DNA from: Rhizobium sp. WSM4643
GTDB lineage: Bacteria; Pseudomonadota; Alphaproteobacteria; Rhizobiales; Rhizobiaceae
NCBI RefSeq assembly: GCF_025152745.1
Contig: NZ_CP104040.1
Span: forward strand, 310,001-374,000
Direction of reading: 5' to 3'
DNA: 64,000 nucleotides
Within the stretch, counting starts at the first letter, position 1. Each line of letters starts with the position of its first letter. Both the position numbers and the translations under genes were made by a program. Shown here in pieces: positions 1 through 64,000 of this stretch. A model generated the notes under the pieces. It was not told the DNA's origin and searched no databases. It saw only the letters and a program-made list of their open reading frames with translations.

Positions 1-1
1 C

Positions 2-601
2 AACTTCGACAATTTCGCGCTTGCCCGCATTTCCGAGGCTTCGGCCCCTTTCGGTGAACGCGATATCGTCATCACCAATGTCGCTGAGCGGCGTGTCGGC
101 CTTTTCATCACGACGTTGAAGGAAGCGCTGGGAACGGTCCGGGCAAAGACCGCCCATTTCCTGGCAACGCCGGTCCATGGCAGGAGCGCACAGCCGGAAG
201 TTTATCCGTCCGATCTTGTTTTCAACGAATTCCTCGCTGGCGTCTTTCTCTTCATCCCGCTGTTTACGCCGGAAGGGCGGCGATACTGCCTCGTGCTCAG
301 CGGCGAGCGTCAGGAGCCGGATCAGAGTGAGATCGCCGACATGCTTCTCGACGCTATGCGCATTTTCGACAAGCTGTACGAGGAAATCCTGGCGCCGGAA
401 ATGTCCGGACGGCTGACGCAGCGCGAATCGGAAATCGTCAAATGGACCAGCGAAGGCAAGACGTCGGCGGAAATCGCAATTATTCTCGGTCTCTCCGAAC
501 ACACGGTCAATTCGCACATCACTGCGGCCGCGCGCAAACTTGACGCCGTCAACCGCGTTCATATGGTGGCGATCGCCTTGAGGAATGGTTTGGTTTCGTG
601 A
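2..601 (+). CDS. LuxR-family transcriptional regulator, 3' part
   Basis: The reading frame is open from base 2 to the TGA at 599-601 without an internal stop, so the gene starts left of the window and only its last 199 residues are seen. The final ~60 residues form a LuxR/FixJ-type helix-turn-helix (LTQRESEIVKWTSEGKTS, then LGLSEHTVNSH), much like the C-termini of VisN and VisR further right. The part before it has no motif I recognise and is probably a ligand or partner domain. The following receiver gene may be translationally coupled, since a GTG overlaps this stop codon. Target genes are unknown. Confidence 0.8.
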   Translation, partial: NFDNFALARISEASAPFGERDIVITNVAERRVGLFITTLKEALGTVRAKTAHFLATPVHGRSAQPEVYPSDLVFNEFLAGVFLFIPLFTPEGRRYCLVLSGERQEPDQSEIADMLLDAMRIFDKLYEEILAPEMSGRLTQRESEIVKWTSEGKTSAEIAIILGLSEHTVNSHITAAARKLDAVNRVHMVAIALRNGLVS

Positions 602-630
602 AATTGGTTTCGGATTGGGGAAATGAGACG

Positions 631-1068
631 ATGATCACCGAAACGGGCCGGAGGAACACTGTCAAAGTTCTCTTTGTCGATGACGAATTCATCGAATTCC
701 GCGCGCTCAAGAAGAAGATAGCCGATCTCTCCGAGCCGGCCGTCGAGGTTGAATATTCGCAATCGATCGGTGACGCGCTGGAAAAGATCCGCCTGGCGCG
801 CTTCGATCTCATCCTGCTCGACAACCGCCTGCTGCCCAATGCCGATTTCCGCGAAACGGTGCCGGAACTGCGCGGCATCGGTTACACCGGCCCGATCGGC
901 GTCGTCTCCACCGATATATCGGGTGGCTATTTCCAGGAATTCCCGGATTACGGCGTCGATTTCCGCATCGGCAAGGACGAAATCGATGTCCAGGCGTTGC
1001 AGCACATCATCCGCGAATATGTGACCTATGACGTCCCGGATTTCTGGAAGGACGATTACAGTATCTAA
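631..1068 (+). CDS. Stand-alone response-regulator receiver protein
   Basis: A 145-residue protein made of one CheY-like receiver domain with no output domain. Visible features are the acidic pair D17-D18 (VLFVDDEF), the likely phospho-acceptor D64 (LILLDNRL), S93/T94 and a lysine at 115. The text around that lysine (RIGKDEID) is not the usual KPF, so phosphotransfer geometry may be unusual. I chose ATG 631 because GGGGA lies about 9 nt upstream; a GTG at 598 overlapping the previous stop would add 11 residues. It lies between a LuxR regulator and a convergent histidine kinase, which is a plausible partner by position only. Confidence 0.8.
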   Translation: MITETGRRNTVKVLFVDDEFIEFRALKKKIADLSEPAVEVEYSQSIGDALEKIRLARFDLILLDNRLLPNADFRETVPELRGIGYTGPIGVVSTDISGGYFQEFPDYGVDFRIGKDEIDVQALQHIIREYVTYDVPDFWKDDYSI

Positions 1069-1071
1069 CCA

Positions 1072-1788
1072 TCAGGCAATCGGAAGGCGGATGATGAAAC
1101 AGCTGCCGCTCGCATCCGAATGTTCGAGGCTGATATCGCCCCCAAGCGCCGTTAGAAACTCCCGCGCCGTCGTCAATCCGAGACCGGCGCCCTGAACCGC
1201 TCCCGCCTTCGGCAATTTCCAGAACGGCTCGAATATTCGCTGCCGATAAGCCGGATCGATGCCCGTCCCATTGTCGGAAATCCGGAAAAACCAGTCCGTC
1301 CCCGTGCGCTCCGCGGCGATGGCGACATGCGGCGGCGCTTCCCCGCGATAGGTGAGGGCATTGGTCAAAAGATGCCGCAGCACCAGACCGAAGAGGGCAG
1401 GGTCGGTACGGATGGAGGGCAGGCCGTCGCTTTCAAGCGTCGCCTCGCGGACCGCCGTCTCGTCGGCCAGCTCGCCCCAGACATTTTCGGCCAGCGCTTG
1501 CAGATCGACCTCTTCAGGCGTCACCTGAGGTGTGCCGCCGGCAAGGCTCATCAACGCTTTGGTGAGCCGCTGCGCCGTCTGCGCCTTTTCCAGGATCATC
1601 CGGAGGCTCTGAAGCTGTTCGCCGTCGAGCGTCTCCTCGAGATCGTCGAGCAGCAGCTCGGCATACATGGCGATATGGCGGAGCGGCGATTGCAGGTCGT
1701 GCGAAGCGGTCGCGAGAAAACGCTTGATGCGCTCCTCGCTGTCACTGGCACTGTTGGTTTCCGGCGGTCTTGTCGGGTTGGATGACAT
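1072..1788 (-). CDS. Sensor histidine kinase, no membrane segment
   Basis: A 238-residue HisKA plus HATPase protein without an input domain or membrane span. The H-box with phospho-acceptor H30 (ASHDLQSPLRH) is near the N-terminus, followed by an N-box around N143 (LLTNALTYR), G1 at 172-178 (DNGTGID), an F-box (FEPFW) and G2 at 200-205 (GAGLGL). All catalytic boxes are present. The start is the ATG at 1788 preceded by GGGAAA; a TTG seven codons upstream is less likely. Its 3' end is 3 nt from the end of the convergent receiver gene, suggesting a partner pair, although the signal and the output are unknown. Confidence 0.82.
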   Translation of the reverse strand: MSSNPTRPPETNSASDSEERIKRFLATASHDLQSPLRHIAMYAELLLDDLEETLDGEQLQSLRMILEKAQTAQRLTKALMSLAGGTPQVTPEEVDLQALAENVWGELADETAVREATLESDGLPSIRTDPALFGLVLRHLLTNALTYRGEAPPHVAIAAERTGTDWFFRISDNGTGIDPAYRQRIFEPFWKLPKAGAVQGAGLGLTTAREFLTALGGDISLEHSDASGSCFIIRLPIA

Positions 1789-1813
1789 CTGGCGGTTTCC
1801 CGATCTCAATTGC

Positions 1814-1864
1814 AGCGCCGCGCGTCCTTTCAGACGCGCAAAGGGCGCTGTAACACTTTGAATT
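1814..1864 (+). repeat. Dispersed intergenic repeat, family A, copy 1
   Basis: A ~51-bp element beginning AGCGCCGCGCGTC and ending AACACTTTGAATT, with an internal palindromic arm around TTTCAGACGCGCAAAG. The same string recurs at 1952-2002, on the other strand at 5392-5440, and split in two at 19795-20049. It lies just upstream of the histidine-kinase start. It is comparable to the intergenic mosaic elements described in rhizobia; assignment to a named family would need alignment. Confidence 0.75.
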
Positions 1865-1896
1865 AAAACATAATGCAGCAGCCGACAATAGAAAGA

Positions 1897-1922
1897 GGGC
1901 GCCGGCTCTGCAACCGGCGCCC
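1897..1922 (-). terminator. Intrinsic terminator downstream of secDF
   Basis: GGGCGCCGG (1897-1905) and CCGGCGCCC (1914-1922) form a perfect 9-bp stem with an 8-nt loop. Read on the minus strand, the direction of secDF, the stem is followed by the pyrimidine-rich TCTTTCTATTG. It lies about 130 bp after the secDF stop codon. Confidence 0.7.
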
Positions 1923-1951
1923 CCTTCAGGGATGCGTTAAAGACGGAATAG

Positions 1952-2050
1952 AGCGCCGCGCGTCTTTTCAGACACGCAAAGGACGCTCTATCACTTTGAA
2001 TTGCGCATGATCCTTTCCGAAAATCGATTCCGATTTTCGGGGTTATGCGC
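1952..2050 (+). repeat. Family A repeat copy 2 plus adjoining hairpin
   Basis: A second family A element (1952-2002) is followed directly by a palindrome. CCGAAAATCG (2017-2026) pairs with CGATTTTCGG (2031-2040), and outer arms GCGCAT / ATGCGC lie at about 2003 and 2045. The outer arm ends on the secDF stop codon (2050-2052), so the repeat abuts the gene end. In the secDF transcript this would be a strong 3' stem-loop. Confidence 0.75.
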
Positions 2051-4596
2051 TAGCTCGCGGACTTGCGCGGGCGACCCTGTTCAGGGGGGATGATCTCCAC
2101 TGCCGTATCGGTTGCCGCTGCCTTGGCATGGCGGCGGCGCCAGTCGCCGAGGAAGAGCAGGATGGGTGCCGCGATGAAGATCGACGAGGCGCCGGCCACG
2201 AGAATGCCGAAGACCATCGGGATTGCGAAGCTCGAGACGGCACTACCGCCCCAGATCGCCATCGGCACCAGCGCGAGGAAGGCCGTCGCATTGGTGTAAA
2301 GGCTTCGCGCCAGCGTCTCGTTGATCGACTTGTCGATGATCTCGCGCAACGGCATCGACTTGTAGAGCCGCATGTTTTCGCGCATGCGGTCGTAGACGAC
2401 GACCTTGTCGTTCACCGAATAACCGACAAGCGTCAGGATGGCGGCGATCGCCGTCAGGTTGAAGTCGAGGCCGGTGATCGCGAAGAAGCCGATCGCCTTG
2501 GTGACATCGAGCACCAGCGTGACGATGGCACCCACGGCAAATGGCCATTCGAACCGCACCCAGATGTAGATGAGCATCGCCAAGCTTGCGATCACCACCG
2601 ACAGGATACCGGCCCAGGCAAGCTCGCCGCTGACCTTCGGACCGATGACGTCGGTACCTTCGACGGTGGCGGTCGGATCGATCTTGGCGACCTCGGCCTT
2701 CAGCTTGGTCACCGCTGCCGTCTGCGCCTCTTCGCCGCCTTCCTGCCGCTGGGCACGAACGAGAATGCTGTTCTTGTCGCCGAAGGACTGCAGCGAGATT
2801 TCGCCGAGACCAAGCGTGTTCAAGCCTTCACGGAACGTCCCGAGATCGGCCGGGCCGGTGGTCTTGACGGCCATCTGGATGCCGCCGCGGAAATCGACGC
2901 CGTAGTTGAGGCCCGGATGAATGAAAAGCACGACGGAGGCGATCGAAAGCAGCGCTGAAACGGTGAGGCCGAAGAAGCGCGCCTTCATGAACTGGATGTG
3001 CTTGTCATAGGGGCTGAACGGGATCAACGGCCGGATGTTCAGCACCTTGATCTTGCTGCGGCGGGTGATCTCGATCATCGCGACACGCACGAAGGCGACC
3101 GATGTGAACATCGAGATGATCAGGCCGAGCGCCATGGTCACGGCAAAGCCGCGAACCGGTCCGGAGCCGAAAAAGAACAGGATGGCCGCAGCGATCAGGG
3201 CCGTCATGTTGCCGTCGATAATGGTCGAATAGGCGCGGCGGAAGCCGGTGTCTATCGCGGCGAAGGCGCTCTTGCCCTTGCGCGTTTCTTCGCGGATGCG
3301 CTCGTTGATGAGAACGTTGGCGTCGACAGCAAGGCCGATGCCGAGAACGACACCGGCAATGCCAGGCAGCGTTAGCGTCGCACCGACCAGCGTTAGCGCC
3401 GAGAAGGTCAGGATCGTGTGGATCAACAGCGCGATATTCGCCAGGAAGCCCCAGGTGCCATAGAGAACGAAGATGAAGGCTGCGACGAGCACAAAGCCGA
3501 CGATGCCGGAATAAATGCCCATCTTGATGGCATCGGCTCCGAGGTCGGCGCCGACGGTGCGCTCTTCGATGACCGTCAGCTTGGCGGGCAGGGCGCCGGC
3601 GCGCAACATGGCGGCCAGCGTCGTGGCGCTATCGGCCGAGAAACTGCCGGAGATCTGGCCGGAACCGCCGGTGATCGGCTCGCGGATAACAGGCGCGCTC
3701 AGCACCTTGTCGTCGAGGACGATGGCGAAGGGATTGCCGACGTTCTGGCGGGTGATCTCGGCAAAGCGGCTGGCGCCGGCGCTGTCGAAGCGGAAGCTGA
3801 CGATCGGCTCATGCGTGTTCGGGTCGAAGCTGACGCGGGCATCCGAAAGGCGGTCGCCGGAGATTTCGACGCGGTCGAGGACCGGATAGGACCTGCCTTC
3901 ATCGTCCTTCAGCATGGTCACGCCGGGTCCGGGCGCATTGTTCGGCGACAGCATGTGGAACGACATCTTGGCGGTGGAGCCGAGCAGTTCGCGCAGGCGT
4001 GACGGATCCTGCGCGCCCGGAAGCTGGACGAGCACGCGATTGGCGCCGATGCGCTGGATGGTGGGCTCGGAGACGCCGACCTGGTCGACGCGCTGGCGGA
4101 TGACTTCAAGGCTTTGCTGGACGGCGTTGTCGACATTGGCGGAGATGCCGGCCGGCGAGAAGCCGACCGTGATGGTGGCGCCGTTCGCAGTGACGGCCAG
4201 ATCCGACTGGCCGGCGCTGAGGCCGGTGCTGATCGGGTTGGCAAGCGTCTTGAGCTCGGTGACGGCAGCATCGCTCTGCGCGGCATCGGCAAGCGTCACG
4301 ACGATCTGGTTCTGGCTGCGGACCACGGCTTTCGGCTGGATGCCCTTTTCGCGCAGCACGCGCCGGGCGTCCTGAAGCAGCGACTGCAGCCGCTCCTTGG
4401 TCAAGTCGGCTTCGTCGACTTCCAGAACGAGGTGCGAACCACCGCGAAGGTCGAGGCCGAGTGACACCTGCTGATGCGGCAGCCAGGCCGGCACGCGCTG
4501 GAGGACGGATTGCGGCAGGGCGTTCGGCAGGGCGATCAATAGGCCGAGTAGGATGATCACCGTATAGGTGACCACCAGCCATCGTGAAGTACGCAT
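2050..4596 (-). CDS. secDF: Protein translocase SecDF fusion
   Basis: An 848-residue fusion of SecD and SecF, RND-type membrane proteins that use the proton gradient to pull proteins through SecYEG. The SecD half (about 1-520) has an N-terminal membrane span, the hallmark LGLDLRGG at 46-53, a large periplasmic P1 region and a cluster of spans ending in a segment with VLGIGLAVDANVLINERIRE. The SecF half (from about 540) has GVDFRGG near 565 and a second RND bundle with VGYSVNDKVVVYDRMRE. Fused secDF is common in alphaproteobacteria. No yajC is seen in front; a small membrane protein precedes it. Full length, with no sign of decay. Confidence 0.96.
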   Translation of the reverse strand: MRTSRWLVVTYTVIILLGLLIALPNALPQSVLQRVPAWLPHQQVSLGLDLRGGSHLVLEVDEADLTKERLQSLLQDARRVLREKGIQPKAVVRSQNQIVVTLADAAQSDAAVTELKTLANPISTGLSAGQSDLAVTANGATITVGFSPAGISANVDNAVQQSLEVIRQRVDQVGVSEPTIQRIGANRVLVQLPGAQDPSRLRELLGSTAKMSFHMLSPNNAPGPGVTMLKDDEGRSYPVLDRVEISGDRLSDARVSFDPNTHEPIVSFRFDSAGASRFAEITRQNVGNPFAIVLDDKVLSAPVIREPITGGSGQISGSFSADSATTLAAMLRAGALPAKLTVIEERTVGADLGADAIKMGIYSGIVGFVLVAAFIFVLYGTWGFLANIALLIHTILTFSALTLVGATLTLPGIAGVVLGIGLAVDANVLINERIREETRKGKSAFAAIDTGFRRAYSTIIDGNMTALIAAAILFFFGSGPVRGFAVTMALGLIISMFTSVAFVRVAMIEITRRSKIKVLNIRPLIPFSPYDKHIQFMKARFFGLTVSALLSIASVVLFIHPGLNYGVDFRGGIQMAVKTTGPADLGTFREGLNTLGLGEISLQSFGDKNSILVRAQRQEGGEEAQTAAVTKLKAEVAKIDPTATVEGTDVIGPKVSGELAWAGILSVVIASLAMLIYIWVRFEWPFAVGAIVTLVLDVTKAIGFFAITGLDFNLTAIAAILTLVGYSVNDKVVVYDRMRENMRLYKSMPLREIIDKSINETLARSLYTNATAFLALVPMAIWGGSAVSSFAIPMVFGILVAGASSIFIAAPILLFLGDWRRRHAKAAATDTAVEIIPPEQGRPRKSAS

Positions 4597-4679
4597 GTTG
4601 TATTCCTTGATATCGAGGGCCGGCGCTCGGGCGCTGGCGGCATGTCGTCAATGGTCGGAAGCGCCGATCGGCGCGAGCG

Positions 4680-5117
4680 TCAGGTAGCGACCGGCGGTGC
4701 GCGCGGCTGATGGGTCCTGGAGACTGCGGCATGAAGCGAAGCTTCAAATGCCGCAAAGGGCGCGGCCATGGTCCAGCCGGAAAAATCGACAACCGGGGTG
4801 GCGGCAAGGGCAAGCGGTCCGGCGTCATGCGCCGCCTGCTTCGGTGCAAGCTTGCGTTCAGTCGCAAGCAGCCCGCGCACGGTATCGCTCGCAGTCAGCT
4901 GCGGCGGCTGCAAATCCCGATCGGAAGAGGAAAGCGTATTGACGGCGGCGGCCGGCGAGATCACCAGATTGCCGCCGAAAAGCAGGCCGAGATAGGCAAG
5001 GACAGCGACGAGAAGGGAAGCGGCGATACGGCTCGTCAGACGGCGCTGGTCCAGCTCCATCCTCTCCGTCCCGGCGATGTCACTCCCGTATCGGCTCAAA
5101 GCGCGCCAATCTCTCAT
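4680..5117 (-). CDS. Hypothetical membrane-anchored protein
   Basis: A 145-residue protein of unknown function with one hydrophobic segment around 30-50 (AASLLVAVLAYLGLLFGG) and an Ala/Pro-rich remainder, so probably a single-span inner-membrane protein. ATG 5117 is preceded by GGGAAGA and overlaps the stop of the antiporter remnant upstream (ATGA). A second ATG at 5060 with GGAGAGG immediately in front would give 126 residues. It ends 83 bp before the secDF start and could share a transcript with it. I recognise no family. Confidence 0.5.
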   Translation of the reverse strand: MRDWRALSRYGSDIAGTERMELDQRRLTSRIAASLLVAVLAYLGLLFGGNLVISPAAAVNTLSSSDRDLQPPQLTASDTVRGLLATERKLAPKQAAHDAGPLALAATPVVDFSGWTMAAPFAAFEASLHAAVSRTHQPRAPPVAT

Positions 5118-5332
5118 TCTCTTCCCGGCGGAGGGTCATCCGTCGGCATAATTGTATCAGGCCCATGCCCGTCTTCATAGGGCACACTCTCATGATGCAC
5201 TTGGGCGAGCCGGTCAACCATGCCCAGCGCGATTTCACGCTCACCCATGATGACGGTATCGGCGCCATAGTGCGTCAGCTCGTCGACGTCGGCGGCGGAA
5301 TGGGCGCGGGCGACGAGGAGGCTTGAGATCAT
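5114..5332 (-). pseudogene. Remnant of a Kef-type cation/proton antiporter C-terminus
   Basis: A 72-codon frame whose sequence (ARAHSAADVDELTHYGAD, then VIMGEREIALGMVD) matches the end of the TrkA-N/RCK domain and tail of CPA2 (KefB/YbaL-like) transporters, normally near residue 500-600 of a much larger protein. An in-frame TGA lies two codons before the first ATG, and no transporter sequence is visible upstream. It therefore looks like the surviving 3' end of a deleted gene. Its stop overlaps the start of the next gene. Family match from memory of the conserved VMGEREIA motif. Confidence 0.6.
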
Positions 5333-5391
5333 GGGTCAAGGCGCAAGGGAAACAATTCTCACTCCTGCTCTGTGCCGCGCGGCGCGTGCAT

Positions 5392-5440
5392 AATTCAAAG
5401 GGTTACAGTGCCCGCTGCGCCTCTCGAAAAGACGTGCGGC
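5392..5440 (-). repeat. Family A repeat, diverged inverted copy
   Basis: Read on the minus strand this gives CACGTCTTTTCGAGAGGCGC, then GGGCACTGTAACCCTTTGAATT, recognisably the family A element with several substitutions. It sits between the antiporter remnant and the end of the glycosyltransferase gene, in a gap (5333-5456) where I see nothing else. Confidence 0.6.
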
Positions 5441-5456
5441 TCTGTCATCGGGCAGG

Positions 5457-6887
5457 CTAAACCGGCTCAGGCGCCAGGCAGGCGGCAGAGACCTTGTAGG
5501 CAGAAAGCGTCTTACCCTTGTAGTTGCCTTCCGTCGGCTGCCAGTTCTTCAGCACCTCGGGCGTCTCGCTGGCGCAGGTGAAGGGTCCGTCCGTCAGGAA
5601 AAGCACCTTGCCGGTGGTGTCGGCCGGCAGAGCGAATTCCTGCTCGTAATAGCTCTCCGGAAGGCCCGCGGGCGCCCGCGCATAGATCCGGTAGGATTGA
5701 TCGCGCAGCGTATAGAAAAGATCGGCGGCCATGTCGCGATTGTCGGTGACGATGATGTCGGTGCCGGCCTGAGCTGCGAGAGCGGCCGCCTCACGGCTGA
5801 CTTCGGCACGGCCGAGATAGCGCTTCATCAGCGCGTCGCCGTTCGGCAGCAGCAACTGATGCGGAAAGATCGTCGCCAGCGGAAAGAGCAGGCTGGCGAT
5901 GCCGTTGATGGCCAGCGACAGCCTGAGCCCCTTGGGCCACATCCGGTAAAGCAGCCAGACGGCAAGGATGGTCCCTGCGACATAGGCAGTCACGGCCCAG
6001 TTGGCATAGGCCTTGGCGACCGTTGCCTGCAGCGTGATCAGCACCACCACCGGTATCGACAGCCAGACCAGTATCTTCTCGCGATCGTCGCTCCTGCCCT
6101 TGATCATGCGATAGACCGCCCAGAGCATCGCAAAGAAGATGATCGGCCCAACGACGCCGAATTGGGCGGAGAAAAATTCAAGCCCGCGACGCAAGTTGAT
6201 GCCCAGTTCGCTCCAATGGGCGATGTCCTGCGTATGCCGCACCGTAGTATTGTCGTGCTGCAGGTTCCACCAGAGGTTCGGCAAGGCGACGACCGCCGCG
6301 ACCGCGACCGCGATGATGAAATCCCGGATGGCGATGCGCGCCGCCGGAATGAGGAGGAGGGCAAGCGCGCCGCCCGGAACGACGAACAGCACGGCATATT
6401 TGGTCAGGAAGGCGAGGCCGACGCTAAGGCCCATGACGAGCGCCAGCCCGACCGAGCGTCGCTGCGTTAAGCCGAAATAGGCAAGCAAAGCGATCGCGAT
6501 GAAAAACAGCAGGATCACGTCGGTCGAGAAGAACACCGAAGAAAGCGCCACGCCCGGAAGCGTGATGTAGGTGGCGCCCGTCCAGCCTTCGATCTCCGGC
6601 CCGACGAAACGTTTTGCCGTCTTCATCAGCACCAGTGCGGCCGCCATGTGGATCAGCGGTCCGAGCAGCCTGATCCAATAGATGGCGTTGGAGCCGGAAA
6701 GCTCGGTCATCGCCCGGATCACCCAGGCAATCATCGGCGGCTTGGAATAGTAGCCGAGATCGAGATTCTGCGACCAGAACCAGTACTGCGCCTCGTCGAC
6801 GAAAAGGTCCGTCGCATCGAAATTGAGCGTGACCACGCGCCAGAGCGTGAAGCCAAGAACGATGAGGAGACCAGATCTGGGGGACAT
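5457..6887 (-). CDS. GT39-family (ArnT/PMT-like) membrane glycosyltransferase
   Basis: A polytopic membrane protein of 476 residues from the ATG at 6887. Family members transfer sugars from polyprenyl-phosphate donors to lipids or proteins in the periplasm. The first loop carries DATDLFVDEAQYWFW and YYSKPPMIAW, the acidic DEAQYW motif and SKPP segment typical of ArnT-like bacterial enzymes. About ten hydrophobic spans follow, then a C-terminal periplasmic domain from about 370. The frame continues 84 codons further upstream, but that part is translated from a dispersed repeat and is unlikely to be coding. The acceptor is unknown; lipid A or another envelope glycan is an inference. Confidence 0.8.
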   Translation of the reverse strand: MSPRSGLLIVLGFTLWRVVTLNFDATDLFVDEAQYWFWSQNLDLGYYSKPPMIAWVIRAMTELSGSNAIYWIRLLGPLIHMAAALVLMKTAKRFVGPEIEGWTGATYITLPGVALSSVFFSTDVILLFFIAIALLAYFGLTQRRSVGLALVMGLSVGLAFLTKYAVLFVVPGGALALLLIPAARIAIRDFIIAVAVAAVVALPNLWWNLQHDNTTVRHTQDIAHWSELGINLRRGLEFFSAQFGVVGPIIFFAMLWAVYRMIKGRSDDREKILVWLSIPVVVLITLQATVAKAYANWAVTAYVAGTILAVWLLYRMWPKGLRLSLAINGIASLLFPLATIFPHQLLLPNGDALMKRYLGRAEVSREAAALAAQAGTDIIVTDNRDMAADLFYTLRDQSYRIYARAPAGLPESYYEQEFALPADTTGKVLFLTDGPFTCASETPEVLKNWQPTEGNYKGKTLSAYKVSAACLAPEPV

Positions 6888-6974
6888 GAACCGATAGTTC
6901 CGCTGACATGAAAGGCGCGAGTGCGATACACCAAAGGTGCCGGACTGCCAACGGGGAAGGGCGGAGATCAGTTT

Positions 6975-7075
6975 AAAGCATGGCGCGCAAAACTGTGCAA
7001 CTGCGGTAACGACATGCGTAAAAGTAAAAATCCAATGCGCGAAGAGCGTATCTGAAAGATCGCGACGCGCTTCAG
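6975..7075 (+). repeat. Dispersed intergenic repeat, family B, copy 1
   Basis: An element of ~100 bp starting AAAGCATGGCGCGCAAAA, with a palindromic core ending AACGACATGCGTAAAA and a tail ATCGCGACGCGCTTCAG. Close copies are at 21651-21755, 21850-21950 and 26477-26583, with partial copies at 19822-19952 and 53881-53911. It lies upstream of the GT39 gene. Confidence 0.75.
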
Positions 7076-7185
7076 AACACCCGAAGTGCGCGGAGATCGC
7101 GACTTGCAGCGAGAAAATCGAGACGGGCGACGGCGGCAAGCAGCGTCATTGCAATCAAGCAGGAACCCAATCCGAGAACAATCAT
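7072..7185 (-). CDS. Possible 37-residue small hydrophobic protein
   Basis: On the minus strand an ATG at 7185 opens a short frame (MIVLGLGSCLIAMTLLAA...) with a hydrophobic N-terminal half and a basic tail ending at a TGA at 7072-7074. The tail runs into the end of the family B repeat, which supplies the stop codon. No convincing ribosome binding site is seen in GACAAGGACTGAGCA. It could be a membrane microprotein or chance. Confidence 0.2.
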   Translation of the reverse strand: MIVLGLGSCLIAMTLLAAVARLDFLAASRDLRALRVF

Positions 7186-7614
7186 TGCTCAGTCCTTGTC
7201 GACGTCATGTCTTGGTTATCGACCGGCATATAACACGGAGCTTGCGTGTGCCTTGTAGCAGCCGTGCAACTCCGCAGCAGTATTTGCTGTGAACGGCGTT
7301 GAATTGCTTCAAAAGCCCGCACCGCGAAAGGCTTATTAACCTTCAGGCAAGGAATTAACCATAAACATTGGTTTACACGTCGGAATGGGAAGATGCACTC
7401 GTTCCCACCAGGCATGACGCCGTCCCGCCGTACCGGTTGATCCGGTATCCATCTCTTCAGACAGCTCCGAAACATAGCTGATCAGGGGGCTCGATCCGCC
7501 GGTTGTAACCGGTGGTGAGGACCGTCTCCACGCTTCGCGTTCAACGGATGCTGCGCAAGTTTTTGGCCGGGCCTTCGCCCGGAAAGTGGTTGGGGACAGG
7601 CGTTGAGGCAGGAC
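7186..7614 (+). promoter_or_regulatory. Upstream region of the che operon
   Basis: A 429-bp gap in front of icpA with no convincing gene. It holds an AT-richer stretch with two TTAACC hexamers (about 7335-7360). Two short palindromes follow: TACCGG/CCGGTA at 7431-7447 and CCGGTTGTAACCGG at 7499-7512. The che promoter should lie here. The second palindrome, about 100 bp before the start codon, is a plausible operator or leader hairpin; which regulator uses it is unknown. Confidence 0.4.
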
Positions 7615-9249
7615 ATGCCATCAGATCAGGCTCGTGGCGCGCAGGCAGGCAGCTTGCGCGACCGCCTGCGCTTTGCCGGTCTCGATGCCGATCAGTGCGA
7701 GTTGGTGCGCCGTAACCGGCCAGCCCTCGAAGCGCATCTGAAGGCAGGCCTCAGGGACCTCTTCCACAGGTTCCAGTCATTCCCCGACGCCTCGCGCAAT
7801 TTCGAGAGCGATCGCCAGGTCGAGCGGCTGCACGATCTGCAGTCATCGCATTGGGACGTGCTGACGGATGCACGGTTCGACAGCCTCTATGCCGAGCGCG
7901 TCAAGGTTCTCTCCGATACCGAAAGCAAGATGGGTCTTGACCCGCGCTGGCACGTGGCCGGCCATGGCGTCATGCTGGAGCATGTCGTTTCCGGCCTCGC
8001 CGAGCAGATTGCCGGCCGTCCACTGCTGCCGTCGGCCAAACGCCGCACCCGTGAGATCTCCGATCTGATGACAGCGATCATCCGTATCGTCATGGTCGAT
8101 GTGGAAATTGCCGTCTCGCTTCGCTTCAATGCGCTGCGTGCCGGGGAGCAGCGCGCGCTCGCCGATCAGCGCGCCGACAACGAAGCCGAGATCGCCCGGA
8201 TATTCGGCGACGTCATCGAAGGCCTGTCCGCACGCGACCTGACGCGACGCGCGCCTGTCGACGGCGATGGCGCCTATGGCGGGATCGCCGCCGCGCTGAA
8301 CGGCGCGTTGGACGGCCTCCAGGCCGAGTTCACCGCCATTACCGAGCGCACGGTCAAGGCCGAAGCGGCGACGGGCGCGCTTGCCGGTCTGTCACGGCAG
8401 TTTGCCGGCACGGCTTCCGGCCAGGCCGAGCGGCTGCAGCTTTCCGCCGCGGCCCTTGCCGGCATCGCCGGTAGCGTCCGCGATGGCGCCGCCGACAGCC
8501 GCGCTGCCCAACAAGCGGCCGCCACGACGCGCGCTGTCGTCGAGGAAAGCGGCGAGGTCGTCGGCCGCGCGATCAGCGCCATGGCCGATATCGAGCAGTC
8601 GGCCGAAAAGATCGGCCAGATCATCGGTGCGATCGACGAGATCGCCTTCCAGACCAATCTCCTGGCGCTGAATGCCGGCATCGAAGCTGCTCGCGCCGGC
8701 GATTCCGGCCGCGGTTTTGCCGTCGTCGCCCAGGAAGTCCGCGCCCTTGCCCAGCGCTCGGCCGAAGCCGCCCGCGAGATCAAGACGCTGGTGACGACGA
8801 CCAAGGCGCAGGTCGATGCCGGCGTGCAGATGGTCGGCCGCACACAGGATTCGATCGGCAGCATCGTACGTCAGGTCACCGACATCAACGCCGCCATATC
8901 AGGCATCGCCACCCGAACCGGCGAACATGCCGAAAGCCTCGACAGCGTAACAGCCGACATCAAGGGCCTGGGTGGCGAGGTGGCCGATAGTGCCGGCCTT
9001 GCGGAGCGCTCGGCTGAAGGCGCCGACCACCTCCACGCCGTCATTCTCGAACTCGGCCAGACGATTCGCGAATTCCGCATCGCCCGGGAAAACGCCGCTG
9101 TCGGGCGCCCTGCGCCGGTTCGCGTCACGCCGCCGCGCGCCATCGAGGTCGCCGCTCGTCCGGCACTGGCCGAGGACGGATACGAAAATGACGATTTTGG
9201 CCTTCCGCAGCCCTTCGCAAGCGTCGGACGTGGGCGGAATGTTTACTAA
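7615..9249 (+). CDS. icpA: Soluble globin-coupled chemoreceptor IcpA
   Basis: A cytoplasmic methyl-accepting protein of 544 residues and first gene of the che operon, as in other rhizobia. Residues ~20-175 resemble the protoglobin sensor of globin-coupled receptors (MGLDPRW at 106-112). The rest is a coiled-coil signalling domain with the conserved hairpin tip ([20 protein letters not shown], then [18 protein letters not shown]) that contacts CheA and CheW. There is no membrane span and no C-terminal CheR-tethering pentapeptide. The expected haem-proximal histidine before the MGLDPRW block appears to be E103; H113 and H117 are nearby. I chose ATG 7615 (GAGG five bases upstream) over TTG 7603. 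Confidence 0.9.
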
Positions 9250-9312
9250 CCTATCGGATGATCGCCTCAGCTCGTCTTCTCGGGCCGGGGATAAGGGGAC
9301 AAGGAAAAGCTG

Positions 9313-9609
9313 ATGGCAGCAAAGAAGAGTGGCAAGACGCTGGATTTGACAGCGGTGCTCGACCTCAACGAGGCTTCCGCCTTGCGCGACAAACTCCTCT
9401 CTCTCAGGGGTAGCGGTCTTTCGATAGACGCTTCCGGCGTTGAACGGATCGGTGCTCTTTGCGCCCAGGTTCTGATGTCCGCCGAGAAGACCTGGGAGCA
9501 GGACAAGCAGCCGTTCACCTTCACCAAGGTGTCCGACGCATTTCAGAAAACCATGCAGTTGGTGGGCGTCAATATTGACCACCTGCTTGCCAAGGAGATT
9601 CGGCAATGA
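9313..9609 (+). CDS. cheS: CheS, STAS-domain protein aiding CheY1-P removal
   Basis: A 98-residue single STAS-domain protein (DLTAVLDLNEASALRDKL, LSIDASGVERIGALCAQVL). In Sinorhizobium meliloti the gene at this position, CheS, binds CheA and speeds loss of phosphate from the sink regulator CheY1; the same role is inferred here from position, size and fold. The stop overlaps the cheY1 start in ATGA, indicating translational coupling with its functional partner. The start ATG is preceded by AAGGAAAAG. Confidence 0.85.
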   Translation: MAAKKSGKTLDLTAVLDLNEASALRDKLLSLRGSGLSIDASGVERIGALCAQVLMSAEKTWEQDKQPFTFTKVSDAFQKTMQLVGVNIDHLLAKEIRQ

Positions 9610-9971
9610 AGAAAAAAGTGCTGACCGTGGATGATTCCCGCACCATCCGAAACATGCTTCTCGTGACGCTGAACAATGCCGGCTTCGAGACCATCCAGGC
9701 GGAAGACGGCATCGAGGGCCTCGAGATCCTCGAAGAGTCCAACCCTGACGTCATCGTGACCGACATCAACATGCCGCGCCTCGACGGTTTCGGCTTCATC
9801 GAAGGTGTCCGCCGCAACGAGAAATATCGGGCGATCCCGATCCTGGTTCTGACCACCGAAAGCGACGCGGAAAAGAAGAACCGCGCCCGCCAGGCCGGTG
9901 CCACGGGCTGGATCGTCAAGCCTTTCGACCCGGCCAAGCTGATCGATGCCATTGAGCGTGTAACCGCTTAA
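9606..9971 (+). CDS. cheY1: Chemotaxis response regulator CheY1
   Basis: A 121-residue receiver domain with the complete active site: D9/D10 (TVDDSRTIR), phospho-acceptor D53 (VTDINMPRLDG), T83/T84 and K105 (IVKPFD). In rhizobia CheY1 does not act mainly at the motor but as a phosphate sink that takes phosphate back from CheY2 via CheA, because these species lack CheZ. The role is transferred by gene order. Confidence 0.93.
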   Translation: MKKKVLTVDDSRTIRNMLLVTLNNAGFETIQAEDGIEGLEILEESNPDVIVTDINMPRLDGFGFIEGVRRNEKYRAIPILVLTTESDAEKKNRARQAGATGWIVKPFDPAKLIDAIERVTA

Positions 9972-9988
9972 ACCCAGGATTTGCTCCT

Positions 9989-12265
9989 ATGGATATGAAC
10001 GAAATCAAAGAGATCTTTTTCCAGGAGTGCGAGGAACAGCTCGCCGAGTTGGAATCCGGTCTTCTGAAAATGAATGATGGCGATCGCGATCCGGAAACCG
10101 TCAATGCGGTGTTCCGTGCCGTGCATTCGATCAAGGGTGGCGCCGGCGCCTTCGGCCTTGACGATCTGGTAGCCTTCGCCCATGTCTTCGAGACCACTCT
10201 CGATTGCGTTCGATCCAACAAGCTTGAGCCGAACCAGGATGTCCTGAAGGTGATGCTGAAGTCGGCCGACGTGCTCGCCGACCTGACGAACGTTGCGCGC
10301 GACGGCGGCAGCGTCGATGAAAGCCGCAGCCGCGGCCTCGTCAGGGAGCTCGAGGCATTGGCCAACGGTGAAATGCCGTCTCCCTCGGCGTCAGCCGAGG
10401 CGCCTGCGCCGAGGGCCGCCGCAAAGGCCGCTCCGGCGCCGACCCCCAAGCCGACGGACGACAGCGGCTTCCAGCCAGTCCCCTTTTCCTTCGACGATTT
10501 TGGCGGCGAGGACGATGCGGGCAGCATGCCGGCCTATGAAGTCATCTTCAAGCCGCGCTACGAACTCTATTCAAAGGGCAATGACGCCACCCTGCTGCTG
10601 CGTGATCTCTCGCGCCTCGGTGAAATGACGATCTATTGCAATGCGGGTGACCTGCCGGGCCTCGAGGAACTCGATCCGGAAGGCGCTTATTTCTTCTGGA
10701 ACGTCACGATCAAGACGGACAAGGGCGAGGACGCCATTCGCACCGTCTTCGAATTCGCCGAATGGGATTGCGAACTGACGGTGAAGCCGGTCGCAGAAGC
10801 AAGGGCCGACGCGACCAGCAACGACGAACTGCCGATGGTGCCGGTTCCCTTCGATCTGTCGATCCTGGATGAAACGGGCGCAATGGAAGAGGCTTCCGCC
10901 TCAGACGCGCGCGCCGAAGAGACGGCTGCAGCAGTTGCCGCCGCTGAGACTGCCTCCAACGTCACGCAGATGGTCGCCGCCCGCGTCGAGAAGAAGGAAT
11001 CGGCAGCCGCCGCAGCGGCCGCTGCAAGTGCTGCCGCCCAGAACAATGCCGCCGGTGCCGGCCAGACGATCCGCGTCGATCTCGACCGTGTCGACCGCCT
11101 GATCAACCTCGTCGGCGAATTGGTCATCAACCAGGCGATGCTGTCGCAGAGCGTCATCGAGAACGACACGACCGGCACCTCCTCGATCAATATGGGCCTC
11201 GAGGAGCTGCAGCAGCTCACCCGCGAGATCCAGGACTCGGTCATGGCGATCCGCGCGCAGCCGGTAAAGCCGGTCTTCCAGCGCATGTCGCGCATCGTCC
11301 GCGAAATCGCCGACATGACCGGCAAGTCGATCCGCCTGATCACCGAAGGTGAAAACACCGAAGTCGACAAGACGGTCATCGACAAGCTGGCCGAGCCGCT
11401 GACTCACATGATCCGCAACGCCGTCGACCACGGCATCGAAACGCCCGAAAAGCGTGCAGCCGCCGGCAAGAACACCGAGGGCACGGTCCGCCTCACCGCC
11501 AAGCATCGTTCTGGACGCATCCTGATCGAGCTTGCCGACGACGGCGCCGGCATCAACCGCGAGAAGGTCCGCCAGAAGGCGATCGACAACGACCTCATCC
11601 CGGCCGATTCCAACCTGTCCGACGAGGAAATCGACAACCTGATCTTCCTGCCGGGCTTCTCGACGGCCGACAAGATCTCCGACATTTCCGGCCGCGGCGT
11701 CGGCATGGACGTCGTCAAGCGCTCGATCCAGGCGCTTGGCGGCCGCATCAACATCACCTCGAAACCGGGCCACGGCTCGGTCTTCACCATGAGCCTGCCG
11801 CTGACGCTCGCCGTCCTCGACGGCATGGTGGTCACCGTCGCCGGCCAGACGCTGGTCGTGCCGCTGACGGCAATCGTCGAAACCCTGCAGCCGGAAGCTG
11901 CCGCGATCCACTCCTTCGGTGCGAACCACCGGCTGATCTCGATCCGCAACAGCTTTTGCCCGCTGGTCGATGTCGGCCGCATCCTGAACTTCCGCGCCAC
12001 CCAGGCCAATCCGGTCGAGGGCGTGGCGCTTCTGGTGGAATCCGAAGGCGGCGGCCAGCGGGCTCTGATGGTCGATGCCATTCAGGGTCAGCGCCAGGTG
12101 GTCATCAAGAGCCTGGAAGCGAACTACACCCATGTGCCGGGCATTGCCGCCGCCACCATTCTCGGTGACGGCCGCGTCGCTCTCATCCTCGATGTCGACG
12201 CGGTTGTCGGCGCCTCGCGCGGCCAGTCGCTCAAAGCGGAAATGTCGCTAGCAGCGGTGGGATAA
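9989..12265 (+). CDS. cheA: Chemotaxis histidine kinase CheA
   Basis: A 758-residue kinase. The P1 Hpt domain has H46 in [14 protein letters not shown]. An Ala/Pro-rich linker and P2-like regulator-binding region fill about 130-350, with a very Ala-rich stretch near 330-355. P3 dimerisation follows. The P4 ATPase has an N-box near 471 ([12 protein letters not shown]), G1 (DDGAGIN) and G2 near 569 ([10 protein letters not shown]). A CheW-like P5 domain lies at about 620-750. All catalytic elements are present. It receives signals from IcpA and transmembrane receptors encoded elsewhere and phosphorylates CheY1, CheY2 and CheB. cheW follows after 4 bases. Confidence 0.97.
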
Positions 12266-12269
12266 GCGA

Positions 12270-12737
12270 ATGTCGTACACGGTAAAAAATCTGAACGAGG
12301 GGGATCGCGAGCTGATCGCGTTCCGCATCGGGGATCAGGAATTTTGCGTGAACATCATGTCGGTTCGCGAAATCCGGGGCTGGACCCCGGCGACCGCGAT
12401 GCCGCATTCGCCTGGCTATATGCTGGGTGTCATCAACCTGCGCGGCGCGGTGCTGCCGATCATCGATCTTGCGGCCCGGCTCGGCATGAAGCCGGCTGAT
12501 CCGACCGCCCGTCATGTCATCATCGTCGCCCAGGTCTGGCGTAAGGTCGTCGGCCTGCTGGTCGACGCCGTTTCCGATATCCTGACGGTGACCGACGAAA
12601 CCATCCAGCCGACGCCCGAAATCTCCTCCGAACTCGAGCGTCAATTTGCCCGCGGCATTCTCGCGATCGAGAAGCGCATGATCTGCCTGATCGAACTCGA
12701 ATCCCTCTTTCCAGAGACCGAAAGCGAAGCCGCATGA
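12270..12737 (+). CDS. cheW: Chemotaxis adaptor CheW
   Basis: A 155-residue CheW-domain protein ([40 protein letters not shown]) that links receptors to CheA in the signalling array. It lies in the operon between cheA and cheR; its TGA overlaps the cheR ATG by four bases (ATGA). Confidence 0.96.
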
Positions 12738-13642
12738 GTGTAATGGGCGCAAAAGATCAGAGACAGGGATCCGACGAGGTCCTGGCGAGCGGAGAATATC
12801 CGCTGACGCGCCGCGACCTCACTGAGATCGCCGCAATGATCTATTCGGATGCCGGCATCTTCCTCAACGAGACGAAGGCGTCGCTCGTCTATTCGCGCCT
12901 GTCGAAGCATATCCGCAATCTCGGTCTGTCCGGCTTCCGGGAATATTGCGACCTCGTCGCTTCGCCGGCCGGCGCCGCACCGCGCCGCGAGATGCTTTCG
13001 CACCTGACCACCAATTTTACCCGCTTCTTCCGCGAGAACCACCATTTCGACCACCTGCGCGACCATGTCCTGCCGGAACTTCTGCAGCGCGCGAGATCGG
13101 GCGGCAGAGTGCGCATCTGGTCGGCCGCCTCCTCCGACGGGCAGGAGCCCTATTCGATCGCGCTGACGGTGCTGTCGCTGATGCCGAATGTCGCGGACTA
13201 CGACTTCAAGATCCTGGCAACCGACATCGACCCGAAGATCCTCGCGATTGCCCGGGCCGGCGCCTATGACGAGAGCGCGCTCGAAACCGTTTCGCCGGCC
13301 ATGCGCAAGCAATGGTTCAGCGAAGTCGAGGTTCAGGGCCGCAGGAAGTTTCAGGTCGACGAGCGCGTAAAGCGGCTGATCACCTACAACGAGCTGAACC
13401 TGATGGCGCAATGGCCGTTCAAGGGAAAGTTCGACGTCATCTTCTGCCGCAACGTCGTCATCTATTTCGACGAGCCGACGCAGATGAAGATCTGGCAGCG
13501 TTTCGCCGGCCTGCTGCCGGAAGGCGGCCACCTCTATATCGGCCATTCGGAGCGTGTTTCGGGTGAGGCAAAACACGTCTTCGACAACATCGGCATCACG
13601 ACCTATCGCTATACGGCCAAAGGTCACGGGAGGAAGGCATGA
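12734..13642 (+). CDS. cheR: Chemoreceptor methyltransferase CheR
   Basis: A 302-residue S-adenosylmethionine-dependent methyltransferase that methylates receptor glutamates for adaptation. It has the CheR N-terminal helical domain ([15 protein letters not shown]) and a Rossmann domain with [16 protein letters not shown] as motif I and [15 protein letters not shown] further on. Four-base overlaps with cheW upstream and cheB downstream indicate coupled translation. In S. meliloti CheR is bound by CheT, whose probable counterpart ends this operon. Confidence 0.96.
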
Positions 13643-14679
13643 GCGCTCCGGCAAGGGTTCTCGTTGTTGACGACTCCCCGACAATGCGGGGCCTGATCAC
13701 CGCTGTGCTGAGTTCAGACCCTGAGGTCAACGTCATCGGCCAGGCCGGCGACGCGTTGGAGGCGCGCGAGGCAATCAAGCGGCTGAACCCCGACGTCTTG
13801 ACGCTCGACATCGAGATGCCGAACATGAACGGTCTCGATTTTCTCGAAAAGATCATGACGCTGCGTCCGATGCCGGTGATCATGGTATCCACAATGACCC
13901 ATCGCGGCGCCGAGGCGACGCTTGCGGCGCTGGAGATCGGGGCGTTCGACTGCGTCGGCAAGCCGGCTCCGGGGGAAACCAGGCCCTTCGGCGACCTCGC
14001 CGAGAAGGTCAAGGCCGCCGCGCGCACGCAACGCCAGTATTCCCAGCCTGTTGCCGCTGTGCCACCGCCCTCGGTCGCCGATTTCCGCGTCGGCCGCAAG
14101 ATCGTCGCGATCGGCTCGTCGACCGGCGGCGTCGAGGCGCTGATTGCCGTGCTGCAGAAATTCCCGGCGAACTGCCCGCCGACCGTCATCACCCAGCATA
14201 TGCCGCCGACCTTCACCAAGAGCTTCGCCGAACGGCTGAACCGCCTCTGTGCGCCGGTGGTGCAGGAAGCGACCGATGGTGCCCGTCTCGAAATCGGCAA
14301 GATCTATCTGGCACCCGGCGGAGAGCGTCATCTGCAGGTCAGCGGTGCCTCGGCGCCGTGCTGCCGTCTCATCGACCGTGCGCCGGTCAACGGTCACCGT
14401 CCCTCGGTGGACGTACTTTTCGATTCGGTCGCGGAACTGGCGGGCCGCAACGCCGTCGGCGTGATCTTGACCGGCATGGGCCGCGATGGCGCCGCCGGAT
14501 TGTTGAAAATGCGCCACGCCGGCGCCAGAACGCTCGGCCAGAACGAAAAAACCTGTGTCGTTTACGGAATGCCAAGGGTTGCTCACGAACTTGGCGCCGT
14601 TGAGCAGCAGCTTCCGCTGTCTGCCATCGGTGAAGAAATATTGAAAATGACAGCCGCCCGAAAGGAAGGGACCGAATAA
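13639..14679 (+). CDS. cheB: Chemoreceptor methylesterase CheB
   Basis: A 346-residue two-domain enzyme. The N-terminal receiver has acceptor D57 ([12 protein letters not shown]). The C-terminal esterase has the complete catalytic triad: S161 (AIGSSTGG), H187 (ITQHMPP) and D283 (GMGRDGAAG). Phosphorylation by CheA activates it to remove receptor methyl groups, opposing CheR. The linker (130-150) is Pro/Gln-rich. The stop codon is immediately followed by the cheY2 start. Confidence 0.96.
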
Positions 14680-15069
14680 ATGTCGATCGCGGAGAAAATC
14701 AAAGTTCTGATCGTCGATGATCAGGTAACGAGCCGGTTGCTGCTCAGCGATGCGCTGACCCAGCTCGGTTTCAAGCAGATCACGTCGGCCGGCGACGGCG
14801 AGCAGGGCATGAAGATCATGGCCGAGCAGCCGCACCACCTGGTGATCTCGGACTTCAACATGCCGAAGATGGATGGCATCGGCTTCCTTCAGGCCGTGCG
14901 CACCAACCCGAACACCAAGAAGGCGGCCTTCATCATTCTCACCGCCCAGGGCGACCGCGCACTGGTGCAGAAGGCGGCCCAGCTCGGCGCCAACAACGTG
15001 CTCGCCAAGCCGTTCACGATCGAGAAGATGAAAGCGGCCATCGAAGCCGTGTTTGGAGCCCTGAAATGA
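14680..15069 (+). CDS. cheY2: Chemotaxis response regulator CheY2
   Basis: A 129-residue receiver with an intact site: D13/D14, acceptor D58 ([12 protein letters not shown]), T88 and K110 (VLAKPF). In rhizobia CheY2 is the main output regulator; CheY2-P binds the motor switch and slows rotation rather than reversing it. It is longer than CheY1 and clearly diverged from it. Its TGA overlaps the cheD ATG by four bases. Confidence 0.94.
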
Positions 15070-15620
15070 TCACTGAGGGGGCAGCCCGCCGCGTGCACAT
15101 CATTCAGGGCGAGTACAAGGTCCTGAACGATCCGAATGCGGTCCTCTCGACCATTCTCGGTTCGTGCGTGGCTGCGTGCCTCAGAGATCCTGTCGCCGGT
15201 GTCGGCGGCATGAACCACTTTTTGCTGCCCGGTTCGGCGACGTCGCCGACAACAGGTGGCGATGCCACGCGGTACGGCGTGCATCTGATGGAACTGCTGA
15301 TCAACGGTCTCCTGAAGCAGGGCGCCCGGCGTGATCGACTGGAGGCAAAGATCTTCGGCGGCGCGAAGACGATCTCGACATTCTCCAATGTCGGTGAGCA
15401 GAACGCGGCCTTCGCCGTGCAGTTCCTGAGGGATGAAGGCATTCCGGTGGTCGGCTCCTCCACAGGCGGAGAGCATGGACGCAAGCTTGAATATTGGCCG
15501 GTCTCCGGTCGTGCCCGGCAATACCCCCTGACCGGTGCCGAAACGCAGAGAACCGTCGCTCTCGAGCAGCGCCCCGCCGCTCCGCAGAAGCCCGTCGAAA
15601 CCAGTATCGAATTTTTTTGA
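15066..15620 (+). CDS. cheD: Chemoreceptor glutamine deamidase CheD
   Basis: A 184-residue CheD-family enzyme that converts receptor glutamines to glutamates. The catalytic cysteine C34 ([12 protein letters not shown]) and histidine H51 ([10 protein letters not shown]) are visible. The C-terminal extension (about 150-184) is charged and proline-containing, longer than in minimal CheD proteins. No cheC is present, as is usual in this group. Confidence 0.94.
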
Positions 15621-15636
15621 TGGCGAGGATTTTCAT

Positions 15637-16026
15637 ATGACATTTACCCAGATGATGGAGCCGCCTGCGCCTGTCGAAGCGCTGAGCGACATCCTGATGC
15701 GCATCGTGTCCGAACTGCACGATGTCGCCTATCTCATCGAGCGTATCGAGCCGCAGCTTCTCGACCTCGGCGGCGCCGAAATCCTAAACTCGCCGGATGC
15801 CATGAAGGTCATGCAGGGCATCGATCTGGCCGTGCAGAAATCGCGCGGCCTTGCCGAATTCATCGACACCATCACCGGCGAAATCCCGCACGGCTGGGCA
15901 GTCGACGTCGCGACCGCGCTCAGCCTCGTCAAGCTGGCCGAGATGCAGAAGGCATTGGGCGGCGCTACGCGCCACGGCCACTCCCAGCCATTGAGCAAGG
16001 CCGCCGGCGACTTCGATTTCTTCTAG
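15637..16026 (+). CDS. cheT: CheT, last gene of the che operon
   Basis: A 129-residue protein with amphipathic helices (ALSDILMRIVSELHDVAYL, ALSLVKLAEMQKALGG) and an acidic-aromatic end (DFDFF). The position directly after cheD and the size match CheT of S. meliloti, which binds CheR and contributes to adaptation and signal termination. I chose ATG 15637 behind GCGAGGAT; the frame is open 34 codons further but overlaps cheD. Its short four-helix look and closing aromatic/acidic residues loosely recall a CheZ-type phosphatase or a docking peptide; that is inference. Confidence 0.75.
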   Translation: MTFTQMMEPPAPVEALSDILMRIVSELHDVAYLIERIEPQLLDLGGAEILNSPDAMKVMQGIDLAVQKSRGLAEFIDTITGEIPHGWAVDVATALSLVKLAEMQKALGGATRHGHSQPLSKAAGDFDFF

Positions 16027-16137
16027 GGCCTTTTCGGCCCGCACCCGCTTCACGAAACGCTCGCACAAGTTTCGCCGACTATTCGTCAGATGAGGCAATA
16101 AGCCTGCTTTGTCTTTGACGGATTGTGCGAGAACAGA

Positions 16138-17829
16138 ATGAATCTGTTAAATCAATTAGTTCAGATCTTTAAGAACTTCGGTTCCCTTGGCCGAACACGC
16201 CTGATGATTCTCGGAGGCGTCGGTGCCGTCTCCATCGCAATCGTCCTTGCGGCCGCCCTTTTCGTCAACAAGCCGGCACAGGAAACGCTCTACGTCGGTC
16301 TGGACTCGCCGGATCTCAACCAGATCAGCATGGCGCTTGCCGAAGCCAACGTCGATTTCCAGGTCGGCACGGACGGCTCCAGCATCAGCGTCCCCGCGGG
16401 GATGACGGGCAAGGCCCGGCTGATGCTCGCCGAGCGCGGCCTGCCGAACAGCGCCAACGCCGGTTACGAACTCTTCGACAATGTCGGCTCCCTCGGCCTG
16501 ACCTCCTTCATGCAGGAGGTGACGCGGGTTCGCGCTCTGGAAGGCGAAATCGCCCGCACCATCCAGTCGATCTCGGGTATAACGGCCGCACGCGTCCATA
16601 TCGTCATGCCGGAGGTCGGGAACTTCCGGAAGGCGGAGCAGAAACCGACTGCCTCCGTCATGATTCGCGCCACCGCCACAACTGGACGCAGCGCAGCGAC
16701 CTCGATTCGCCACCTCGTCGCCTCGGCCGTGCCGGGGCTTGACGTCGATGACGTGACCATTCTCGATTCCGCCGGCCAGCTGCTCGCTTCCGGCGACGAG
16801 GCGAGCAACAGCTCGCTGAATCGTTCGCTCAACATCGTCCAGAACGTTCAGCAGGAAGTCGAATCCAACATCGACAAGGCGCTGGCACCCTTCCTCGGCA
16901 TGGACAACTTCCGCTCCAGCGTCACCGCCGATCTCAACACCGACGCCCAGCAGATCCAGGAAACGACCTACGATCCCGAATCCAAGGTCGAACGCTCGGT
17001 TCGCTCGACGAAGGAAGCCCAGCAGTCGCAGCAGAAGCAGTCCGATAGCGCGACGACGGTCGAGCAGAACATTCCGCAGGCGGCCCCTGCGGCGGGCGGT
17101 TCCGCCGGGCCCGAATCGCAGGACAAATCCGACAAGCGCGAAGAGCAGACCAACTACGAAATCAACAGCAGGACAACGGCGACGACCCGCAACAGCTATA
17201 AGGTCGAGAAGCTTTCGATCGCTGTCGTGGTCAACAAGGGCCGCATCGCCAAGATGGTCGGAGAACCCGCCGACCAGACCAAGGTCGACGCCTATCTTGC
17301 CGAAATGCAGAAGATCGTCGCCTCGGCGGCCGGCATCGACGCCAAGCGCGGCGACGTCGTCACCGTCACGGCCATGGACTTCCTCGAGAACCAGCTGCTC
17401 GAAGACGCCACCGGTGGTGTCCGCGTCATGGACATGCTGAGCCGCAACCTTGCCGGCATCATCAACTCGCTCGCCTTTGTCGTGGTCGCCTTCGTGGTCG
17501 TCTGGATGGGCCTGCGGCCTCTGGTGCGTAGCGTCAGCGGCAACGGCAGCTCTACGGCTTTCGGCGACGCCACGCCGGATGCGGCCGGCCTCGAACTTCC
17601 GGACTTCGCGCCGGCATCGGGAGCAGCCGGGGGCGCTCTCATGGACGGCTTCGGGTCCGATTTCGGCTTCGACAGTACCGAGGACCTGCTCAGCCTCGGC
17701 GACGACGACGGAAACTTCAATCGGCGCGTCAAGGAAGGCCCGGAACGCAAGCTTTCCCGGATGGTCGAGATCAACGAGGAACGCGCCGCGAAAATCCTCA
17801 GGAAATGGGCGATCGACGACGCAGCATAA
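16138..17829 (+). CDS. fliF: Flagellar MS-ring protein FliF
   Basis: A 563-residue MS-ring subunit with two membrane spans (about 20-43 and 440-460, INSLAFVVVAFVVVWMGL). Between them lies the periplasmic YscJ-like and ring-building region (NAGYELFDNVGSLGLTSFMQ, ARVHIVMPE), including a Ser/Gln-rich loop around 280-330. The cytoplasmic C-terminus (ERKLSRMVEINEERAAKILR) is the FliG-binding tail. The start is ATG 16138; a TTG five codons earlier is less likely. It begins 111 bp after cheT and may be cotranscribed with the che operon; a strong terminator follows. Confidence 0.96.
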   Translation: MNLLNQLVQIFKNFGSLGRTRLMILGGVGAVSIAIVLAAALFVNKPAQETLYVGLDSPDLNQISMALAEANVDFQVGTDGSSISVPAGMTGKARLMLAERGLPNSANAGYELFDNVGSLGLTSFMQEVTRVRALEGEIARTIQSISGITAARVHIVMPEVGNFRKAEQKPTASVMIRATATTGRSAATSIRHLVASAVPGLDVDDVTILDSAGQLLASGDEASNSSLNRSLNIVQNVQQEVESNIDKALAPFLGMDNFRSSVTADLNTDAQQIQETTYDPESKVERSVRSTKEAQQSQQKQSDSATTVEQNIPQAAPAAGGSAGPESQDKSDKREEQTNYEINSRTTATTRNSYKVEKLSIAVVVNKGRIAKMVGEPADQTKVDAYLAEMQKIVASAAGIDAKRGDVVTVTAMDFLENQLLEDATGGVRVMDMLSRNLAGIINSLAFVVVAFVVVWMGLRPLVRSVSGNGSSTAFGDATPDAAGLELPDFAPASGAAGGALMDGFGSDFGFDSTEDLLSLGDDDGNFNRRVKEGPERKLSRMVEINEERAAKILRKWAIDDAA

Positions 17830-17835
17830 AGGAAA

Positions 17836-17857
17836 GGCCGGGCAACCGGCCTTTTTT
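17836..17857 (+). terminator. Intrinsic terminator after fliF
   Basis: GGCCGG (17836-17841), loop GCAA, CCGGCC (17846-17851), then six T. A textbook rho-independent terminator 7 bp after the fliF stop, so visN needs its own promoter. Confidence 0.9.
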
Positions 17858-18274
17858 CGTCGGTACCGAAGCTTGATTCCCTAACCGCGCATTGCTGAAA
17901 AGCCCTGACGGGAGCTGCGAGAGACTAGGCACGACAATCAGGGCCTGGAATTCGAATAAGACGATAGACCCGACCCGCGAAATGCGCCTGTAGGGCGAAA
18001 CGATGAGATCGACTCGCGTAAAACGCGAAGCAAGTTGCGGTTCCGCCAGAATCACCTTAGCCTCCCTCTATCTTGAAGGCTGGAATGAATGGTCGAATCA
18101 GTGCATTGGCGACTGCGAAAGTAAATCCCTAGAAGTCGGAGATGGTGATTTGCATCGACCGGCTTACCCTTGGGTGATTCGAAATGGGATTCGAGTGGGA
18201 CTTGAGTTGAATCCCTTACAGAAAAATTGCTGTTGCACCGAGTTCGATCGTTTCTCAGCCGCAGGACATTGCCA
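17858..18274 (+). promoter_or_regulatory. visN upstream region
   Basis: About 417 bp between the fliF terminator and visN with no convincing gene. It should hold the visNR promoter. An inverted repeat GGGATTC (18186-18192) / GAATCCC (18209-18215), centres 23 bp apart, is a possible operator about 60-90 bp before the start codon. No other motif was recognised. Confidence 0.4.
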
Positions 18275-19021
18275 ATGGATATGAATGTAATTCAGGCGAG
18301 CAAAGGCGAGAGGCATATGGCGAATTTCGCGAGTGCAGTGGTGCCGGATCTGCTACCACGCGATGAGCTGCTCCAGCGCCTTCACGGTGTCGCTAGCACC
18401 GGTAGGTTGCAGTCTGGTTTGCGCGCACTGACGGATTACGTGGGTGCTTCGCACTACCTTCTGGCGCGCTGCGATCTCCTCCAGGAAAGTGGCCTCGATT
18501 TCATCGTCTCGTCGGACTGGCCCTTCGACCTGGTCAGGGACATCGCCAATGATCTGGTCCGCGGTTATGCCCGCTCGACCGAGTTGGAAAAATGCATGCA
18601 GGTTTTCCAGCCGAATTTTGCCCTCCTGCCTGACAGTGCCGAGATTCCGGACGGCGCTAGCCGCCAATATTGTTCGGTGACCTTCAATGTCGGCCGGTCG
18701 CGGCTGGCTCTGATGTTCCTGTTCGGCGAGGGGTTCATCCTTTCGCCGGAGCGCCTGCGGGATGTAGGCCTGCTTGCAGGTTATGTCGCGAGCTTCCTGC
18801 GCTGCGGTGGTACGAAGGTCGATCGCGATTTCGAATTGACCGACCGCGAGCTGGAATGCCTGTTCTGGATCGCCGAGGGCAAGACCAGCGACGAGATCGC
18901 GATGATCCTCGGAATCTCTCGCAATACCATCAACAACTACATCACCAGCGTGATGCGCAAGACGGCGACCAAGACCCGGTCCGAGGCCATTGCCTTCGCC
19001 GTCCGCAATAATCTCGTATAG
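18275..19021 (+). CDS. visN: Motility master regulator subunit VisN
   Basis: A 248-residue LuxR-family regulator. VisN and VisR together form the global activator at the top of the rhizobial flagellar hierarchy; in S. meliloti they switch on rem and thereby most motility genes. A C-terminal helix-turn-helix (LTDRELECLFWIAEGKTSDE, ILGISRNTINNYI) follows an autoinducer-binding-like N-terminal domain. I chose ATG 18275 because AGGA lies about 9 nt upstream and the length fits VisN; the frame extends 16 codons further without support. visR follows after 8 bases. Confidence 0.92.
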   Translation: MDMNVIQASKGERHMANFASAVVPDLLPRDELLQRLHGVASTGRLQSGLRALTDYVGASHYLLARCDLLQESGLDFIVSSDWPFDLVRDIANDLVRGYARSTELEKCMQVFQPNFALLPDSAEIPDGASRQYCSVTFNVGRSRLALMFLFGEGFILSPERLRDVGLLAGYVASFLRCGGTKVDRDFELTDRELECLFWIAEGKTSDEIAMILGISRNTINNYITSVMRKTATKTRSEAIAFAVRNNLV

Positions 19022-19029
19022 GGGGATCT

Positions 19030-19776
19030 ATGGCGTATCCAGCAGGCAGGACCATGAGCAGTGCTGAGCAGCTGCGCATGGTGCGTGTGAACAGGATTTC
19101 CAGTCGGTCCGATCTTTTTCCGCGGCTGATTGCGATGCAGAAGCTCACCGATGCGCAAGGGTTCGCAATCTTCCGCGTCAGCGGCTCGGGTCTTCCGGCA
19201 AAGCAGCGCCTTGTCTGCGAGCTCGAGAACTGGGGGCCTTCCAATGCCGGTTTCAACAAGGCCTTCACGGATGCTTACGGCGATATTCTTCTCGACCATA
19301 TCGACAAGTCGCTGCTGCCGCTCTCATGGGCCGGCGCTTACGACCGCACGGCACCCGGACCGGCGGACTTCTCGCCGTTCATGACGCGGCTGCAGGACGG
19401 TATTCTGCCATTCTCCGGCCTTGCCTTTCCGGTGCGGCTTGGCGCCGTCGGCAATGGTTTCATCCTTTTCACCGGTGATGAACTCGATCCCTCGAGCGAT
19501 ACCATCGTCGAGCTGCACGGTCGCTGCTGCCACATCATGATGGATCTTCTCTCGCTGGACGAACGCCGCACGGCTGCCGCCGAGGCGCTCAGCGAACGCG
19601 AGATCGCCTGTCTGCAGCTTGCCGGCGACGGCCGCATCAGCGAAGAGATTGCCGACAAGCTTGGCCTGTCCGTGCACACCGTGAACGCCTATCTCGGCTC
19701 GGCGACCATCAAGCTCGATTCCGTCAATCGCATCCAGGCGATCGCCAAGGCGATCCGGCTCGGCTATATCAGCTGA
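19030..19776 (+). CDS. visR: Motility master regulator subunit VisR
   Basis: A 248-residue LuxR-family partner of VisN with the same build: a poorly conserved sensor domain and a C-terminal helix-turn-helix (LSEREIACLQLAGDGRISEE, KLGLSVHTVNAYL). The start ATG has GGGGGATC in front. Cotranscribed with visN. Its C-terminus resembles that of the truncated LuxR protein at the left edge of the window. Confidence 0.92.
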   Translation: MAYPAGRTMSSAEQLRMVRVNRISSRSDLFPRLIAMQKLTDAQGFAIFRVSGSGLPAKQRLVCELENWGPSNAGFNKAFTDAYGDILLDHIDKSLLPLSWAGAYDRTAPGPADFSPFMTRLQDGILPFSGLAFPVRLGAVGNGFILFTGDELDPSSDTIVELHGRCCHIMMDLLSLDERRTAAAEALSEREIACLQLAGDGRISEEIADKLGLSVHTVNAYLGSATIKLDSVNRIQAIAKAIRLGYIS

Positions 19777-19794
19777 ACGCGTGCCATCGCTTAC

Positions 19795-20049
19795 AGCGTC
19801 GCGCGTCCTTTCAGACCCGCGAGAGCATATCGCGCAAAAGTGTGCAGCGGCTTTGCGATAACGACAGGCGTAAAACAAAGAGATAGAGCAATTCCAGCAA
19901 AAGTGCGTAGCGGTTTTGCGTCCGGAATTGCGTGAAAACAAAGAGATAGAGCATTTCCGGGATTCGGAGAAAAACGGAAATGCTCTAAAGTGCGACAAGC
20001 GAATCTGAAAAATCGCGATGCGCTCTAGGACGCTGTAACGCTTTGAATT
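19795..20049 (+). repeat. Mosaic repeat: family A split by family B blocks
   Basis: The left half of a family A element (19795-19822) and its right half (20027-20049) are separated by about 200 bp. The insert holds two partial family B blocks (19822-19889 and 19890-19952, each ending AAACAAAGAGATAGAGC), a hairpin around ATTTCCG...CGGAAAT and a B-type tail (AATCGCGATGCGCTCT). It fills the convergent gap between visR and the minus-strand flagellar genes; I see no gene in 19777-20085. Confidence 0.75.
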
Positions 20050-20085
20050 GCAAGGCGAATGAAAACTTGGTTGTCGTGAAAGAGG

Positions 20086-20529
20086 TTAGCCGGCCAGCGC
20101 CTGAGGCGGCTGGTTGACGCTGTAACGCGCTTCCCGAAGGCTCTTTTTGAGGAAGATGGTGTTCTGGTCGGGATCGACCGAGGGATCCTGGAAAGCGATA
20201 TGATTGATCTCGATGCCGGCGTGATCTTCGGCAAGGGTGAGCTGCGCGTAGACGGTGACGCCGCGCGGCTTGATTTCCAGGTCGAGAACGACTTCGGGCT
20301 TGCCGCCCCACTCCAGCGTATAATTGCCGCCCAGGCCGAAATTCACGGTGCCCGGATGAAAAAAAAGCTCCGCCGCCGAAGCGACGAGATCGGAAAGATT
20401 GCCGTAATACTCGAAGCGCAGCAGTGAAATAAGGTCAGAAGCATCCAGAAGGCGGAGTTCAGTGGCGACCGGGCTGATGGCGGCTGCGAGGATCTTTTCA
20501 CGCTGGGTAGAGTGGGGACATTTTTTCAT
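20086..20529 (-). CDS. Conserved hypothetical protein at the end of the motA-flhB run
   Basis: A 147-residue soluble protein with no signal peptide or membrane span and no motif I recognise. The fold appears mixed alpha/beta, with alternating hydrophobic strands (YTLEWGGKPEVVLDLEIKP). A gene of this kind sits between visR and flhB in related rhizobia as well (from memory of the S. meliloti cluster), which argues for a motility-linked role. It starts 5 bp after the flhB stop, so it is almost certainly in the same operon. Confidence 0.7.
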   Translation of the reverse strand: MKKCPHSTQREKILAAAISPVATELRLLDASDLISLLRFEYYGNLSDLVASAAELFFHPGTVNFGLGGNYTLEWGGKPEVVLDLEIKPRGVTVYAQLTLAEDHAGIEINHIAFQDPSVDPDQNTIFLKKSLREARYSVNQPPQALAG

Positions 20530-20534
20530 TCGGC

Positions 20535-21614
20535 TTATCTGACCCGTTTGTTCTTGGCGTCCGCAGCGTAGACCCGGTGGATCAGCTCCGCGACCGCCTT
20601 ATAGAAGACTGACGGGATGACACTATCGATCGAGACTTGCGCAAACATGGAGCGCGCAAGCGGCGGATCCTCGAACACCGGTATGCCGTTCTGCTCGGCA
20701 ATCTCCCTGATTTTGAGCGCGATCAGGTCCTGACCCTTGGCCAGCACCACCGGCGCATCGTTCTCTTCACGCGCGTAACGCAGCGCCACCGCATAGTGCG
20801 TCGGGTTTGCAATCACCAGCGTCGCCCGGTGCACGTTGGCGATCATGCGCCGGCGCGCGCGGTCGCGCATCAGCGAGCGCTGCCGGCTCTTGACGAAGGG
20901 GTCGCCCTGCGCCTGCTTGTTTTCTTCCTTTATTTCGTGCCGCGTCATCTTCAACTCGGTGAACCAGTGATGGCGCGTCCAGAAAAGATCGGCGATGGCC
21001 ACGATCGCGGTGGCGATCAGCATGACGATGATGATCTTGCGCATCGCTGCCATTATTCGCACGAGAATCGTCTGCGGATCGGAGAACATCGCGTCGATCG
21101 AGCCGAAATATTCGCTCCTGAGCACGAAGAACAGGATCACCCCGACGACGACGACCTTGAACAGCGATTTTCCGAATTCGACCAGGCCGGGCACGCTGAA
21201 CAGCCGTGACCAGCCTTTGATCGGCGAGATACGCGAGGCCTGCGGGCGGATGCGTTCAAGCACCAGTGTCGGCAGATTCTGGAAGACGGAGGAGGCGATG
21301 CCGAACACCATAAACAGGATGAAGGCGGGCGCCACCAGCGCCGCACTTGCCCAGCCGAGCCGGCCGAACAGCGCCAGCACATCCGGTCCCGTCTCGATCT
21401 TCCATTGGTCGGGCTGTTCGAAGATATCGCGCAACGTTTCACTCATGCGCCCGACGCTGTCGGGAAGGAAGAATACGAGGTAAATGAAGGTAGCGAGGAT
21501 CGTCGCAAAGATCGAAAGTTCGCGCGAAGACGGCACGTTGCCTTTTTCCGCGGCATCGCTTTGCTTTTTCGCGGTTGGGGCTTCTGTTTTGCTGTCCTTG
21601 TCATCGTCTGCCAA
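20535..21614 (-). CDS. flhB: Flagellar export apparatus protein FlhB
   Basis: A 359-residue export-gate protein: N-terminal hydrophilic segment ([12 protein letters not shown]), four membrane spans (about 30-210) and the cytoplasmic FlhBC domain with the self-cleaving NPTH motif near 266 ([14 protein letters not shown]). Cleavage switches export from hook to filament substrates. The start is best placed at the TTG at 21614, because GGAGG lies 8-9 bases upstream; an in-frame TTG at 21632 lies upstream of that ribosome binding site. It is separated from fliG by a repeat-filled gap of about 330 bp, so it may have its own promoter or rely on readthrough. Confidence 0.94.
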
Positions 21615-21650
21615 GTCGCGGCCCTCCGTCAAAAAAATAGGCCGCAGCTA

Positions 21651-21755
21651 ATGCATGTCGCCCAAAAACGTGCAGCGGTTTGGGATGACGACATGCATCA
21701 AAACAAAGACCTAAAGCGCGTCGCACGAACCGAGTTCTATGCGAACGCGCTTTAG
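21651..21755 (+). repeat. Family B repeat, copy between fliG and flhB (1)
   Basis: Begins ATGCATGTCGCCCAAAA and ends in GAACGCGCTTTAG. Its left end reads GCTAATGCATGTCGCCC, the same string that carries the flgF stop codon at 26477. First of two family B copies in the fliG-flhB gap. Confidence 0.75.
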
Positions 21756-21849
21756 CGCGCATCCTGTTGCGGGAAGGGTAGTCGCCTGTGGCACGGCGAT
21801 CAACAGCGGCCTTTCGGCATGCCGGATTTGTCAACAGTCTCGAAGAGCC

Positions 21850-21950
21850 AAAGCATGTCGCGCAATGGTGTGCAGCGGTGCGACAACGACATGCGTAAAC
21901 CAGAGACCTAAGGCGCGAGGAGCGAATCCGAAAGATCGCGACGCGCTTTA
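21850..21950 (+). repeat. Family B repeat, copy overlapping the fliG stop
   Basis: Begins AAAGCATGTCGCGCAA and ends ATCGCGACGCGCTTTA. The last three bases (21948-21950) are the complement of the fliG TAA, so the repeat supplies the stop codon of fliG. The gap 21615-21947 contains the two repeats and nothing else that I can recognise. Confidence 0.75.
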
Positions 21951-22988
21951 GGCGGCTGCCGAAGCGTCGCCTTCCTTTTCCTTGAGCTCGATCTGGCCGG
22001 AATTGGCCAGGCGAATCGCTTCCTGTGCCACGGCGCGGCGGGCAATCGCGATCTCGCGCGGATTGACGCCGCCCATGCCGCTCTGCAGATCCGATTCGAT
22101 CATGCGGCGCTGGCGTGGGCTGATGGCGGAGAGAACCGACTCGCGGATCTCGGGCGGCGACCCGCGCAGCGCGACGGTGAGCACATCCGTCGAGATGTCG
22201 TTGAGCAGCATGACGCGGCTGCGCTGCGGCATGTACATGAGGTCCTCGAACAGGAAAATCTTCGGGCGAACCTTGTTGACCGACTCGCGGCTGATCGATT
22301 CGAGCGAGGTGAGCAGCGTGTCGACCTGCGGCTTGTCGAGTTCGTTCATCAGATCGGCGACCTTCGTCGAGCCGGCTGCATTACGCTCTGCCTCGACCTC
22401 GGCAAGCAGCGTCATGACCTGGTTTTCGATGATCTGCGCAGCCTTCGGGCTGACCGCCTTCATGTTGACCGTTCTGTTCATGATGTCGGCGCGGCGATTG
22501 TCGGGAAGCTGCAGCAGCACCTTGGCGCCGAAGGAGGAGGGCATCATCGAAAGAATATAGGCGACGGTCTGCGGATGTTCGCGCAGCAGGAACTGCGCGA
22601 CGAATGTCGGCTCCGCCTCACTGAGGCGATCCCAGATTGAGGTTTCGTAGGCCTGGAATGCGGTGCGGCGGCCGAGCAGGCTGTCGACCTCGTCAGGCGT
22701 CAGGCCTTCTTCCAGAATGGCCTCGATCGCCTTGGCGTTATCCATCAATCCTGCGCCCTCGGTGAAGAGGTCTTCGAACTCGGAGACGAGCAACAGCAGC
22801 TCGTCCGGCGGAATGGCGCGCAGCGACTGGGCGGAAGAGATAATGGTCTGCAGTTCAGCCTGGGTGAAATATTTCAACAGCCGGCCGGCGACTCCTTTTC
22901 CCATAGCGAGAAGAACAGCCGCTGCCTTTTCAGCCTGGGTCAACGGTTTCCCGGCTAGCGCGCCGCCGAAATCGTCAAAGTCCATCAT
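21948..22988 (-). CDS. fliG: Flagellar motor switch protein FliG
   Basis: A 346-residue rotor protein that couples the switch to torque. The N-terminal FliF-binding domain (LTQAEKAAAVLLAMGKGVAG), the middle domain (EHPQTVAYILSMMPSSFGAK) and the C-terminal torque domain (FEDLMYMPQRSRVMLLNDI, then charged residues near SPRQRRMIESDLQSG) are all present. The last residues run into a family B repeat. It follows fliN by about 28 bp on the minus strand. Confidence 0.96.
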   Translation of the reverse strand: MMDFDDFGGALAGKPLTQAEKAAAVLLAMGKGVAGRLLKYFTQAELQTIISSAQSLRAIPPDELLLLVSEFEDLFTEGAGLMDNAKAIEAILEEGLTPDEVDSLLGRRTAFQAYETSIWDRLSEAEPTFVAQFLLREHPQTVAYILSMMPSSFGAKVLLQLPDNRRADIMNRTVNMKAVSPKAAQIIENQVMTLLAEVEAERNAAGSTKVADLMNELDKPQVDTLLTSLESISRESVNKVRPKIFLFEDLMYMPQRSRVMLLNDISTDVLTVALRGSPPEIRESVLSAISPRQRRMIESDLQSGMGGVNPREIAIARRAVAQEAIRLANSGQIELKEKEGDASAAA

Positions 22989-23016
22989 GGTCTAACCTCT
23001 CCGTCCCACACAGGGA

Positions 23017-23601
23017 TCAGGCTTTTTTCGTACTCAAAACTTCTATCAGTTTCACACCGAATCGTGTGTCGTCGTTATCAAGCACCGTAATCTCGCCGCG
23101 GGCAATCCTGCGGCCATTCACCATGATCTCGACCGGTTCGCCGATCTTCTTGTCGAGGGCGATCGTCGCCCCTTCATTGAGGTTCATCAGGCCGGAGACC
23201 TGCATCCGGCTGGTGCCGAGCATGATCTGGACGTCGATCGGGATGTCCATGATCAGGTCGAAGTTGGAGTTCAAAGCGCTGCCGAGCGGGGCCGGCGACG
23301 CCTCGAAGGAGGAGCTGCTGCCGAAATCCATGCCGGCAGCCGGGCTGGCATCGCCGCCGAAGTCGCCGCCGAAATCGTCGCTGCCAAAGGGGGTTTCCGA
23401 AGTCTCGCCGCCAAAGGCCGCCAGGTCCGTTCCTGCTGCGAAGGGGTCGCTCTGCAGGTCGTCGCCAAACTGCGACAGGTCGCCATCGGCATCCTGCTTC
23501 AGCACGCCGCGCAGATCGTCGATCGCCTGGTCGAGATCTGCTTCGCTGCCCGGAAGATCCAGGGAGAGGTCGCTGTTCTGCTGTGTTTTCTTCGTCGCCA
23601 T
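23017..23601 (-). CDS. fliN: Flagellar motor switch protein FliN
   Basis: A 194-residue C-ring protein. The C-terminal ~85 residues are the SpoA/FliN domain ([39 protein letters not shown]). The N-terminal ~105 residues are a low-complexity acidic Gly/Phe/Asp-rich extension that makes it longer than enterobacterial FliN; such extensions are seen in rhizobial proteins. It lies between fliM and fliG in the minus-strand operon. Confidence 0.93.
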
Positions 23602-23666
23602 GAAATCACTATTCCAGTTGAAACTTGCCTCAAACTGCCTTTGCAGCCCAAAAGCCAGAGAACCGA

Positions 23667-24617
23667 TTAATTCATTAAATGACGGATGAGTTCATCATCC
23701 GAGTTCATCGTATCCTTGACGCGGACCATGTAATTTTCGCCTGAACGCCCGAACTCGCACACATACAATTCCTTGGTGTTGGCGCTGACCTCGACGCGCA
23801 CATCGCCGTGATCGCGGAACGGAATGACGTCGCCGACCATCAGCTTCGATATTGTCCGCAGCGTTAAGTCCTGTAGCCTGATCTTGGCCTCGAGCGTGAC
23901 ATGGGAGCGGCGGACCTGATCGCCGAGCTGTTCGGTCCATTCCGCTGAGTTGCTGCTGGCCTGGCGTTTCGGCTTCGGCGGTGTCACCTTGGTCTTGAGC
24001 AGTGCCGTCTGCGGAACGATCAACGAAAATTCCGAAACGATGCCGGCAAGCGTGATCGACATGTTGATGGCAGCCGCGAATTCGTCCGGACGATCCTCCG
24101 GCGGCCGGGCGCGCATGTCATGGGCGTGCGGGGCCGAAAGGCTCGGTTCGAAACCGCCCGGCGCGTTGACGGCCGAGCGCAGCACCTTGGCAATCTTGTC
24201 GAAGACCATGACCGCCAGATCGAGCTCGATGATCGAAAGCAGCCGTTCGGCCGGTTCCTCGATCGTATCGGCTGTGGCCCCGAGCAGATGCTCCATCAGC
24301 GTGATGACGAAGCCGTTTCCGCAGGCAAGCGTAATGTTCTGCGACCAGTTGCGCAGCGTCGCGTCGACGAGTGTGACGTTCGCGCTCAGGTCTTCGATGA
24401 GGTGGTTCTTGTAGCCGATCTCGCAGCCGAGATAGTTGACCGTCACGTCGAGGCCGGTCTCGCTTTTGATGACGTCGGGAAAGAATTCGCTGTAGATTTC
24501 CCCGAAGGAACTGCAGATCTTGGCGACCCTGCCTCTGTCGCCAAGCCCGCCTGTCAGCTTGGCAAGGAGGGCAGGATCCATTGCCGGTTTGTCGTGCGAA
24601 GCATTGCTCATAGTCAT
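23667..24617 (-). CDS. fliM: Flagellar motor switch protein FliM
   Basis: A 316-residue C-ring protein with a middle domain ([17 protein letters not shown] onwards) and a C-terminal SpoA domain ([26 protein letters not shown]). The usual N-terminal CheY-P-binding peptide (consensus LSQ-EIDALL) is not present in that form; [11 protein letters not shown] at 14-24 occupies its place. The ATG abuts the motA stop (TAAATG), so the two are coupled; a second in-frame ATG lies two codons on. Confidence 0.93.
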
Positions 24618-25490
24618 TTAAGCCGCCTTGTTTTCGCCACCTGGGTTCATCATTTCCTGCTCGACCGCATCGATGGACGGACGCTCGTAAGCCGAGATCG
24701 TCTTGCGGCCGTATTCGAGCGCGACCTGCGGCACCGAGCCGTTCATATAGGCAAGCAGCGTCTGCTTGACGATGACGTAGAGACGGTGCTGCTTGTTGCG
24801 CACGACCTTGATCTGGGAGACCAGCGGCGAGCAGACGCAGTAGGACAAGAGAATGCCGAGGAAGGTGCCGACGAGCGCCGAGCCGATCAGGTGGCCGAGC
24901 ACCTCAGGCGAATCGTTGATGTGCGCCATCGCCTTAATGACGCCGAGAACGGCCGCAACGATGCCGATCGCCGGGAAGGAATCGCTCATGATCTGGATCG
25001 AGTGGTAGGGCTTCATCTTGTCGTGCATGATGGTGTTGAGCTCTTCGTCCATCAGCGCCTCGATCTCGTGGCTGCGGGCGTTGCCGATGATGATCAGGCG
25101 GACGTAGTCGCAGATGAACGCCGTCAGCTCCTTGTTCTTCAGAACCGTCGGAGCCGACTGAAAAATCGTCGATTCGGCCGGATTGTCGATATGGGCTTCG
25201 ATCTCGTTTCGCGACTTGGTGCGCAGGTCGCGCATCAGCGAATAGAGCACGCCGAGCGTATCGAGATAGTTGCGTTCCTTCGGCACGGCGTGCCTGAAGG
25301 CTTCGCTGAGCGCCTTGCCGGAATCCTTCACCACCTTCATCGGGTTCGCCATGATGAAGCTGCCGAGGCCGGCGCCACCGATGATGAGGAATTCGAAGGG
25401 CTGGAGCAGCGCATCCACTTCGCCGCCCATCGCCATGAAGCTGCCGACGATACAGCCGCAAGTCACTATAAATCCGATAATGATATTCAT
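24618..25490 (-). CDS. motA: Flagellar stator protein MotA
   Basis: A 290-residue inner-membrane proton-channel subunit with four membrane spans: two near the N-terminus ([37 protein letters not shown]) and two at about 170-215 ([41 protein letters not shown]). The cytoplasmic loop that meets FliG lies between. It works with MotB, encoded about 17 kb away. First gene of the minus-strand switch operon. Confidence 0.96.
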
Positions 25491-25744
25491 CGTCAGCCCA
25501 ATCTGAACGTTGCTTTTCTTTGAGACGGATAGGGTTTCTGCCTTGCGTGAGGCTGATGAAAGGCCCGGTCGCCAAGCATTTCCGCGTGCCAGCTTCGCGC
25601 AAGCATCTGCCGTCAGTCTAAAGGAGACGAATGGGTGCCCGCACCCGTTTCTGAGATGCTGCCTCAGCGAAATCCCGGCCGAACCAGATGTGACGACGCC
25701 CGGCTTTTCGTCCCGTTCATCGCCAATGCTTGGAGCTTACCGAC
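25491..25744. promoter_or_regulatory. Divergent promoter region motA / flgF
   Basis: A 254-bp gap between two divergently transcribed flagellar operons, which must carry both promoters. I found no CtrA-type box or clear palindrome in it. GGAG at 25732 serves as ribosome binding site for flgF. Confidence 0.5.
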
Positions 25745-26479
25745 ATGCAATCCGGTCTTTATGTTTCTCTGTCGTCGCAGATGGCCCTCGAAAAGCGTCT
25801 AAACACCATCGCAGACAACATGGCGAACGTGAATACGACCGGTTTTCGCGCCACTGAGGTGAAGTTTGACGAAATGGTGGCGAATACCAAGAACAAGCTG
25901 AACACCAAGGTCGCCTTCGTTTCCCAAGGCAACGACTACCTGAACGAGGGAAACGGCGAACTGCAGCACACCGGCAACATGCTCGATTTCGCCATCAAGG
26001 GTGATGCCTGGTTTTCGCTCGATACGCCGGCCGGCCGCGTGCTGACGAGGGATGGCCGCTTCACCATCAAGGAAACCGGCGAACTTGTTTCGATCCGGGG
26101 ATACCCGGTTCTCGATGCCGGCGGTGCCCCGATCCAGCTCAACACCAAAGGGGGCGAGCCCGCCGTCGGCACCGACGGCATCATCTATCAGGGCGGCCGC
26201 CAGGTCGGCTCCCTCGGCCTGTTCGAGGCCGATATCAGCAAGGGTTACCTGCGCTACGAAAACAGCGGCATCATGACCACCGACCAGCCACGCGCCGTCG
26301 TCGACCGCTTCAATGTCGGTGTCGAGCAGGGTTATCTCGAAAACTCCAACGTCAACGCCATGCGTGAAATCACCCAGCTGATCGAAGTCAACCGCGCCTT
26401 CGAAAGCGTCTCGTCGCTGATGCGCGACAGCGAAGATTCCTTCAAGGAAGCCGTCCAGACACTTGGGGGCAGCCGCTAA
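25745..26479 (+). CDS. flgF: Flagellar proximal rod protein FlgF
   Basis: A 244-residue rod protein of the FlgE/F/G family, with the N-terminal ANNxxN-like motif (DNMANVNTTGFRA) and the C-terminal helix (NVNAMREITQLIEVNRAFES). Rod subunits lack cleavable signals and are exported by the flagellar machinery. I chose ATG 25745 because GGAG lies about 9 nt upstream. The TAA stop lies at the left edge of a family B repeat. Confidence 0.94.
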   Translation: MQSGLYVSLSSQMALEKRLNTIADNMANVNTTGFRATEVKFDEMVANTKNKLNTKVAFVSQGNDYLNEGNGELQHTGNMLDFAIKGDAWFSLDTPAGRVLTRDGRFTIKETGELVSIRGYPVLDAGGAPIQLNTKGGEPAVGTDGIIYQGGRQVGSLGLFEADISKGYLRYENSGIMTTDQPRAVVDRFNVGVEQGYLENSNVNAMREITQLIEVNRAFESVSSLMRDSEDSFKEAVQTLGGSR

Positions 26480-26583
26480 TGCATGTCGCCCAAAAGTGTC
26501 CGGCGGTTTTGGAAGGACGACATGCACAAGAACAAAGACCAAAAATACGTCGCATGCAGCAAGCTGCACGCGGCGTATTTTAG
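26477..26583 (+). repeat. Family B repeat between flgF and fliI
   Basis: Starts with the flgF stop codon (TAATGCATGTCGCCCAAAA) and ends TATTTTAG. The right half differs from other copies (AATACGTCGCATGCAGC instead of the GCGCGTCGC core) but keeps the palindromic layout. It fills almost all of the flgF-fliI gap. Confidence 0.7.
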
Positions 26584-26598
26584 GGCGAGAGCTAAAGC

Positions 26599-27999
26599 AT
26601 GAGCACCACGCTACTGTCTGAGGACGGCCTTTCCCCGAAGCTGGCGCACCTGGCGAACCTCGTCGACCGATACGCATCGCCGGAATTTGCGGTTGCCCAT
26701 GGCGGTCGCGTGCAGACCATCGCCGCCGGCCACTACACGGTTCACGGTCTCTCCCGCCATGTTCGTCTCGGCGAGTTCGTGGCCCATAAATCCGCGACCG
26801 GCATCCATCTCGGCGAAGTCGTGCGCGTCGAACCGCAGCTGATCTATGTCTGCCCGATCGAACCCGGCGAGCCGATCGGCATCCACGATACCGTGATCCG
26901 CAAGGGCGCCTTCCGCATTTCGCCATCGGACAGCTGGTGTGGGCGCACCGTCAACTCGCTCGGCGAGCCGATCGATGGGCTCGGTCCGATCACCGAGGGG
27001 CTCGATCGCCGCTCGATCTCCAATACCGCGCCGCCCTCGATGACCCGCAAACGTGTCGAGACCGGCTTCAAGACCGGCGTTCGCGCAATCGACATCTTCT
27101 CGCCGCTCTGCCTCGGGCAGCGCCTCGGCATCTTCGCCGGCTCCGGTGTTGGCAAGTCGACGCTCCTGTCCATGCTCGCCCGCGCCGATGCTTTCGACAA
27201 GGTTGTCATTGCGCTCGTCGGCGAGCGCGGCCGCGAGGTGCGGGAATTCATCGAGGATACGCTCGGCAGCAATATGAGGAAGGCGATCGCCGTCGTCGCA
27301 ACCAGCGATGAGAGCCCGATGCTGCGCAAGATGGCGCCGCTGACGGCCGTCACCATCGCCGAACATTTCCGCGACAAGGGCGAGAACGTTCTCTTCATCG
27401 TCGACAGTGTCACGCGTTTCGCCCATGCGATCCGCGAGGTGGCGACCGCCTCCGGCGAGCCGCCGATCGCGCGCGGCTATCCCGCTTCCGTCTTCACCGA
27501 GCTGCCGCGCCTGTTGGAACGCGCCGGCCCCGGCCCCGAGGGCGCCGGCACCATCACGGCGATCATCTCGATCCTTGTCGACGGCGACAATCACAACGAC
27601 CCGATTGCCGATTCGACGCGCGGCATCCTCGACGGTCATATCGTCCTGCAGCGCAGTCTCGCCGAAGAGGGGCGTTATCCTCCGATCGATCCGCTCGCCT
27701 CGATCTCGCGTCTTGCCCGCAAGGCCTGGACGCCGGATCAGGAAAAGCTGGTGTCGCGGCTGAAGGTGCTGATCCATCGTTTTGAAGAGACGCGCGACCT
27801 GCGCATGATCGGCGGTTACCGCCCGGGGGCCGACCCCGATCTCGACATGGCGATCAAGCAGGTGCCGATCATTTACGACGTTCTGAAACAGTCTCCGGGG
27901 GATCGCGACTCGCTTGATGCCTTCGCCGATCTCGCCGGCGCACTCAAGGCTGCGGCCGGCATGGGCAATCAGGGCGCACCCATTCAGAGGAGAGGCTAG
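26599..27999 (+). CDS. fliI: Flagellum-specific ATPase FliI
   Basis: A 466-residue F1-beta-like ATPase that unloads substrates at the export gate. The Walker A motif is GIFAGSGVGKSTLL and the Walker B region is ENVLFIVDSVTRF, with the conserved GSGVGKST and SILVDGDNHNDPIADSTRG segments of flagellar/type III ATPases. Full length. Its regulator FliH and stalk protein FliJ are not recognisable next to it; candidates lie at 42024 and 56845. Confidence 0.97.
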   Translation: MSTTLLSEDGLSPKLAHLANLVDRYASPEFAVAHGGRVQTIAAGHYTVHGLSRHVRLGEFVAHKSATGIHLGEVVRVEPQLIYVCPIEPGEPIGIHDTVIRKGAFRISPSDSWCGRTVNSLGEPIDGLGPITEGLDRRSISNTAPPSMTRKRVETGFKTGVRAIDIFSPLCLGQRLGIFAGSGVGKSTLLSMLARADAFDKVVIALVGERGREVREFIEDTLGSNMRKAIAVVATSDESPMLRKMAPLTAVTIAEHFRDKGENVLFIVDSVTRFAHAIREVATASGEPPIARGYPASVFTELPRLLERAGPGPEGAGTITAIISILVDGDNHNDPIADSTRGILDGHIVLQRSLAEEGRYPPIDPLASISRLARKAWTPDQEKLVSRLKVLIHRFEETRDLRMIGGYRPGADPDLDMAIKQVPIIYDVLKQSPGDRDSLDAFADLAGALKAAAGMGNQGAPIQRRG

Positions 28000-28001
28000 A
28001 C

Positions 28002-28544
28002 GTGGCTGAATTCGACGACGAACGCATCGCTTCCCTGAAGCAGCGCAGGAAAACCGTCATCCTGGATCGTGTGCTGACCTTCAGCGGCCTGGCGCTTGCC
28101 GGCGCCTCCGCTTTTTTCCCCTGGTACGTGTTCTTCAACGCGGACAAGTTCGGCATCAATGTTGCCACCAGCAGCAATTCGCGCGAACTGCCGGATTGGC
28201 CGGCCCGCAATGTCTTTAGCGTCTCGCCGCTTGCCATGGTCAACAAGAACGAGGGGGACAAGAAGGCCCCGCCGATCGATCCGCTGACGACCGCAACGGT
28301 GTCCGATCTCGGCAAGGAGCGCGATGGCGGCCCCATATTGGAGGATCAGCCCTTCCCCGGGAAGTCTTCTTTTCGCCTGCTGCACGTCTCCAACGGCCGG
28401 GCGCTGATCGAGGATCCCTCCGGCATGTATGTGGTGCGCATCGGCTCGATCCTGCCCGATGAAAGCCGCCTTGCGACACTCGAGCAGCGCGATGGCAAAT
28501 GGGTGATCGTCACCTCAAAGGGTGAGACCTACCAGAACAACTGA
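28002..28544 (+). CDS. Membrane-anchored protein of unknown function next to fliI
   Basis: A 180-residue protein starting at GTG 28002 behind AGGAGAGG, two bases after the fliI stop. A basic cytoplasmic N-terminus (KQRRKTVILDR) is followed by one membrane span (about 24-44) and a ~130-residue periplasmic part. The end (VSNGRALIEDPSGMYVVRIG, GKWVIVTSKGETY) resembles the beta-rich homology domain found in GspC/PilP-type periplasmic proteins. A gene of this kind is conserved here in rhizobial flagellar clusters (from memory), so a motility role is likely; the function is unknown. Confidence 0.75.
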   Translation: MAEFDDERIASLKQRRKTVILDRVLTFSGLALAGASAFFPWYVFFNADKFGINVATSSNSRELPDWPARNVFSVSPLAMVNKNEGDKKAPPIDPLTTATVSDLGKERDGGPILEDQPFPGKSSFRLLHVSNGRALIEDPSGMYVVRIGSILPDESRLATLEQRDGKWVIVTSKGETYQNN

Positions 28545-28565
28545 GCCTGGCCGCAAAATCCAGGC

Positions 28566-28607
28566 AACAGGGGCTCCGCCGCGAACCGGCCGGAGCCCCT
28601 GTTCTTT
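28566..28607 (+). terminator. Intrinsic terminator between the fliI unit and flgB
   Basis: AACAGGGGCTCC (28566-28577) pairs perfectly with GGAGCCCCTGTT (28592-28603) around a 14-nt loop, followed by CTTT. A strong stem in the middle of an otherwise continuous flagellar gene run; flgB probably has its own promoter in 28608-28711. Confidence 0.8.
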
Positions 28608-28711
28608 CGATGGCGGCGGCGTTCGCAGAAAAGCCTCTCGAAGCCTGAATTCCCGTAAGTCCCACGCAAGATTACCGCACTAGGTTCGGGACAGTAAAAA
28701 CGGAGAGTTTC

Positions 28712-29104
28712 ATGCAACCAATCCAACTTTTCGACTTGGCTTCGCGACAGGCGGAATGGCTGACGATCCGTCAGCAGGTTGTTGCCGGCAACATCGCGAA
28801 TGCCAATACCCCGAAGTTCCACGCCAAGGACGTCACGCCCTTTGACGCGGTGCTCGACAAGTCCGACATCGCAATGGCGCGCACCAATCCGGCGCATCTC
28901 AGCGGTAACGATTTCAGCAACAGCGGCGATATCGACGTCAAGGAGGCCGCACTCGACCAGGAAATCGGCGTCCAGGAATCCGGCAATACGGTCGGTTTGG
29001 CCGAGGAGCTTTCCAAGTCGGGCGATATCAAGCGCCAGTACGATCTGAACACCTCGCTGGTCAGTTCCTTCAATCGCATGATGTTGATGACCGTCAGGAA
29101 GTAA
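28712..29104 (+). CDS. flgB: Flagellar proximal rod protein FlgB
   Basis: A 130-residue rod subunit with the N-terminal rod/hook motif ([18 protein letters not shown]) and an amphipathic C-terminal helix ([20 protein letters not shown]). First of the flgB-flgC-fliE rod trio; GGAGAG precedes the start codon. Confidence 0.95.
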
Positions 29105-29109
29105 AAGTC

Positions 29110-29526
29110 ATGGATCCGCTTTCAGCAGCAATGAAAATCGCCGGTTCCGGGCTCGAGGCCCAGTCGACGCGGTTACGCATCGTCTCGGAAAACATCGCCA
29201 ACGCCCGCTCGACCGGCGACACACCCGGCGCGGAGCCCTATCGGCGCAAGACGATCACCTTCGGCCAGCAGATGGATCGCACCAGCGGCGTCGAGACGGT
29301 CGGCGTCAAGAAGGTCGGCGTCGACGAAGGCGATTTCAGCACCGAATTCGATCCCAGCAATCCGGCTGCGGACAAGAAGGGCGTCGTCAAGCTGCCGAAC
29401 GTCAACATCCTGGTCGAGATGGCCGACATGCGCGAAGCCAATCGCTCGTATGACGCCAATTTGCAGACCATCAAACAGACCCGCGATCTCATCTCCTCCA
29501 CGATCGACCTCCTGAAGAGCCAATAA
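29110..29526 (+). CDS. flgC: Flagellar proximal rod protein FlgC
   Basis: A 138-residue rod subunit ([22 protein letters not shown] near the N-terminus; [20 protein letters not shown] and a C-terminal helix). It forms the proximal rod with FlgB and FlgF. It starts 5 bp after flgB and ends 3 bp before fliE. Confidence 0.96.
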
Positions 29527-29529
29527 TCA

Positions 29530-29871
29530 ATGATCAGCAGCGTCCAGAATGTCAGCAACCTGTCGATGACCCGTGCGCTTGGCGCCGTCGACACCGAAAA
29601 TTCCGCCTCCTCGTCTGCCAGCACCATGCCGGGCACTGCGGGTGCCGCCAACGGCATGAGTTTCGCCTCCGTCATGGGCAACATGGCGAGCGACGCGGTC
29701 AGCAGCCTGAAGGGTGCGGAAAGCATGTCCTTTGCCGGTATCAAGGGCACGGCGACGACGCGTGAAGTCGTCGATTCCATGCTCCAGGCCGAGCAGACGC
29801 TGCAGACCGCGATTTCCATCCGCGACAAGGTCGTCTCGGCCTTTCTCGAAGTCACCAAGATGCAGATGTAA
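29530..29871 (+). CDS. fliE: Flagellar basal-body protein FliE
   Basis: A 113-residue protein that joins the MS ring to the rod. The C-terminal half carries the FliE signature (VDSMLQAEQTLQTAISIRDK, ending in VVSAFLEVTKMQM); the N-terminal half is Ser/Ala-rich. Confidence 0.95.
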   Translation: MISSVQNVSNLSMTRALGAVDTENSASSSASTMPGTAGAANGMSFASVMGNMASDAVSSLKGAESMSFAGIKGTATTREVVDSMLQAEQTLQTAISIRDKVVSAFLEVTKMQM

Positions 29872-29890
29872 CTGATTTGAGGACGAACAC

Positions 29891-30679
29891 ATGAGAGCGC
29901 TCGCCATCGCAGCAACGGGCATGGATGCCCAGCAGACCAATCTGGAAGTCATCGCGAACAATATCGCGAACATCAATACGACGGGTTTCAAGCGCGCCCG
30001 CGCCGAATTCTCCGATCTTCTCTACCAGACCGAACGTGCCAAGGGTGTCGCCAACCGTGCCAACCAGGCCGTCGTTCCGGAAGGTGCCAATATCGGCCTC
30101 GGCGTCCAGACCTCGGCGGTCCGCAACCTGCATCTCCAGGGCGAACTGACCCAGACCGGCAACGATCTCGACGTGGCGCTGATCGGCAAGGGCTTCTTCC
30201 AGATCCAGTCAACCGACGGTACGACGCTTTACAGCCGCGCCGGCGCCTTCAACAAGAACGACCAGGGCCAGCTCGTCACCATCGATGGCTACGAGGTCCT
30301 TCCCGGCATCACTATTCCGACCGGCTCGACCGAGCTGACGATCAGCCGCTCGGGCGAAGTCTCGGCCAAGCTGCCGGGTGCGGCGGCGGCGACCGTGCTC
30401 GGGCAGCTGACGCTTGCCGACTTCGTCAACGAGGCGGGTCTCCAGCCGCTCGGCGACAATCTCTTCCAGGAGACGCCGGCCTCCGGCGAAGCCGTCATCG
30501 GCAATCCCGATGAGGAAGGTTTCGCCTACATGAAACAGGGCTATCTGGAATCCTCAAACGTCGACCCGGTGAAGGAAATCACCGAGTTGATTTCGGCCCA
30601 GCGCGCTTACGAAATGAATTCCAAGGTGATCACCACCGCTGATGAAATGGCCTCCATCGTCAGCAAGAACCTGAAGTAA
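29891..30679 (+). CDS. flgG: Flagellar distal rod protein FlgG
   Basis: A 262-residue distal-rod subunit with [20 protein letters not shown] at the N-terminus, a central [17 protein letters not shown] core, and a C-terminal [20 protein letters not shown] helix. Length is typical. Followed by flgA and flgI, which build the P-ring around the rod. Confidence 0.97.
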
Positions 30680-30694
30680 GGGAAGGGCCGAAAC

Positions 30695-31177
30695 ATGATG
30701 TTTTGCCGGGCAGGACACATCTCAGGATGGGTGGCAGCAGCCACGATCGCAGTCGCGGGCATTGTCTTGCCCGCGTCGGCGGATGCCGGCATGGGTTATG
30801 CCGTCGTCCCGACCACGATCATCTACCCCGGCGACACATTGTCGGCCAGCCAGCTCCAGGAAGTCGAGGTCACCAACCCCAACCTCGCCGGCGATTATGC
30901 CAAATCCGTTTCGCAGGTCGAAGGCATGGTTTCCAAACGCACGCTGTTACCGGGCCGCACGATCTCGGTCTCGGCCCTGCGCGAGGCCTATACGGTGACC
31001 CGCGGCTCTTCGATTCGCCTGGTCTTCACGCTCGGCGCGATGACGATTTCCGCCGCTGGCACGCCGCTTGAAGACGGCGCGACCGGGCAGGTCGTCCGCG
31101 CCCGCAATATGGATTCCGGCGTCATCGTCAGCGGCACGGTGCTTGCGGACGGCACGGTCCATGTGAGGGCAAAATGA
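30695..31177 (+). CDS. flgA: P-ring assembly chaperone FlgA
   Basis: A 160-residue periplasmic protein with a signal peptide (about 1-31, ending ASADA) and a SAF domain at about 85-155 (GRTISVSALREAY; GATGQVVRARNMDSGVIVSG). FlgA helps FlgI polymerise into the P-ring. It is shorter than E. coli FlgA and lacks part of the N-terminal region, as in other rhizobia. Overlaps flgI by four bases. Confidence 0.92.
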   Translation: MMFCRAGHISGWVAAATIAVAGIVLPASADAGMGYAVVPTTIIYPGDTLSASQLQEVEVTNPNLAGDYAKSVSQVEGMVSKRTLLPGRTISVSALREAYTVTRGSSIRLVFTLGAMTISAAGTPLEDGATGQVVRARNMDSGVIVSGTVLADGTVHVRAK

Positions 31178-32295
31178 AACTGTTCTTCCGTTTCGTCACT
31201 CTTGTCGCGGTTCTCGCCATGAGTTTGGCTGATGTCGCGCCCGCCTGGGCGCTGACCTCCCGCATCAAGGACATCGCCTCCCTTCAGGCCGGCCGCGATA
31301 ACCAGCTGATCGGTTATGGACTCATTGTCGGCCTCCAGGGGACCGGCGACGGCTTCCGGTCCTCGCCCTTCACTGAACAGTCGATGCGCGCGATGCTGCA
31401 GAATCTCGGCATCTCGACGCAGGGCGGCCAGTCCAACGCCAAGAACACTGCGGCCGTGATGGTCACCGCCAACCTGCCTCCTTTCGCAAGCCCCGGCAGC
31501 CGTATCGACGTGACGGTGAGCTCGCTCGGTGATGCGACGTCGCTGCGCGGCGGCACGCTGGTTATGACCTCGCTTTCCGGCGCCGACGGACAAATCTATG
31601 CCGTTGCGCAGGGTGCCGCCATCGTTTCCGGTTTTCAGGCGCAGGGCCAGGCGGCGACCGTGACCGAAGGCGTCACCACTGCCGGCCGCGTTCCGGGCGG
31701 CGCGATTATCGAGCGCGAACTGCCGTCCCGCTTCGAGGACTCTGTCAATCTCGTCCTGCAACTGCGCAACCCCGACTTCTCGACGGCGATTCGTATCGCC
31801 GACATCGTCAACGGTTATGCCTCGGCGCGCTTCGGCGGCCCGGTTGCCGAAGCCAAGGATTCGCAGGAGGTCGTGATCCAGAAGCCGCGCACGGCCGATC
31901 TCACCCGGCTGATGGCCGATATCGAAAATCTCATCGTCGAGACCGATACGCCGGCCAAGGTGGTCATCAACGAACGCACCGGAACGATCGTCATCGGCTC
32001 GGATGTCCGCGTCTCGCCGGTCGCAGTCAGCTACGGCACGCTTACGGTTCAGGTCACCGAGACGCCGCAGATCATTCAGCCCGAACCCTTCTCGCAAGGC
32101 CGGACCGCCGTCCAGCCGCAGACCGATATTTCCGCCGAGCAGACCGGCGGGCGCGTTGCCATCATCGACGGCCCCGACCTCAGGACTCTCGTCGCCGGCC
32201 TCAACAATATCGGCGTGAAACCGGATGGCATCATCGCCATTCTCCAGGGCATCAAGTCGGCGGGAGCCCTGCAGGCGGAGCTTGTGCTGCAATGA
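31174..32295 (+). CDS. flgI: Flagellar P-ring protein FlgI
   Basis: A 373-residue P-ring subunit with a Sec signal peptide (cleavage likely after PAWA, just before LTSRIKDIAS) and the family signatures DNQLIGYGLIVGLQGTGDG and RTGTIVIGSDVRVSPVAVSY. Length is typical. Overlaps flgA and motE by four bases each. Confidence 0.97.
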   Translation: MKLFFRFVTLVAVLAMSLADVAPAWALTSRIKDIASLQAGRDNQLIGYGLIVGLQGTGDGFRSSPFTEQSMRAMLQNLGISTQGGQSNAKNTAAVMVTANLPPFASPGSRIDVTVSSLGDATSLRGGTLVMTSLSGADGQIYAVAQGAAIVSGFQAQGQAATVTEGVTTAGRVPGGAIIERELPSRFEDSVNLVLQLRNPDFSTAIRIADIVNGYASARFGGPVAEAKDSQEVVIQKPRTADLTRLMADIENLIVETDTPAKVVINERTGTIVIGSDVRVSPVAVSYGTLTVQVTETPQIIQPEPFSQGRTAVQPQTDISAEQTGGRVAIIDGPDLRTLVAGLNNIGVKPDGIIAILQGIKSAGALQAELVLQ

Positions 32296-32834
32296 TTGAT
32301 ATCATCAACCGTGACATGACGGTTCTGCAACTGCTGCGCCGGCTGGCGCTGCCGGCCGCGGGCCTCGTCCTTCTGTCGATCCCCGGCGCCTTCGCGCAGG
32401 AACATGCGCCGGCTGGCGACATCATCTCCCAGGACGAGGTCAAGCAGTTCTGCACCAACATTGCCGATCCCGCCCGCGACCAGCGTTACCTCTTGCAGAA
32501 GCAGGAACTGGAAAAGCTTCGCGCCGACATCGACGCCCGCATGGCGGAAATGGACAAGCGCAAGGCCGAATACCAGGATTGGCTGAAGCGGCGCGACGAT
32601 TTCCTGAAGCAGGCGGAAGCCGGCCTCACCGAGATCTACAGGAAGATGAAACCGGATGCGGCCGCCCTACAGTTGCAGGACATGAAGATCGAGGTGGCCT
32701 CTGCCGTGATCATGCGGCTCGGCCCGCGGCAGTCGAGCCTCATCCTCAACGAGATGGACCCGCAAAAGGCCGCTGTCATCGCCAGCGTCATTGCCAGTGC
32801 GTCCGATCCCAACACGTCGAAGGATCCTTCATGA
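32292..32834 (+). CDS. motE: MotE, periplasmic chaperone for MotC
   Basis: A 180-residue exported protein: N-terminal hydrophobic signal (LALPAAGLVLLSIPGAFA), a coiled coil (about 75-125, KQELEKLRADIDARMAEMDK), and a C-terminal MgtE-N-like helical part (LGPRQSSLILNEMDPQKAAV). In S. meliloti MotE at this locus is a disulphide-linked chaperone for MotC folding; C54 in QFCTNIADP could be the disulphide cysteine. Overlaps flgI and flgH by four bases each. Confidence 0.87.
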   Translation: MIDIINRDMTVLQLLRRLALPAAGLVLLSIPGAFAQEHAPAGDIISQDEVKQFCTNIADPARDQRYLLQKQELEKLRADIDARMAEMDKRKAEYQDWLKRRDDFLKQAEAGLTEIYRKMKPDAAALQLQDMKIEVASAVIMRLGPRQSSLILNEMDPQKAAVIASVIASASDPNTSKDPS

Positions 32835-33547
32835 ATATGCGTTTCCCGGCCGCGATCGCCGCCCTCGCACTCCTTGCAGGTTGCCAGTCTCCGACGGCGG
32901 TCAGCGAGATCGGCCGTGCGCCCGCCATGAGCCCGATCGGCAGCGGCCTCGCCTATGGCCAGACGCCGCAGATGGCACTTTATCCGAAGCAGCCGCGCGC
33001 CGTCGCGCAGGGCTATTCGCTGTGGAGCGATTCGCAGGCCGCACTTTTCAAGGACGCGCGCGCGCTCAACGTCGGCGACATCCTGACCGTCGACATCCAG
33101 ATCAACGACAAAGGCTCCTTCGACAACGAGACCAACCGCAGCCGCAAGAATTCGAGCGGCATGAACTGGGACGTCAACGCCCAGATCTTCGGCTGGACGC
33201 CCGAGTCCAAGACCGACCTGACCTATGGGTCCGACACCAGCACCGACGGCAAAGGCAAGATCGAGCGCACCGACAAGCTCACCCTTCTGGTCGCCGCCGT
33301 CGTCACCGGCATTCTCGAAAACGGCAACCTCGTCATATCGGGCTCGCAGGAAGTCCGCCTGAACCAGGAACTGCGCATCCTGAACGTCGCCGGCATCGTT
33401 CGTCCGCAGGACGTCAATGCCGAAAATCAGATCTCCTATGACAAGATTGCCGAAGCCCGCATCTCCTACGGCGGCCGTGGCCGCCTGATGGAAGTGCAGC
33501 AGCCTCCGCGCGGCCAGCAGGCCGTCGATCTTTTCTCGCCGCTTTGA
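32831..33547 (+). CDS. flgH: Flagellar L-ring lipoprotein FlgH
   Basis: A 238-residue outer-membrane L-ring subunit with a lipobox ending at C18 (LALLAGC) and family motifs SLWSDSQAALFKDARALNVG and GNLVISGSQEVRLNQELR. I chose ATG 32831, which overlaps the motE TGA (ATGA); the frame is open 84 codons further upstream but without support. Confidence 0.96.
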   Translation: MNMRFPAAIAALALLAGCQSPTAVSEIGRAPAMSPIGSGLAYGQTPQMALYPKQPRAVAQGYSLWSDSQAALFKDARALNVGDILTVDIQINDKGSFDNETNRSRKNSSGMNWDVNAQIFGWTPESKTDLTYGSDTSTDGKGKIERTDKLTLLVAAVVTGILENGNLVISGSQEVRLNQELRILNVAGIVRPQDVNAENQISYDKIAEARISYGGRGRLMEVQQPPRGQQAVDLFSPL

Positions 33548-33559
33548 GGCTGAACGACG

Positions 33560-34066
33560 ATGGCAGAGCCAGACGTAAGCGCAGGTCAACCGAACAAGAA
33601 ATCCGGCTCGTTGATGACGATCATCGGCATCGCCGTCCTGACGCTCGTCGGCGCCGGCGGCGGCTGGGCGGTCGGCACGATCGTCGCACCCAACATCAAG
33701 GGTGCCAAGGAGGTCGAGCAGGCCAAGGGTGCCGAGGCCAAGAAGAAGGCCGAGGAAGGTCTGGCGCGGATCTCGACCGAGGCCAACAACGTCGTCCAAC
33801 TCGAACCGATCACCTCGAACCTCGCCTACCCCTCGGAAAACTGGGTCCGACTCGAAGTCGCGCTGCTGTTCAACGGGCCGCCGGATGTCAAGGTTTCAGA
33901 GGATATTCATCAGGATATCCTCGCCTATATCAGAACCGTTTCCCTTCAGCAGATCGAGGGGCCGCGCGGCTTTCAATATCTCAAGGATGACATACAGGAA
34001 CGTGTTGACCTTCGCTCGCAAGGGCGGGTATCGAAGGTCATGTTCAGGACATTTGTCATCGAATGA
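33560..34066 (+). CDS. fliL: Flagellar basal-body protein FliL
   Basis: A 168-residue single-span protein (membrane segment about 18-38) with a charged coiled linker and a periplasmic stomatin-like FliL domain (LEPITSNLAYPSENWVRLEV; SEDIHQDILAYIRTVSL). FliL surrounds the stator and stabilises torque generation. A second protein with similar layout lies at 58344. Overlaps fliP by four bases. Confidence 0.93.
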   Translation: MAEPDVSAGQPNKKSGSLMTIIGIAVLTLVGAGGGWAVGTIVAPNIKGAKEVEQAKGAEAKKKAEEGLARISTEANNVVQLEPITSNLAYPSENWVRLEVALLFNGPPDVKVSEDIHQDILAYIRTVSLQQIEGPRGFQYLKDDIQERVDLRSQGRVSKVMFRTFVIE

Positions 34067-34797
34067 TTCGTCTCATAGTTTTCCTTGCCATGATGGCGGT
34101 ACCGGAACTGGCGGTGGCACAGCAGCTGCCGACTGACTTGTTGAACGTCCCGGTCGATGGCTCCGTCGCCGCCTGGATCATCCGCACATTCGGCCTGCTG
34201 ACCATTCTTTCGGTCGCGCCGGGCATCCTGATCATGGTGACGAGCTTCCCGCGCTTCGTCATCGCCTTCTCGATCCTGCGCTCAGGGATGGGCCTCTCTT
34301 CGACGCCTTCCAACATGATCCTTTTGTCGCTGTCGCTGTTCATGACCTTCTACGTCATGTCGCCGACCTTCGATCAGGCCTGGCAGAACGGCGTGCAGCC
34401 GCTGCTTGCCAATCAGATCAATGAGACCGAGGCGGTCCAGCGTATCGCCGAACCCTTCCGCACCTTCATGGCGGCCAATACCCGCGACAAGGATCTGGCG
34501 CTCTTCGTCGATCTGGCGCGCGAACGCGGACAGAATATCCAGACGACCAATCCGATCGACTATCGGGTGCTGATCCCGGCCTTCATGATTTCCGAAATTC
34601 GCCGCGGCTTCGAGATCGGCTTCCTCGTCGTGCTGCCGTTCCTCGTCATCGACCTGATCGTCGCGACCATCACCATGGCGATGGGCATGATGATGCTGCC
34701 GCCGACCTCAATCTCGTTGCCTTTCAAGATTCTCTTCTTCGTGCTGATCGACGGCTGGAACCTGCTGGTCGGCAGCCTGGTGCGTTCGTTCAACTGA
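34063..34797 (+). CDS. fliP: Flagellar export gate protein FliP
   Basis: A 244-residue export-gate subunit with a signal peptide and four spans; signatures are SFPRFVIAFSILRSGMGL and VLIPAFMISEIRRGFEIGFL, and MAMGMMMLPPTSISLPFKIL near the end. FliP forms the central pore with FliQ and FliR, encoded about 19-22 kb to the right. No fliO is recognised nearby. Confidence 0.97.
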   Translation: MIRLIVFLAMMAVPELAVAQQLPTDLLNVPVDGSVAAWIIRTFGLLTILSVAPGILIMVTSFPRFVIAFSILRSGMGLSSTPSNMILLSLSLFMTFYVMSPTFDQAWQNGVQPLLANQINETEAVQRIAEPFRTFMAANTRDKDLALFVDLARERGQNIQTTNPIDYRVLIPAFMISEIRRGFEIGFLVVLPFLVIDLIVATITMAMGMMMLPPTSISLPFKILFFVLIDGWNLLVGSLVRSFN

Positions 34798-34830
34798 CCG
34801 GCTGCCGCCGGTTGATATTCGCCAATGAGA

Positions 34831-34863
34831 AACCCGCCGGATCGCTCCGGCGGGTTCTTTAAT
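34831..34863 (+). terminator. Intrinsic terminator after fliP
   Basis: AACCCGCCGG (34831-34840) pairs with CCGGCGGGTT (34847-34856) around a 6-nt loop, followed by CTTTAATT. It ends the flgF-fliP gene run; the next gene is on the other strand and also ends nearby. Confidence 0.88.
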
Positions 34864-34941
34864 TATGCCGCAATTCGAGATGTTAAAACGTCCTTTGAGC
34901 GTCCGAAGGATGCGCGGCGCTGTGTAGTGGTCGAAAAGCCC

Positions 34942-36858
34942 TCACTCGGCCGCGAACGGCGCCGTGCGCGGCGGCAGCGCCGGAATGTCCATGTGCTCGG
35001 GTGCAAGACCCTGCTTGGCACGGTCGGCCATGACTTCATAGGCCTGCTCCAGATGGTCGCAGAACCGTTCGGCATCGAAGAGCGGCGCGATATAGCGCTT
35101 CTCCTTGAGATGCGCCTTGTATTGCGCGATCCGCGCGGGGTTCTGCGCCAGTTCGACGGCAAGATCCTCATAGGCCTGCAGGTCGGCTGCAACGAGTTCG
35201 GGCAGGTCGATGGCCCTGAGCAGGCTCTCGCTGACGCGTGAGGCGAAGTTGGTGCCCTTGACGGTCAGGACCGGCAGGCCGCCCCAGAGTTGCTCCGAGG
35301 TGGTCGTGTGGCCGTTGACGGGGAAGGTGTCGATGCCGATGTCGGCCGCCTGCTGACGGTCGATGTGCTCTTCATAGGGCGCGCGCGGGCAGAAGATGAT
35401 CCGCTTGGCGGAGATCCCTGCCGCCTGGAATTGCTTCAGGAGGTTCGCCTGGTTGCGCGGCGTGTTCGCCATCAGCCAGAGCACGCTGTTCGGCGCGCGC
35501 TTGAGAATGCGGCACCAGCTGTCGATCGTCTCCGGCGTGATTTTGCGGTTGCCGTTGAAGGACGCGAAGATGAAGGCGTCTTCCGGCAGGCCGAGCTGCT
35601 CGCGGGTGACAGGGCGCGGCTTCGGGCGATGCATCGGGTCGTTCGGCTGGTAGCTCTCCGGCAGCCGGCAGAATTTCTCATGGTAGAAGGGCTTGGCCAC
35701 CTCGGGCAATACCGAATGGTCGCCGATGACGTAGTCGAGATCGATATTGACCGTGCTGCCGGGGAAACCGAGCCAGCCGACATGCACCGGCGCGAGCGGC
35801 AAATTGAAGGCCGACGCGCGGCTGCCCGAAGTATGACCCTTCAGGTCGACCATGATGTCGATATTATGCTCGCGTACCGCTGCGAGCATCCCCTGGTCGG
35901 AGAAGCCGTGAACGGTGACGACCCGGCCCCAGCGGCTGCGGTCGGTATTGTTATGCTTGAGGTACTCAGGGCCTGTATGGCAGAAGAGCGTCACCTCGAA
36001 CCGGTCCTTGTCGTGCAGTTCGAGGATGCGCTGCAAGAGCTTCATCGTCGCGTGGCGGTCCCAGAAGTCAGATGACATGTAGCCGATCCGGATCTTGTCC
36101 GACCAGCTGTGCGGCTGGTTGCGGCGGAAGGCCACCCGTTCCGGGTTGAGGGGAGTGGTGCCGATCGTCGCATATCGATTGAAATCCTCGTTGCCGCACC
36201 AGTGCAGATGATAGAACGGGTTATCCTTGCGCAGGATCTCGACATCGCCCTTTGCGAGTGAGGCATCGATCACTGCCTGGTGTTTGCTTGCCTCTTCGAA
36301 CTCATTGAATTCGCGAGCGAAAACCAGATGCAGGAAGCGGAATGCGAGATTGCCTGGAAACCGCTTGAAGAGGTTGCGCGACAGGCTCTGGTTGGTTGCG
36401 TCGTTCAGATCATCGCTCAGAAGCAGGGCTGCCAGGCGCATATGATCGGGATTGGCACTCTGCGACAGCACCGTCTTGAACGGGCGGATGATATCGCGCT
36501 GCTGCCGCTTCAGATAGATCGCGGTGATGATGAAGGCGAGTTCCGGGTCTTCCTGCGCCTTGCTAAGGTTTCGCATGGCGATCAGCAGAGCATCGTCCTC
36601 GCTGCCGGTCTCGTAGTGCAGCTTGGCCGCCTGCTTCTGGTATTCGTAGGAATTCGGTCCTTCACAGCTGCCGGCCAGGCCATAGGCTTTCGCGGCATCG
36701 GCCTTGAAACCGAGCTGCACGAGGTTCTTGGCCAGCAACGCATAGGTCTTGGCGTCCTGCTGAATATCCATCAGCTGATTGAGCGTCGCCAAGGACTGTG
36801 TGTAGCGGCCCATCTGGTAATCCTTGGATGCCGCAGAGAACGAAACTTTGCTGTTCAA
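34942..36858 (-). CDS. TPR/GT41 glycosyltransferase, candidate flagellin O-glycosyltransferase
   Basis: A 638-residue protein with TPR-like helical repeats over about 1-220 (QMGRYTQSLATLNQLMDIQ; NLVQLGFKADAAKAYGLAG) and a SPINDLY/OGT-type GT41 catalytic region. Its signatures are IGYMSSDFWDRHATMKLL (~255), APVHVGWLGFPGSTVNIDLD (~356), FNGNRKITPETIDSWCRIL (~436) and FPVNGHTTTSEQLWGGLPVL (~513). The frame is open 82 codons further upstream, but I place the start at TTG 36858 because GGAG lies 7 bases before it. It is divergent from four flagellin genes. FlmG of Caulobacter has this architecture and modifies flagellins; that role here is inferred. Confidence 0.82.
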   Translation of the reverse strand: MNSKVSFSAASKDYQMGRYTQSLATLNQLMDIQQDAKTYALLAKNLVQLGFKADAAKAYGLAGSCEGPNSYEYQKQAAKLHYETGSEDDALLIAMRNLSKAQEDPELAFIITAIYLKRQQRDIIRPFKTVLSQSANPDHMRLAALLLSDDLNDATNQSLSRNLFKRFPGNLAFRFLHLVFAREFNEFEEASKHQAVIDASLAKGDVEILRKDNPFYHLHWCGNEDFNRYATIGTTPLNPERVAFRRNQPHSWSDKIRIGYMSSDFWDRHATMKLLQRILELHDKDRFEVTLFCHTGPEYLKHNNTDRSRWGRVVTVHGFSDQGMLAAVREHNIDIMVDLKGHTSGSRASAFNLPLAPVHVGWLGFPGSTVNIDLDYVIGDHSVLPEVAKPFYHEKFCRLPESYQPNDPMHRPKPRPVTREQLGLPEDAFIFASFNGNRKITPETIDSWCRILKRAPNSVLWLMANTPRNQANLLKQFQAAGISAKRIIFCPRAPYEEHIDRQQAADIGIDTFPVNGHTTTSEQLWGGLPVLTVKGTNFASRVSESLLRAIDLPELVAADLQAYEDLAVELAQNPARIAQYKAHLKEKRYIAPLFDAERFCDHLEQAYEVMADRAKQGLAPEHMDIPALPPRTAPFAAE

Positions 36859-37302
36859 AACCCAACTCCGTGAAGGAAATGTTCTGGCGTCGACCGCCGA
36901 GGCACGGACAGGCCGTCCGCCGCAAAACGGGGCGGTTCGGTCCGATGGTGCTATCCCGGCGCCTGCCACATTGGCATTCGAAGCTTGCTTGAAACCGGTG
37001 CGCTTAATGAGCCTCTGTTTTTGCGGGAAAATGCCGACTTTGCCTAGGGAAAGCGCTTGGTTTTCAAGAAAAATAGGATGCCAAGGAATATATTCAGCAA
37101 GCATTAACTATGCCCGCGAGGAGCCGGTCTGGGCCCTGTATTTTTAAGGAGTTGGCAAGCATTGGCTGCGAGATTGCCCTGGACATGACGGGTTTGGGCC
37201 AAACAAAAAAGGCGCCGAGTAGCATGAAGCTGGTCCGTCATCGCCGGTACTATAGTCCGGTATGTCCTCCTTTTTGTATCTAGTTTTCCAGGGGACAGAC
37301 TT
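36859..37302. promoter_or_regulatory. Divergent region between the GT41 gene and flaA
   Basis: A 444-bp gap with no convincing gene, although the frame of the GT41 gene stays open into it to 37104. It contains the flaA leader from GCATGA at 37222, with CCGG (37244-37247) and CCGG (37257-37260) forming a short hairpin before ATGTCC and a pyrimidine run. GGGGA serves as ribosome binding site. The leader resembles those of flaB and flaC. No CtrA-type box was found here. Confidence 0.6.
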
Positions 37303-38208
37303 ATGACAAGCATTAACACGAATACTTCCGCGATGGCCGCTCTCCAGACGCTGCGTAGCGTCAACCAGGGCCTCAACCAGACGCAGAACCACGTTTCGTC
37401 CGGCTATCGCGTTGAAAAGGCTTCCGACAACGCCGCTTACTGGTCGATCGCAACGACCATGCGTTCTGACAACAAGGCTCTCTCGGCTGTTTCCGACGCT
37501 CTCGGCGTAGGCGCTGCCAAGGTTGATACCGCTTACACCGCCATGGACAGCGCCATCGACGTCGTCGGCGACATCAAGGCCAAGCTGGTTGCCGCCACTG
37601 AAAACGGCGTCGACAAGGCCAAGGTGCAGGAAGAAATCGGCCAGCTGCAGCAGCAGCTCCTGAGCATCTCTCAGTCGGCTTCCTTCAACGGCGAAAACTG
37701 GGTTGCCGGCGCTAGCGGCACCAAGAGCGTCGTCTCCTCGTTCGTCCGCGACGGCTCCAACGCCGTTTCGATCAAGACGACCGACTACGTTCTCAACAGC
37801 GGCTCCGCGGGCAACGTTCTGTTCGGCATGAGCGGCGGCGCGGTCGAAACCTCCACGGGTATCCTCGGTACTTCGAATGGTGCGACCGGTTCTGTCTACG
37901 CAATGGACATCACCAACTTCACCTCAGGCCAGATCGCGTCGGCTCTGACCAACGTTGAATCGGCTCTGAAGGCCATGACCAGCGCCGGCGCTGCTCTCGG
38001 TTCGCTCTCCAGCCGCATCGACGCCCAGGACAACTTCGTGTCCGCTCTCAGCGACTCGATCGACTCCGGTGTCGGCCGTCTCGTTGATGCCAACATGGAA
38101 GAAGAGTCCTCCAAGCTCAGCGCCCTGCAGACCCAGCAGCAGCTGGCGATCCAGTCGCTGTCGATCGCGAACTCTTCTTCGCAGAACATCCTGTCGCTCT
38201 TCCGTTAA
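37303..38208 (+). CDS. flaA: Flagellin FlaA
   Basis: A 301-residue flagellin with conserved N-terminal (SSGYRVEKASDNAAYWSIAT) and C-terminal (QLAIQSLSIANSSSQNILSL) coiled-coil D0/D1 regions and a short variable middle (about 135-210) rich in Ser/Thr, so D2/D3 domains are nearly absent as in other rhizobia. First of the three similar tandem flagellins; FlaA is the principal filament subunit in relatives. Long blocks are nearly identical at DNA level to flaB, suggesting gene conversion. Confidence 0.96.
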   Translation: MTSINTNTSAMAALQTLRSVNQGLNQTQNHVSSGYRVEKASDNAAYWSIATTMRSDNKALSAVSDALGVGAAKVDTAYTAMDSAIDVVGDIKAKLVAATENGVDKAKVQEEIGQLQQQLLSISQSASFNGENWVAGASGTKSVVSSFVRDGSNAVSIKTTDYVLNSGSAGNVLFGMSGGAVETSTGILGTSNGATGSVYAMDITNFTSGQIASALTNVESALKAMTSAGAALGSLSSRIDAQDNFVSALSDSIDSGVGRLVDANMEEESSKLSALQTQQQLAIQSLSIANSSSQNILSLFR

Positions 38209-38233
38209 GACCGGTCGGCACAAGGTTTCCAAG

Positions 38234-38270
38234 TTTCGCGGCCGGGTCATCCCCGGCCGCGAAATGTTTT
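38234..38270 (+). terminator. Terminator hairpin after flaA
   Basis: TTTCGCGGCCGGG (38234-38246) and CCCGGCCGCGAAA (38252-38264) form a perfect 13-bp stem with a 5-nt loop, followed by TGTTTTAAT. It should terminate and stabilise the abundant flaA message. Confidence 0.88.
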
Positions 38271-38332
38271 AATATAAGGTTAATGAAAAACCTTCTAAGT
38301 CTCAGATATTTTTGATTAATTTCCGATCCTGA

Positions 38333-38348
38333 TTTAGCTTTCCTTAAC
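38333..38348 (+). promoter_or_regulatory. Near-match CtrA-type box upstream of flaB
   Basis: TTTA-N7-TTAAC, one mismatch from the alphaproteobacterial CtrA consensus TTAA-N7-TTAAC. It aligns with a perfect box at the same place upstream of flaC (39489-39504) within a duplicated promoter region. About 145 bp before the flaB start codon. Confidence 0.4.
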
Positions 38349-38383
38349 CATCTTGCTGTTTTCTAGGCCCATCGAAACGGCGA

Positions 38384-38490
38384 GTTAACCCTAACAGAGA
38401 TGGTTAACAGGCATGATGCTGATCGCTGTGGGCCGGCCGAAAATCCGGAATGTCCCTTCTTAAAATCTGCCAACAAGGGGCAAGCAAACT
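38384..38490 (+). promoter_or_regulatory. flaB inverted repeat and leader
   Basis: GTTAACC (38384-38390) and GGTTAAC (38402-38408) are a perfect 7-bp inverted repeat 11 bp apart. GCATGA follows at 38411, with a hairpin between CCGG at 38433-38436 and 38445-38448, then ATGTCCC, a pyrimidine run and AAGGGG before the start codon. The same order and spacing occur upstream of flaC. Confidence 0.6.
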
Positions 38491-39399
38491 ATGACGAGCA
38501 TCAACACCAATAACGCTGCAATGGCAGCCCTCCAGACTCTTCGTGGCATCAACCAGGGTCTCCAGGAAACCCAGGCCCACGTTTCGTCCGGCTATCGCGT
38601 CGGCAAGGCTTCCGACAACGCTGCTTACTGGTCGATCGCAACGACCATGCGTTCTGATAACAAGGCTCTCTCGGCTGTTTCCGACGCTCTCGGCCTCGGC
38701 GCTGCAAAGGTCGACACCGCTTATTCCGCCATGGACAGCGCCATCGACGTCGTCGGCGACATCAAGGCCAAGCTGGTTGCCGCCACTGAAAACGGCGTCG
38801 ACAAGGCCAAGGTCCAGGAAGAAATCAGCCAGCTGCAGCAGCAGCTCCTGAGCGTCGCTCAGTCGGCTTCCTTCTCCGGTGAAAACTGGGTTGCTGGCGC
38901 TGACGGCACCAAGAACGTCGTCTCCTCGTTCGTCCGCGACGGCTCCAACGCCGTTTCGGTCGTGATGACCGACTATATTCTCGACGACAGCTCCACGGGC
39001 AACGTTCTGTTCGGCATGAGCAACGGCTCGGTCGAAACCTCCACGGGTATCCTCGGTACTTCGAATGGTGCGACCGGTTCTGTCTATGCAATGGACATCA
39101 CCAACTTCACCCTCGGCCAGATCCAGTCGGCTCTGACCAACGTTGAATCGGCTCTGAAGGCCATGACCAGCGCCGGCGCTCAGCTCGGCTCGATCTCCAA
39201 GCGCATCGAACTGCAGGAAAACTTCGTATCCGCTCTCAGCGACTCGATCGACTCCGGTGTCGGCCGTCTCGTCGATGCCAACATGGAAGAAGAGTCCTCC
39301 AAGCTCAGCGCCCTGCAGACCCAGCAGCAGCTGGCGGTCCAGTCGCTGTCGATCGCGAACTCCTCTTCGCAGACCATCCTCACGCTGTTCCGCGGCTAA
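38491..39399 (+). CDS. flaB: Flagellin FlaB
   Basis: A 302-residue flagellin closely similar to FlaA throughout, differing mainly in the variable middle (VVMTDYILDDSSTGNVLFG) and in KRIELQENF replacing SRIDAQDNF. A minor filament subunit by analogy with relatives. It has its own promoter region and terminators, so the flagellin genes are likely transcribed separately. Confidence 0.96.
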   Translation: MTSINTNNAAMAALQTLRGINQGLQETQAHVSSGYRVGKASDNAAYWSIATTMRSDNKALSAVSDALGLGAAKVDTAYSAMDSAIDVVGDIKAKLVAATENGVDKAKVQEEISQLQQQLLSVAQSASFSGENWVAGADGTKNVVSSFVRDGSNAVSVVMTDYILDDSSTGNVLFGMSNGSVETSTGILGTSNGATGSVYAMDITNFTLGQIQSALTNVESALKAMTSAGAQLGSISKRIELQENFVSALSDSIDSGVGRLVDANMEEESSKLSALQTQQQLAVQSLSIANSSSQTILTLFRG

Positions 39400-39417
39400 T
39401 AACCCTTGGAAATATCG

Positions 39418-39480
39418 GCCCGCCGGTCTCCGGCGGGCAGCCAGGAATCGAGCCGCGCTTCCATGGAGCGCGGCTTTTTT
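39418..39480 (+). terminator. Two tandem terminator hairpins after flaB
   Basis: The first stem is GCCCGCCGG (39418-39426) / CCGGCGGGC (39430-39438). The second is AGCCGCGCT (39451-39459) / AGCGCGGCT (39467-39475), followed by a run of T to 39480. The second is a classic intrinsic terminator. Confidence 0.9.
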
Positions 39481-39488
39481 AGATTCCG

Positions 39489-39504
39489 TTAACTGTTGAT
39501 TAAC
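39489..39504 (+). promoter_or_regulatory. CtrA-type box 1 upstream of flaC
   Basis: TTAA (39489-39492), seven bases, TTAAC (39500-39504): a perfect match to the CtrA consensus. It lies about 150 bp before the flaC start codon, immediately after the flaB terminator. Confidence 0.55.
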
Positions 39505-39539
39505 CATAATGCTGTCTTCTGCGGTCAACGAGACGGCGG

Positions 39540-39566
39540 GTTAACCAAATTTAAGAACCGGTTAAC
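39540..39566 (+). promoter_or_regulatory. CtrA-type box 2 within the flaC inverted repeat
   Basis: TTAA (39551-39554), seven bases, TTAAC (39562-39566): a second perfect CtrA-type box. The same bases close the inverted repeat GTTAACC (39540-39546) / GGTTAAC (39560-39566) that is shared with flaB. Confidence 0.55.
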
Positions 39567-39568
39567 AG

Positions 39569-39646
39569 GCATGAGGCTGGTCCCCGTTCCCGGTAGCTTT
39601 CCGGAATGTCCCTTTTTTCCATCTGCCAACAAGGGGCAATCATTTT
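39569..39646 (+). promoter_or_regulatory. flaC leader with CCGG hairpin
   Basis: Starts GCATGAGGCTGG. CCGG at 39590-39593 and 39601-39604 can form a hairpin, followed by ATGTCCC, a T run and CTGCCAACAAGGGGCAA before the start codon. The leader is 78 nt long, against 80-81 nt from the same GCATGA mark in flaB and flaA. Candidate binding site for the post-transcriptional regulator FlbT. Confidence 0.5.
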
Positions 39647-40558
39647 ATGACCAGCATTTTGACGAACGTCGCGGCGATGGCCGCTCTTCAGACACTCCGC
39701 GGCATCAACGACAGCCTTGAGACGACGCAGAACCACGTATCGTCGGGTTACCGCGTCGAAAAGGCCGCCGATAACGCCGCCTATTGGTCGATCGCAACGA
39801 CCATGCGTTCGGACAACAAGGCACTATCCGCCGTTTCCGACGCTCTCGGCCTCGGCGCCGCCAAGGTCGACACCGCTTACTCTGCCATGGACAGCGCCAT
39901 CGACATCATCAGCGAAATCAAGGCGAAGATCGTTGCCGCGACCGAAAAGGGCGTCGACAAGACCAAGATTCAGGAAGAAATCAGCCAGCTGCAGCAGCAG
40001 CTCCTGAGCATCGCGCAATCGGCTTCCTTCTCCGGTGAAAATTGGGTTGCCGGCGCTGACGGCACCAAGAGCGTCGTTTCCACCTTCGTGCGCGATGGCA
40101 ACGGCAATGTCTCGGTCAAGACAACGGACTACATTCTCAACTCGGGCTCCGCAGGCAACGTCCTCTTCGGCATGACCACGACTGGCACGATCGAGACGAG
40201 CTCCGGCATTCTCGGCACATCATCCGGTACAATCGGCTCGATCTACTCGATGGATATCAGCACGTTCGGCTCACCTGAGATCGCCATGGCCCTGACCTCG
40301 ATCGAGGCCGGCCTCGAAGCGATGACCAAGGCTGCGTCGCAGCTCGGCTCGATTTCCACTCGCATCGAGCTGCAGGAAAACTTCGTCGGCGCGCTCAGCG
40401 ACTCGATCGACTCGGGCGTCGGCCGCCTCGTCGATGCCGACATGGAAGAGGAATCGAGCAAGCTGACGGCGCTGCAAACGCAGCAGCAGCTGGCCATCCA
40501 GTCACTGTCGATCGCCAACTCCAGCGCTCAGAACATCCTCACGCTGTTCCGCAGCTAA
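39647..40558 (+). CDS. flaC: Flagellin FlaC
   Basis: A 303-residue flagellin of the same layout as FlaA and FlaB but with many synonymous differences from them, so it has escaped recent gene conversion. Conserved ends (SSGYRVEKAADNAAYWSIAT; QLAIQSLSIANSSAQNILTL) frame a Ser/Thr/Gly-rich middle. Naming by order; in relatives the third gene is variously called flaC or flaD. Confidence 0.94.
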   Translation: MTSILTNVAAMAALQTLRGINDSLETTQNHVSSGYRVEKAADNAAYWSIATTMRSDNKALSAVSDALGLGAAKVDTAYSAMDSAIDIISEIKAKIVAATEKGVDKTKIQEEISQLQQQLLSIAQSASFSGENWVAGADGTKSVVSTFVRDGNGNVSVKTTDYILNSGSAGNVLFGMTTTGTIETSSGILGTSSGTIGSIYSMDISTFGSPEIAMALTSIEAGLEAMTKAASQLGSISTRIELQENFVGALSDSIDSGVGRLVDADMEEESSKLTALQTQQQLAIQSLSIANSSAQNILTLFRS

Positions 40559-40622
40559 ATCAGACGCTGAAGCTGGACCGAATCTTGCGCCATCGTCTGG
40601 CAGCAATCGAAAACCCTCCTGG

Positions 40623-40651
40623 ACCGCGCCCGAAATGGCGCGGTTTATTCT
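40623..40651 (+). terminator. Terminator after flaC
   Basis: ACCGCGCC (40623-40630), a 6-nt loop, GGCGCGGT (40637-40644), then TTATTCT. An intrinsic terminator about 65 bp after the flaC stop. Confidence 0.82.
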
Positions 40652-40732
40652 TTTATATCAAAGGTTTGGTCGGCACTTCGATCGCTGCGCCATGCTCAGT
40701 GCTGCGCTCTTGCCCAACAGGTTGTTATCGAG

Positions 40733-40748
40733 TTAACTTCGCCTTGAG
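40733..40748 (+). promoter_or_regulatory. Degenerate CtrA-type box upstream of the fourth flagellin
   Basis: TTAA-N7-TTGAG, two mismatches from the consensus, about 120 bp before the start codon. Weak on its own; noted because perfect boxes precede flaC and rem. The remainder of the gap 40652-40858 shows nothing else I recognise. Confidence 0.25.
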
Positions 40749-40858
40749 TTGATTTGCTTTTGCGACACGCCGGTAGAAACTCTGCCGGAGGCATGACGCC
40801 ACTTCAGTCGCCGCCGGCAATCCGGCCTGCCCTATCACCCCGATTCCGAGACCTGTCG

Positions 40859-41821
40859 ATGACCGTTAAGATTACCAGCGCGGCCGCGGTGAATGCGCTT
40901 GCGGTGCTGCGCAGCATCAACAAAGAAGCCAACCAGACCCAACAGCAGGTGTCCTCGGGGTATCGTATCGAGACGGCCGCCGACGATGCGTCCTACTGGT
41001 CGGTCGCGACCGTCATGCGCTCGGACAGCACCAATCTCGGAACGATCGGAGATGCGCTCGGTCTCGGCGCTGCCAAGGTGGATGCCACCTACACGGCGAT
41101 GAACTCGGCGATCGATCTCATAGGCGACATTCGCGCCAAGTTGGTTTCGGCAAGAGAGCCGGGCGCCGACAAGGACAAGATCAACGCCGAGATCGGCGAG
41201 TACAAGGAACAGCTGCAGACGGTCGTTGAATCGACGTCGTTTGCGGGTGAAAACTGGCTGTTGAACGGCGATACCGCCGCGCCGCCGAACTGGCAGGTCA
41301 TCTCTGGTTTCGTGCGCGCTCCGACCGGCGAATATCAGGCCCAGACCATCGATTTCCCATCCTCGCAGACCATTCTCGTCGATAAGAACAATGCGAGCGG
41401 CGGCCTGCTGACCAAGCCGGTCGATGCCAACGCCATCAATAACAGCGGCACGACGTCGCGGAACTACTATTTGCTGAACGCCAATTCCACCACGCCGGCT
41501 ATCGGTACGGAAATTGCGATTGGCAAGAGCACGACCGATGCGCAACTTACCGACATGCTTGACGTCACCGACTCGCTGCTCTCCTCGCTGACGACGACGG
41601 CCGCGTCCATCGGCGTGATGAAGACCCGCATCGACGATCAGATCGACTATACCGCCGATCTGTCCGATTCGATCGACAAGAGCGTCGGTGCGCTCGTCGA
41701 TACCGACATGGACGAGGCTTCGATCCGGCAGAAGGCGATCGAAACCCAGAAGCAGATGGCCGTCGAAGCGATCTCGATCCTCAACACCGCCGCCAGCAAG
41801 GTCCTGATCCTGCTGGAGTAG
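40859..41821 (+). CDS. Divergent fourth flagellin
   Basis: A 320-residue flagellin clearly related to FlaA-C at both ends (SSGYRIETAADDASYWSVAT; KSVGALVDTDMDEASIRQKA) but with a different, longer middle (about 140-225, including NNSGTTSRNYYLLNANSTTP) and C-terminal sequence ending KVLILLE. The start is ATG 40859; the longer open frame from 40754 lacks a ribosome binding site. It may be a minor or hook-proximal filament subunit. In S. meliloti there are also four flagellins. Confidence 0.9.
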   Translation: MTVKITSAAAVNALAVLRSINKEANQTQQQVSSGYRIETAADDASYWSVATVMRSDSTNLGTIGDALGLGAAKVDATYTAMNSAIDLIGDIRAKLVSAREPGADKDKINAEIGEYKEQLQTVVESTSFAGENWLLNGDTAAPPNWQVISGFVRAPTGEYQAQTIDFPSSQTILVDKNNASGGLLTKPVDANAINNSGTTSRNYYLLNANSTTPAIGTEIAIGKSTTDAQLTDMLDVTDSLLSSLTTTAASIGVMKTRIDDQIDYTADLSDSIDKSVGALVDTDMDEASIRQKAIETQKQMAVEAISILNTAASKVLILLE

Positions 41822-42023
41822 GGGGTGGGCGCGATCACGGGTGGCGGCGCCATTCATCCTCGCGCAAGTTTGACTTCTTAGTTTCCGGCATGAAGGCATC
41901 GTTCGAATCCGTGCCGGCGCAGGGTCAGGCCCTTGCCCGTTTCGAAGGGAGATGCCGGCGCGCAAGGTCACTTTGGGCGGGGGCGGGCATGCTGCATGCC
42001 TCCCGAATGCTGGATGGTTTTTT

Positions 42024-42653
42024 ATGAGCATTACGCTTTCCCGGTATTTGAAGGATTTCGGTGAACCGGAATCGTCAGCGCCGATCCTTGATATGGACGA
42101 TTTCGGCGGCGACCCTTTCCCCGAAATGCCGAGCGAACCGGCGATCGACGTCGAGGCGGAGCGCCGCGAAGCCTATGCGGAGGGTTATGCCGCAGCGACC
42201 GTGGAATTGACTGAGAAATACGAACTCGAGGCGCGGATGCTGGCGGAGGTCCATGCGCGTGAACTCGAAGAGCTGAAGCTGCGTTACGAAGTCGAGGCGG
42301 CGGCGGTCATTGCATCCCGCATCCGCGATATCGCCGAAGAGGTCGCGCAGCTGGTCAGCGCCGGCGCCGCCGTTGCCATCGCGCCTGTGATGACCGAGGC
42401 GCTTGCCGCCAAGGCTGCCGAGAGCCTCGCCTCTCTGCTGCGTGACGCGATCCTCGAAGGCGCGGCTGGAGCGGTCGTCGTCAGGGGGCCGACCCGGCTT
42501 TTCGACATCTTGAAGGCCGAGCTCGGTGAACATGCCAGCGCGGTTCGCCACATTGAGACCGACGATATCGATCTTGCCGTCGAAATCGGTGATTCCGTTA
42601 TCGTCACCCGTATGTCCGCCTGGGCGGCCAGCTTGAAGAAAGTTCTCGAATGA
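42024..42653 (+). CDS. FliH-like export regulator (candidate)
   Basis: A 209-residue soluble protein with an acidic N-terminal region (about 1-50), a helical coiled-coil stretch ([20 protein letters not shown] onwards, 55-110), and a C-terminal alpha/beta domain ending [20 protein letters not shown]. This is the layout of FliH, whose end typically carries a short D/E-strand before the last helix. FliH controls the ATPase FliI and none is recognisable elsewhere in the window. It overlaps motB by four bases. Start ATG 42024 has no strong ribosome binding site; the frame is open 24 codons upstream. Role inferred from architecture and context. Confidence 0.6.
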
Positions 42654-43978
42654 GCGAAGGCGAAAACCACCACCACGGCAAGAACGAGATCATCATCGTC
42701 AAGAGACATGGCGGCGGTGATCACGATGGCGCCCATGGCGGTGCATGGAAAATTGCCTATGCCGACTTCATGACGGCGATGATGGCGTTCTTCCTGGTCA
42801 TGTGGCTGGTCAATGCCGCCAACGAGGAGACCAAGGCCTCGGTCGCGACCTATTTCAATCCGATCAAACTCTCCGACGAAAAGCCGACCGAGAAGGGCCT
42901 GAAGAAGCCCGTCGACAACGCCGAGGGCGAGGAGAAGCAGGAGAAGTCGAAACAGAAGGAAGAAGATCCAAACGACGGCAAGGCTGCGGCCGATGGTGAC
43001 GACCAGACATCGACATCAGGCGACCAAACCAATTATTCCGAGGCCGATTTCTTCGAAAATCCTTATTCGGTTCTGGCCGAGATCGCCCAGGAAGTCGGCC
43101 AGCAGGCCAATGTCAGCGCCAAGGGCGACGGCGGCGCCGCCGATTCCGGCCCGGCCACCGGCGCCGATGGCGGCGAGGCCTATCGTGATCCCTTCGATCC
43201 GGATTTCTGGACGAAACAGGTTGAGGTCACGACGGCCGGCAAGACGTTGCCGCCCGGCAAGAGCGACCAGCAGGCGGTCGAGAGCGAGACAAGCGAGATC
43301 GCCAAGGTCGAGGATATGAAGCCTGTACCGCTGATCACCGATCAGAAGGCCGCCAAGCAAACCAAAGAAACTCAGGAAACCAAAGGCGCGGTCGACGCCA
43401 AGGACGGCAAGGCGCCGGCCGGCAAGTCGCCCGAGGACAAGAAGGCCGAAGCTCAGAAAGATGCCGATCACCAGAAGGATGCGGACAAGCGCGCCGCCGA
43501 GGCCGAGCAGCAGCAGAAGGAAGCCGAGCAACTGCAGGCAGAGATCGCCCAGCAGATCGGCGGCGTTGCAGGCAAGCTCGCCGAAGGCCTGAGCGTGACG
43601 GCGTCCGAGGGCGGATTGCTGGTCAGCATCTCCGACCAGACCGACGATTCCATGTTTAATATCGGTTCTGCAGTTCCGCGCCAGGAAATGGTGCTCGCCA
43701 TGGAAAAGATCGGCGCGATCCTGAAGGCGAGGGGTGGTGCGGTTGCCATCCGCGGCCACACGGACGGGCGCCAGTATAAGGGCACGCAGAACGAGAACTG
43801 GCGGCTTTCGATGGATCGTGCCCAGAGCGCCTACTACATGCTTGTGCGCGGCGGGCTCGACGAGAAACGCATCTCGCAGGTCTCCGGCTTCGCCGACCGT
43901 CGGCTGAAGCTGCCGTCTGACCCGTTCAACGCGACCAACCGCCGGATCGAGATTCTGGTGCAGGCGGATCAAGGATAG
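42650..43978 (+). CDS. motB: Flagellar stator protein MotB
   Basis: A 442-residue stator protein with a His-rich cytoplasmic N-terminus, one membrane span at 34-54 ([20 protein letters not shown]) holding the proton-accepting D39, and a C-terminal OmpA-like peptidoglycan-binding domain from about 325 ([20 protein letters not shown]). Between them lies an unusually long, charged Lys/Glu/Asp/Gln-rich linker (about 75-290), which makes it far longer than the 308-residue E. coli protein. In rhizobia MotB works with periplasmic MotC, encoded next. Confidence 0.95.
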
Positions 43979-43982
43979 TCGA

Positions 43983-45278
43983 ATGGCGCGTCGGCAGCAT
44001 CGCTACGTCGGATTTGTGGCCCTTGGCCTGGCGATGTTTTCGCCGGCCGCAGGCAATGCACAGGATCCGGATGATCTCGCGCCGTACAAGATGCTGCGGT
44101 CGCTGCAATTCGTGCAGGATTCCGTCGTCAGTGGCGATCATTCGGCCGGCGAGATGCAGCGCTTCATGCTGGGTACGATCGACGAACGGCTGCGCACCGT
44201 CGATCCTTCGACGTTCGACGACGACCGCAATGTCGACGCAGCGCTGATCTACGCGATGAGCGGCGGCAATCCCCAGACGCTCGAATATCTGATTGCCCAC
44301 GACGTCAACGGCTATTTCGACAACCGCGTCACCGATGTGCTGCGCAAATATCTGAGCGGCAAGGGGCTCCTCGTCGCCAAGACGCTGGTGGAGACGGCCA
44401 GGGAATATCGCGACAAGAAGATCGGCCCCTATCTTGCGCTGATCGGCGGCAACGTGTTGATCGCGACGAAACCGGCTGACGCGCTAGATCTCTACGACCA
44501 GGCGCGTCTTGCAGCACCCGGTACGATCGTCGAGGAGGCGGCGTTGCGCCGCTCCGTGGCCATCTGCGTCGACAAGGGAATGCTTGATAAGGGAATGGCC
44601 TATTCGCAGCGTTATGTCAGACGCTTCCTGCATTCGCCCTATGCCAGCCAGTTCGCCGATCTTTTCGTCACGCTCGTCGTCGGTCACGATCACGATGTGA
44701 AACCACAGGACGTCATCGACATTCTGTCCTTCATGGACGCTCCGCGCCAGCGCGAGGTCTATTTGCGCATTGCCCGCGCAGCCGCGATATCAGGCAAGCC
44801 GGAGCTGGCGCGCATGGCGGTCGGACGTGTGCAGTCGCTGGGCGCCGGCACCGACAATGCCTTCGGTCCGCTCGCGGATTTCTATGGCGGTATGGCCGGC
44901 CTTCCGACAGAGGATATCGACCGGGCAGCGAAGAATGTCAGCGGCATCGACGGCAACGCGCTTTCGCCGCGGGATCAGGCGCTGCAGGAGGCGGCGCGCT
45001 CGGTTGCCGAGCAGATCCTGCGTGCTCCCGACCCGGCAAGCCTGACGCAAGCCTCAGATCCTAACACTGACCATCAAGAAATCACTTCTGAAAAGGCTGT
45101 GGCTATAGCTACGCAACCGGGAGCGCCAAGCGCGCTTCCCGAGCCTGTTCCAGGAGGTGTGGCATCGACTGGCCAAAGCCGGGATACCGACCCCTCATTC
45201 AACGCATTTGTGACGACCAATCGATCCAAGCTCGACGAGATCGACGGTCTTCTGGCGCAGGAAGGCAACGAACAATGA
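43983..45278 (+). CDS. motC: Periplasmic motility protein MotC
   Basis: A 431-residue exported protein with a signal peptide (cleavage near GNA-QDP, residue ~27) and a helical body with repeats resembling TPRs (LLVAKTLVETAREYRDKKIG; ALDLYDQARLAAPGTIVEEA). In S. meliloti MotC binds the periplasmic part of MotB and is needed for rotation. It starts 4 bp after motB and overlaps fliK by four bases. Confidence 0.92.
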   Translation: MARRQHRYVGFVALGLAMFSPAAGNAQDPDDLAPYKMLRSLQFVQDSVVSGDHSAGEMQRFMLGTIDERLRTVDPSTFDDDRNVDAALIYAMSGGNPQTLEYLIAHDVNGYFDNRVTDVLRKYLSGKGLLVAKTLVETAREYRDKKIGPYLALIGGNVLIATKPADALDLYDQARLAAPGTIVEEAALRRSVAICVDKGMLDKGMAYSQRYVRRFLHSPYASQFADLFVTLVVGHDHDVKPQDVIDILSFMDAPRQREVYLRIARAAAISGKPELARMAVGRVQSLGAGTDNAFGPLADFYGGMAGLPTEDIDRAAKNVSGIDGNALSPRDQALQEAARSVAEQILRAPDPASLTQASDPNTDHQEITSEKAVAIATQPGAPSALPEPVPGGVASTGQSRDTDPSFNAFVTTNRSKLDEIDGLLAQEGNEQ

Positions 45279-46708
45279 TGGATATGAGCGTCTCGGGCGG
45301 AGCCCCCAGTGCGGAGTCCGCCGCGATTGCGAAATCTGCGCGACCGGCCGGAAAAGACGATGCCGCCGGCCAAAAGAACGGCTTCTCCGACGCGCTGGCC
45401 AAGGCAAGCGGCAGTGCTGCCAATGACGATGCCGACGATGCGCAGCCGGATCAGGGCGTGGTTGCCGATGGCAGCACTGAGAAAGCGGCGCGGACGATCC
45501 GCGGCCGCAACGGCGCAAAGCCGTTGATCGATCTTGGCGACGCCGCTCTGAAGGCACAGGCGGAGGTGCAGCCAGAAACGATTGCCAATGTTGAAAAGGT
45601 CGCGCCAAAACCCGCGAAGGCCGAGATCAAAATGCCGGCCGATCTCGCCTTCGGCAAGCGCGATCCGAAGGACAGTCCCGCAGACGAGGTTGCTCCGGCA
45701 GCCAAGGGCGGCAAACACACCAAGGCCGACGCGCTGGAAACCGATACGGACAACGTCAGCGACGATGATGACGGCGGTATTTCCGATGTTCTCGGCCTGC
45801 TGAAGCAGGAACGTGCCGATGGTGCGGTGACCTTGCCGACGGCGGCAGCCGCGCATCACGTCTCCGCCAAGGTCGACGAGGCTGGAACGGCCGACAAGAA
45901 ACTCGATGCCAAGGCGGGCGGCCACGCGTCCGACGCCCTGGCGGCGGTCAGCAGCAACATCGGGAGCGGCACGGCGGATGACATCAAGGTTCGCGGATCG
46001 GAGGCTGCCGAAGCTGCCGATGGCAAGACATTCAGGATCAGTCGCGCCGATGGCCGCGGCGTCTCGATGGATGTCCAGATCGGCGCCGATCAGGCCGGAC
46101 CGAAGGATGGGTCGAAGAAAGCCGATGTCGAAAACGTTTCGGTGCTCGAATCGCGCCGCTATATCGGCCTGATGCAGAATTCGAATTCCGCCGCCGTGAC
46201 CGCTGCTCTCTCGGGCGATTCCGAATGGGCGCGCGCCATGGAGCCGAGCTCGGCGCTCTCCAACGCAGCGGAATGGACGAGCACCGGCAAGGTGGTCAAT
46301 ACGCTGAAGATCCAGATGAACCCACTCGACCTCGGCCTGGTGACGGCGACCATGCGCCTGTCCGGCGATGCTCTGAACGTCGATCTCAAGGTCGAAACCG
46401 GGGCGGCTTACCGTCAAATGAAGGAAGATCACGGCAAGATTCTCGAAGCTCTGCGCAGCCAGGGCTACGCGGTCGAAAACGTCACCATCAGCATGGCGCC
46501 GGTCGAGCGTCCCGACGCCGGCAACCAGGCGGGCAGCCAGGCCTCCCAGCAGCAATCGCCTCCCCAGCAGGGGCAGGGCGGCGAGGCGCGCGAGCGCCAC
46601 AATCAGACGGCACAGCGGACGGACGGAGGCTTCAATGGTGCAGGCGAGACGGGTATTGACGACGCTCGTACTGGCGGCAGCAGCGGCACTGGCGGCGTTT
46701 ATCTCTGA
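45275..46708 (+). CDS. fliK: Hook-length control protein FliK
   Basis: A 477-residue protein with a long, charged, low-complexity N-terminal ruler region and a C-terminal Flg_hook domain (LKIQMNPLDLGLVTATMRLS, then NVDLKVETGAAYRQMKEDH), followed by a Gln/Ser-rich tail. FliK measures hook length and switches FlhB specificity. Its last 74 nt overlap the start of the transglycosylase gene in another frame. Confidence 0.9.
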   Translation: MMDMSVSGGAPSAESAAIAKSARPAGKDDAAGQKNGFSDALAKASGSAANDDADDAQPDQGVVADGSTEKAARTIRGRNGAKPLIDLGDAALKAQAEVQPETIANVEKVAPKPAKAEIKMPADLAFGKRDPKDSPADEVAPAAKGGKHTKADALETDTDNVSDDDDGGISDVLGLLKQERADGAVTLPTAAAAHHVSAKVDEAGTADKKLDAKAGGHASDALAAVSSNIGSGTADDIKVRGSEAAEAADGKTFRISRADGRGVSMDVQIGADQAGPKDGSKKADVENVSVLESRRYIGLMQNSNSAAVTAALSGDSEWARAMEPSSALSNAAEWTSTGKVVNTLKIQMNPLDLGLVTATMRLSGDALNVDLKVETGAAYRQMKEDHGKILEALRSQGYAVENVTISMAPVERPDAGNQAGSQASQQQSPPQQGQGGEARERHNQTAQRTDGGFNGAGETGIDDARTGGSSGTGGVYL

Positions 46709-47213
46709 GGCATCAGCCTCCACCGGCGCCTGCGAGCGTGAGATCCAGTCGGCAGCGGCTAAATACGGCATCCCGGAAGGCATCCTCTATTCGGTCGGTC
46801 TGACGGAGACCGGCCGCAAGGGCTCGCTCTATCCTTATGCCATGAACATCGAAGGCAAAGCGATCTTTCCGCCCTCGGAGCAGGACGCGATGCGGCAGTT
46901 CGATGTCGCCCGTGGCAGTGGCGCGAAGCTCATCGACATCGGCTGCATGCAGATCAACCATTATTATCACGGCGAGAATTTCAGTTCCGCCGAGGAGATG
47001 TTCGACCCGCATCGCAATGTGGAGTATGCTGCAAAATTCCTCCGCAACCTGCATGACCGTCATGAGACATGGACGATGGCGGTAGCCAGATACCATGCCG
47101 GACCCAACAACAATCCGGCACAGAAGCAATATGTCTGCCGCGTCATCGCCAATCTGGTCGCCACGGGCTACGGTAAGTGGACTCCCAATGCGAGTAACTT
47201 TTGTCAAAATTGA
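46635..47213 (+). CDS. Exported lytic transglycosylase (SltF-like)
   Basis: A 192-residue protein with a signal peptide (about 1-29) and a single SLT (goose-lysozyme-like) domain: catalytic E58 (SVGLTETGR), GCMQINHYYHG, and AVARYHAGPNNNP. GGAGG five bases before ATG 46635 supports the start even though it lies inside fliK. It probably opens peptidoglycan for the rod. The FlgJ homologue at 57291 has only the rod-binding domain, so this enzyme likely supplies the missing muralytic activity, as SltF does in Rhodobacter. Confidence 0.85.
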   Translation: MVQARRVLTTLVLAAAAALAAFISEASASTGACEREIQSAAAKYGIPEGILYSVGLTETGRKGSLYPYAMNIEGKAIFPPSEQDAMRQFDVARGSGAKLIDIGCMQINHYYHGENFSSAEEMFDPHRNVEYAAKFLRNLHDRHETWTMAVARYHAGPNNNPAQKQYVCRVIANLVATGYGKWTPNASNFCQN

Positions 47214-47237
47214 CTCAACCAAAGATGGAAGAGGCAT

Positions 47238-47261
47238 ATTGTGACGAAATTGTGTCACAAT
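47238..47261 (+). promoter_or_regulatory. Palindrome upstream of rem
   Basis: ATTGTGAC (47238-47245) and GTCACAAT (47254-47261) are a perfect 8-bp inverted repeat with an 8-bp spacer. No T run follows, so an operator is more likely than a terminator. The spacing differs from the CRP consensus (TGTGA-N6-TCACA). It lies about 235 bp before the rem start codon. Confidence 0.4.
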
Positions 47262-47301
47262 GTGGCAGGAATCCGGCGTGAATCTCCTGCGCAAGTCATA
47301 T

Positions 47302-47317
47302 TTAACCGACCGTTAAC
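47302..47317 (+). promoter_or_regulatory. CtrA-type box upstream of rem
   Basis: TTAA (47302-47305), seven bases, TTAAC (47313-47317): a perfect match to the CtrA consensus in the intergenic region in front of rem, about 180 bp before the start codon. A second core match with the last base changed (TTAA-N7-TTAAT) lies at 47388-47403. Confidence 0.55.
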
Positions 47318-47493
47318 TTTTCCACGAAATTTTGGTGTGCATAGTCAGGCGTACCCACTAGATATAGATCAAATCGCTACGCAGATCTTAATCAATTATT
47401 AATTTCTGCCATTAACTTTAACGAGTTGTCGCCGATTCGTGCGATTCGTACCCATAGATCATCGAAGTGCCACACTGATTCGGAGGCGGACGA

Positions 47494-48165
47494 ATGATCG
47501 TAGTGGTTGATGAGCGTGAGCTTGTGAAAGACGGATACACATCTCTGTTCGGGCGTGAGGGTATTCCCTCCACCGGCTTTGATCCGGCGGAATTCGGCGA
47601 GTGGGTACAGACCGCCGCCGATTCCGACATAGCTGCAGTCGAGGCCTTCCTGATCGGGCAGGGCCAGCGCAACTTCGAACTGCCCCGGGCGATCCGGGAT
47701 CGGTCGATGGCGCCGGTGATTGCGGTCAGCGACCAGCACTCGCTCGAAAACACCCTTGCGCTGTTCGACTGCGGCGTCGACGACGTGGTGCGCAAACCGG
47801 TGCATCCCCGCGAGATCCTCGCAAGGGCGGCTGCGATCCGGCGCAGGCTGAAGGCGATCGCCAATTACACCGAGATCGGCGGGATCCGCGTCTACTCGGA
47901 TGGTCGTGACCCCGAGATCAACGGCGAAGTCTTCGCACTTCCCCGCCGCGAGCGCCGCATCCTCGAATATTTGATCGCCAATCGCGGTCGCCGGGTCACC
48001 AAGACCCAGATCTTCAACGCTATCTACGGCATCTTCGATGAAGAGGTCGAGGAGAACGTCGTCGAAAGCCACATCTCGAAACTGCGCAAGAAGCTGCGCA
48101 AGAAGCTCGGCGTCGATCCGGTCGATTCCAAGCGCTTCCTTGGCTACTGCATCGATTGGGCCTGA
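47494..48165 (+). CDS. rem: Motility regulator Rem
   Basis: A 223-residue OmpR-family regulator. In S. meliloti Rem is activated by VisNR and in turn activates class II flagellar genes during exponential growth. The C-terminal winged helix is complete ([40 protein letters not shown]). The N-terminal receiver is degenerate: after [10 protein letters not shown] the strand that should carry the phospho-acceptor reads [10 protein letters not shown] without an aspartate, although a lysine remains in VVRKPV. It probably works without phosphorylation. GGAGG precedes ATG 47494. Confidence 0.93.
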
Positions 48166-48173
48166 TTTTCTCG

Positions 48174-48193
48174 GCCGGGCGGCGGCGCCCGGC
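48174..48193 (+). terminator. Hairpin after rem
   Basis: GCCGGGC (48174-48180) and GCCCGGC (48187-48193) form a 7-bp stem 8 bp after the rem stop. There is no T run, so termination would be weak or rho-dependent. Confidence 0.45.
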
Positions 48194-48291
48194 TGAACCG
48201 CATTATCCGGCCTCGCAGCTCACATGACAGACAGCTTCACGCAAGGCCCGACAAATACTCTCGTGCATAACAGGTAAAACGAGGTTTTCAG

Positions 48292-49599
48292 ATGAGCATT
48301 TTCGGCAGCATGAAGACGGCAGTATCGGGGATGAACGCTCAGGCCAACCGCTTGAGCACGGTCGCCGACAACATCGCCAACGTTAACACCACCGGTTACA
48401 AGTCCGTGTCGACGAGCTTCTCGTCGCTGGTTCTGCCTTCCTCGGGCGGCAATTACAATTCCGGCGGCGTTCAGTCCTCGGTCCGCCAGTCTGTCTCCGA
48501 CCAGGGCGATATTTCCTACACCACCTCGGGCACCGACCTTGCGATCTCGGGCGACGGCTTCTTCATCGTTCAGGGTGCGGACGGCACGCCGGTTCTGACC
48601 CGCGCCGGCGACTTCACCAAGGACGACGAAGGCAATCTCGTCAACGCCGCCGGCTTCATGCTGATGGGCTATTCCTACGACGCCGGCTCTCCGGCCGTCG
48701 TCGTCAACGGCTTCGATGGCCTCGTTCCTGTCAACGTCAACCAGGAAGGGCTGACCGCCATCGCCTCGACATCCGGGGTCTTCAAGGGCAATCTCGATTC
48801 CGGCGCCAACATCGCCCCGGTCGCTCCTGCGACGCTGCCGAGCGCCAACGCCGCCACCACGACGGCCGACACCAAGAAGTTCTCGATGGTCGCCTACGAT
48901 ACGCTCGGCAACAAGGTGATGTACGACTTCTACTTCACCAAGACCTCGGTCGCGGCGACGCCGCCGCCGGCACCTCCTGCCGTTAATAGCAGCTGGCAGG
49001 TTGCGATCTTCCGCAACGCCAATGCGGCAACGGGCGGCACGACCTCCTTTCCCTACAGCGCTGGCGGCGCCGTTGGCACAACCACGCTCGATTTCGACGC
49101 CAACGGCAAAATAACCAACTCGACGGGCTCTGTTAACATCGCCGATACTGTGACGGGTCAGACCATCAAAATGGATCTCTCCGGCTTCACGCAGCTCGGC
49201 GCAGCCTTTGCCGGCACGGGTACGCCGAACGGCCAGGCGGCAAGCCCGGTCAAGGACGTCACGATTGATGGCGACGGTATCGTCTACGCCAAGTACGAAG
49301 ATGGCACCAACAAGCCGCTCTACCGTATTCCGCTGGCAAACGTCGCCAGCCCCGACAAGCTGACGCTCCAGAGCGGCAACGTCTACAGCGCCAACGGTCA
49401 GTCAGGCGTTACCGTTACCGGCTTCCCGCAGACCAACGGTCTCGGCACTATCAAGTCAGGCGCCCTCGAAGGCTCGAACGTCGACCTTGCCGGCGAACTG
49501 ACCGAGATGATCGAATCGCAGCGCAGCTATACCGCCAATTCCAAGGTCTTCCAGACGGGGTCCGACATTATGGACGTCCTCGTCAACCTCAAGAGATAA
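48292..49599 (+). CDS. flgE: Flagellar hook protein FlgE
   Basis: A 435-residue hook subunit with DNIANVNTTGYKSVSTSFSS near the N-terminus, the SGDGFFIVQGADGTPVLTR core, a Thr/Ala/Pro-rich middle and a C-terminal helix (SNVDLAGELTEMIESQRSYT). Length is typical. Followed at 19 bp by flgK. Confidence 0.96.
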   Translation: MSIFGSMKTAVSGMNAQANRLSTVADNIANVNTTGYKSVSTSFSSLVLPSSGGNYNSGGVQSSVRQSVSDQGDISYTTSGTDLAISGDGFFIVQGADGTPVLTRAGDFTKDDEGNLVNAAGFMLMGYSYDAGSPAVVVNGFDGLVPVNVNQEGLTAIASTSGVFKGNLDSGANIAPVAPATLPSANAATTTADTKKFSMVAYDTLGNKVMYDFYFTKTSVAATPPPAPPAVNSSWQVAIFRNANAATGGTTSFPYSAGGAVGTTTLDFDANGKITNSTGSVNIADTVTGQTIKMDLSGFTQLGAAFAGTGTPNGQAASPVKDVTIDGDGIVYAKYEDGTNKPLYRIPLANVASPDKLTLQSGNVYSANGQSGVTVTGFPQTNGLGTIKSGALEGSNVDLAGELTEMIESQRSYTANSKVFQTGSDIMDVLVNLKR

Positions 49600-49618
49600 G
49601 CAAGGTACCGGGTAAGCC

Positions 49619-51106
49619 ATGTCGCTCACATCCGCACTTAATACCGCGCAGAACATATTCAACAATACCGGCACTCAGAGCAGCGTGGTATCGAACAATA
49701 TCTCCAATGCCGGCAACAAAGATTATGTGCGCCGGCAGGCGATGCTCACCACGTCATTGAACGGTGCCCAGGTCGTCAAGATCGACCGGGCGCAGGAAGA
49801 TGCGTTGCTGCGTCAATACCTGAAGACATCCTCTCAGGACAGCGCCCAGCAGGCGTTGCTCGGCGGTCTCGAGGACCTGAAGTCGATCGTGGGTGGCAAC
49901 GACTACGAAACGTCGCCATCCACCTATCTCGGTGTTTTTCAGCAGAAGCTTCAGGCCTTCCGCACGACGCCAGGCAGTACCGTCGCCGCTCAGGGCGCCA
50001 TCACCGCCGCCCAGGACGTCGCCAACTCGCTGAACAATGCCTCGCAATCCGTTCAGGACGTTCGCGCCACCGCCGACAAGCAGATCGCCACCGCGGTCGA
50101 TAAGCTGAACACGCTCCTCAGCGACTTCGAGAAGGCCAACAATGCGGTGAAGACCGCCACGGCCTCGGGTGCGGATGCATCCGGAGCTCTCGACGAACGT
50201 GAGAAGGCTCTCAAGCAGATTTCGCAGATTGTCGGCGTCAACACGACGACACGCGACAATAACGACATGGTGCTGAGCACGTCTGACGGGACGATCCTCT
50301 TCGAGACGGTTCCGCGCACCGTGACGTTCAAGTCTCAGGATATCTATACCGCAACCACTGTCGGTAATTCGGTATATGTCGACGGTGTGGCCCTTCCGCG
50401 CGGCAGCGGATCGACGACGACAGGGCAGGGAAGCCTTCAGTCTCTCCTCCAGGTCCGCGACGAGATCGCCCCGAACTTCCAGAAGCAGCTCGACGAAATC
50501 GCCCGCGGCCTGGTCTCGCTCTTCAAGGAGCAGAACACGGCGGCCGGCCCGACCTATGTGCCTGGTCTCTTCACCTGGAGCGGCGGCACAGTCGATACCG
50601 GCGCCACCGCGGTTGCCGGCATGGCGTCGACGATCAGCGTCAGCAGCACCGTCATCACCTCGCAAGGCGGCGATCCGATGCGCTTGCGCGATGGCGGTGT
50701 CAACGCCAACGGCGTCGTCAACAATCCTACCCATCTCAGCGGCTACACGACGGACCTCGATCGTCTCTATACCGCCTTGGGCTCCGACATCGATTTCGAT
50801 CCGGCAGCGGGACCGGCGGTCGGCTTCGACGCCACGACGGGCATCGATTCGAACGTCAGCATCATGGAATTCGCCACGAATTCGCTGGGCTGGCTCGAGC
50901 AGTACCGCAGCAACGCCACGACGGCGGCGGAAAACACCTCAGCGGCGCTGTCACGCTCCGACGAAGCCTATTCGAATGAGACGGGCGTCAACCTCGACGA
51001 GGAGCTGACGCTGCTCCTCGATATCGAGCAGTCCTACAAGGCGGCGACCAAGATCCTCAACGCCGTTGACGAAATGTTGAAGTCATTGCTGGATATTGCG
51101 AGTTAA
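49619..51106 (+). CDS. flgK: Hook-filament junction protein FlgK
   Basis: A 495-residue junction protein (HAP1) with SNNISNAGNKDYVRRQAMLT at the N-terminus and GVNLDEELTLLLDIEQSYKA at the C-terminus, flanking a Ser/Thr/Asp-rich middle. It caps the hook for filament growth. Three bases separate it from flgL. Confidence 0.95.
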   Translation: MSLTSALNTAQNIFNNTGTQSSVVSNNISNAGNKDYVRRQAMLTTSLNGAQVVKIDRAQEDALLRQYLKTSSQDSAQQALLGGLEDLKSIVGGNDYETSPSTYLGVFQQKLQAFRTTPGSTVAAQGAITAAQDVANSLNNASQSVQDVRATADKQIATAVDKLNTLLSDFEKANNAVKTATASGADASGALDEREKALKQISQIVGVNTTTRDNNDMVLSTSDGTILFETVPRTVTFKSQDIYTATTVGNSVYVDGVALPRGSGSTTTGQGSLQSLLQVRDEIAPNFQKQLDEIARGLVSLFKEQNTAAGPTYVPGLFTWSGGTVDTGATAVAGMASTISVSSTVITSQGGDPMRLRDGGVNANGVVNNPTHLSGYTTDLDRLYTALGSDIDFDPAAGPAVGFDATTGIDSNVSIMEFATNSLGWLEQYRSNATTAAENTSAALSRSDEAYSNETGVNLDEELTLLLDIEQSYKAATKILNAVDEMLKSLLDIAS

Positions 51107-51109
51107 GCC

Positions 51110-52156
51110 ATGAAGAGCTCTTTTATTTCAAGTTCGGCCATTCAGAACGCGATGCGCTTGACGATCCGTCAGGGGCAGAACCAGATGACCAAGGCAACGA
51201 TGGAAGCGACGACGGGAGTCTATGCGGATATCGGTATCTCGCTCGGCGGCAACGCTGCCAGGAGCGTCGACTTCAGCCGCGAGGTCGACAGGATAGACTC
51301 GATCAAAGCAAGCAATTCGCTCGTCACTGCGCGCATGGAATCCTCGCAGCTCGGCCTTTCCAAGATGAAGGACGTCGGCGACGGCCTGGTTTCGAAGCTG
51401 ACGGCGCTCCAGGGCAGCCACGACCCCGGCAGCATCACCGTCGCCATCCAGTCGGCGACCAGCGCCCTGTCCACCATGATGGACACGGCCAATACCATGG
51501 TGAACGGCGAATATCTGTTCTCCGGCATCAACACCGATGTTCAGCCACTGACCGACAAGACGACCGCGACGAGTGCCGCCATCGTTACGGCCCTGAACGC
51601 TTATGCGGCAGGACTCCCGAAGGCGGTCAAAGATCTGACCGGCGCCGAAATGAGCACCTTCATCACCACAACGGTGGAGCCGATGTTTAGCCAGGCCAAC
51701 TGGACCAACGCGACGACCGGCTGGTCGCAGGCATCGAACCAGAACATGACGAGCCGCATCAGCAACTCCGAAGTGATCGAATCCTCGACCAATGCCAATT
51801 CCGAGGGCATGCGTTACTTCGCGCTCGCCTCGGTGATGACCTCGGCGCTGTTGGGCCAGGATCTCAGCAGCGATGCGATGAGCACGGTGTCCAAGCAGGC
51901 GATCAGCTATACGACGAAGGCAACCAGCGGCCTCGTGACGCAGGCAAGCCAGCTCGGCCTTTCGCAGGAGCGCGTCAAGAAGTCCAACGACGCGCTCGAT
52001 GCCCAGTCGAATATCATCAAGAACAAGCTCGTCGATCTCCAGGGCGTCGATCCTTACGAAGCCTCGACCCTCGTCAAGACTTTGGAAACGCAGCTTGAAA
52101 CCGCTTACACGATTGTCTCGAAGATCCAGCAGTTGAGTCTAGTAAACTACCTTTGA
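51110..52156 (+). CDS. flgL: Hook-filament junction protein FlgL
   Basis: A 348-residue flagellin-like junction protein (HAP3): N-terminal AIQNAMRLTIRQGQNQMTKA, MNGEYLFSGINTDVQPL-type segment (TMVNGEYLFSGINTDVQPLT) and a C-terminal coiled coil (ASTLVKTLETQLETAYTIVS). It adapts FlgK to the filament. flaF follows after 34 bp. Confidence 0.94.
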   Translation: MKSSFISSSAIQNAMRLTIRQGQNQMTKATMEATTGVYADIGISLGGNAARSVDFSREVDRIDSIKASNSLVTARMESSQLGLSKMKDVGDGLVSKLTALQGSHDPGSITVAIQSATSALSTMMDTANTMVNGEYLFSGINTDVQPLTDKTTATSAAIVTALNAYAAGLPKAVKDLTGAEMSTFITTTVEPMFSQANWTNATTGWSQASNQNMTSRISNSEVIESSTNANSEGMRYFALASVMTSALLGQDLSSDAMSTVSKQAISYTTKATSGLVTQASQLGLSQERVKKSNDALDAQSNIIKNKLVDLQGVDPYEASTLVKTLETQLETAYTIVSKIQQLSLVNYL

Positions 52157-52190
52157 TGAGCAAAGGCGCGCAATAAAGAAGGATGCATGA

Positions 52191-52538
52191 ATGTATCAGT
52201 TCTCATATGCCGAAGTCATGCAGGACTCGGTGGCCGACGCTAAAGAGCGGGAATGGCAGGTTCTCGACCGGTCCATAGACCTGCTGTCGTTGGCGCGCGA
52301 AAAGGAAAAATACGGCCGGGAAGCCATTGAAGCCCTGTTTTATACCCGCCGGGTGTGGATCAGTTTCATCGAGGATCTCAAACATCCCGACAACCAGCTG
52401 GAGATCGGGCTCAGGGCCAACCTCATCTCGATCGCAATCTGGATATTGAAGGAATGCGACAGGATCAGAAAACGTCAGTCCAATAACTACCAGGGCATCA
52501 TCGACGTTACCACCATCATCAGGGATGGACTTAAATGA
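52191..52538 (+). CDS. flaF: Flagellin biosynthesis regulator FlaF
   Basis: A 115-residue helical FlaF-family protein ([40 protein letters not shown]). In alphaproteobacteria FlaF is needed for flagellin synthesis and acts opposite to FlbT. Overlaps flbT by four bases, as is usual for this pair. Confidence 0.94.
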
Positions 52539-52984
52539 AAAGTACACTTCGCATTTCTCTGAAAGCCGGAGAAAGAATCTTCATCAACGGCGCTGTCCTG
52601 CGCGTCGACCGCAAGGTCGCGCTGGAATTCCTGAATGATGTGACGTTCCTTCTGGAAAATCACGTCCTCCAGCCGGAGGGCGCCACAACGCCGCTGCGTC
52701 AGCTCTATTTCATTGCGCAGATGATCCTCATCAACCCTGAGGGCAAGGATCACTCGACGGCGTTGTTCCGCAAGTCGATCACCATGCTGCTCTCCTGCTT
52801 CAAGAACGAGGAGATCCTCGCCGAACTGAAGCGCATCGATGCACTCGTCTCGACGGGCCGCGCCTTCGATGCGTTGAAGGCGATCCGCGGCCTCTACGCG
52901 ATCGAAGACAATATCCTCAACAACCACGAAATGCCGCCGACGATGGTCGAGCAGATTCGCAGGGAGATTGCACCATGGCGGTAG
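52535..52984 (+). CDS. flbT: Flagellin post-transcriptional regulator FlbT
   Basis: A 149-residue FlbT-family protein ([40 protein letters not shown]). In Caulobacter FlbT binds the 5' untranslated region of flagellin mRNA and promotes its decay until the hook is complete. The conserved flaA/flaB/flaC leaders in this window are candidate targets. Its end overlaps the flgD start by 10 bases. Confidence 0.94.
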
Positions 52985-53403
52985 ATGCAACATCAAGCGT
53001 GGCCAAAACGAGTTCGACGAACACGACGAACACGGCCCAGCAGAAGGCGACGCTGAACTACGACAATTTCCTTCAGCTGCTTATCGCGCAGATGAAGAAC
53101 CAGGATCCGACCGATCCGGTCGACGCCAGCGAGCAGATGTCGCAGCTGGCGAGCTTCTCGCAGGTCGAACAGACGATCCAGACCAATACCAAACTGGACA
53201 CGCTGCTCGCCAGCTCGAGCCTCACCCAGGCCAGCAGCTACGTCGGCAAATACATGGAAAGCGCCGACGGCACCGTCAAAGGCACCATCGAATCCGTCAA
53301 GGTTTATTCCGACGGAATCATTGCGACAACCACGGCTGGCGGTAATATACTCGTGCAGGCGGGAATCACTGTTGCCGACAAGGCGCCGACCAGCGATACC
53401 TGA
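52975..53403 (+). CDS. flgD: Hook-capping protein FlgD
   Basis: A 142-residue protein with the conserved FlgD N-terminal scaffold ([40 protein letters not shown]), followed by only a short beta-rich tail ([20 protein letters not shown]). It lacks most of the Ig/Fn-type region of enterobacterial FlgD (231 residues), as do other rhizobial proteins. It guides hook assembly. Confidence 0.93.
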
Positions 53404-53502
53404 TACTAACGGCGCCGATGCGCAGTATGGCTCGGTTGATACCAATCAATGGCGGTCCGGCCACGGCGGGGCCACTTCAAGGCGATATGAGGTTGCCTTC
53501 AA

Positions 53503-53769
53503 ATGAATGAAGCTGATGCATTGGATCTGTTCCAGGCGGCGATCTGGACCGTCCTGATTGCCGCGGGTCCCGCCGTCATCGTCGCGATGGCAGTTGGTCT
53601 CATCATTGCGTTGATCCAGGCGCTGACCCAGGTGCAGGAAGCAACGCTGACCTTCGTGCCGAAGATCGTCGCGGTGCTGATCACGGTCGGCGTCACCGCA
53701 CCTTTCGCCGGCTCGCAGATCTCCATTTTCACCAATCTGGTCTTTTCGCGCATCCAGTCCGGCTTCTAG
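53503..53769 (+). CDS. fliQ: Flagellar export gate protein FliQ
   Basis: An 88-residue protein with two membrane spans (AIWTVLIAAGPAVIVAMAVG and IVAVLITVGVTAPFAGSQI) and the family motif LIQALTQVQEATLTFVPKI. It forms the export pore with FliP and FliR. AGG lies upstream of ATG 53503. The TAG stop is the left edge of a family C repeat. Confidence 0.96.
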   Translation: MNEADALDLFQAAIWTVLIAAGPAVIVAMAVGLIIALIQALTQVQEATLTFVPKIVAVLITVGVTAPFAGSQISIFTNLVFSRIQSGF

Positions 53770-53911
53770 AACAGGATGATTCTAGGCCGGGTCGGCCCAA
53801 AATCTGAATCCTGTTCTACATTATATAGTTAGAGCATAACGTCGTCCGAAAACCGCTTACACTTTTCGGCATCATGCTCTAGAGCAATTCCAGCAAAAGT
53901 GCGCAGCGGTC
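53767..53911 (+). repeat. Dispersed repeat, family C copy 1 plus B fragment
   Basis: The family C element (53767-53880) begins with the fliQ stop (TAGAACAGGATGATTC). It holds two palindromic parts, AACAGGAT...ATCCTGTT and AGAGCATAACG...CATCATGCTCT, joined by ATTATATAGTT. A partial family B block (AGCAATTCCAGCAAAAGTGC) follows at 53881-53911. It separates fliQ from flhA. Confidence 0.8.
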
Positions 53912-54003
53912 GGGCCACCTTCGCGCAAGCTTCGCCATTTAACTCTCGATCCGAATTGGGCGGGCCGCATGTCCGCCTCCTCTCATGAAGAGACGGAATC
54001 GTC

Positions 54004-56091
54004 ATGGCGCAACCACCTGCACTGCCCCTTCCAAAAGTCGCCCCGAGCCTGCGCGATGTCGGATTTGCCCTTGGCATCATTGGCATCATCTGCATTCTCT
54101 TCCTGCCGATCCCGCCGTTCCTGATCGATATGGGACTGGCCTTCTCGATCGCCTTTTCGGTGCTGATCCTGATGGTCTCGCTGTGGATCCAGAAACCACT
54201 CGACTTCTCGTCTTTCCCGACCATTCTGCTGATCGCGACGATGACCCGGCTGGCGCTGAACATCGCGACGACACGCGTCATCCTGTCCCACGGCAATGAA
54301 GGCCATGAAGCAGCGGGCGGCGTCATCGCCGGTTTCGCAAGCCTGGTGATGTCCGGCGACTTCGTCATCGGTCTGATCGTCTTCCTGATCCTCATCACCA
54401 TCAACTTCATCGTCATCACCAAGGGCGCCACGCGTATCGCCGAAGTCGGCGCGCGTTTCACCCTCGATGCCATCCCCGGCAAGCAGATGTCGATCGACGC
54501 CGATCTCTCGGCCGGTATCATCGACGAAAAGGAAGCCCAGCGCCGGCGCAAGGAACTCGAGGAGGAAAGCTCCTTCTTCGGTGCGATGGATGGTGCGTCG
54601 AAGTTCGTGCGCGGCGATGCCGTCGCCGGCCTCATCATCACCTGCATCAACGTCTTCGGCGGCATCATCATCGGCTACTTCCGCCACGGCATGCCGATCG
54701 GCGAAGCGGCCGACGTCTTCGTCAAGCTCTCCGTCGGCGACGGCCTCGTCTCGCAGATGCCGGCCCTCATCGTTTCGCTCGCCGCCGGCCTTCTCGTCTC
54801 TCGCGGCGGCACCGTTGGCTCGACCGACCAGGCGGTCGTCAACCAGTTGAGCGGGTATCCCCGCGCGCTTTCCGTCTCGGCCGTGCTGATGTTCGTGCTG
54901 GCCCTGATGCCGGGCCTGCCGTTTGTCCCCTTCGTAATCCTCGGCGGTCTTCTCGCTTTCGGCGCCTGGTTCATCCCGCGTCAGGTCGAAGCTGAAAACA
55001 AGCTTCGCCGCGAGCAGGAAGAAAAGAAGGTCGTCCAGAGCAAGGAGCTGGAAAAGGATTCGGTCAAGTCGGTGCTGCGCACCTCGGAGATTGAGCTCGC
55101 GCTCGGCAAGATGGTCTCGACGCGCCTGCTTGGCGCCCACCAGGAGCTCGCCTTCCGTGTCGGGAAGATGCGCAAGAAGTTCGCTACGCAATACGGTTTC
55201 GTCGTGCCCGAAATCAAGGTGACCGACGATATCGCCATTGCCGAGAAGTCCTATCAGATCCGCATCCACGGCACGACGGTCGCCTCCAATCTGCTGCGCG
55301 TCGGCGAAGTTCTCGTCGTGACCGGCGCCGGCCGCCGGCCGAGCATTCCCGGCGACGAAATCCGTGAACCCGCTTTCGGTATGCCTGCCGTCTCGATCCT
55401 CGAAAACTTCGCCGACGATCTGAAACGCGAGGGCTTCCAGCCGATCGACAACGTCTCCGTCGTGCTGACCCACATGAGCGAGGTCATCCGCAACAACCTG
55501 CCGCAGCTTCTGTCCTACAAGGACGTGAAGGTGCTGATCGATCGGCTCGATCCCGAATACAAGAAGCTTGCCGACGAGATCTGCTCGTCGCACATGTCCT
55601 ATTCGGGCCTGCAGGCGGTGCTCAAGCTGCTGCTTGCCGAACGCGTCTCGATCCGCAACCTGCACCTCATTCTCGAAGCGGTGGCCGAGCTTGCCCCGCA
55701 TGTCAGGAAAACGGAGCAGATTGTCGAGCACGTCCGCATCCGCATGGCGCAGCAGCTCTGCGGCGACCTCGCCGACAACGGCGTGCTGCGTGTGCTGCGG
55801 CTGGGCAGCAAGTGGGATCTGGCTTTCCACCAGGCGCTGAAGCGCGACGCCAAGGGCGAGGTGATCGAATTCGACATCGATCCGCGCAGCCTGGAAGAGT
55901 TCAGCGAGCAGGCCACCAAAGTTATCCGTGAGTTCATGGATCGCGGCCTGCCATTCGCCCTTGTCACATCGCCGGAAACACGCTCCTATGTGCGCATGAT
56001 CATCGAACGGCTGTTCGCCACGCTCCCGGTCCTGTCGCATGTCGAACTGGCCAAGGGCATCGAGATAAAGATTTTGGGCTCTATTTCATGA
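54004..56091 (+). CDS. flhA: Flagellar export protein FlhA
   Basis: A 695-residue export-gate protein: eight membrane spans in the first ~330 residues with the cytoplasmic FHIPEP signature loop ([40 protein letters not shown]), and a large cytoplasmic domain that docks chaperone-substrate complexes ([20 protein letters not shown]). Full length. Its end overlaps fliR by four bases. Confidence 0.97.
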
Positions 56092-56840
56092 TAACAGACC
56101 CGCAAGGGACCGTTCTCGCGCTGTTTCTGGTTTTCTGCCGGATCGGTGGCTGTGTGCTGGCTCTTCCGGGTTTTTCCTCGGCGCGCGTGCCCGATCAGCT
56201 GCGCGTCTTCATCGCCGGCGCGCTCTCGATCGCCGTCATGCCGTTGCTCTGGGACACCGTCTATCCGGCCGTTCACACCGGTGCCGGAACCTATATCGGC
56301 CTGATCTTCAGCGAATCGCTGATCGGCGTGATGTACGGCATGCTGGCGAGGATCTACACGATCGGCATGCAGTTCGCCGCGACGATCATCGCGATGATGG
56401 TCGGCTACACCCAGCCGGGTTCCGCCGACATCCTCGAAGACACGCCGGAGACCAGTCTTTCCGGCTTCATTACCTTTGCCGGCATCATGATTCTCTTCAT
56501 CATGGATTTTCATCACATCGTCTTCCGCGCGCTGATCGATTCCTACACGACCATGCCCTTCGGCGGCCTGATGCAGATGCGCGCGACGCTGATCTCCTTT
56601 ACCGACACGCTGGAGCAGACCACCTACATCATGCTGCGGCTGTCGAGCCCGTTTTTGATCTACGGCATGATCTTCAACGTCTCGATCGGTTTCATCAACA
56701 AGCTGGCGCCGCAGATCCCGGTCTACTTCATTTCCACGCCCTATCTGCTGATGGGCGGGCTCTTCCTGATCTATTTCTCGATCGCGGCGTTGATCAACCA
56801 GTTCGGCCAGTCCTTCGGCTCGATCTATATCGGGCGATGA
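56088..56840 (+). CDS. fliR: Flagellar export gate protein FliR
   Basis: A 250-residue protein with about six hydrophobic segments; [20 protein letters not shown] and [20 protein letters not shown] are typical. It completes the FliPQR pore. Followed after 4 bases by a small coiled-coil gene. Confidence 0.96.
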
Positions 56841-56844
56841 GGCG

Positions 56845-57258
56845 ATGATCGAAAAGAAGCGCTCCCAAAAGCTCAAGCGGCTGCTCTCAGTGCAGCGGCA
56901 TATCGAAAGAATGGCCGAGAACGACCTGGCCGAAACCAGCCGTCAGCGTGTCGAGGTCAATGTGGCGATGGACGATGTCATCCTGGCGCTCGGCTCGATG
57001 GACCCCGTCCACCACGCCTTCTCGCAGAATTACGCCGACCGGTTCGGCAGGCTCACCATCAAGGACCAGCAGCTGACCGGCATGCAGCAGGTCCACGAGA
57101 TGCGGCTGACACGCGAGCGCGCCAAGGGCGACCGCCTCGAAGACGGCATGAAGGAAGCTCTCGAAGCCGAGCGCCGCGAGGCAGATGACAACGCCGTCTA
57201 CGATGTCATCGATCAGCAATTCGCAACGCCAGCCTCCAGCAAGCTTCAAAAACCATAG
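56845..57258 (+). CDS. FliJ-like coiled-coil protein (candidate)
   Basis: A 137-residue, highly charged, fully helical protein (KKRSQKLKRLLSVQRHIERM; MRLTRERAKGDRLEDGMKEA) with no membrane span. Length, charge and coiled-coil character match FliJ, the export stalk protein that links FliI to FlhA, and it lies directly after flhA-fliR. fliJ sequences are poorly conserved, so the assignment rests on architecture and context. Confidence 0.6.
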   Translation: MIEKKRSQKLKRLLSVQRHIERMAENDLAETSRQRVEVNVAMDDVILALGSMDPVHHAFSQNYADRFGRLTIKDQQLTGMQQVHEMRLTRERAKGDRLEDGMKEALEAERREADDNAVYDVIDQQFATPASSKLQKP

Positions 57259-57290
57259 TCGTTACGATCTTAAATTCAGAGGATTGTAAC

Positions 57291-57854
57291 GTGGCTATTT
57301 CGCCCCCCAGTGATCTGGTCCTGGACGTTGTCAAAGCTGCCGACCCCATGGAGGTTCAGGCAGCCCAGGAAAAGTTGAAGGCAAATCGTGCGGCCTTTGC
57401 CGCAACAAGCCTCGCCGAGAATGGCAAGGGCTTCTCCAATACGGTCGACGTTCTCGATCATATCGGCCAGAAGAGCGGCCTCGCAAACATCCAGAACCGC
57501 ACCAAGGCCGAGGACGTTCCGGAAAGCTACCGGAAGTTCGAGGCCATGGTCCTGCAGAATTTCGTCAAGTCCATGCTGCCGAGCGAAAGCGAAGACGTAT
57601 ACGGCAAGGGCGCGACCGGCGATATCTGGAAGGGCATGATGGCCGAACAGCTCGGCAACACCATGGCCAAGGGAGACGGCATCGGTATCGCCAAGCAGAT
57701 GTACAGCGAGCAATTGCGCCGGCAGGAAGGCAAGGTCGTCAATGCCTCCACCAACGATGATGACCGCAACACTGCGCTCAGCATGATCGACGACTTCCAG
57801 CGCAAGACCTTCGGCACGCCGACTGCCGAAGCCAAGACCGACAGAACAAGATGA
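57291..57854 (+). CDS. flgJ: Rod-binding protein FlgJ, N-terminal domain only
   Basis: A 187-residue protein with the rod-capping FlgJ domain (YRKFEAMVLQNFVKSMLPSE; GDIWKGMMAEQLGNTMAKGD) at about 80-150, but without the C-terminal muramidase found in enterobacteria. The muralytic partner is probably the SLT protein at 46635. Start GTG 57291 is preceded by AGAGGA. The last codons and the TGA stop fall in the left end of a family C repeat. Confidence 0.85.
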   Translation: MAISPPSDLVLDVVKAADPMEVQAAQEKLKANRAAFAATSLAENGKGFSNTVDVLDHIGQKSGLANIQNRTKAEDVPESYRKFEAMVLQNFVKSMLPSESEDVYGKGATGDIWKGMMAEQLGNTMAKGDGIGIAKQMYSEQLRRQEGKVVNASTNDDDRNTALSMIDDFQRKTFGTPTAEAKTDRTR

Positions 57855-57954
57855 TTTGAGGCCCGTTGGCCTAAAATCTGAATCCTGTTCTCAATTAAAT
57901 AGTTAGAGCATGACGTGGTCCGAAAACCGCGCACACTTTTCGGCATCATGCTCC
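57843..57954 (+). repeat. Family C repeat, copy 2
   Basis: Starts AGAACAAGATGATTT inside the last codons of flgJ and ends CATCATGCTC. Same order of palindromes as copy 1 (ATCCTGTTCT, TAGTTAGAGCATGACG). It covers nearly the whole gap before the next gene. Confidence 0.8.
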
Positions 57955-57978
57955 AAACGACGCATAACCGGGGTTACA

Positions 57979-58344
57979 ATGGAAATAGTTTCGAACGAAT
58001 ACAGGATCAAATCCGTTCTCGGACGCCTCGAAATGATCATCGACAATGAGAACACCCGGATCGGCAACGATCCGCAGTTCGATCTCAAGGTCTCCAACGC
58101 GCATAAGAGCCGCTGCCTCTACGAGCTGTCGATGCTTTTCCGCGACACCGATCCGGCCGAGCTTGCCGCTGCCCATCTCGATCAGTTGCACGGATTGAAG
58201 AAGAAACTGGTTCTGAATGCCCGTCGCGTCGAGGCGCATCTCGAAGCGGTTCGCGCCGTCGCCGACCTCCTGAAGAACGCGGTTCAGGACGCCGATGCCG
58301 ACGGCACCTATTCCCAGGAACAATTCGCCGCGCGTGGAAACTGA
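57979..58344 (+). CDS. FlgN-like export chaperone (candidate)
   Basis: A 121-residue helical protein (IKSVLGRLEMIIDNENTRIG, LDQLHGLKKKLVLNARRVEA) ending in DADGTYSQEQFAARGN. Small size, long amphipathic helices and a tail with a TYS motif resemble FlgN, the chaperone for FlgK and FlgL. I chose ATG 57979 because codons upstream of it lie in a family C repeat. Overlaps the next gene by one base. Assignment is by architecture. Confidence 0.55.
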   Translation: MEIVSNEYRIKSVLGRLEMIIDNENTRIGNDPQFDLKVSNAHKSRCLYELSMLFRDTDPAELAAAHLDQLHGLKKKLVLNARRVEAHLEAVRAVADLLKNAVQDADADGTYSQEQFAARGN

Positions 58345-58883
58345 TGATCAAGCTCGTCCTCACCGGTGTCTGGGTTTGCGCCATCACCTTGGCATCGGTC
58401 TATTTCTCGGTGTACCTGGCGACGGCGCCGGCGCCCGCAGCAACGGATTCCAAGCAGAGCGCTCTTGAACTGGTGAAGGGCGAAACGATCACGGTGCCGA
58501 TCATCGGCAACGGTGCGATCACCGGTTACTTCCTCGGCCGCGTTTCGTTCATGATGAACAAGGACATGCTGAAAGGCGTGACGCTGCCGCTGAGCGAGAT
58601 GACGACGGACGAGCTTTTCAGCCTGCTCGTCGGCAACAAGATGGTCGATATCGCCCACATCAAGTCCTTCGATCCGAAGGCCTTCCGCGAGGAAATCAAG
58701 AAGGGCATGAACGAGCGCCTCGGCGGCGAATACGTCGCCGACGTGATGCTGGAACAGCTCGACTATCTCTCCAAGGAAGAGGTCAAGGAAAGCTCCGCCG
58801 GTCAGCCGAAGAAGGTGGGCGCACCCGTCAAGATCGTCGAGACCGCACCGGCCGCCGAAGCACCGACGCCGGCGGCCCACTAA
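58344..58883 (+). CDS. FliL-like membrane protein of unknown role
   Basis: A 179-residue protein with a single N-terminal membrane span (3-25) and a periplasmic domain. The central and C-terminal parts (LPLSEMTTDELFSLLVGNKM; FREEIKKGMNERLGGEYVAD) look like the stomatin-like FliL fold, where a long helix ends in a short strand. The tail is Ala/Pro/Lys-rich. It closes the flagellar cluster. A true fliL is at 33560, so this may be a second, specialised paralogue. Confidence 0.55.
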   Translation: MIKLVLTGVWVCAITLASVYFSVYLATAPAPAATDSKQSALELVKGETITVPIIGNGAITGYFLGRVSFMMNKDMLKGVTLPLSEMTTDELFSLLVGNKMVDIAHIKSFDPKAFREEIKKGMNERLGGEYVADVMLEQLDYLSKEEVKESSAGQPKKVGAPVKIVETAPAAEAPTPAAH

Positions 58884-58900
58884 ACATCATTAGCTCATCG

Positions 58901-58934
58901 ACGACAAACGGCGCCCGAGGGCGCCGTTTGTCGT
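58901..58934. terminator. Long inverted repeat at the end of the flagellar cluster
   Basis: ACGACAAACGGCGCC (58901-58915) and GGCGCCGTTTGTCGT (58920-58934) form a perfect 15-bp stem with a 4-nt loop. There is no long T tail downstream on the plus strand. It marks the end of the motility genes 17 bp after the last stop. In 58935-59174 I see only the likely promoter region of the next gene. Confidence 0.7.
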
Positions 58935-59174
58935 TGGCGCATGTGGTTAATAATCCACTTATACGAGCATGGAAATTCAAGGAATTTTCCTAAGGGTTGT
59001 TTGAAGCTGTCCTGTTATATCAGGTGTCACAGCTTGGCATGCGCCGCTTATCCGAGATCGGAGCGACGCCGTCCCGGCGGGACGCGACCGGTCCTTTCGA
59101 GACCTCCGGTGCGGAAATATGGGCTTGTTTTCCGGGATGTCGGGCGCATGCAGCACCCTCGGCAGGAGGTAGGA

Positions 59175-60014
59175 ATGAATCTGATTGCAAACTTCGCGGT
59201 GCTCGCATCGCGGCGGACGATCTTTGATCTGCCGGTCTGCGATCTCGGCTGGGACGACGCCCTCGTTTTCATCAACGAGCTGGCCTCCATTCCCGTCGGC
59301 CAGACCGTGGTTTGTTTCGTCAACGCCCACAACATGCTGACGGCACTGCGCGACGACGAATATTACCGGATCATGTCGCACAATCTGGTGCTGCCGGACG
59401 GCATCGGCCTCAATATCGCATCGCAGATCGCCCATGGTTCGCCGTTTCCCGCCAATCTGAACGGCACCGATTTCGTGCCGGCCTTCCTGACCTTCATGGA
59501 GGCGCCGCGTCGCATCGGCCTCATCGGCGGCGAGCGTTCGGTCGTCGAGGCGGCGGCGGAAAACTTCCGCAGGCACACGCCCTGGCACGAATTCGTCGTC
59601 GTTTCCGACGGTTACTTCGACAAAGTCGATCCTACTGATGTCATCGAGGAGCTCGAGCGCCAGAAGGTCGATATCCTGATCGTCGGCATGGGGACGCCGC
59701 TGCAGGAGAAATGGGTTCACGATCATATTCGCGCCGATCATGCGCGCCTGGTGTTGACGGTGGGCGCTCTCTTCGACTTCGTCTCCGGCGCCGTCCCGCG
59801 TGCGCCGAGGACGGTGCGGATGATGCGCCTGGAATGGGCCTATCGCCTGCTGCAGGAGCCGACGCGCCTCTGGCGCCGTTACGTTGTCGGCATCCCGGTC
59901 TTCCTTTTCCACGTCCTGCGCTACCGCTTCCGCCGACGCGAAAGGATCCTTAGCCATCCGGAAGAGCACGGCAGCGCGCTGCAGCCGCGGTCGGACCATA
60001 AGAAGGCGAGCTGA
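59175..60014 (+). CDS. WecG/TagA/CpsF-family glycosyltransferase (GT26)
   Basis: A 279-residue soluble glycosyltransferase with the family motifs LPDGIGLNIASQI, LNGTDFVPAF, GLIGGERSVVEAAAENF, VGMGTPLQEKWV and GALFDFVSGAVPRAPR. Such enzymes add sugars such as N-acetylmannosaminuronic acid to polyprenyl-linked intermediates during surface polysaccharide synthesis. GGAGGT before ATG 59175 fixes the start. It is followed by a chain-length-like protein, suggesting a small polysaccharide unit not related to flagella. Confidence 0.88.
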   Translation: MNLIANFAVLASRRTIFDLPVCDLGWDDALVFINELASIPVGQTVVCFVNAHNMLTALRDDEYYRIMSHNLVLPDGIGLNIASQIAHGSPFPANLNGTDFVPAFLTFMEAPRRIGLIGGERSVVEAAAENFRRHTPWHEFVVVSDGYFDKVDPTDVIEELERQKVDILIVGMGTPLQEKWVHDHIRADHARLVLTVGALFDFVSGAVPRAPRTVRMMRLEWAYRLLQEPTRLWRRYVVGIPVFLFHVLRYRFRRRERILSHPEEHGSALQPRSDHKKAS

Positions 60015-60018
60015 CCTC

Positions 60019-60052
60019 ATAGCGTCGCGCGTCTAACAAGACCCGCGACTCA
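60019..60052 (+). repeat. Half copy of the family A repeat
   Basis: ATAGCGTCGCGCGTCTAACA then AGACCCGCGA matches the left half of family A as found at 19795-19822; the right half is absent. It lies in the gap before the Wzz-like gene, which also holds one GGTTAACC near 60073. Confidence 0.55.
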
Positions 60053-60170
60053 GCAATTCTTGCCCGCTGCGGTTAACCATTTCTTTGCCATGAATATTTA
60101 GAGTGGCTTAATCATCTGCATCCGTGCGGATGAGCGAACCCGGCCATCATGTGCATGAGATGTGGCGCAA

Positions 60171-61940
60171 ATGTACGATATCAGGGCCAGAAACAACTTC
60201 CAGGATCGCGCAGCCGCGGGGCCGCGCCACGATGACGATTCTTATGCGGCGCCCCCGTCGAGCCGGCCTGATATCGCGCCGCCCGAGGCCGAATTGCTGC
60301 GCGCCATCGGCCGGGTGCTCGAGGAGCAGCGCGCCAGGGCGGCGCGCACCGCACCGCTGGTCGACCGCATCGAAACCATCCTCGGCAACCGCCTCCGGGC
60401 CGCCAACGACGTCGGCCGTCCGCTTCTTCAGGAGCCGGCGGGCGATGAAGAGCTGAGTGTTGTGGCCGACGAGCCTGTGATCTCACCCGAACCGCAGGCC
60501 GCGATTCGTGAAGAACCCGCCGAGCCCCGACCGACCGCGCCGCGCCGCCGCGTCGGCGGCATTGGTCTTGCGATGATGGTGGCCGCCGCGACGATCGTCG
60601 GCGCGGGCGTGCCGGCGCTGATGCCGGCTTCGCCCGCCCTCTACCGTGCCGAGGCGACACTTGCGGTGAAGAGCGATGCTGCAAGCCGCGCTGCCTTTAC
60701 CCAGGCTGCGGCCAAAGGGCTGCTGTCGGCGCGCATGGTTGCCTCGACGGTCGCCGCTCTGAAACTCGATCGTGATCCCGAATTTGCCGGCACCAGCGCC
60801 AATGCGCTCGGCGTCGCGCTCGATCTCCTCTCGGCGACCGGTGCCGCCGCCGATCCGGCTTCGCGCGCCGAGGCGACGCTGAAGCATGCGGTCGAGATAC
60901 TGCCCGATGCCGCTGCCGGCACGATCCTCGTGAGGGTGACGACCGGCGCCAGCGGCAAATCCATGCGCATCGCCACAAGGCTTGCCGAAGCGGTTTCTAC
61001 GGCAGACGGACCGGGCGACGTCGAAACCGATGCCGCCTTGCGCAAAACCTATGAGGAGGCGAAGGCGGAGCTTGCCGCCTTCACGGCAAAGAGTGGCGAG
61101 GGCAACGTCAAGGTGGCGATCGATCTTCGCCGCCAGATCGACCAGCTCGATGCCGATCTGAAAGCGGCCGACCAGAATATTCTTGCCGCCAAGGCGCAGA
61201 CCGACCGGCTCAAGGCGGCAAAACTTACCGAAGTGCTCGACGGTTCGCTCCCCTCCGATATGCTCTCGCCGGCGCTGCAGAGCTGGCGCGACAAATATGC
61301 CGTCGCCAGGACAGCGCTTGCGCAGCTTTCGGCCGAGCTCGGCCCGCGCCATCCGCGCCTCTTGCAGCAGCAGGCCGAAACCGACGGCCTGAAGGACAAT
61401 ATCGGCAAGGAGCTGACCCGTCTTGCCCAGACTGCCAACCTCGCTGCCAAGGCCGCCGTTGATGCGCGCAAGGGCCTGAACGACCGCCGCAATACGCTGA
61501 TCGCCCAGAGCCGGGACACCGGCGTCGATTTGTCACGCCTGACCGAGCTTAGCGAAAAGGCCAATGCCGTGCGCTCGCGCCTCGAAGAGGCGACGTCAGC
61601 AGCGGTGGAAACCGCCACCGACGGTCGTATCGTTCTCCTGAAGCCGGCATTGGCAACCGCGGTCTTGGGCACCGATGGCCTGACCGGCCGTTGGCTGGCT
61701 GGTGCCGCGGCGGGCCTTGCGATAGGCATTGCTGCGGCTTTCCTGCTGCGGCTGCGTCGGCCCGTCGCCGATCCCGCAAGGAAGAAAACGCCGGCGCCCC
61801 GGCCACAGGTTCCACTGCCGTCGATGCCCGCGCAAGACCCCGCGCCAGTCGACGAAATGGAGGTGCTGCGCTCCGAGATCTCCAGCCTGCGCGACCGGCT
61901 TCGTGTTCATGCGTTCGAAGCGCGACAGCCGCTGCGTTGA
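60171..61940 (+). CDS. Wzz/GumC-like polysaccharide chain-length protein
   Basis: A 589-residue inner-membrane protein. A cytoplasmic, Arg/Ala-rich N-terminal part (about 1-125) is followed by a span (LAMMVAAATIVGAGVPALM), a large periplasmic domain with coiled coils (about 150-505; EEAKAELAAFTAKSGEGNVK, SELGPRHPRLLQQQAETDGL), a second span (WLAGAAAGLAIGIAAAFLL) and a short basic tail. The SELGPRHPRL motif is typical of Wzc/GumC-type copolymerases. No Walker motifs are present, so there is no BY-kinase domain. I prefer ATG 60171 to GTG 60162. Confidence 0.8.
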   Translation: MYDIRARNNFQDRAAAGPRHDDDSYAAPPSSRPDIAPPEAELLRAIGRVLEEQRARAARTAPLVDRIETILGNRLRAANDVGRPLLQEPAGDEELSVVADEPVISPEPQAAIREEPAEPRPTAPRRRVGGIGLAMMVAAATIVGAGVPALMPASPALYRAEATLAVKSDAASRAAFTQAAAKGLLSARMVASTVAALKLDRDPEFAGTSANALGVALDLLSATGAAADPASRAEATLKHAVEILPDAAAGTILVRVTTGASGKSMRIATRLAEAVSTADGPGDVETDAALRKTYEEAKAELAAFTAKSGEGNVKVAIDLRRQIDQLDADLKAADQNILAAKAQTDRLKAAKLTEVLDGSLPSDMLSPALQSWRDKYAVARTALAQLSAELGPRHPRLLQQQAETDGLKDNIGKELTRLAQTANLAAKAAVDARKGLNDRRNTLIAQSRDTGVDLSRLTELSEKANAVRSRLEEATSAAVETATDGRIVLLKPALATAVLGTDGLTGRWLAGAAAGLAIGIAAAFLLRLRRPVADPARKKTPAPRPQVPLPSMPAQDPAPVDEMEVLRSEISSLRDRLRVHAFEARQPLR

Positions 61941-62060
61941 AGGAACATTTCCTTGCATTTTTGATATTGCATTGCTGCTTTCCGACAGGATAGGGCGTTA
62001 GCGAGCATTTGAAGCTCGTCAACTATCCATAGATTGACGCGAAACAGGGCGGAGAGACGC

Positions 62061-62960
62061 GTGACGACAGTAATCGACGGCAAGAACGTAGCTGCATCGG
62101 TCATTCAGACGGTCAAGAGTGCGACGGCAGCGCTGGAAAAAAGTACCGGCGTCACCACCGGCCTTGCTGTCGTCATCGTCGGCGACGATCCGGCAAGCCA
62201 CGCCTATGTCGGCTCCAAGGGCCGCATGGCCAAGGAGTGCGGCTTCAAGTCCGTTCAGCACACGCTGCCGGCCGAAACGAAGCAGGAAGAGTTGGCAGCT
62301 CTGGTCGCCACACTCAACGCCGATCCGTCGATCCACGGCATTCTGGTGCAGTTGCCCCTGCCGAAGCCGCTCGACAGCGAGGCGATCATCCAGTCGATCC
62401 TGCCGGAAAAGGATGTCGACGGCCTGAGCGTCGTCAATGCCGGCAAGCTCGCCACCGGCGACCTGAAGACCGGACTGGTCTCCTGCACCCCGGCCGGCGC
62501 CATGGTGTTCGTCCGCCGTACCCATGGCGAGGATCTCTCCGGCCTCAACGCCGTCGTCATCGGCCGCTCCAACCTGTTCGGCAAGCCGATGGCGCAATTG
62601 CTGCTCAACGCCAATGCGACGGTGACGATCGCGCATTCCAGGACCAGGAATCTCGCCGAGGTCTGCCGCAACGCCGATATCCTGGTGGCCGCCGTCGGCC
62701 GGCCGGAGATGGTCATGGCCGATTGGGTCAAGCCCGGTGCGACGGTCATCGACGTCGGCATCAATCGGGTGGCAGCCCCCGAAAGAGGCGAGGGCAAGAC
62801 CCGGCTCGTCGGCGATGTTGCCTTCGAGGAGGTCTCGGCGGTCGCCAGCACCATCACCCCGGTTCCCGGCGGCGTCGGACCAATGACCATCGCCATGCTG
62901 ATGGCCAACACGGTTATCGCCGCCCACCGCACTGCAGGGCAGACGCCGCCACAGTTTTGA
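62061..62960 (+). CDS. folD: Methylenetetrahydrofolate dehydrogenase/cyclohydrolase FolD
   Basis: A 299-residue bifunctional folate enzyme that interconverts 5,10-methylene- and 10-formyl-tetrahydrofolate with NADP. Signatures [48 protein letters not shown] and [14 protein letters not shown] are all present. Start GTG 62061 is preceded by GGAGAG; the ORF extends nine codons further but without a ribosome binding site. A housekeeping gene; the stop is 2 bp from a family C repeat. Confidence 0.96.
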
Positions 62961-62962
62961 TG

Positions 62963-63077
62963 AGAGCATGATGTCGAAAAGTGTGAGCGGTTTTCGGACG
63001 ACATCATGCTCTAACTATATGATGTAGAGCAGGATTCAGATTTTAGTCCGATCCGGCCTAAAATCATCCTGTTCTAG
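62963..63077 (-). repeat. Family C repeat, inverted copy 3
   Basis: Reads AGAGCATGATGTCGAAAAGT from the left and ends AAATCATCCTGTTCTA; the complement matches copies 1 and 2. It fills the gap between convergent folD and the LacI-type gene and includes the complement of the latter's TAG stop (63074-63076). Probably also works as a two-way 3' stem-loop. Confidence 0.8.
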
Positions 63078-64000
63078 GCCTGGGGAACGGGACCGGTCGA
63101 AGCCCTGACGATCAGCTCGGTCTTCCAGAGCTCCTGGTCGGGGAAGGGGCCGGCCTGCTTCACGGTGCCGATCAGCCGCTGCGCAATGCGAACGCCCGCC
63201 GCCCGCAATGAAGAGCGCGTCGTCGTCAGCGGCACGGAAAAGCTTTCCGGTTTCAGCAGCGGCAGCACGTCGTCATGGGCGATCAGCGAGATATCCTCAC
63301 CGAGCCGCAATCCTGCCTGGTTGACCGCGCGGATCGCGCCGAGCGCCAGCACCGTACTGGAACAGAGGATCGCCGTTGGCCGCTCCGGCAATTGCAGAAA
63401 ATGTTCCATCGCCAGCAGGCCTTGCTCGTCCGTCATCAGCGCGTGGCTCATGCAACCCTCCGCGAGCGCGAGCCCGCGCTCGGCAAGGGCTGATATGACG
63501 CCGTTCTTCCTGCGGATGGCGAAATCGAGATGCATCGGTCCGTTCATTAGCGCAAAGCGCGTATGGCCGAGCTGCAGCAAGAGCCGCGTCGCATCGTAGA
63601 AGGCGCCTTCATTGTCGATATCGAGATAGGGATAGTCCGGCTCCGAACCGAAGGAGCGGCCGTGCACGACATAGGGCATCGACAGTGATTTCAACATGGC
63701 GAGCCGCGGGTCGTGGCCGCGCATATAGGCGACGAACAGGGCATCGACATTGCCGCTGATCGCAAGGCGGCGAAGGGCCGCTACCTCGTCATCCGGGTCG
63801 GCCGGCATGATGACGAAGTGGAAATCGTGGCGGACGGCCTCTTCGCCGAGCCCGGCCAGGAATTCACCGAAATGCACGTCGGACTGGTGGCCGGGCGCCG
63901 TCGGCATGACGAGGCCGATTGAGCCTGCCTTGCCGGTCGCAAGTCGCTGCGCTGCCTTGTTCGGCCGGTAGCCCGTCTCCTTGACAGCCTGGAGCACACG
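63074..64000 (-). CDS. LacI-family transcriptional regulator, C-terminal part
   Basis: The last 308 residues of a LacI/GalR-type repressor; the N-terminal helix-turn-helix lies beyond the right edge. The visible part begins in the end of the headpiece and hinge region (VKETGYRPNKAAQRLATGKA) and includes a periplasmic-binding-protein-like sugar domain (SIGLVMPTAPG; LLLQLGHTRFALMNGP; EDISLIAHDDVLPLLKPESF). In S. meliloti the alpha-glucoside repressor AglR lies at the corresponding end of the flagellar cluster, so this is a candidate aglR; the ligand cannot be told from sequence. Confidence 0.85.
   Translation of the reverse strand, partial: RVLQAVKETGYRPNKAAQRLATGKAGSIGLVMPTAPGHQSDVHFGEFLAGLGEEAVRHDFHFVIMPADPDDEVAALRRLAISGNVDALFVAYMRGHDPRLAMLKSLSMPYVVHGRSFGSEPDYPYLDIDNEGAFYDATRLLLQLGHTRFALMNGPMHLDFAIRRKNGVISALAERGLALAEGCMSHALMTDEQGLLAMEHFLQLPERPTAILCSSTVLALGAIRAVNQAGLRLGEDISLIAHDDVLPLLKPESFSVPLTTTRSSLRAAGVRIAQRLIGTVKQAGPFPDQELWKTELIVRASTGPVPQA

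Follow-up and report, generated by a model that had tools for sequence, protein, structure and literature searches.

Two described kinds of flagellin-modifying enzyme bear comparison with the gene considered here. FlmG of Caulobacter crescentus modified flagellin, in the tests reported, only if pseudaminic acid was being produced (PMC7591256), while for the GT41 enzymes in the flagellin glycosylation islands of enterobacteria the authors predicted addition of GlcNAc derivatives (PMC4875605), so that a flagellin GT41 free of nonulosonates has a precedent as a prediction. In SPINDLY (SPY), an O-fucosyltransferase, Tyr744 clashes with GlcNAc according to its authors (PMC9715652). Among rhizobia, flagellins of R. 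leguminosarum 3841 and VF39SM were Pro-Q-positive, which was presented as possible glycosylation on the basis of gel staining and of slower migration or mass shift (PMC2936354); the available part of that report names no enzyme. A first-pass annotation of the present DNA took flagellin glycosylation as reported in R. leguminosarum; what is published is this staining, put forward as a possibility. No description of the rhizobial GT41 gene considered here was found in the available text of the literature matches listed.

Results

The window, which is the whole stretch of 64,000 nucleotides analysed from Rhizobium sp. WSM4643 (NZ_CP104040.1, positions 310,001 to 374,000), contains the features listed in Table 1. 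As annotated in the first pass, the GT41 gene is read away from flaA, with flaB, flaC and flaD beyond, and its product joins a TPR-like half to a complete OGT/SPINDLY-type GT41 catalytic region, a description on which profile match, predicted model and fold search agree. The score of PF13844 (GT41) on the 638-aa protein was 247.8 bits against a curated cut-off of 25, and the N-terminal half gave a profile match to designed TPR proteins, with Pfam TPR matches staying below cut-off. The predicted model has a TPR-type N-terminal half and a GT-B C-terminal half, the build of FlmG, and its fold supports an OGT type; the catalytic Lys and His, whose loss had been named beforehand as evidence against the assignment, were retained in the alignment. 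All 50 Foldseek rows among the matches listed were OGT or SPINDLY and the 50 matches listed by VIA were GT41 or other GT-B enzymes; therefore the choice of donor is not decided by fold. The gene is under purifying selection, and its product is likely a soluble cytoplasmic O-glycosyltransferase, for which flagellin would be the substrate.

Table 1. Features of the flagellin-linked GT41 locus, by position in the window.
Feature	Position	Strand	Remark
fliP	34063..34797	+	PF00813; convergent with GT41 gene
Terminator-like hairpin	34831..34856	+	Between fliP and end of GT41 gene
GT41 gene	34942..36858	-	TTG start; 638 aa; intact; lengths of relatives considered
GT-B/GT41 catalytic domain	34984..36096	-	Residues 254-624 of predicted model
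Glu at hOGT D925 position	35293..35295	-	Glu in each of the 64 flagellin-side proteins checked
Lys equivalent to hOGT K842	35542..35544	-	By alignment
TPR-like helical half	36118..36840	-	Residues 6-246 of predicted model
GGAG, ribosome-binding-site-like	36866..36869	-	7 nt before TTG 36858; read directly
flaA	37303..38208	+	Divergent from GT41 gene; probable acceptor
flaB	38491..39399	+	Probable acceptor
flaC	39647..40558	+	Probable acceptor
flaD	40862..41821	+	Possible acceptor; start inferred from 319-aa relatives

Upstream of the TTG start, the GT41 reading frame stays open as far as an ATG at 37104, and the listed ORF of flaD begins at 40754, upstream of the start given in Table 1. Terminator-like hairpins numbered three in the region as against 2.4 expected by chance, and a scan of 34700-37400 for promoters of the sigma-70 type found nothing.

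Two donor-contact positions of the protein are altered relative to human OGT (hOGT), K898 being replaced by Tyr and D925 by Glu. The latter residue ends the motif NGHTTTSE, which is shared by the 64 flagellin-side proteins checked and by that of L101, a relocated gene described below; among 13 other Rhizobiaceae GT41s with an NGHTTTS-type motif the last place was Asp in 12 and Glu in one (L070). The position equivalent to hOGT C917 and SPY Tyr744 directly precedes the motif and, in place of the Tyr of the fucose-sized SPINDLY pocket, holds Val in the window's protein. A clade-wide donor signature at this residue was considered and rejected, since it is Val in 57 and Tyr in seven of the 64 flagellin-side proteins; Tyr was also found in L101. 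Val at this position would fit UDP-GlcNAc in the window's protein, yet the residue varies within the clade.

The association of the gene with flagellin genes was evident from its distribution. Whole-genome search of 148 Rhizobium genomes found an ortholog (at least 54% identity) in 146; the remaining two (G284 and G287) gave distant GT41 matches only. A search with the protein yielded 61 named loci, 53 of flagellar type and eight (L065-L072) in which no flagellar genes were detected around the GT41. As with FlmG, the gene is tied to flagellin: a flagellin gene adjoined it in 48 of the 53 flagellar-type loci, and in the other five (L037, L038, L048, L053 and L058) the contig edge comes before any flagellin. 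On the other side, fliP flanked the gene in 51 of the 53 loci, in six of them beyond an insert of about 1.1 kb, and by reading, other flagellar genes flanked it in the two loci that had no fliP (L060 and L063). The insert (around 11000-12150 in L021, L022, L027, L028, L033 and L035) was considered as a glycan helper and rejected; by reading, it encodes a regulator of the Lrp type and a small protein resembling alpha/beta-hydrolases. In a family-wide GT41 search, from which 37 loci were read out of a larger number of matches (L084, L089, L090 and L097 repeat genomes of the 61-locus set), 13 loci lay in a flagellar cluster (12 with flagellin seen, while L085 meets a contig end), 22, including L101, lay elsewhere, and in two (L081 and L086) the GT41 was a different one, set within a flagellin array. 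The GT41 gene of one genome (G011) sits apart from the flagellins, which counts against flagellin as substrate.

In the two Rhizobium genomes without an ortholog, fliP runs directly into the flagellin genes, and five of their seven flagellins are 397-410 aa long (in G287, three measure 398-410 aa and the fourth 314 aa; in G284, two measure 397-398 aa and the third 320 aa), whereas all 176 flagellins measured from 45 gene-bearing Rhizobium loci were 295-320 aa. As a family-wide marker, flagellin length was rejected: it holds within Rhizobium but not outside, where four of 13 gene-bearing genomes carried flagellins at least 391 aa long and the median flagellin was 313-327 aa in 28 of 38 loci without the gene. 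The Ser/Thr-rich middles of the flagellins, which the first-pass annotation had offered as an argument for acceptor sites, did not discriminate, since Ser plus Thr made up 27.5% of the middles with the enzyme (230 flagellins) and 28.6% without it (128 flagellins), in a count from which L143, L145, L163 and L004 were left out beforehand, in which duplicate genomes were kept (L061 and L084, L057 and L089, L025 and L090) and in which L081, L086 and L167, having another GT41 in the array, were scored as without the enzyme. Outside Rhizobium, the corresponding values were 24.7% with the gene (14 loci) and 28.2% without it (38 loci; p=0.04). Composition is thus uninformative and length fails outside Rhizobium, so that the case for flagellin as substrate consists of linkage and joint exchange.

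In a tree of the catalytic halves of GT41 proteins (95 rows), 21 flagellin-side rows from Rhizobiaceae and L101 formed one clade of 22 rows (support 100/99), L101 being a member relocated away from flagellins, and this clade nested among non-flagellar GT41s of Rhizobiaceae. Two flagellin-side GT41s fell outside it, namely L143, from another family, and L004/L167. The latter (L167:4977-6884, genome G001) lies within a four-flagellin array, belongs to another clade and is an independent pairing of flagellin and GT41; the former (L143:9348-13162) belongs to a further branch and has a 486-aa flagellin as its neighbour. Also outside the rhizobial clade were three NulO-linked flagellar GT41s of other Alphaproteobacteria (L145, L150 and L153), which stood in for Caulobacter FlmG in the tree; the exact placement of these three is unsure because of their long branches.

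A separate clade of Rhizobiaceae GT41s, 33-37% identical to the window's protein, adjoins very large Ser/Thr-rich proteins with ALSTxQIAALTT-like tandem repeats (L076, L079, L081, L082, L086, L091, L099, L100, L102, L104, L106, L108 and L111), in open frames that run from about 1,090 to 2,460 aa, with some truncated where the locus sequence ends or by N. Such a protein adjoined the GT41 in 13 of 15 loci of this clade as against none of 13 other GT41 loci checked, an arrangement that has the look of an enzyme with its substrate. The GT41 of this clade lies inside the flagellin array in L081 and L086.

Judged by one HMM per pathway, none of three specialized sugar pathways accompanied the gene throughout. 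Thus, among the 146 gene-bearing Rhizobium genomes, NeuB was absent in 98, CDP-glucose dehydratase in 86 and GDP-mannose dehydratase (gmd) in 41; NeuB and CDP-glucose dehydratase were both absent in 69, and gmd as well in 32. Genomes without NeuB included G228 (assembly 93% complete), with a GT41 that was, after rounding, 100% identical to the window's, and G233 (assembly 100% complete), with one 98% identical. At the level of the family, GT41 and NeuB were not associated (3 of 16 as against 39 of 183 genomes; Fisher p=1), 16 being a minimum because only part of the GT41 matches was read. The window's own genome has gmd, as do 106 of the 148 Rhizobium genomes with it included, and it has NeuB. 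The earlier observation that no nonulosonate pathway is seen in the window fits the part of it that was annotated and the genome search, the only NeuB found in the genome lying 88 kb past the window end together with LegB- and PseG-like genes (G000 C1:459000-467000, L073). The NeuB of this genome scored below the NCBIfam cut-offs for both NeuNAc synthase and pseudaminate synthase, an MptE-like ORF of its cluster was below the Pfam cut-off, and the cluster looks surface-polysaccharide-like because, by reading, an ABC-transporter-like ORF adjoins. PF20157 (Maf) was found in none of the 148 Rhizobium genomes, the control genomes being likewise silent. In two flagellar clusters, sugar genes were present: L088:1253-9269 carries glucose-1-phosphate cytidylyltransferase (RfbF), CDP-glucose dehydratase (RfbG), RfbH and an RmlC-like gene between fliP and the GT41 gene, and in L077:916-5945 fliL and fliP are separated by genes for CDP-glucose dehydratase and for a methyltransferase of CmcI type. 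These 6-deoxy-sugar genes may serve to elongate or modify a base sugar that the lineages have in common.

Discussion

A TPR-like half and a complete GT41 region, fixed beside flagellin genes, make a flagellin O-glycosyltransferase the best reading of this gene. In the mechanism that we consider fairly probable, a soluble TPR-GT41 enzyme glycosylates FlaA-D with a common nucleotide sugar before export. Thus, the TPR-like half, presumed to be the flagellin-binding part, would capture newly made FlaA-D, and the GT41 half would attach a single sugar to Ser or Thr in the exposed flagellin middle, drawing on a ubiquitous nucleotide sugar for which UDP-GlcNAc, or one close to it, is the likeliest choice; modification before export is suggested by analogy with FlmG, and both the linkage and the UDP-sugar donor are inferred. 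On sequence and co-occurrence, a ubiquitous NDP-sugar is the simplest and a probable donor, and UDP-GlcNAc may be the one used. A term search of an A. fabrum motility screen found no mention of a glycosyltransferase, which would count against this mechanism only if A. fabrum has the gene.

Three other explanations were weighed against this one. The precedent of FlmG, the NeuB of the window's genome and the occurrence in L145, L150 and L153 of a flagellar-locus GT41 with Maf (by Pfam) and NeuB- or Pse-like genes (by reading) would all agree with a true FlmG equivalent, supplied with a CMP-nonulosonate by the NeuB/LegB/PseG-like cluster at about 459-466 kb of C1. This explanation is nevertheless unlikely, as NeuB is missing from two-thirds of the gene-bearing genomes, G228 and G233 among them, no association appears at the family level, and the genome's own NeuB is below cut-offs and in a cluster of surface-polysaccharide-like appearance. 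That the donor or the glycan is made of 6-deoxy sugars derived from CDP-glucose or GDP-mannose, the GT41 placing either the first sugar or a subsequent one, is rather unlikely. The cassettes of L088 and L077, the frequency of gmd in Rhizobium and the SPY-like Tyr of seven flagellin-side proteins speak for it; against these stand the many gene-bearing genomes that lack CDP-glucose dehydratase or gmd and the Val of the window's protein. In certain lineages, such cassettes more probably add to a base sugar common to all.

That the enzyme acts on a target other than flagellin, or is mainly a regulator of flagellar genes, appears very unlikely. The flagellar O-GlcNAc transferase of Listeria also regulates, GT41s can have non-flagellar targets, and other GT41s of Rhizobiaceae adjoin Ser/Thr-rich repeat proteins. 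Within one clade, however, the linkage to flagellin is fixed, and the two Rhizobium genomes that lack the gene also have a changed flagellin set, both of which favor glycosylation of flagellin.

The GT41 gene is accordingly a near-universal candidate in Rhizobium for flagellin glycosylation, and flagellin glycans may bear on flagellotropic phages and on plant recognition, as the available parts of two reports suggest (PMC8310070, PMC8429497). If the donor is a housekeeping sugar, flagellin modification by a TPR-GT41 enzyme needs no nonulosonic acids, and the enzyme could find use in attaching plain O-linked sugars to proteins of choice. More broadly, we offer a tentative proposal, in which our confidence falls a little short of even: rhizobia may possess cytoplasmic flagellin O-glycosyltransferases of a second class, one independent of nonulosonates, which was recruited once from a radiation of Rhizobiaceae GT41s and adds a housekeeping UDP-sugar as base; on this base, lineage-specific cassettes beside the gene (such as CDP-dideoxyhexose genes) would build in some lineages, and other GT41s of the radiation would be paired with other Ser/Thr-rich neighbours.

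Like FlmG, as described in the available part of that report, the enzyme has a TPR-containing N-terminal half and a GT-B C-terminal half, is soluble and is tied to flagellin (PMC7591256); unlike FlmG, it persists in 98 Rhizobium genomes that lack NeuB. Of the three NulO-linked proxies used for FlmG, all outside the rhizobial clade, two are 25% identical to the window's protein and L145 gave no tblastn match. The likeness to FlmG drawn in the first-pass annotation applies to build and probable function but finds no support as to donor, given the NeuB counts; the enzyme probably works like FlmG and should not be filed as FlmG, since co-occurrence gives no sign of dependence on nonulosonates. With the enterobacterial island enzymes it shares a SPINDLY-domain GT41 in a flagellin locus, although those islands, as described, are variable and nearly all have methyltransferase domains (PMC4875605), whereas the rhizobial gene is a TPR-type fusion found almost throughout Rhizobium. 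It differs from XcOGT and human OGT at the positions of C917 (Val), K898 (Tyr) and D925 (Glu) and in its bacterial flagellar context, and from the O-fucosyltransferase SPINDLY in having Val at the position of Tyr744 and in being carried by 41 genomes from which gmd is missing.
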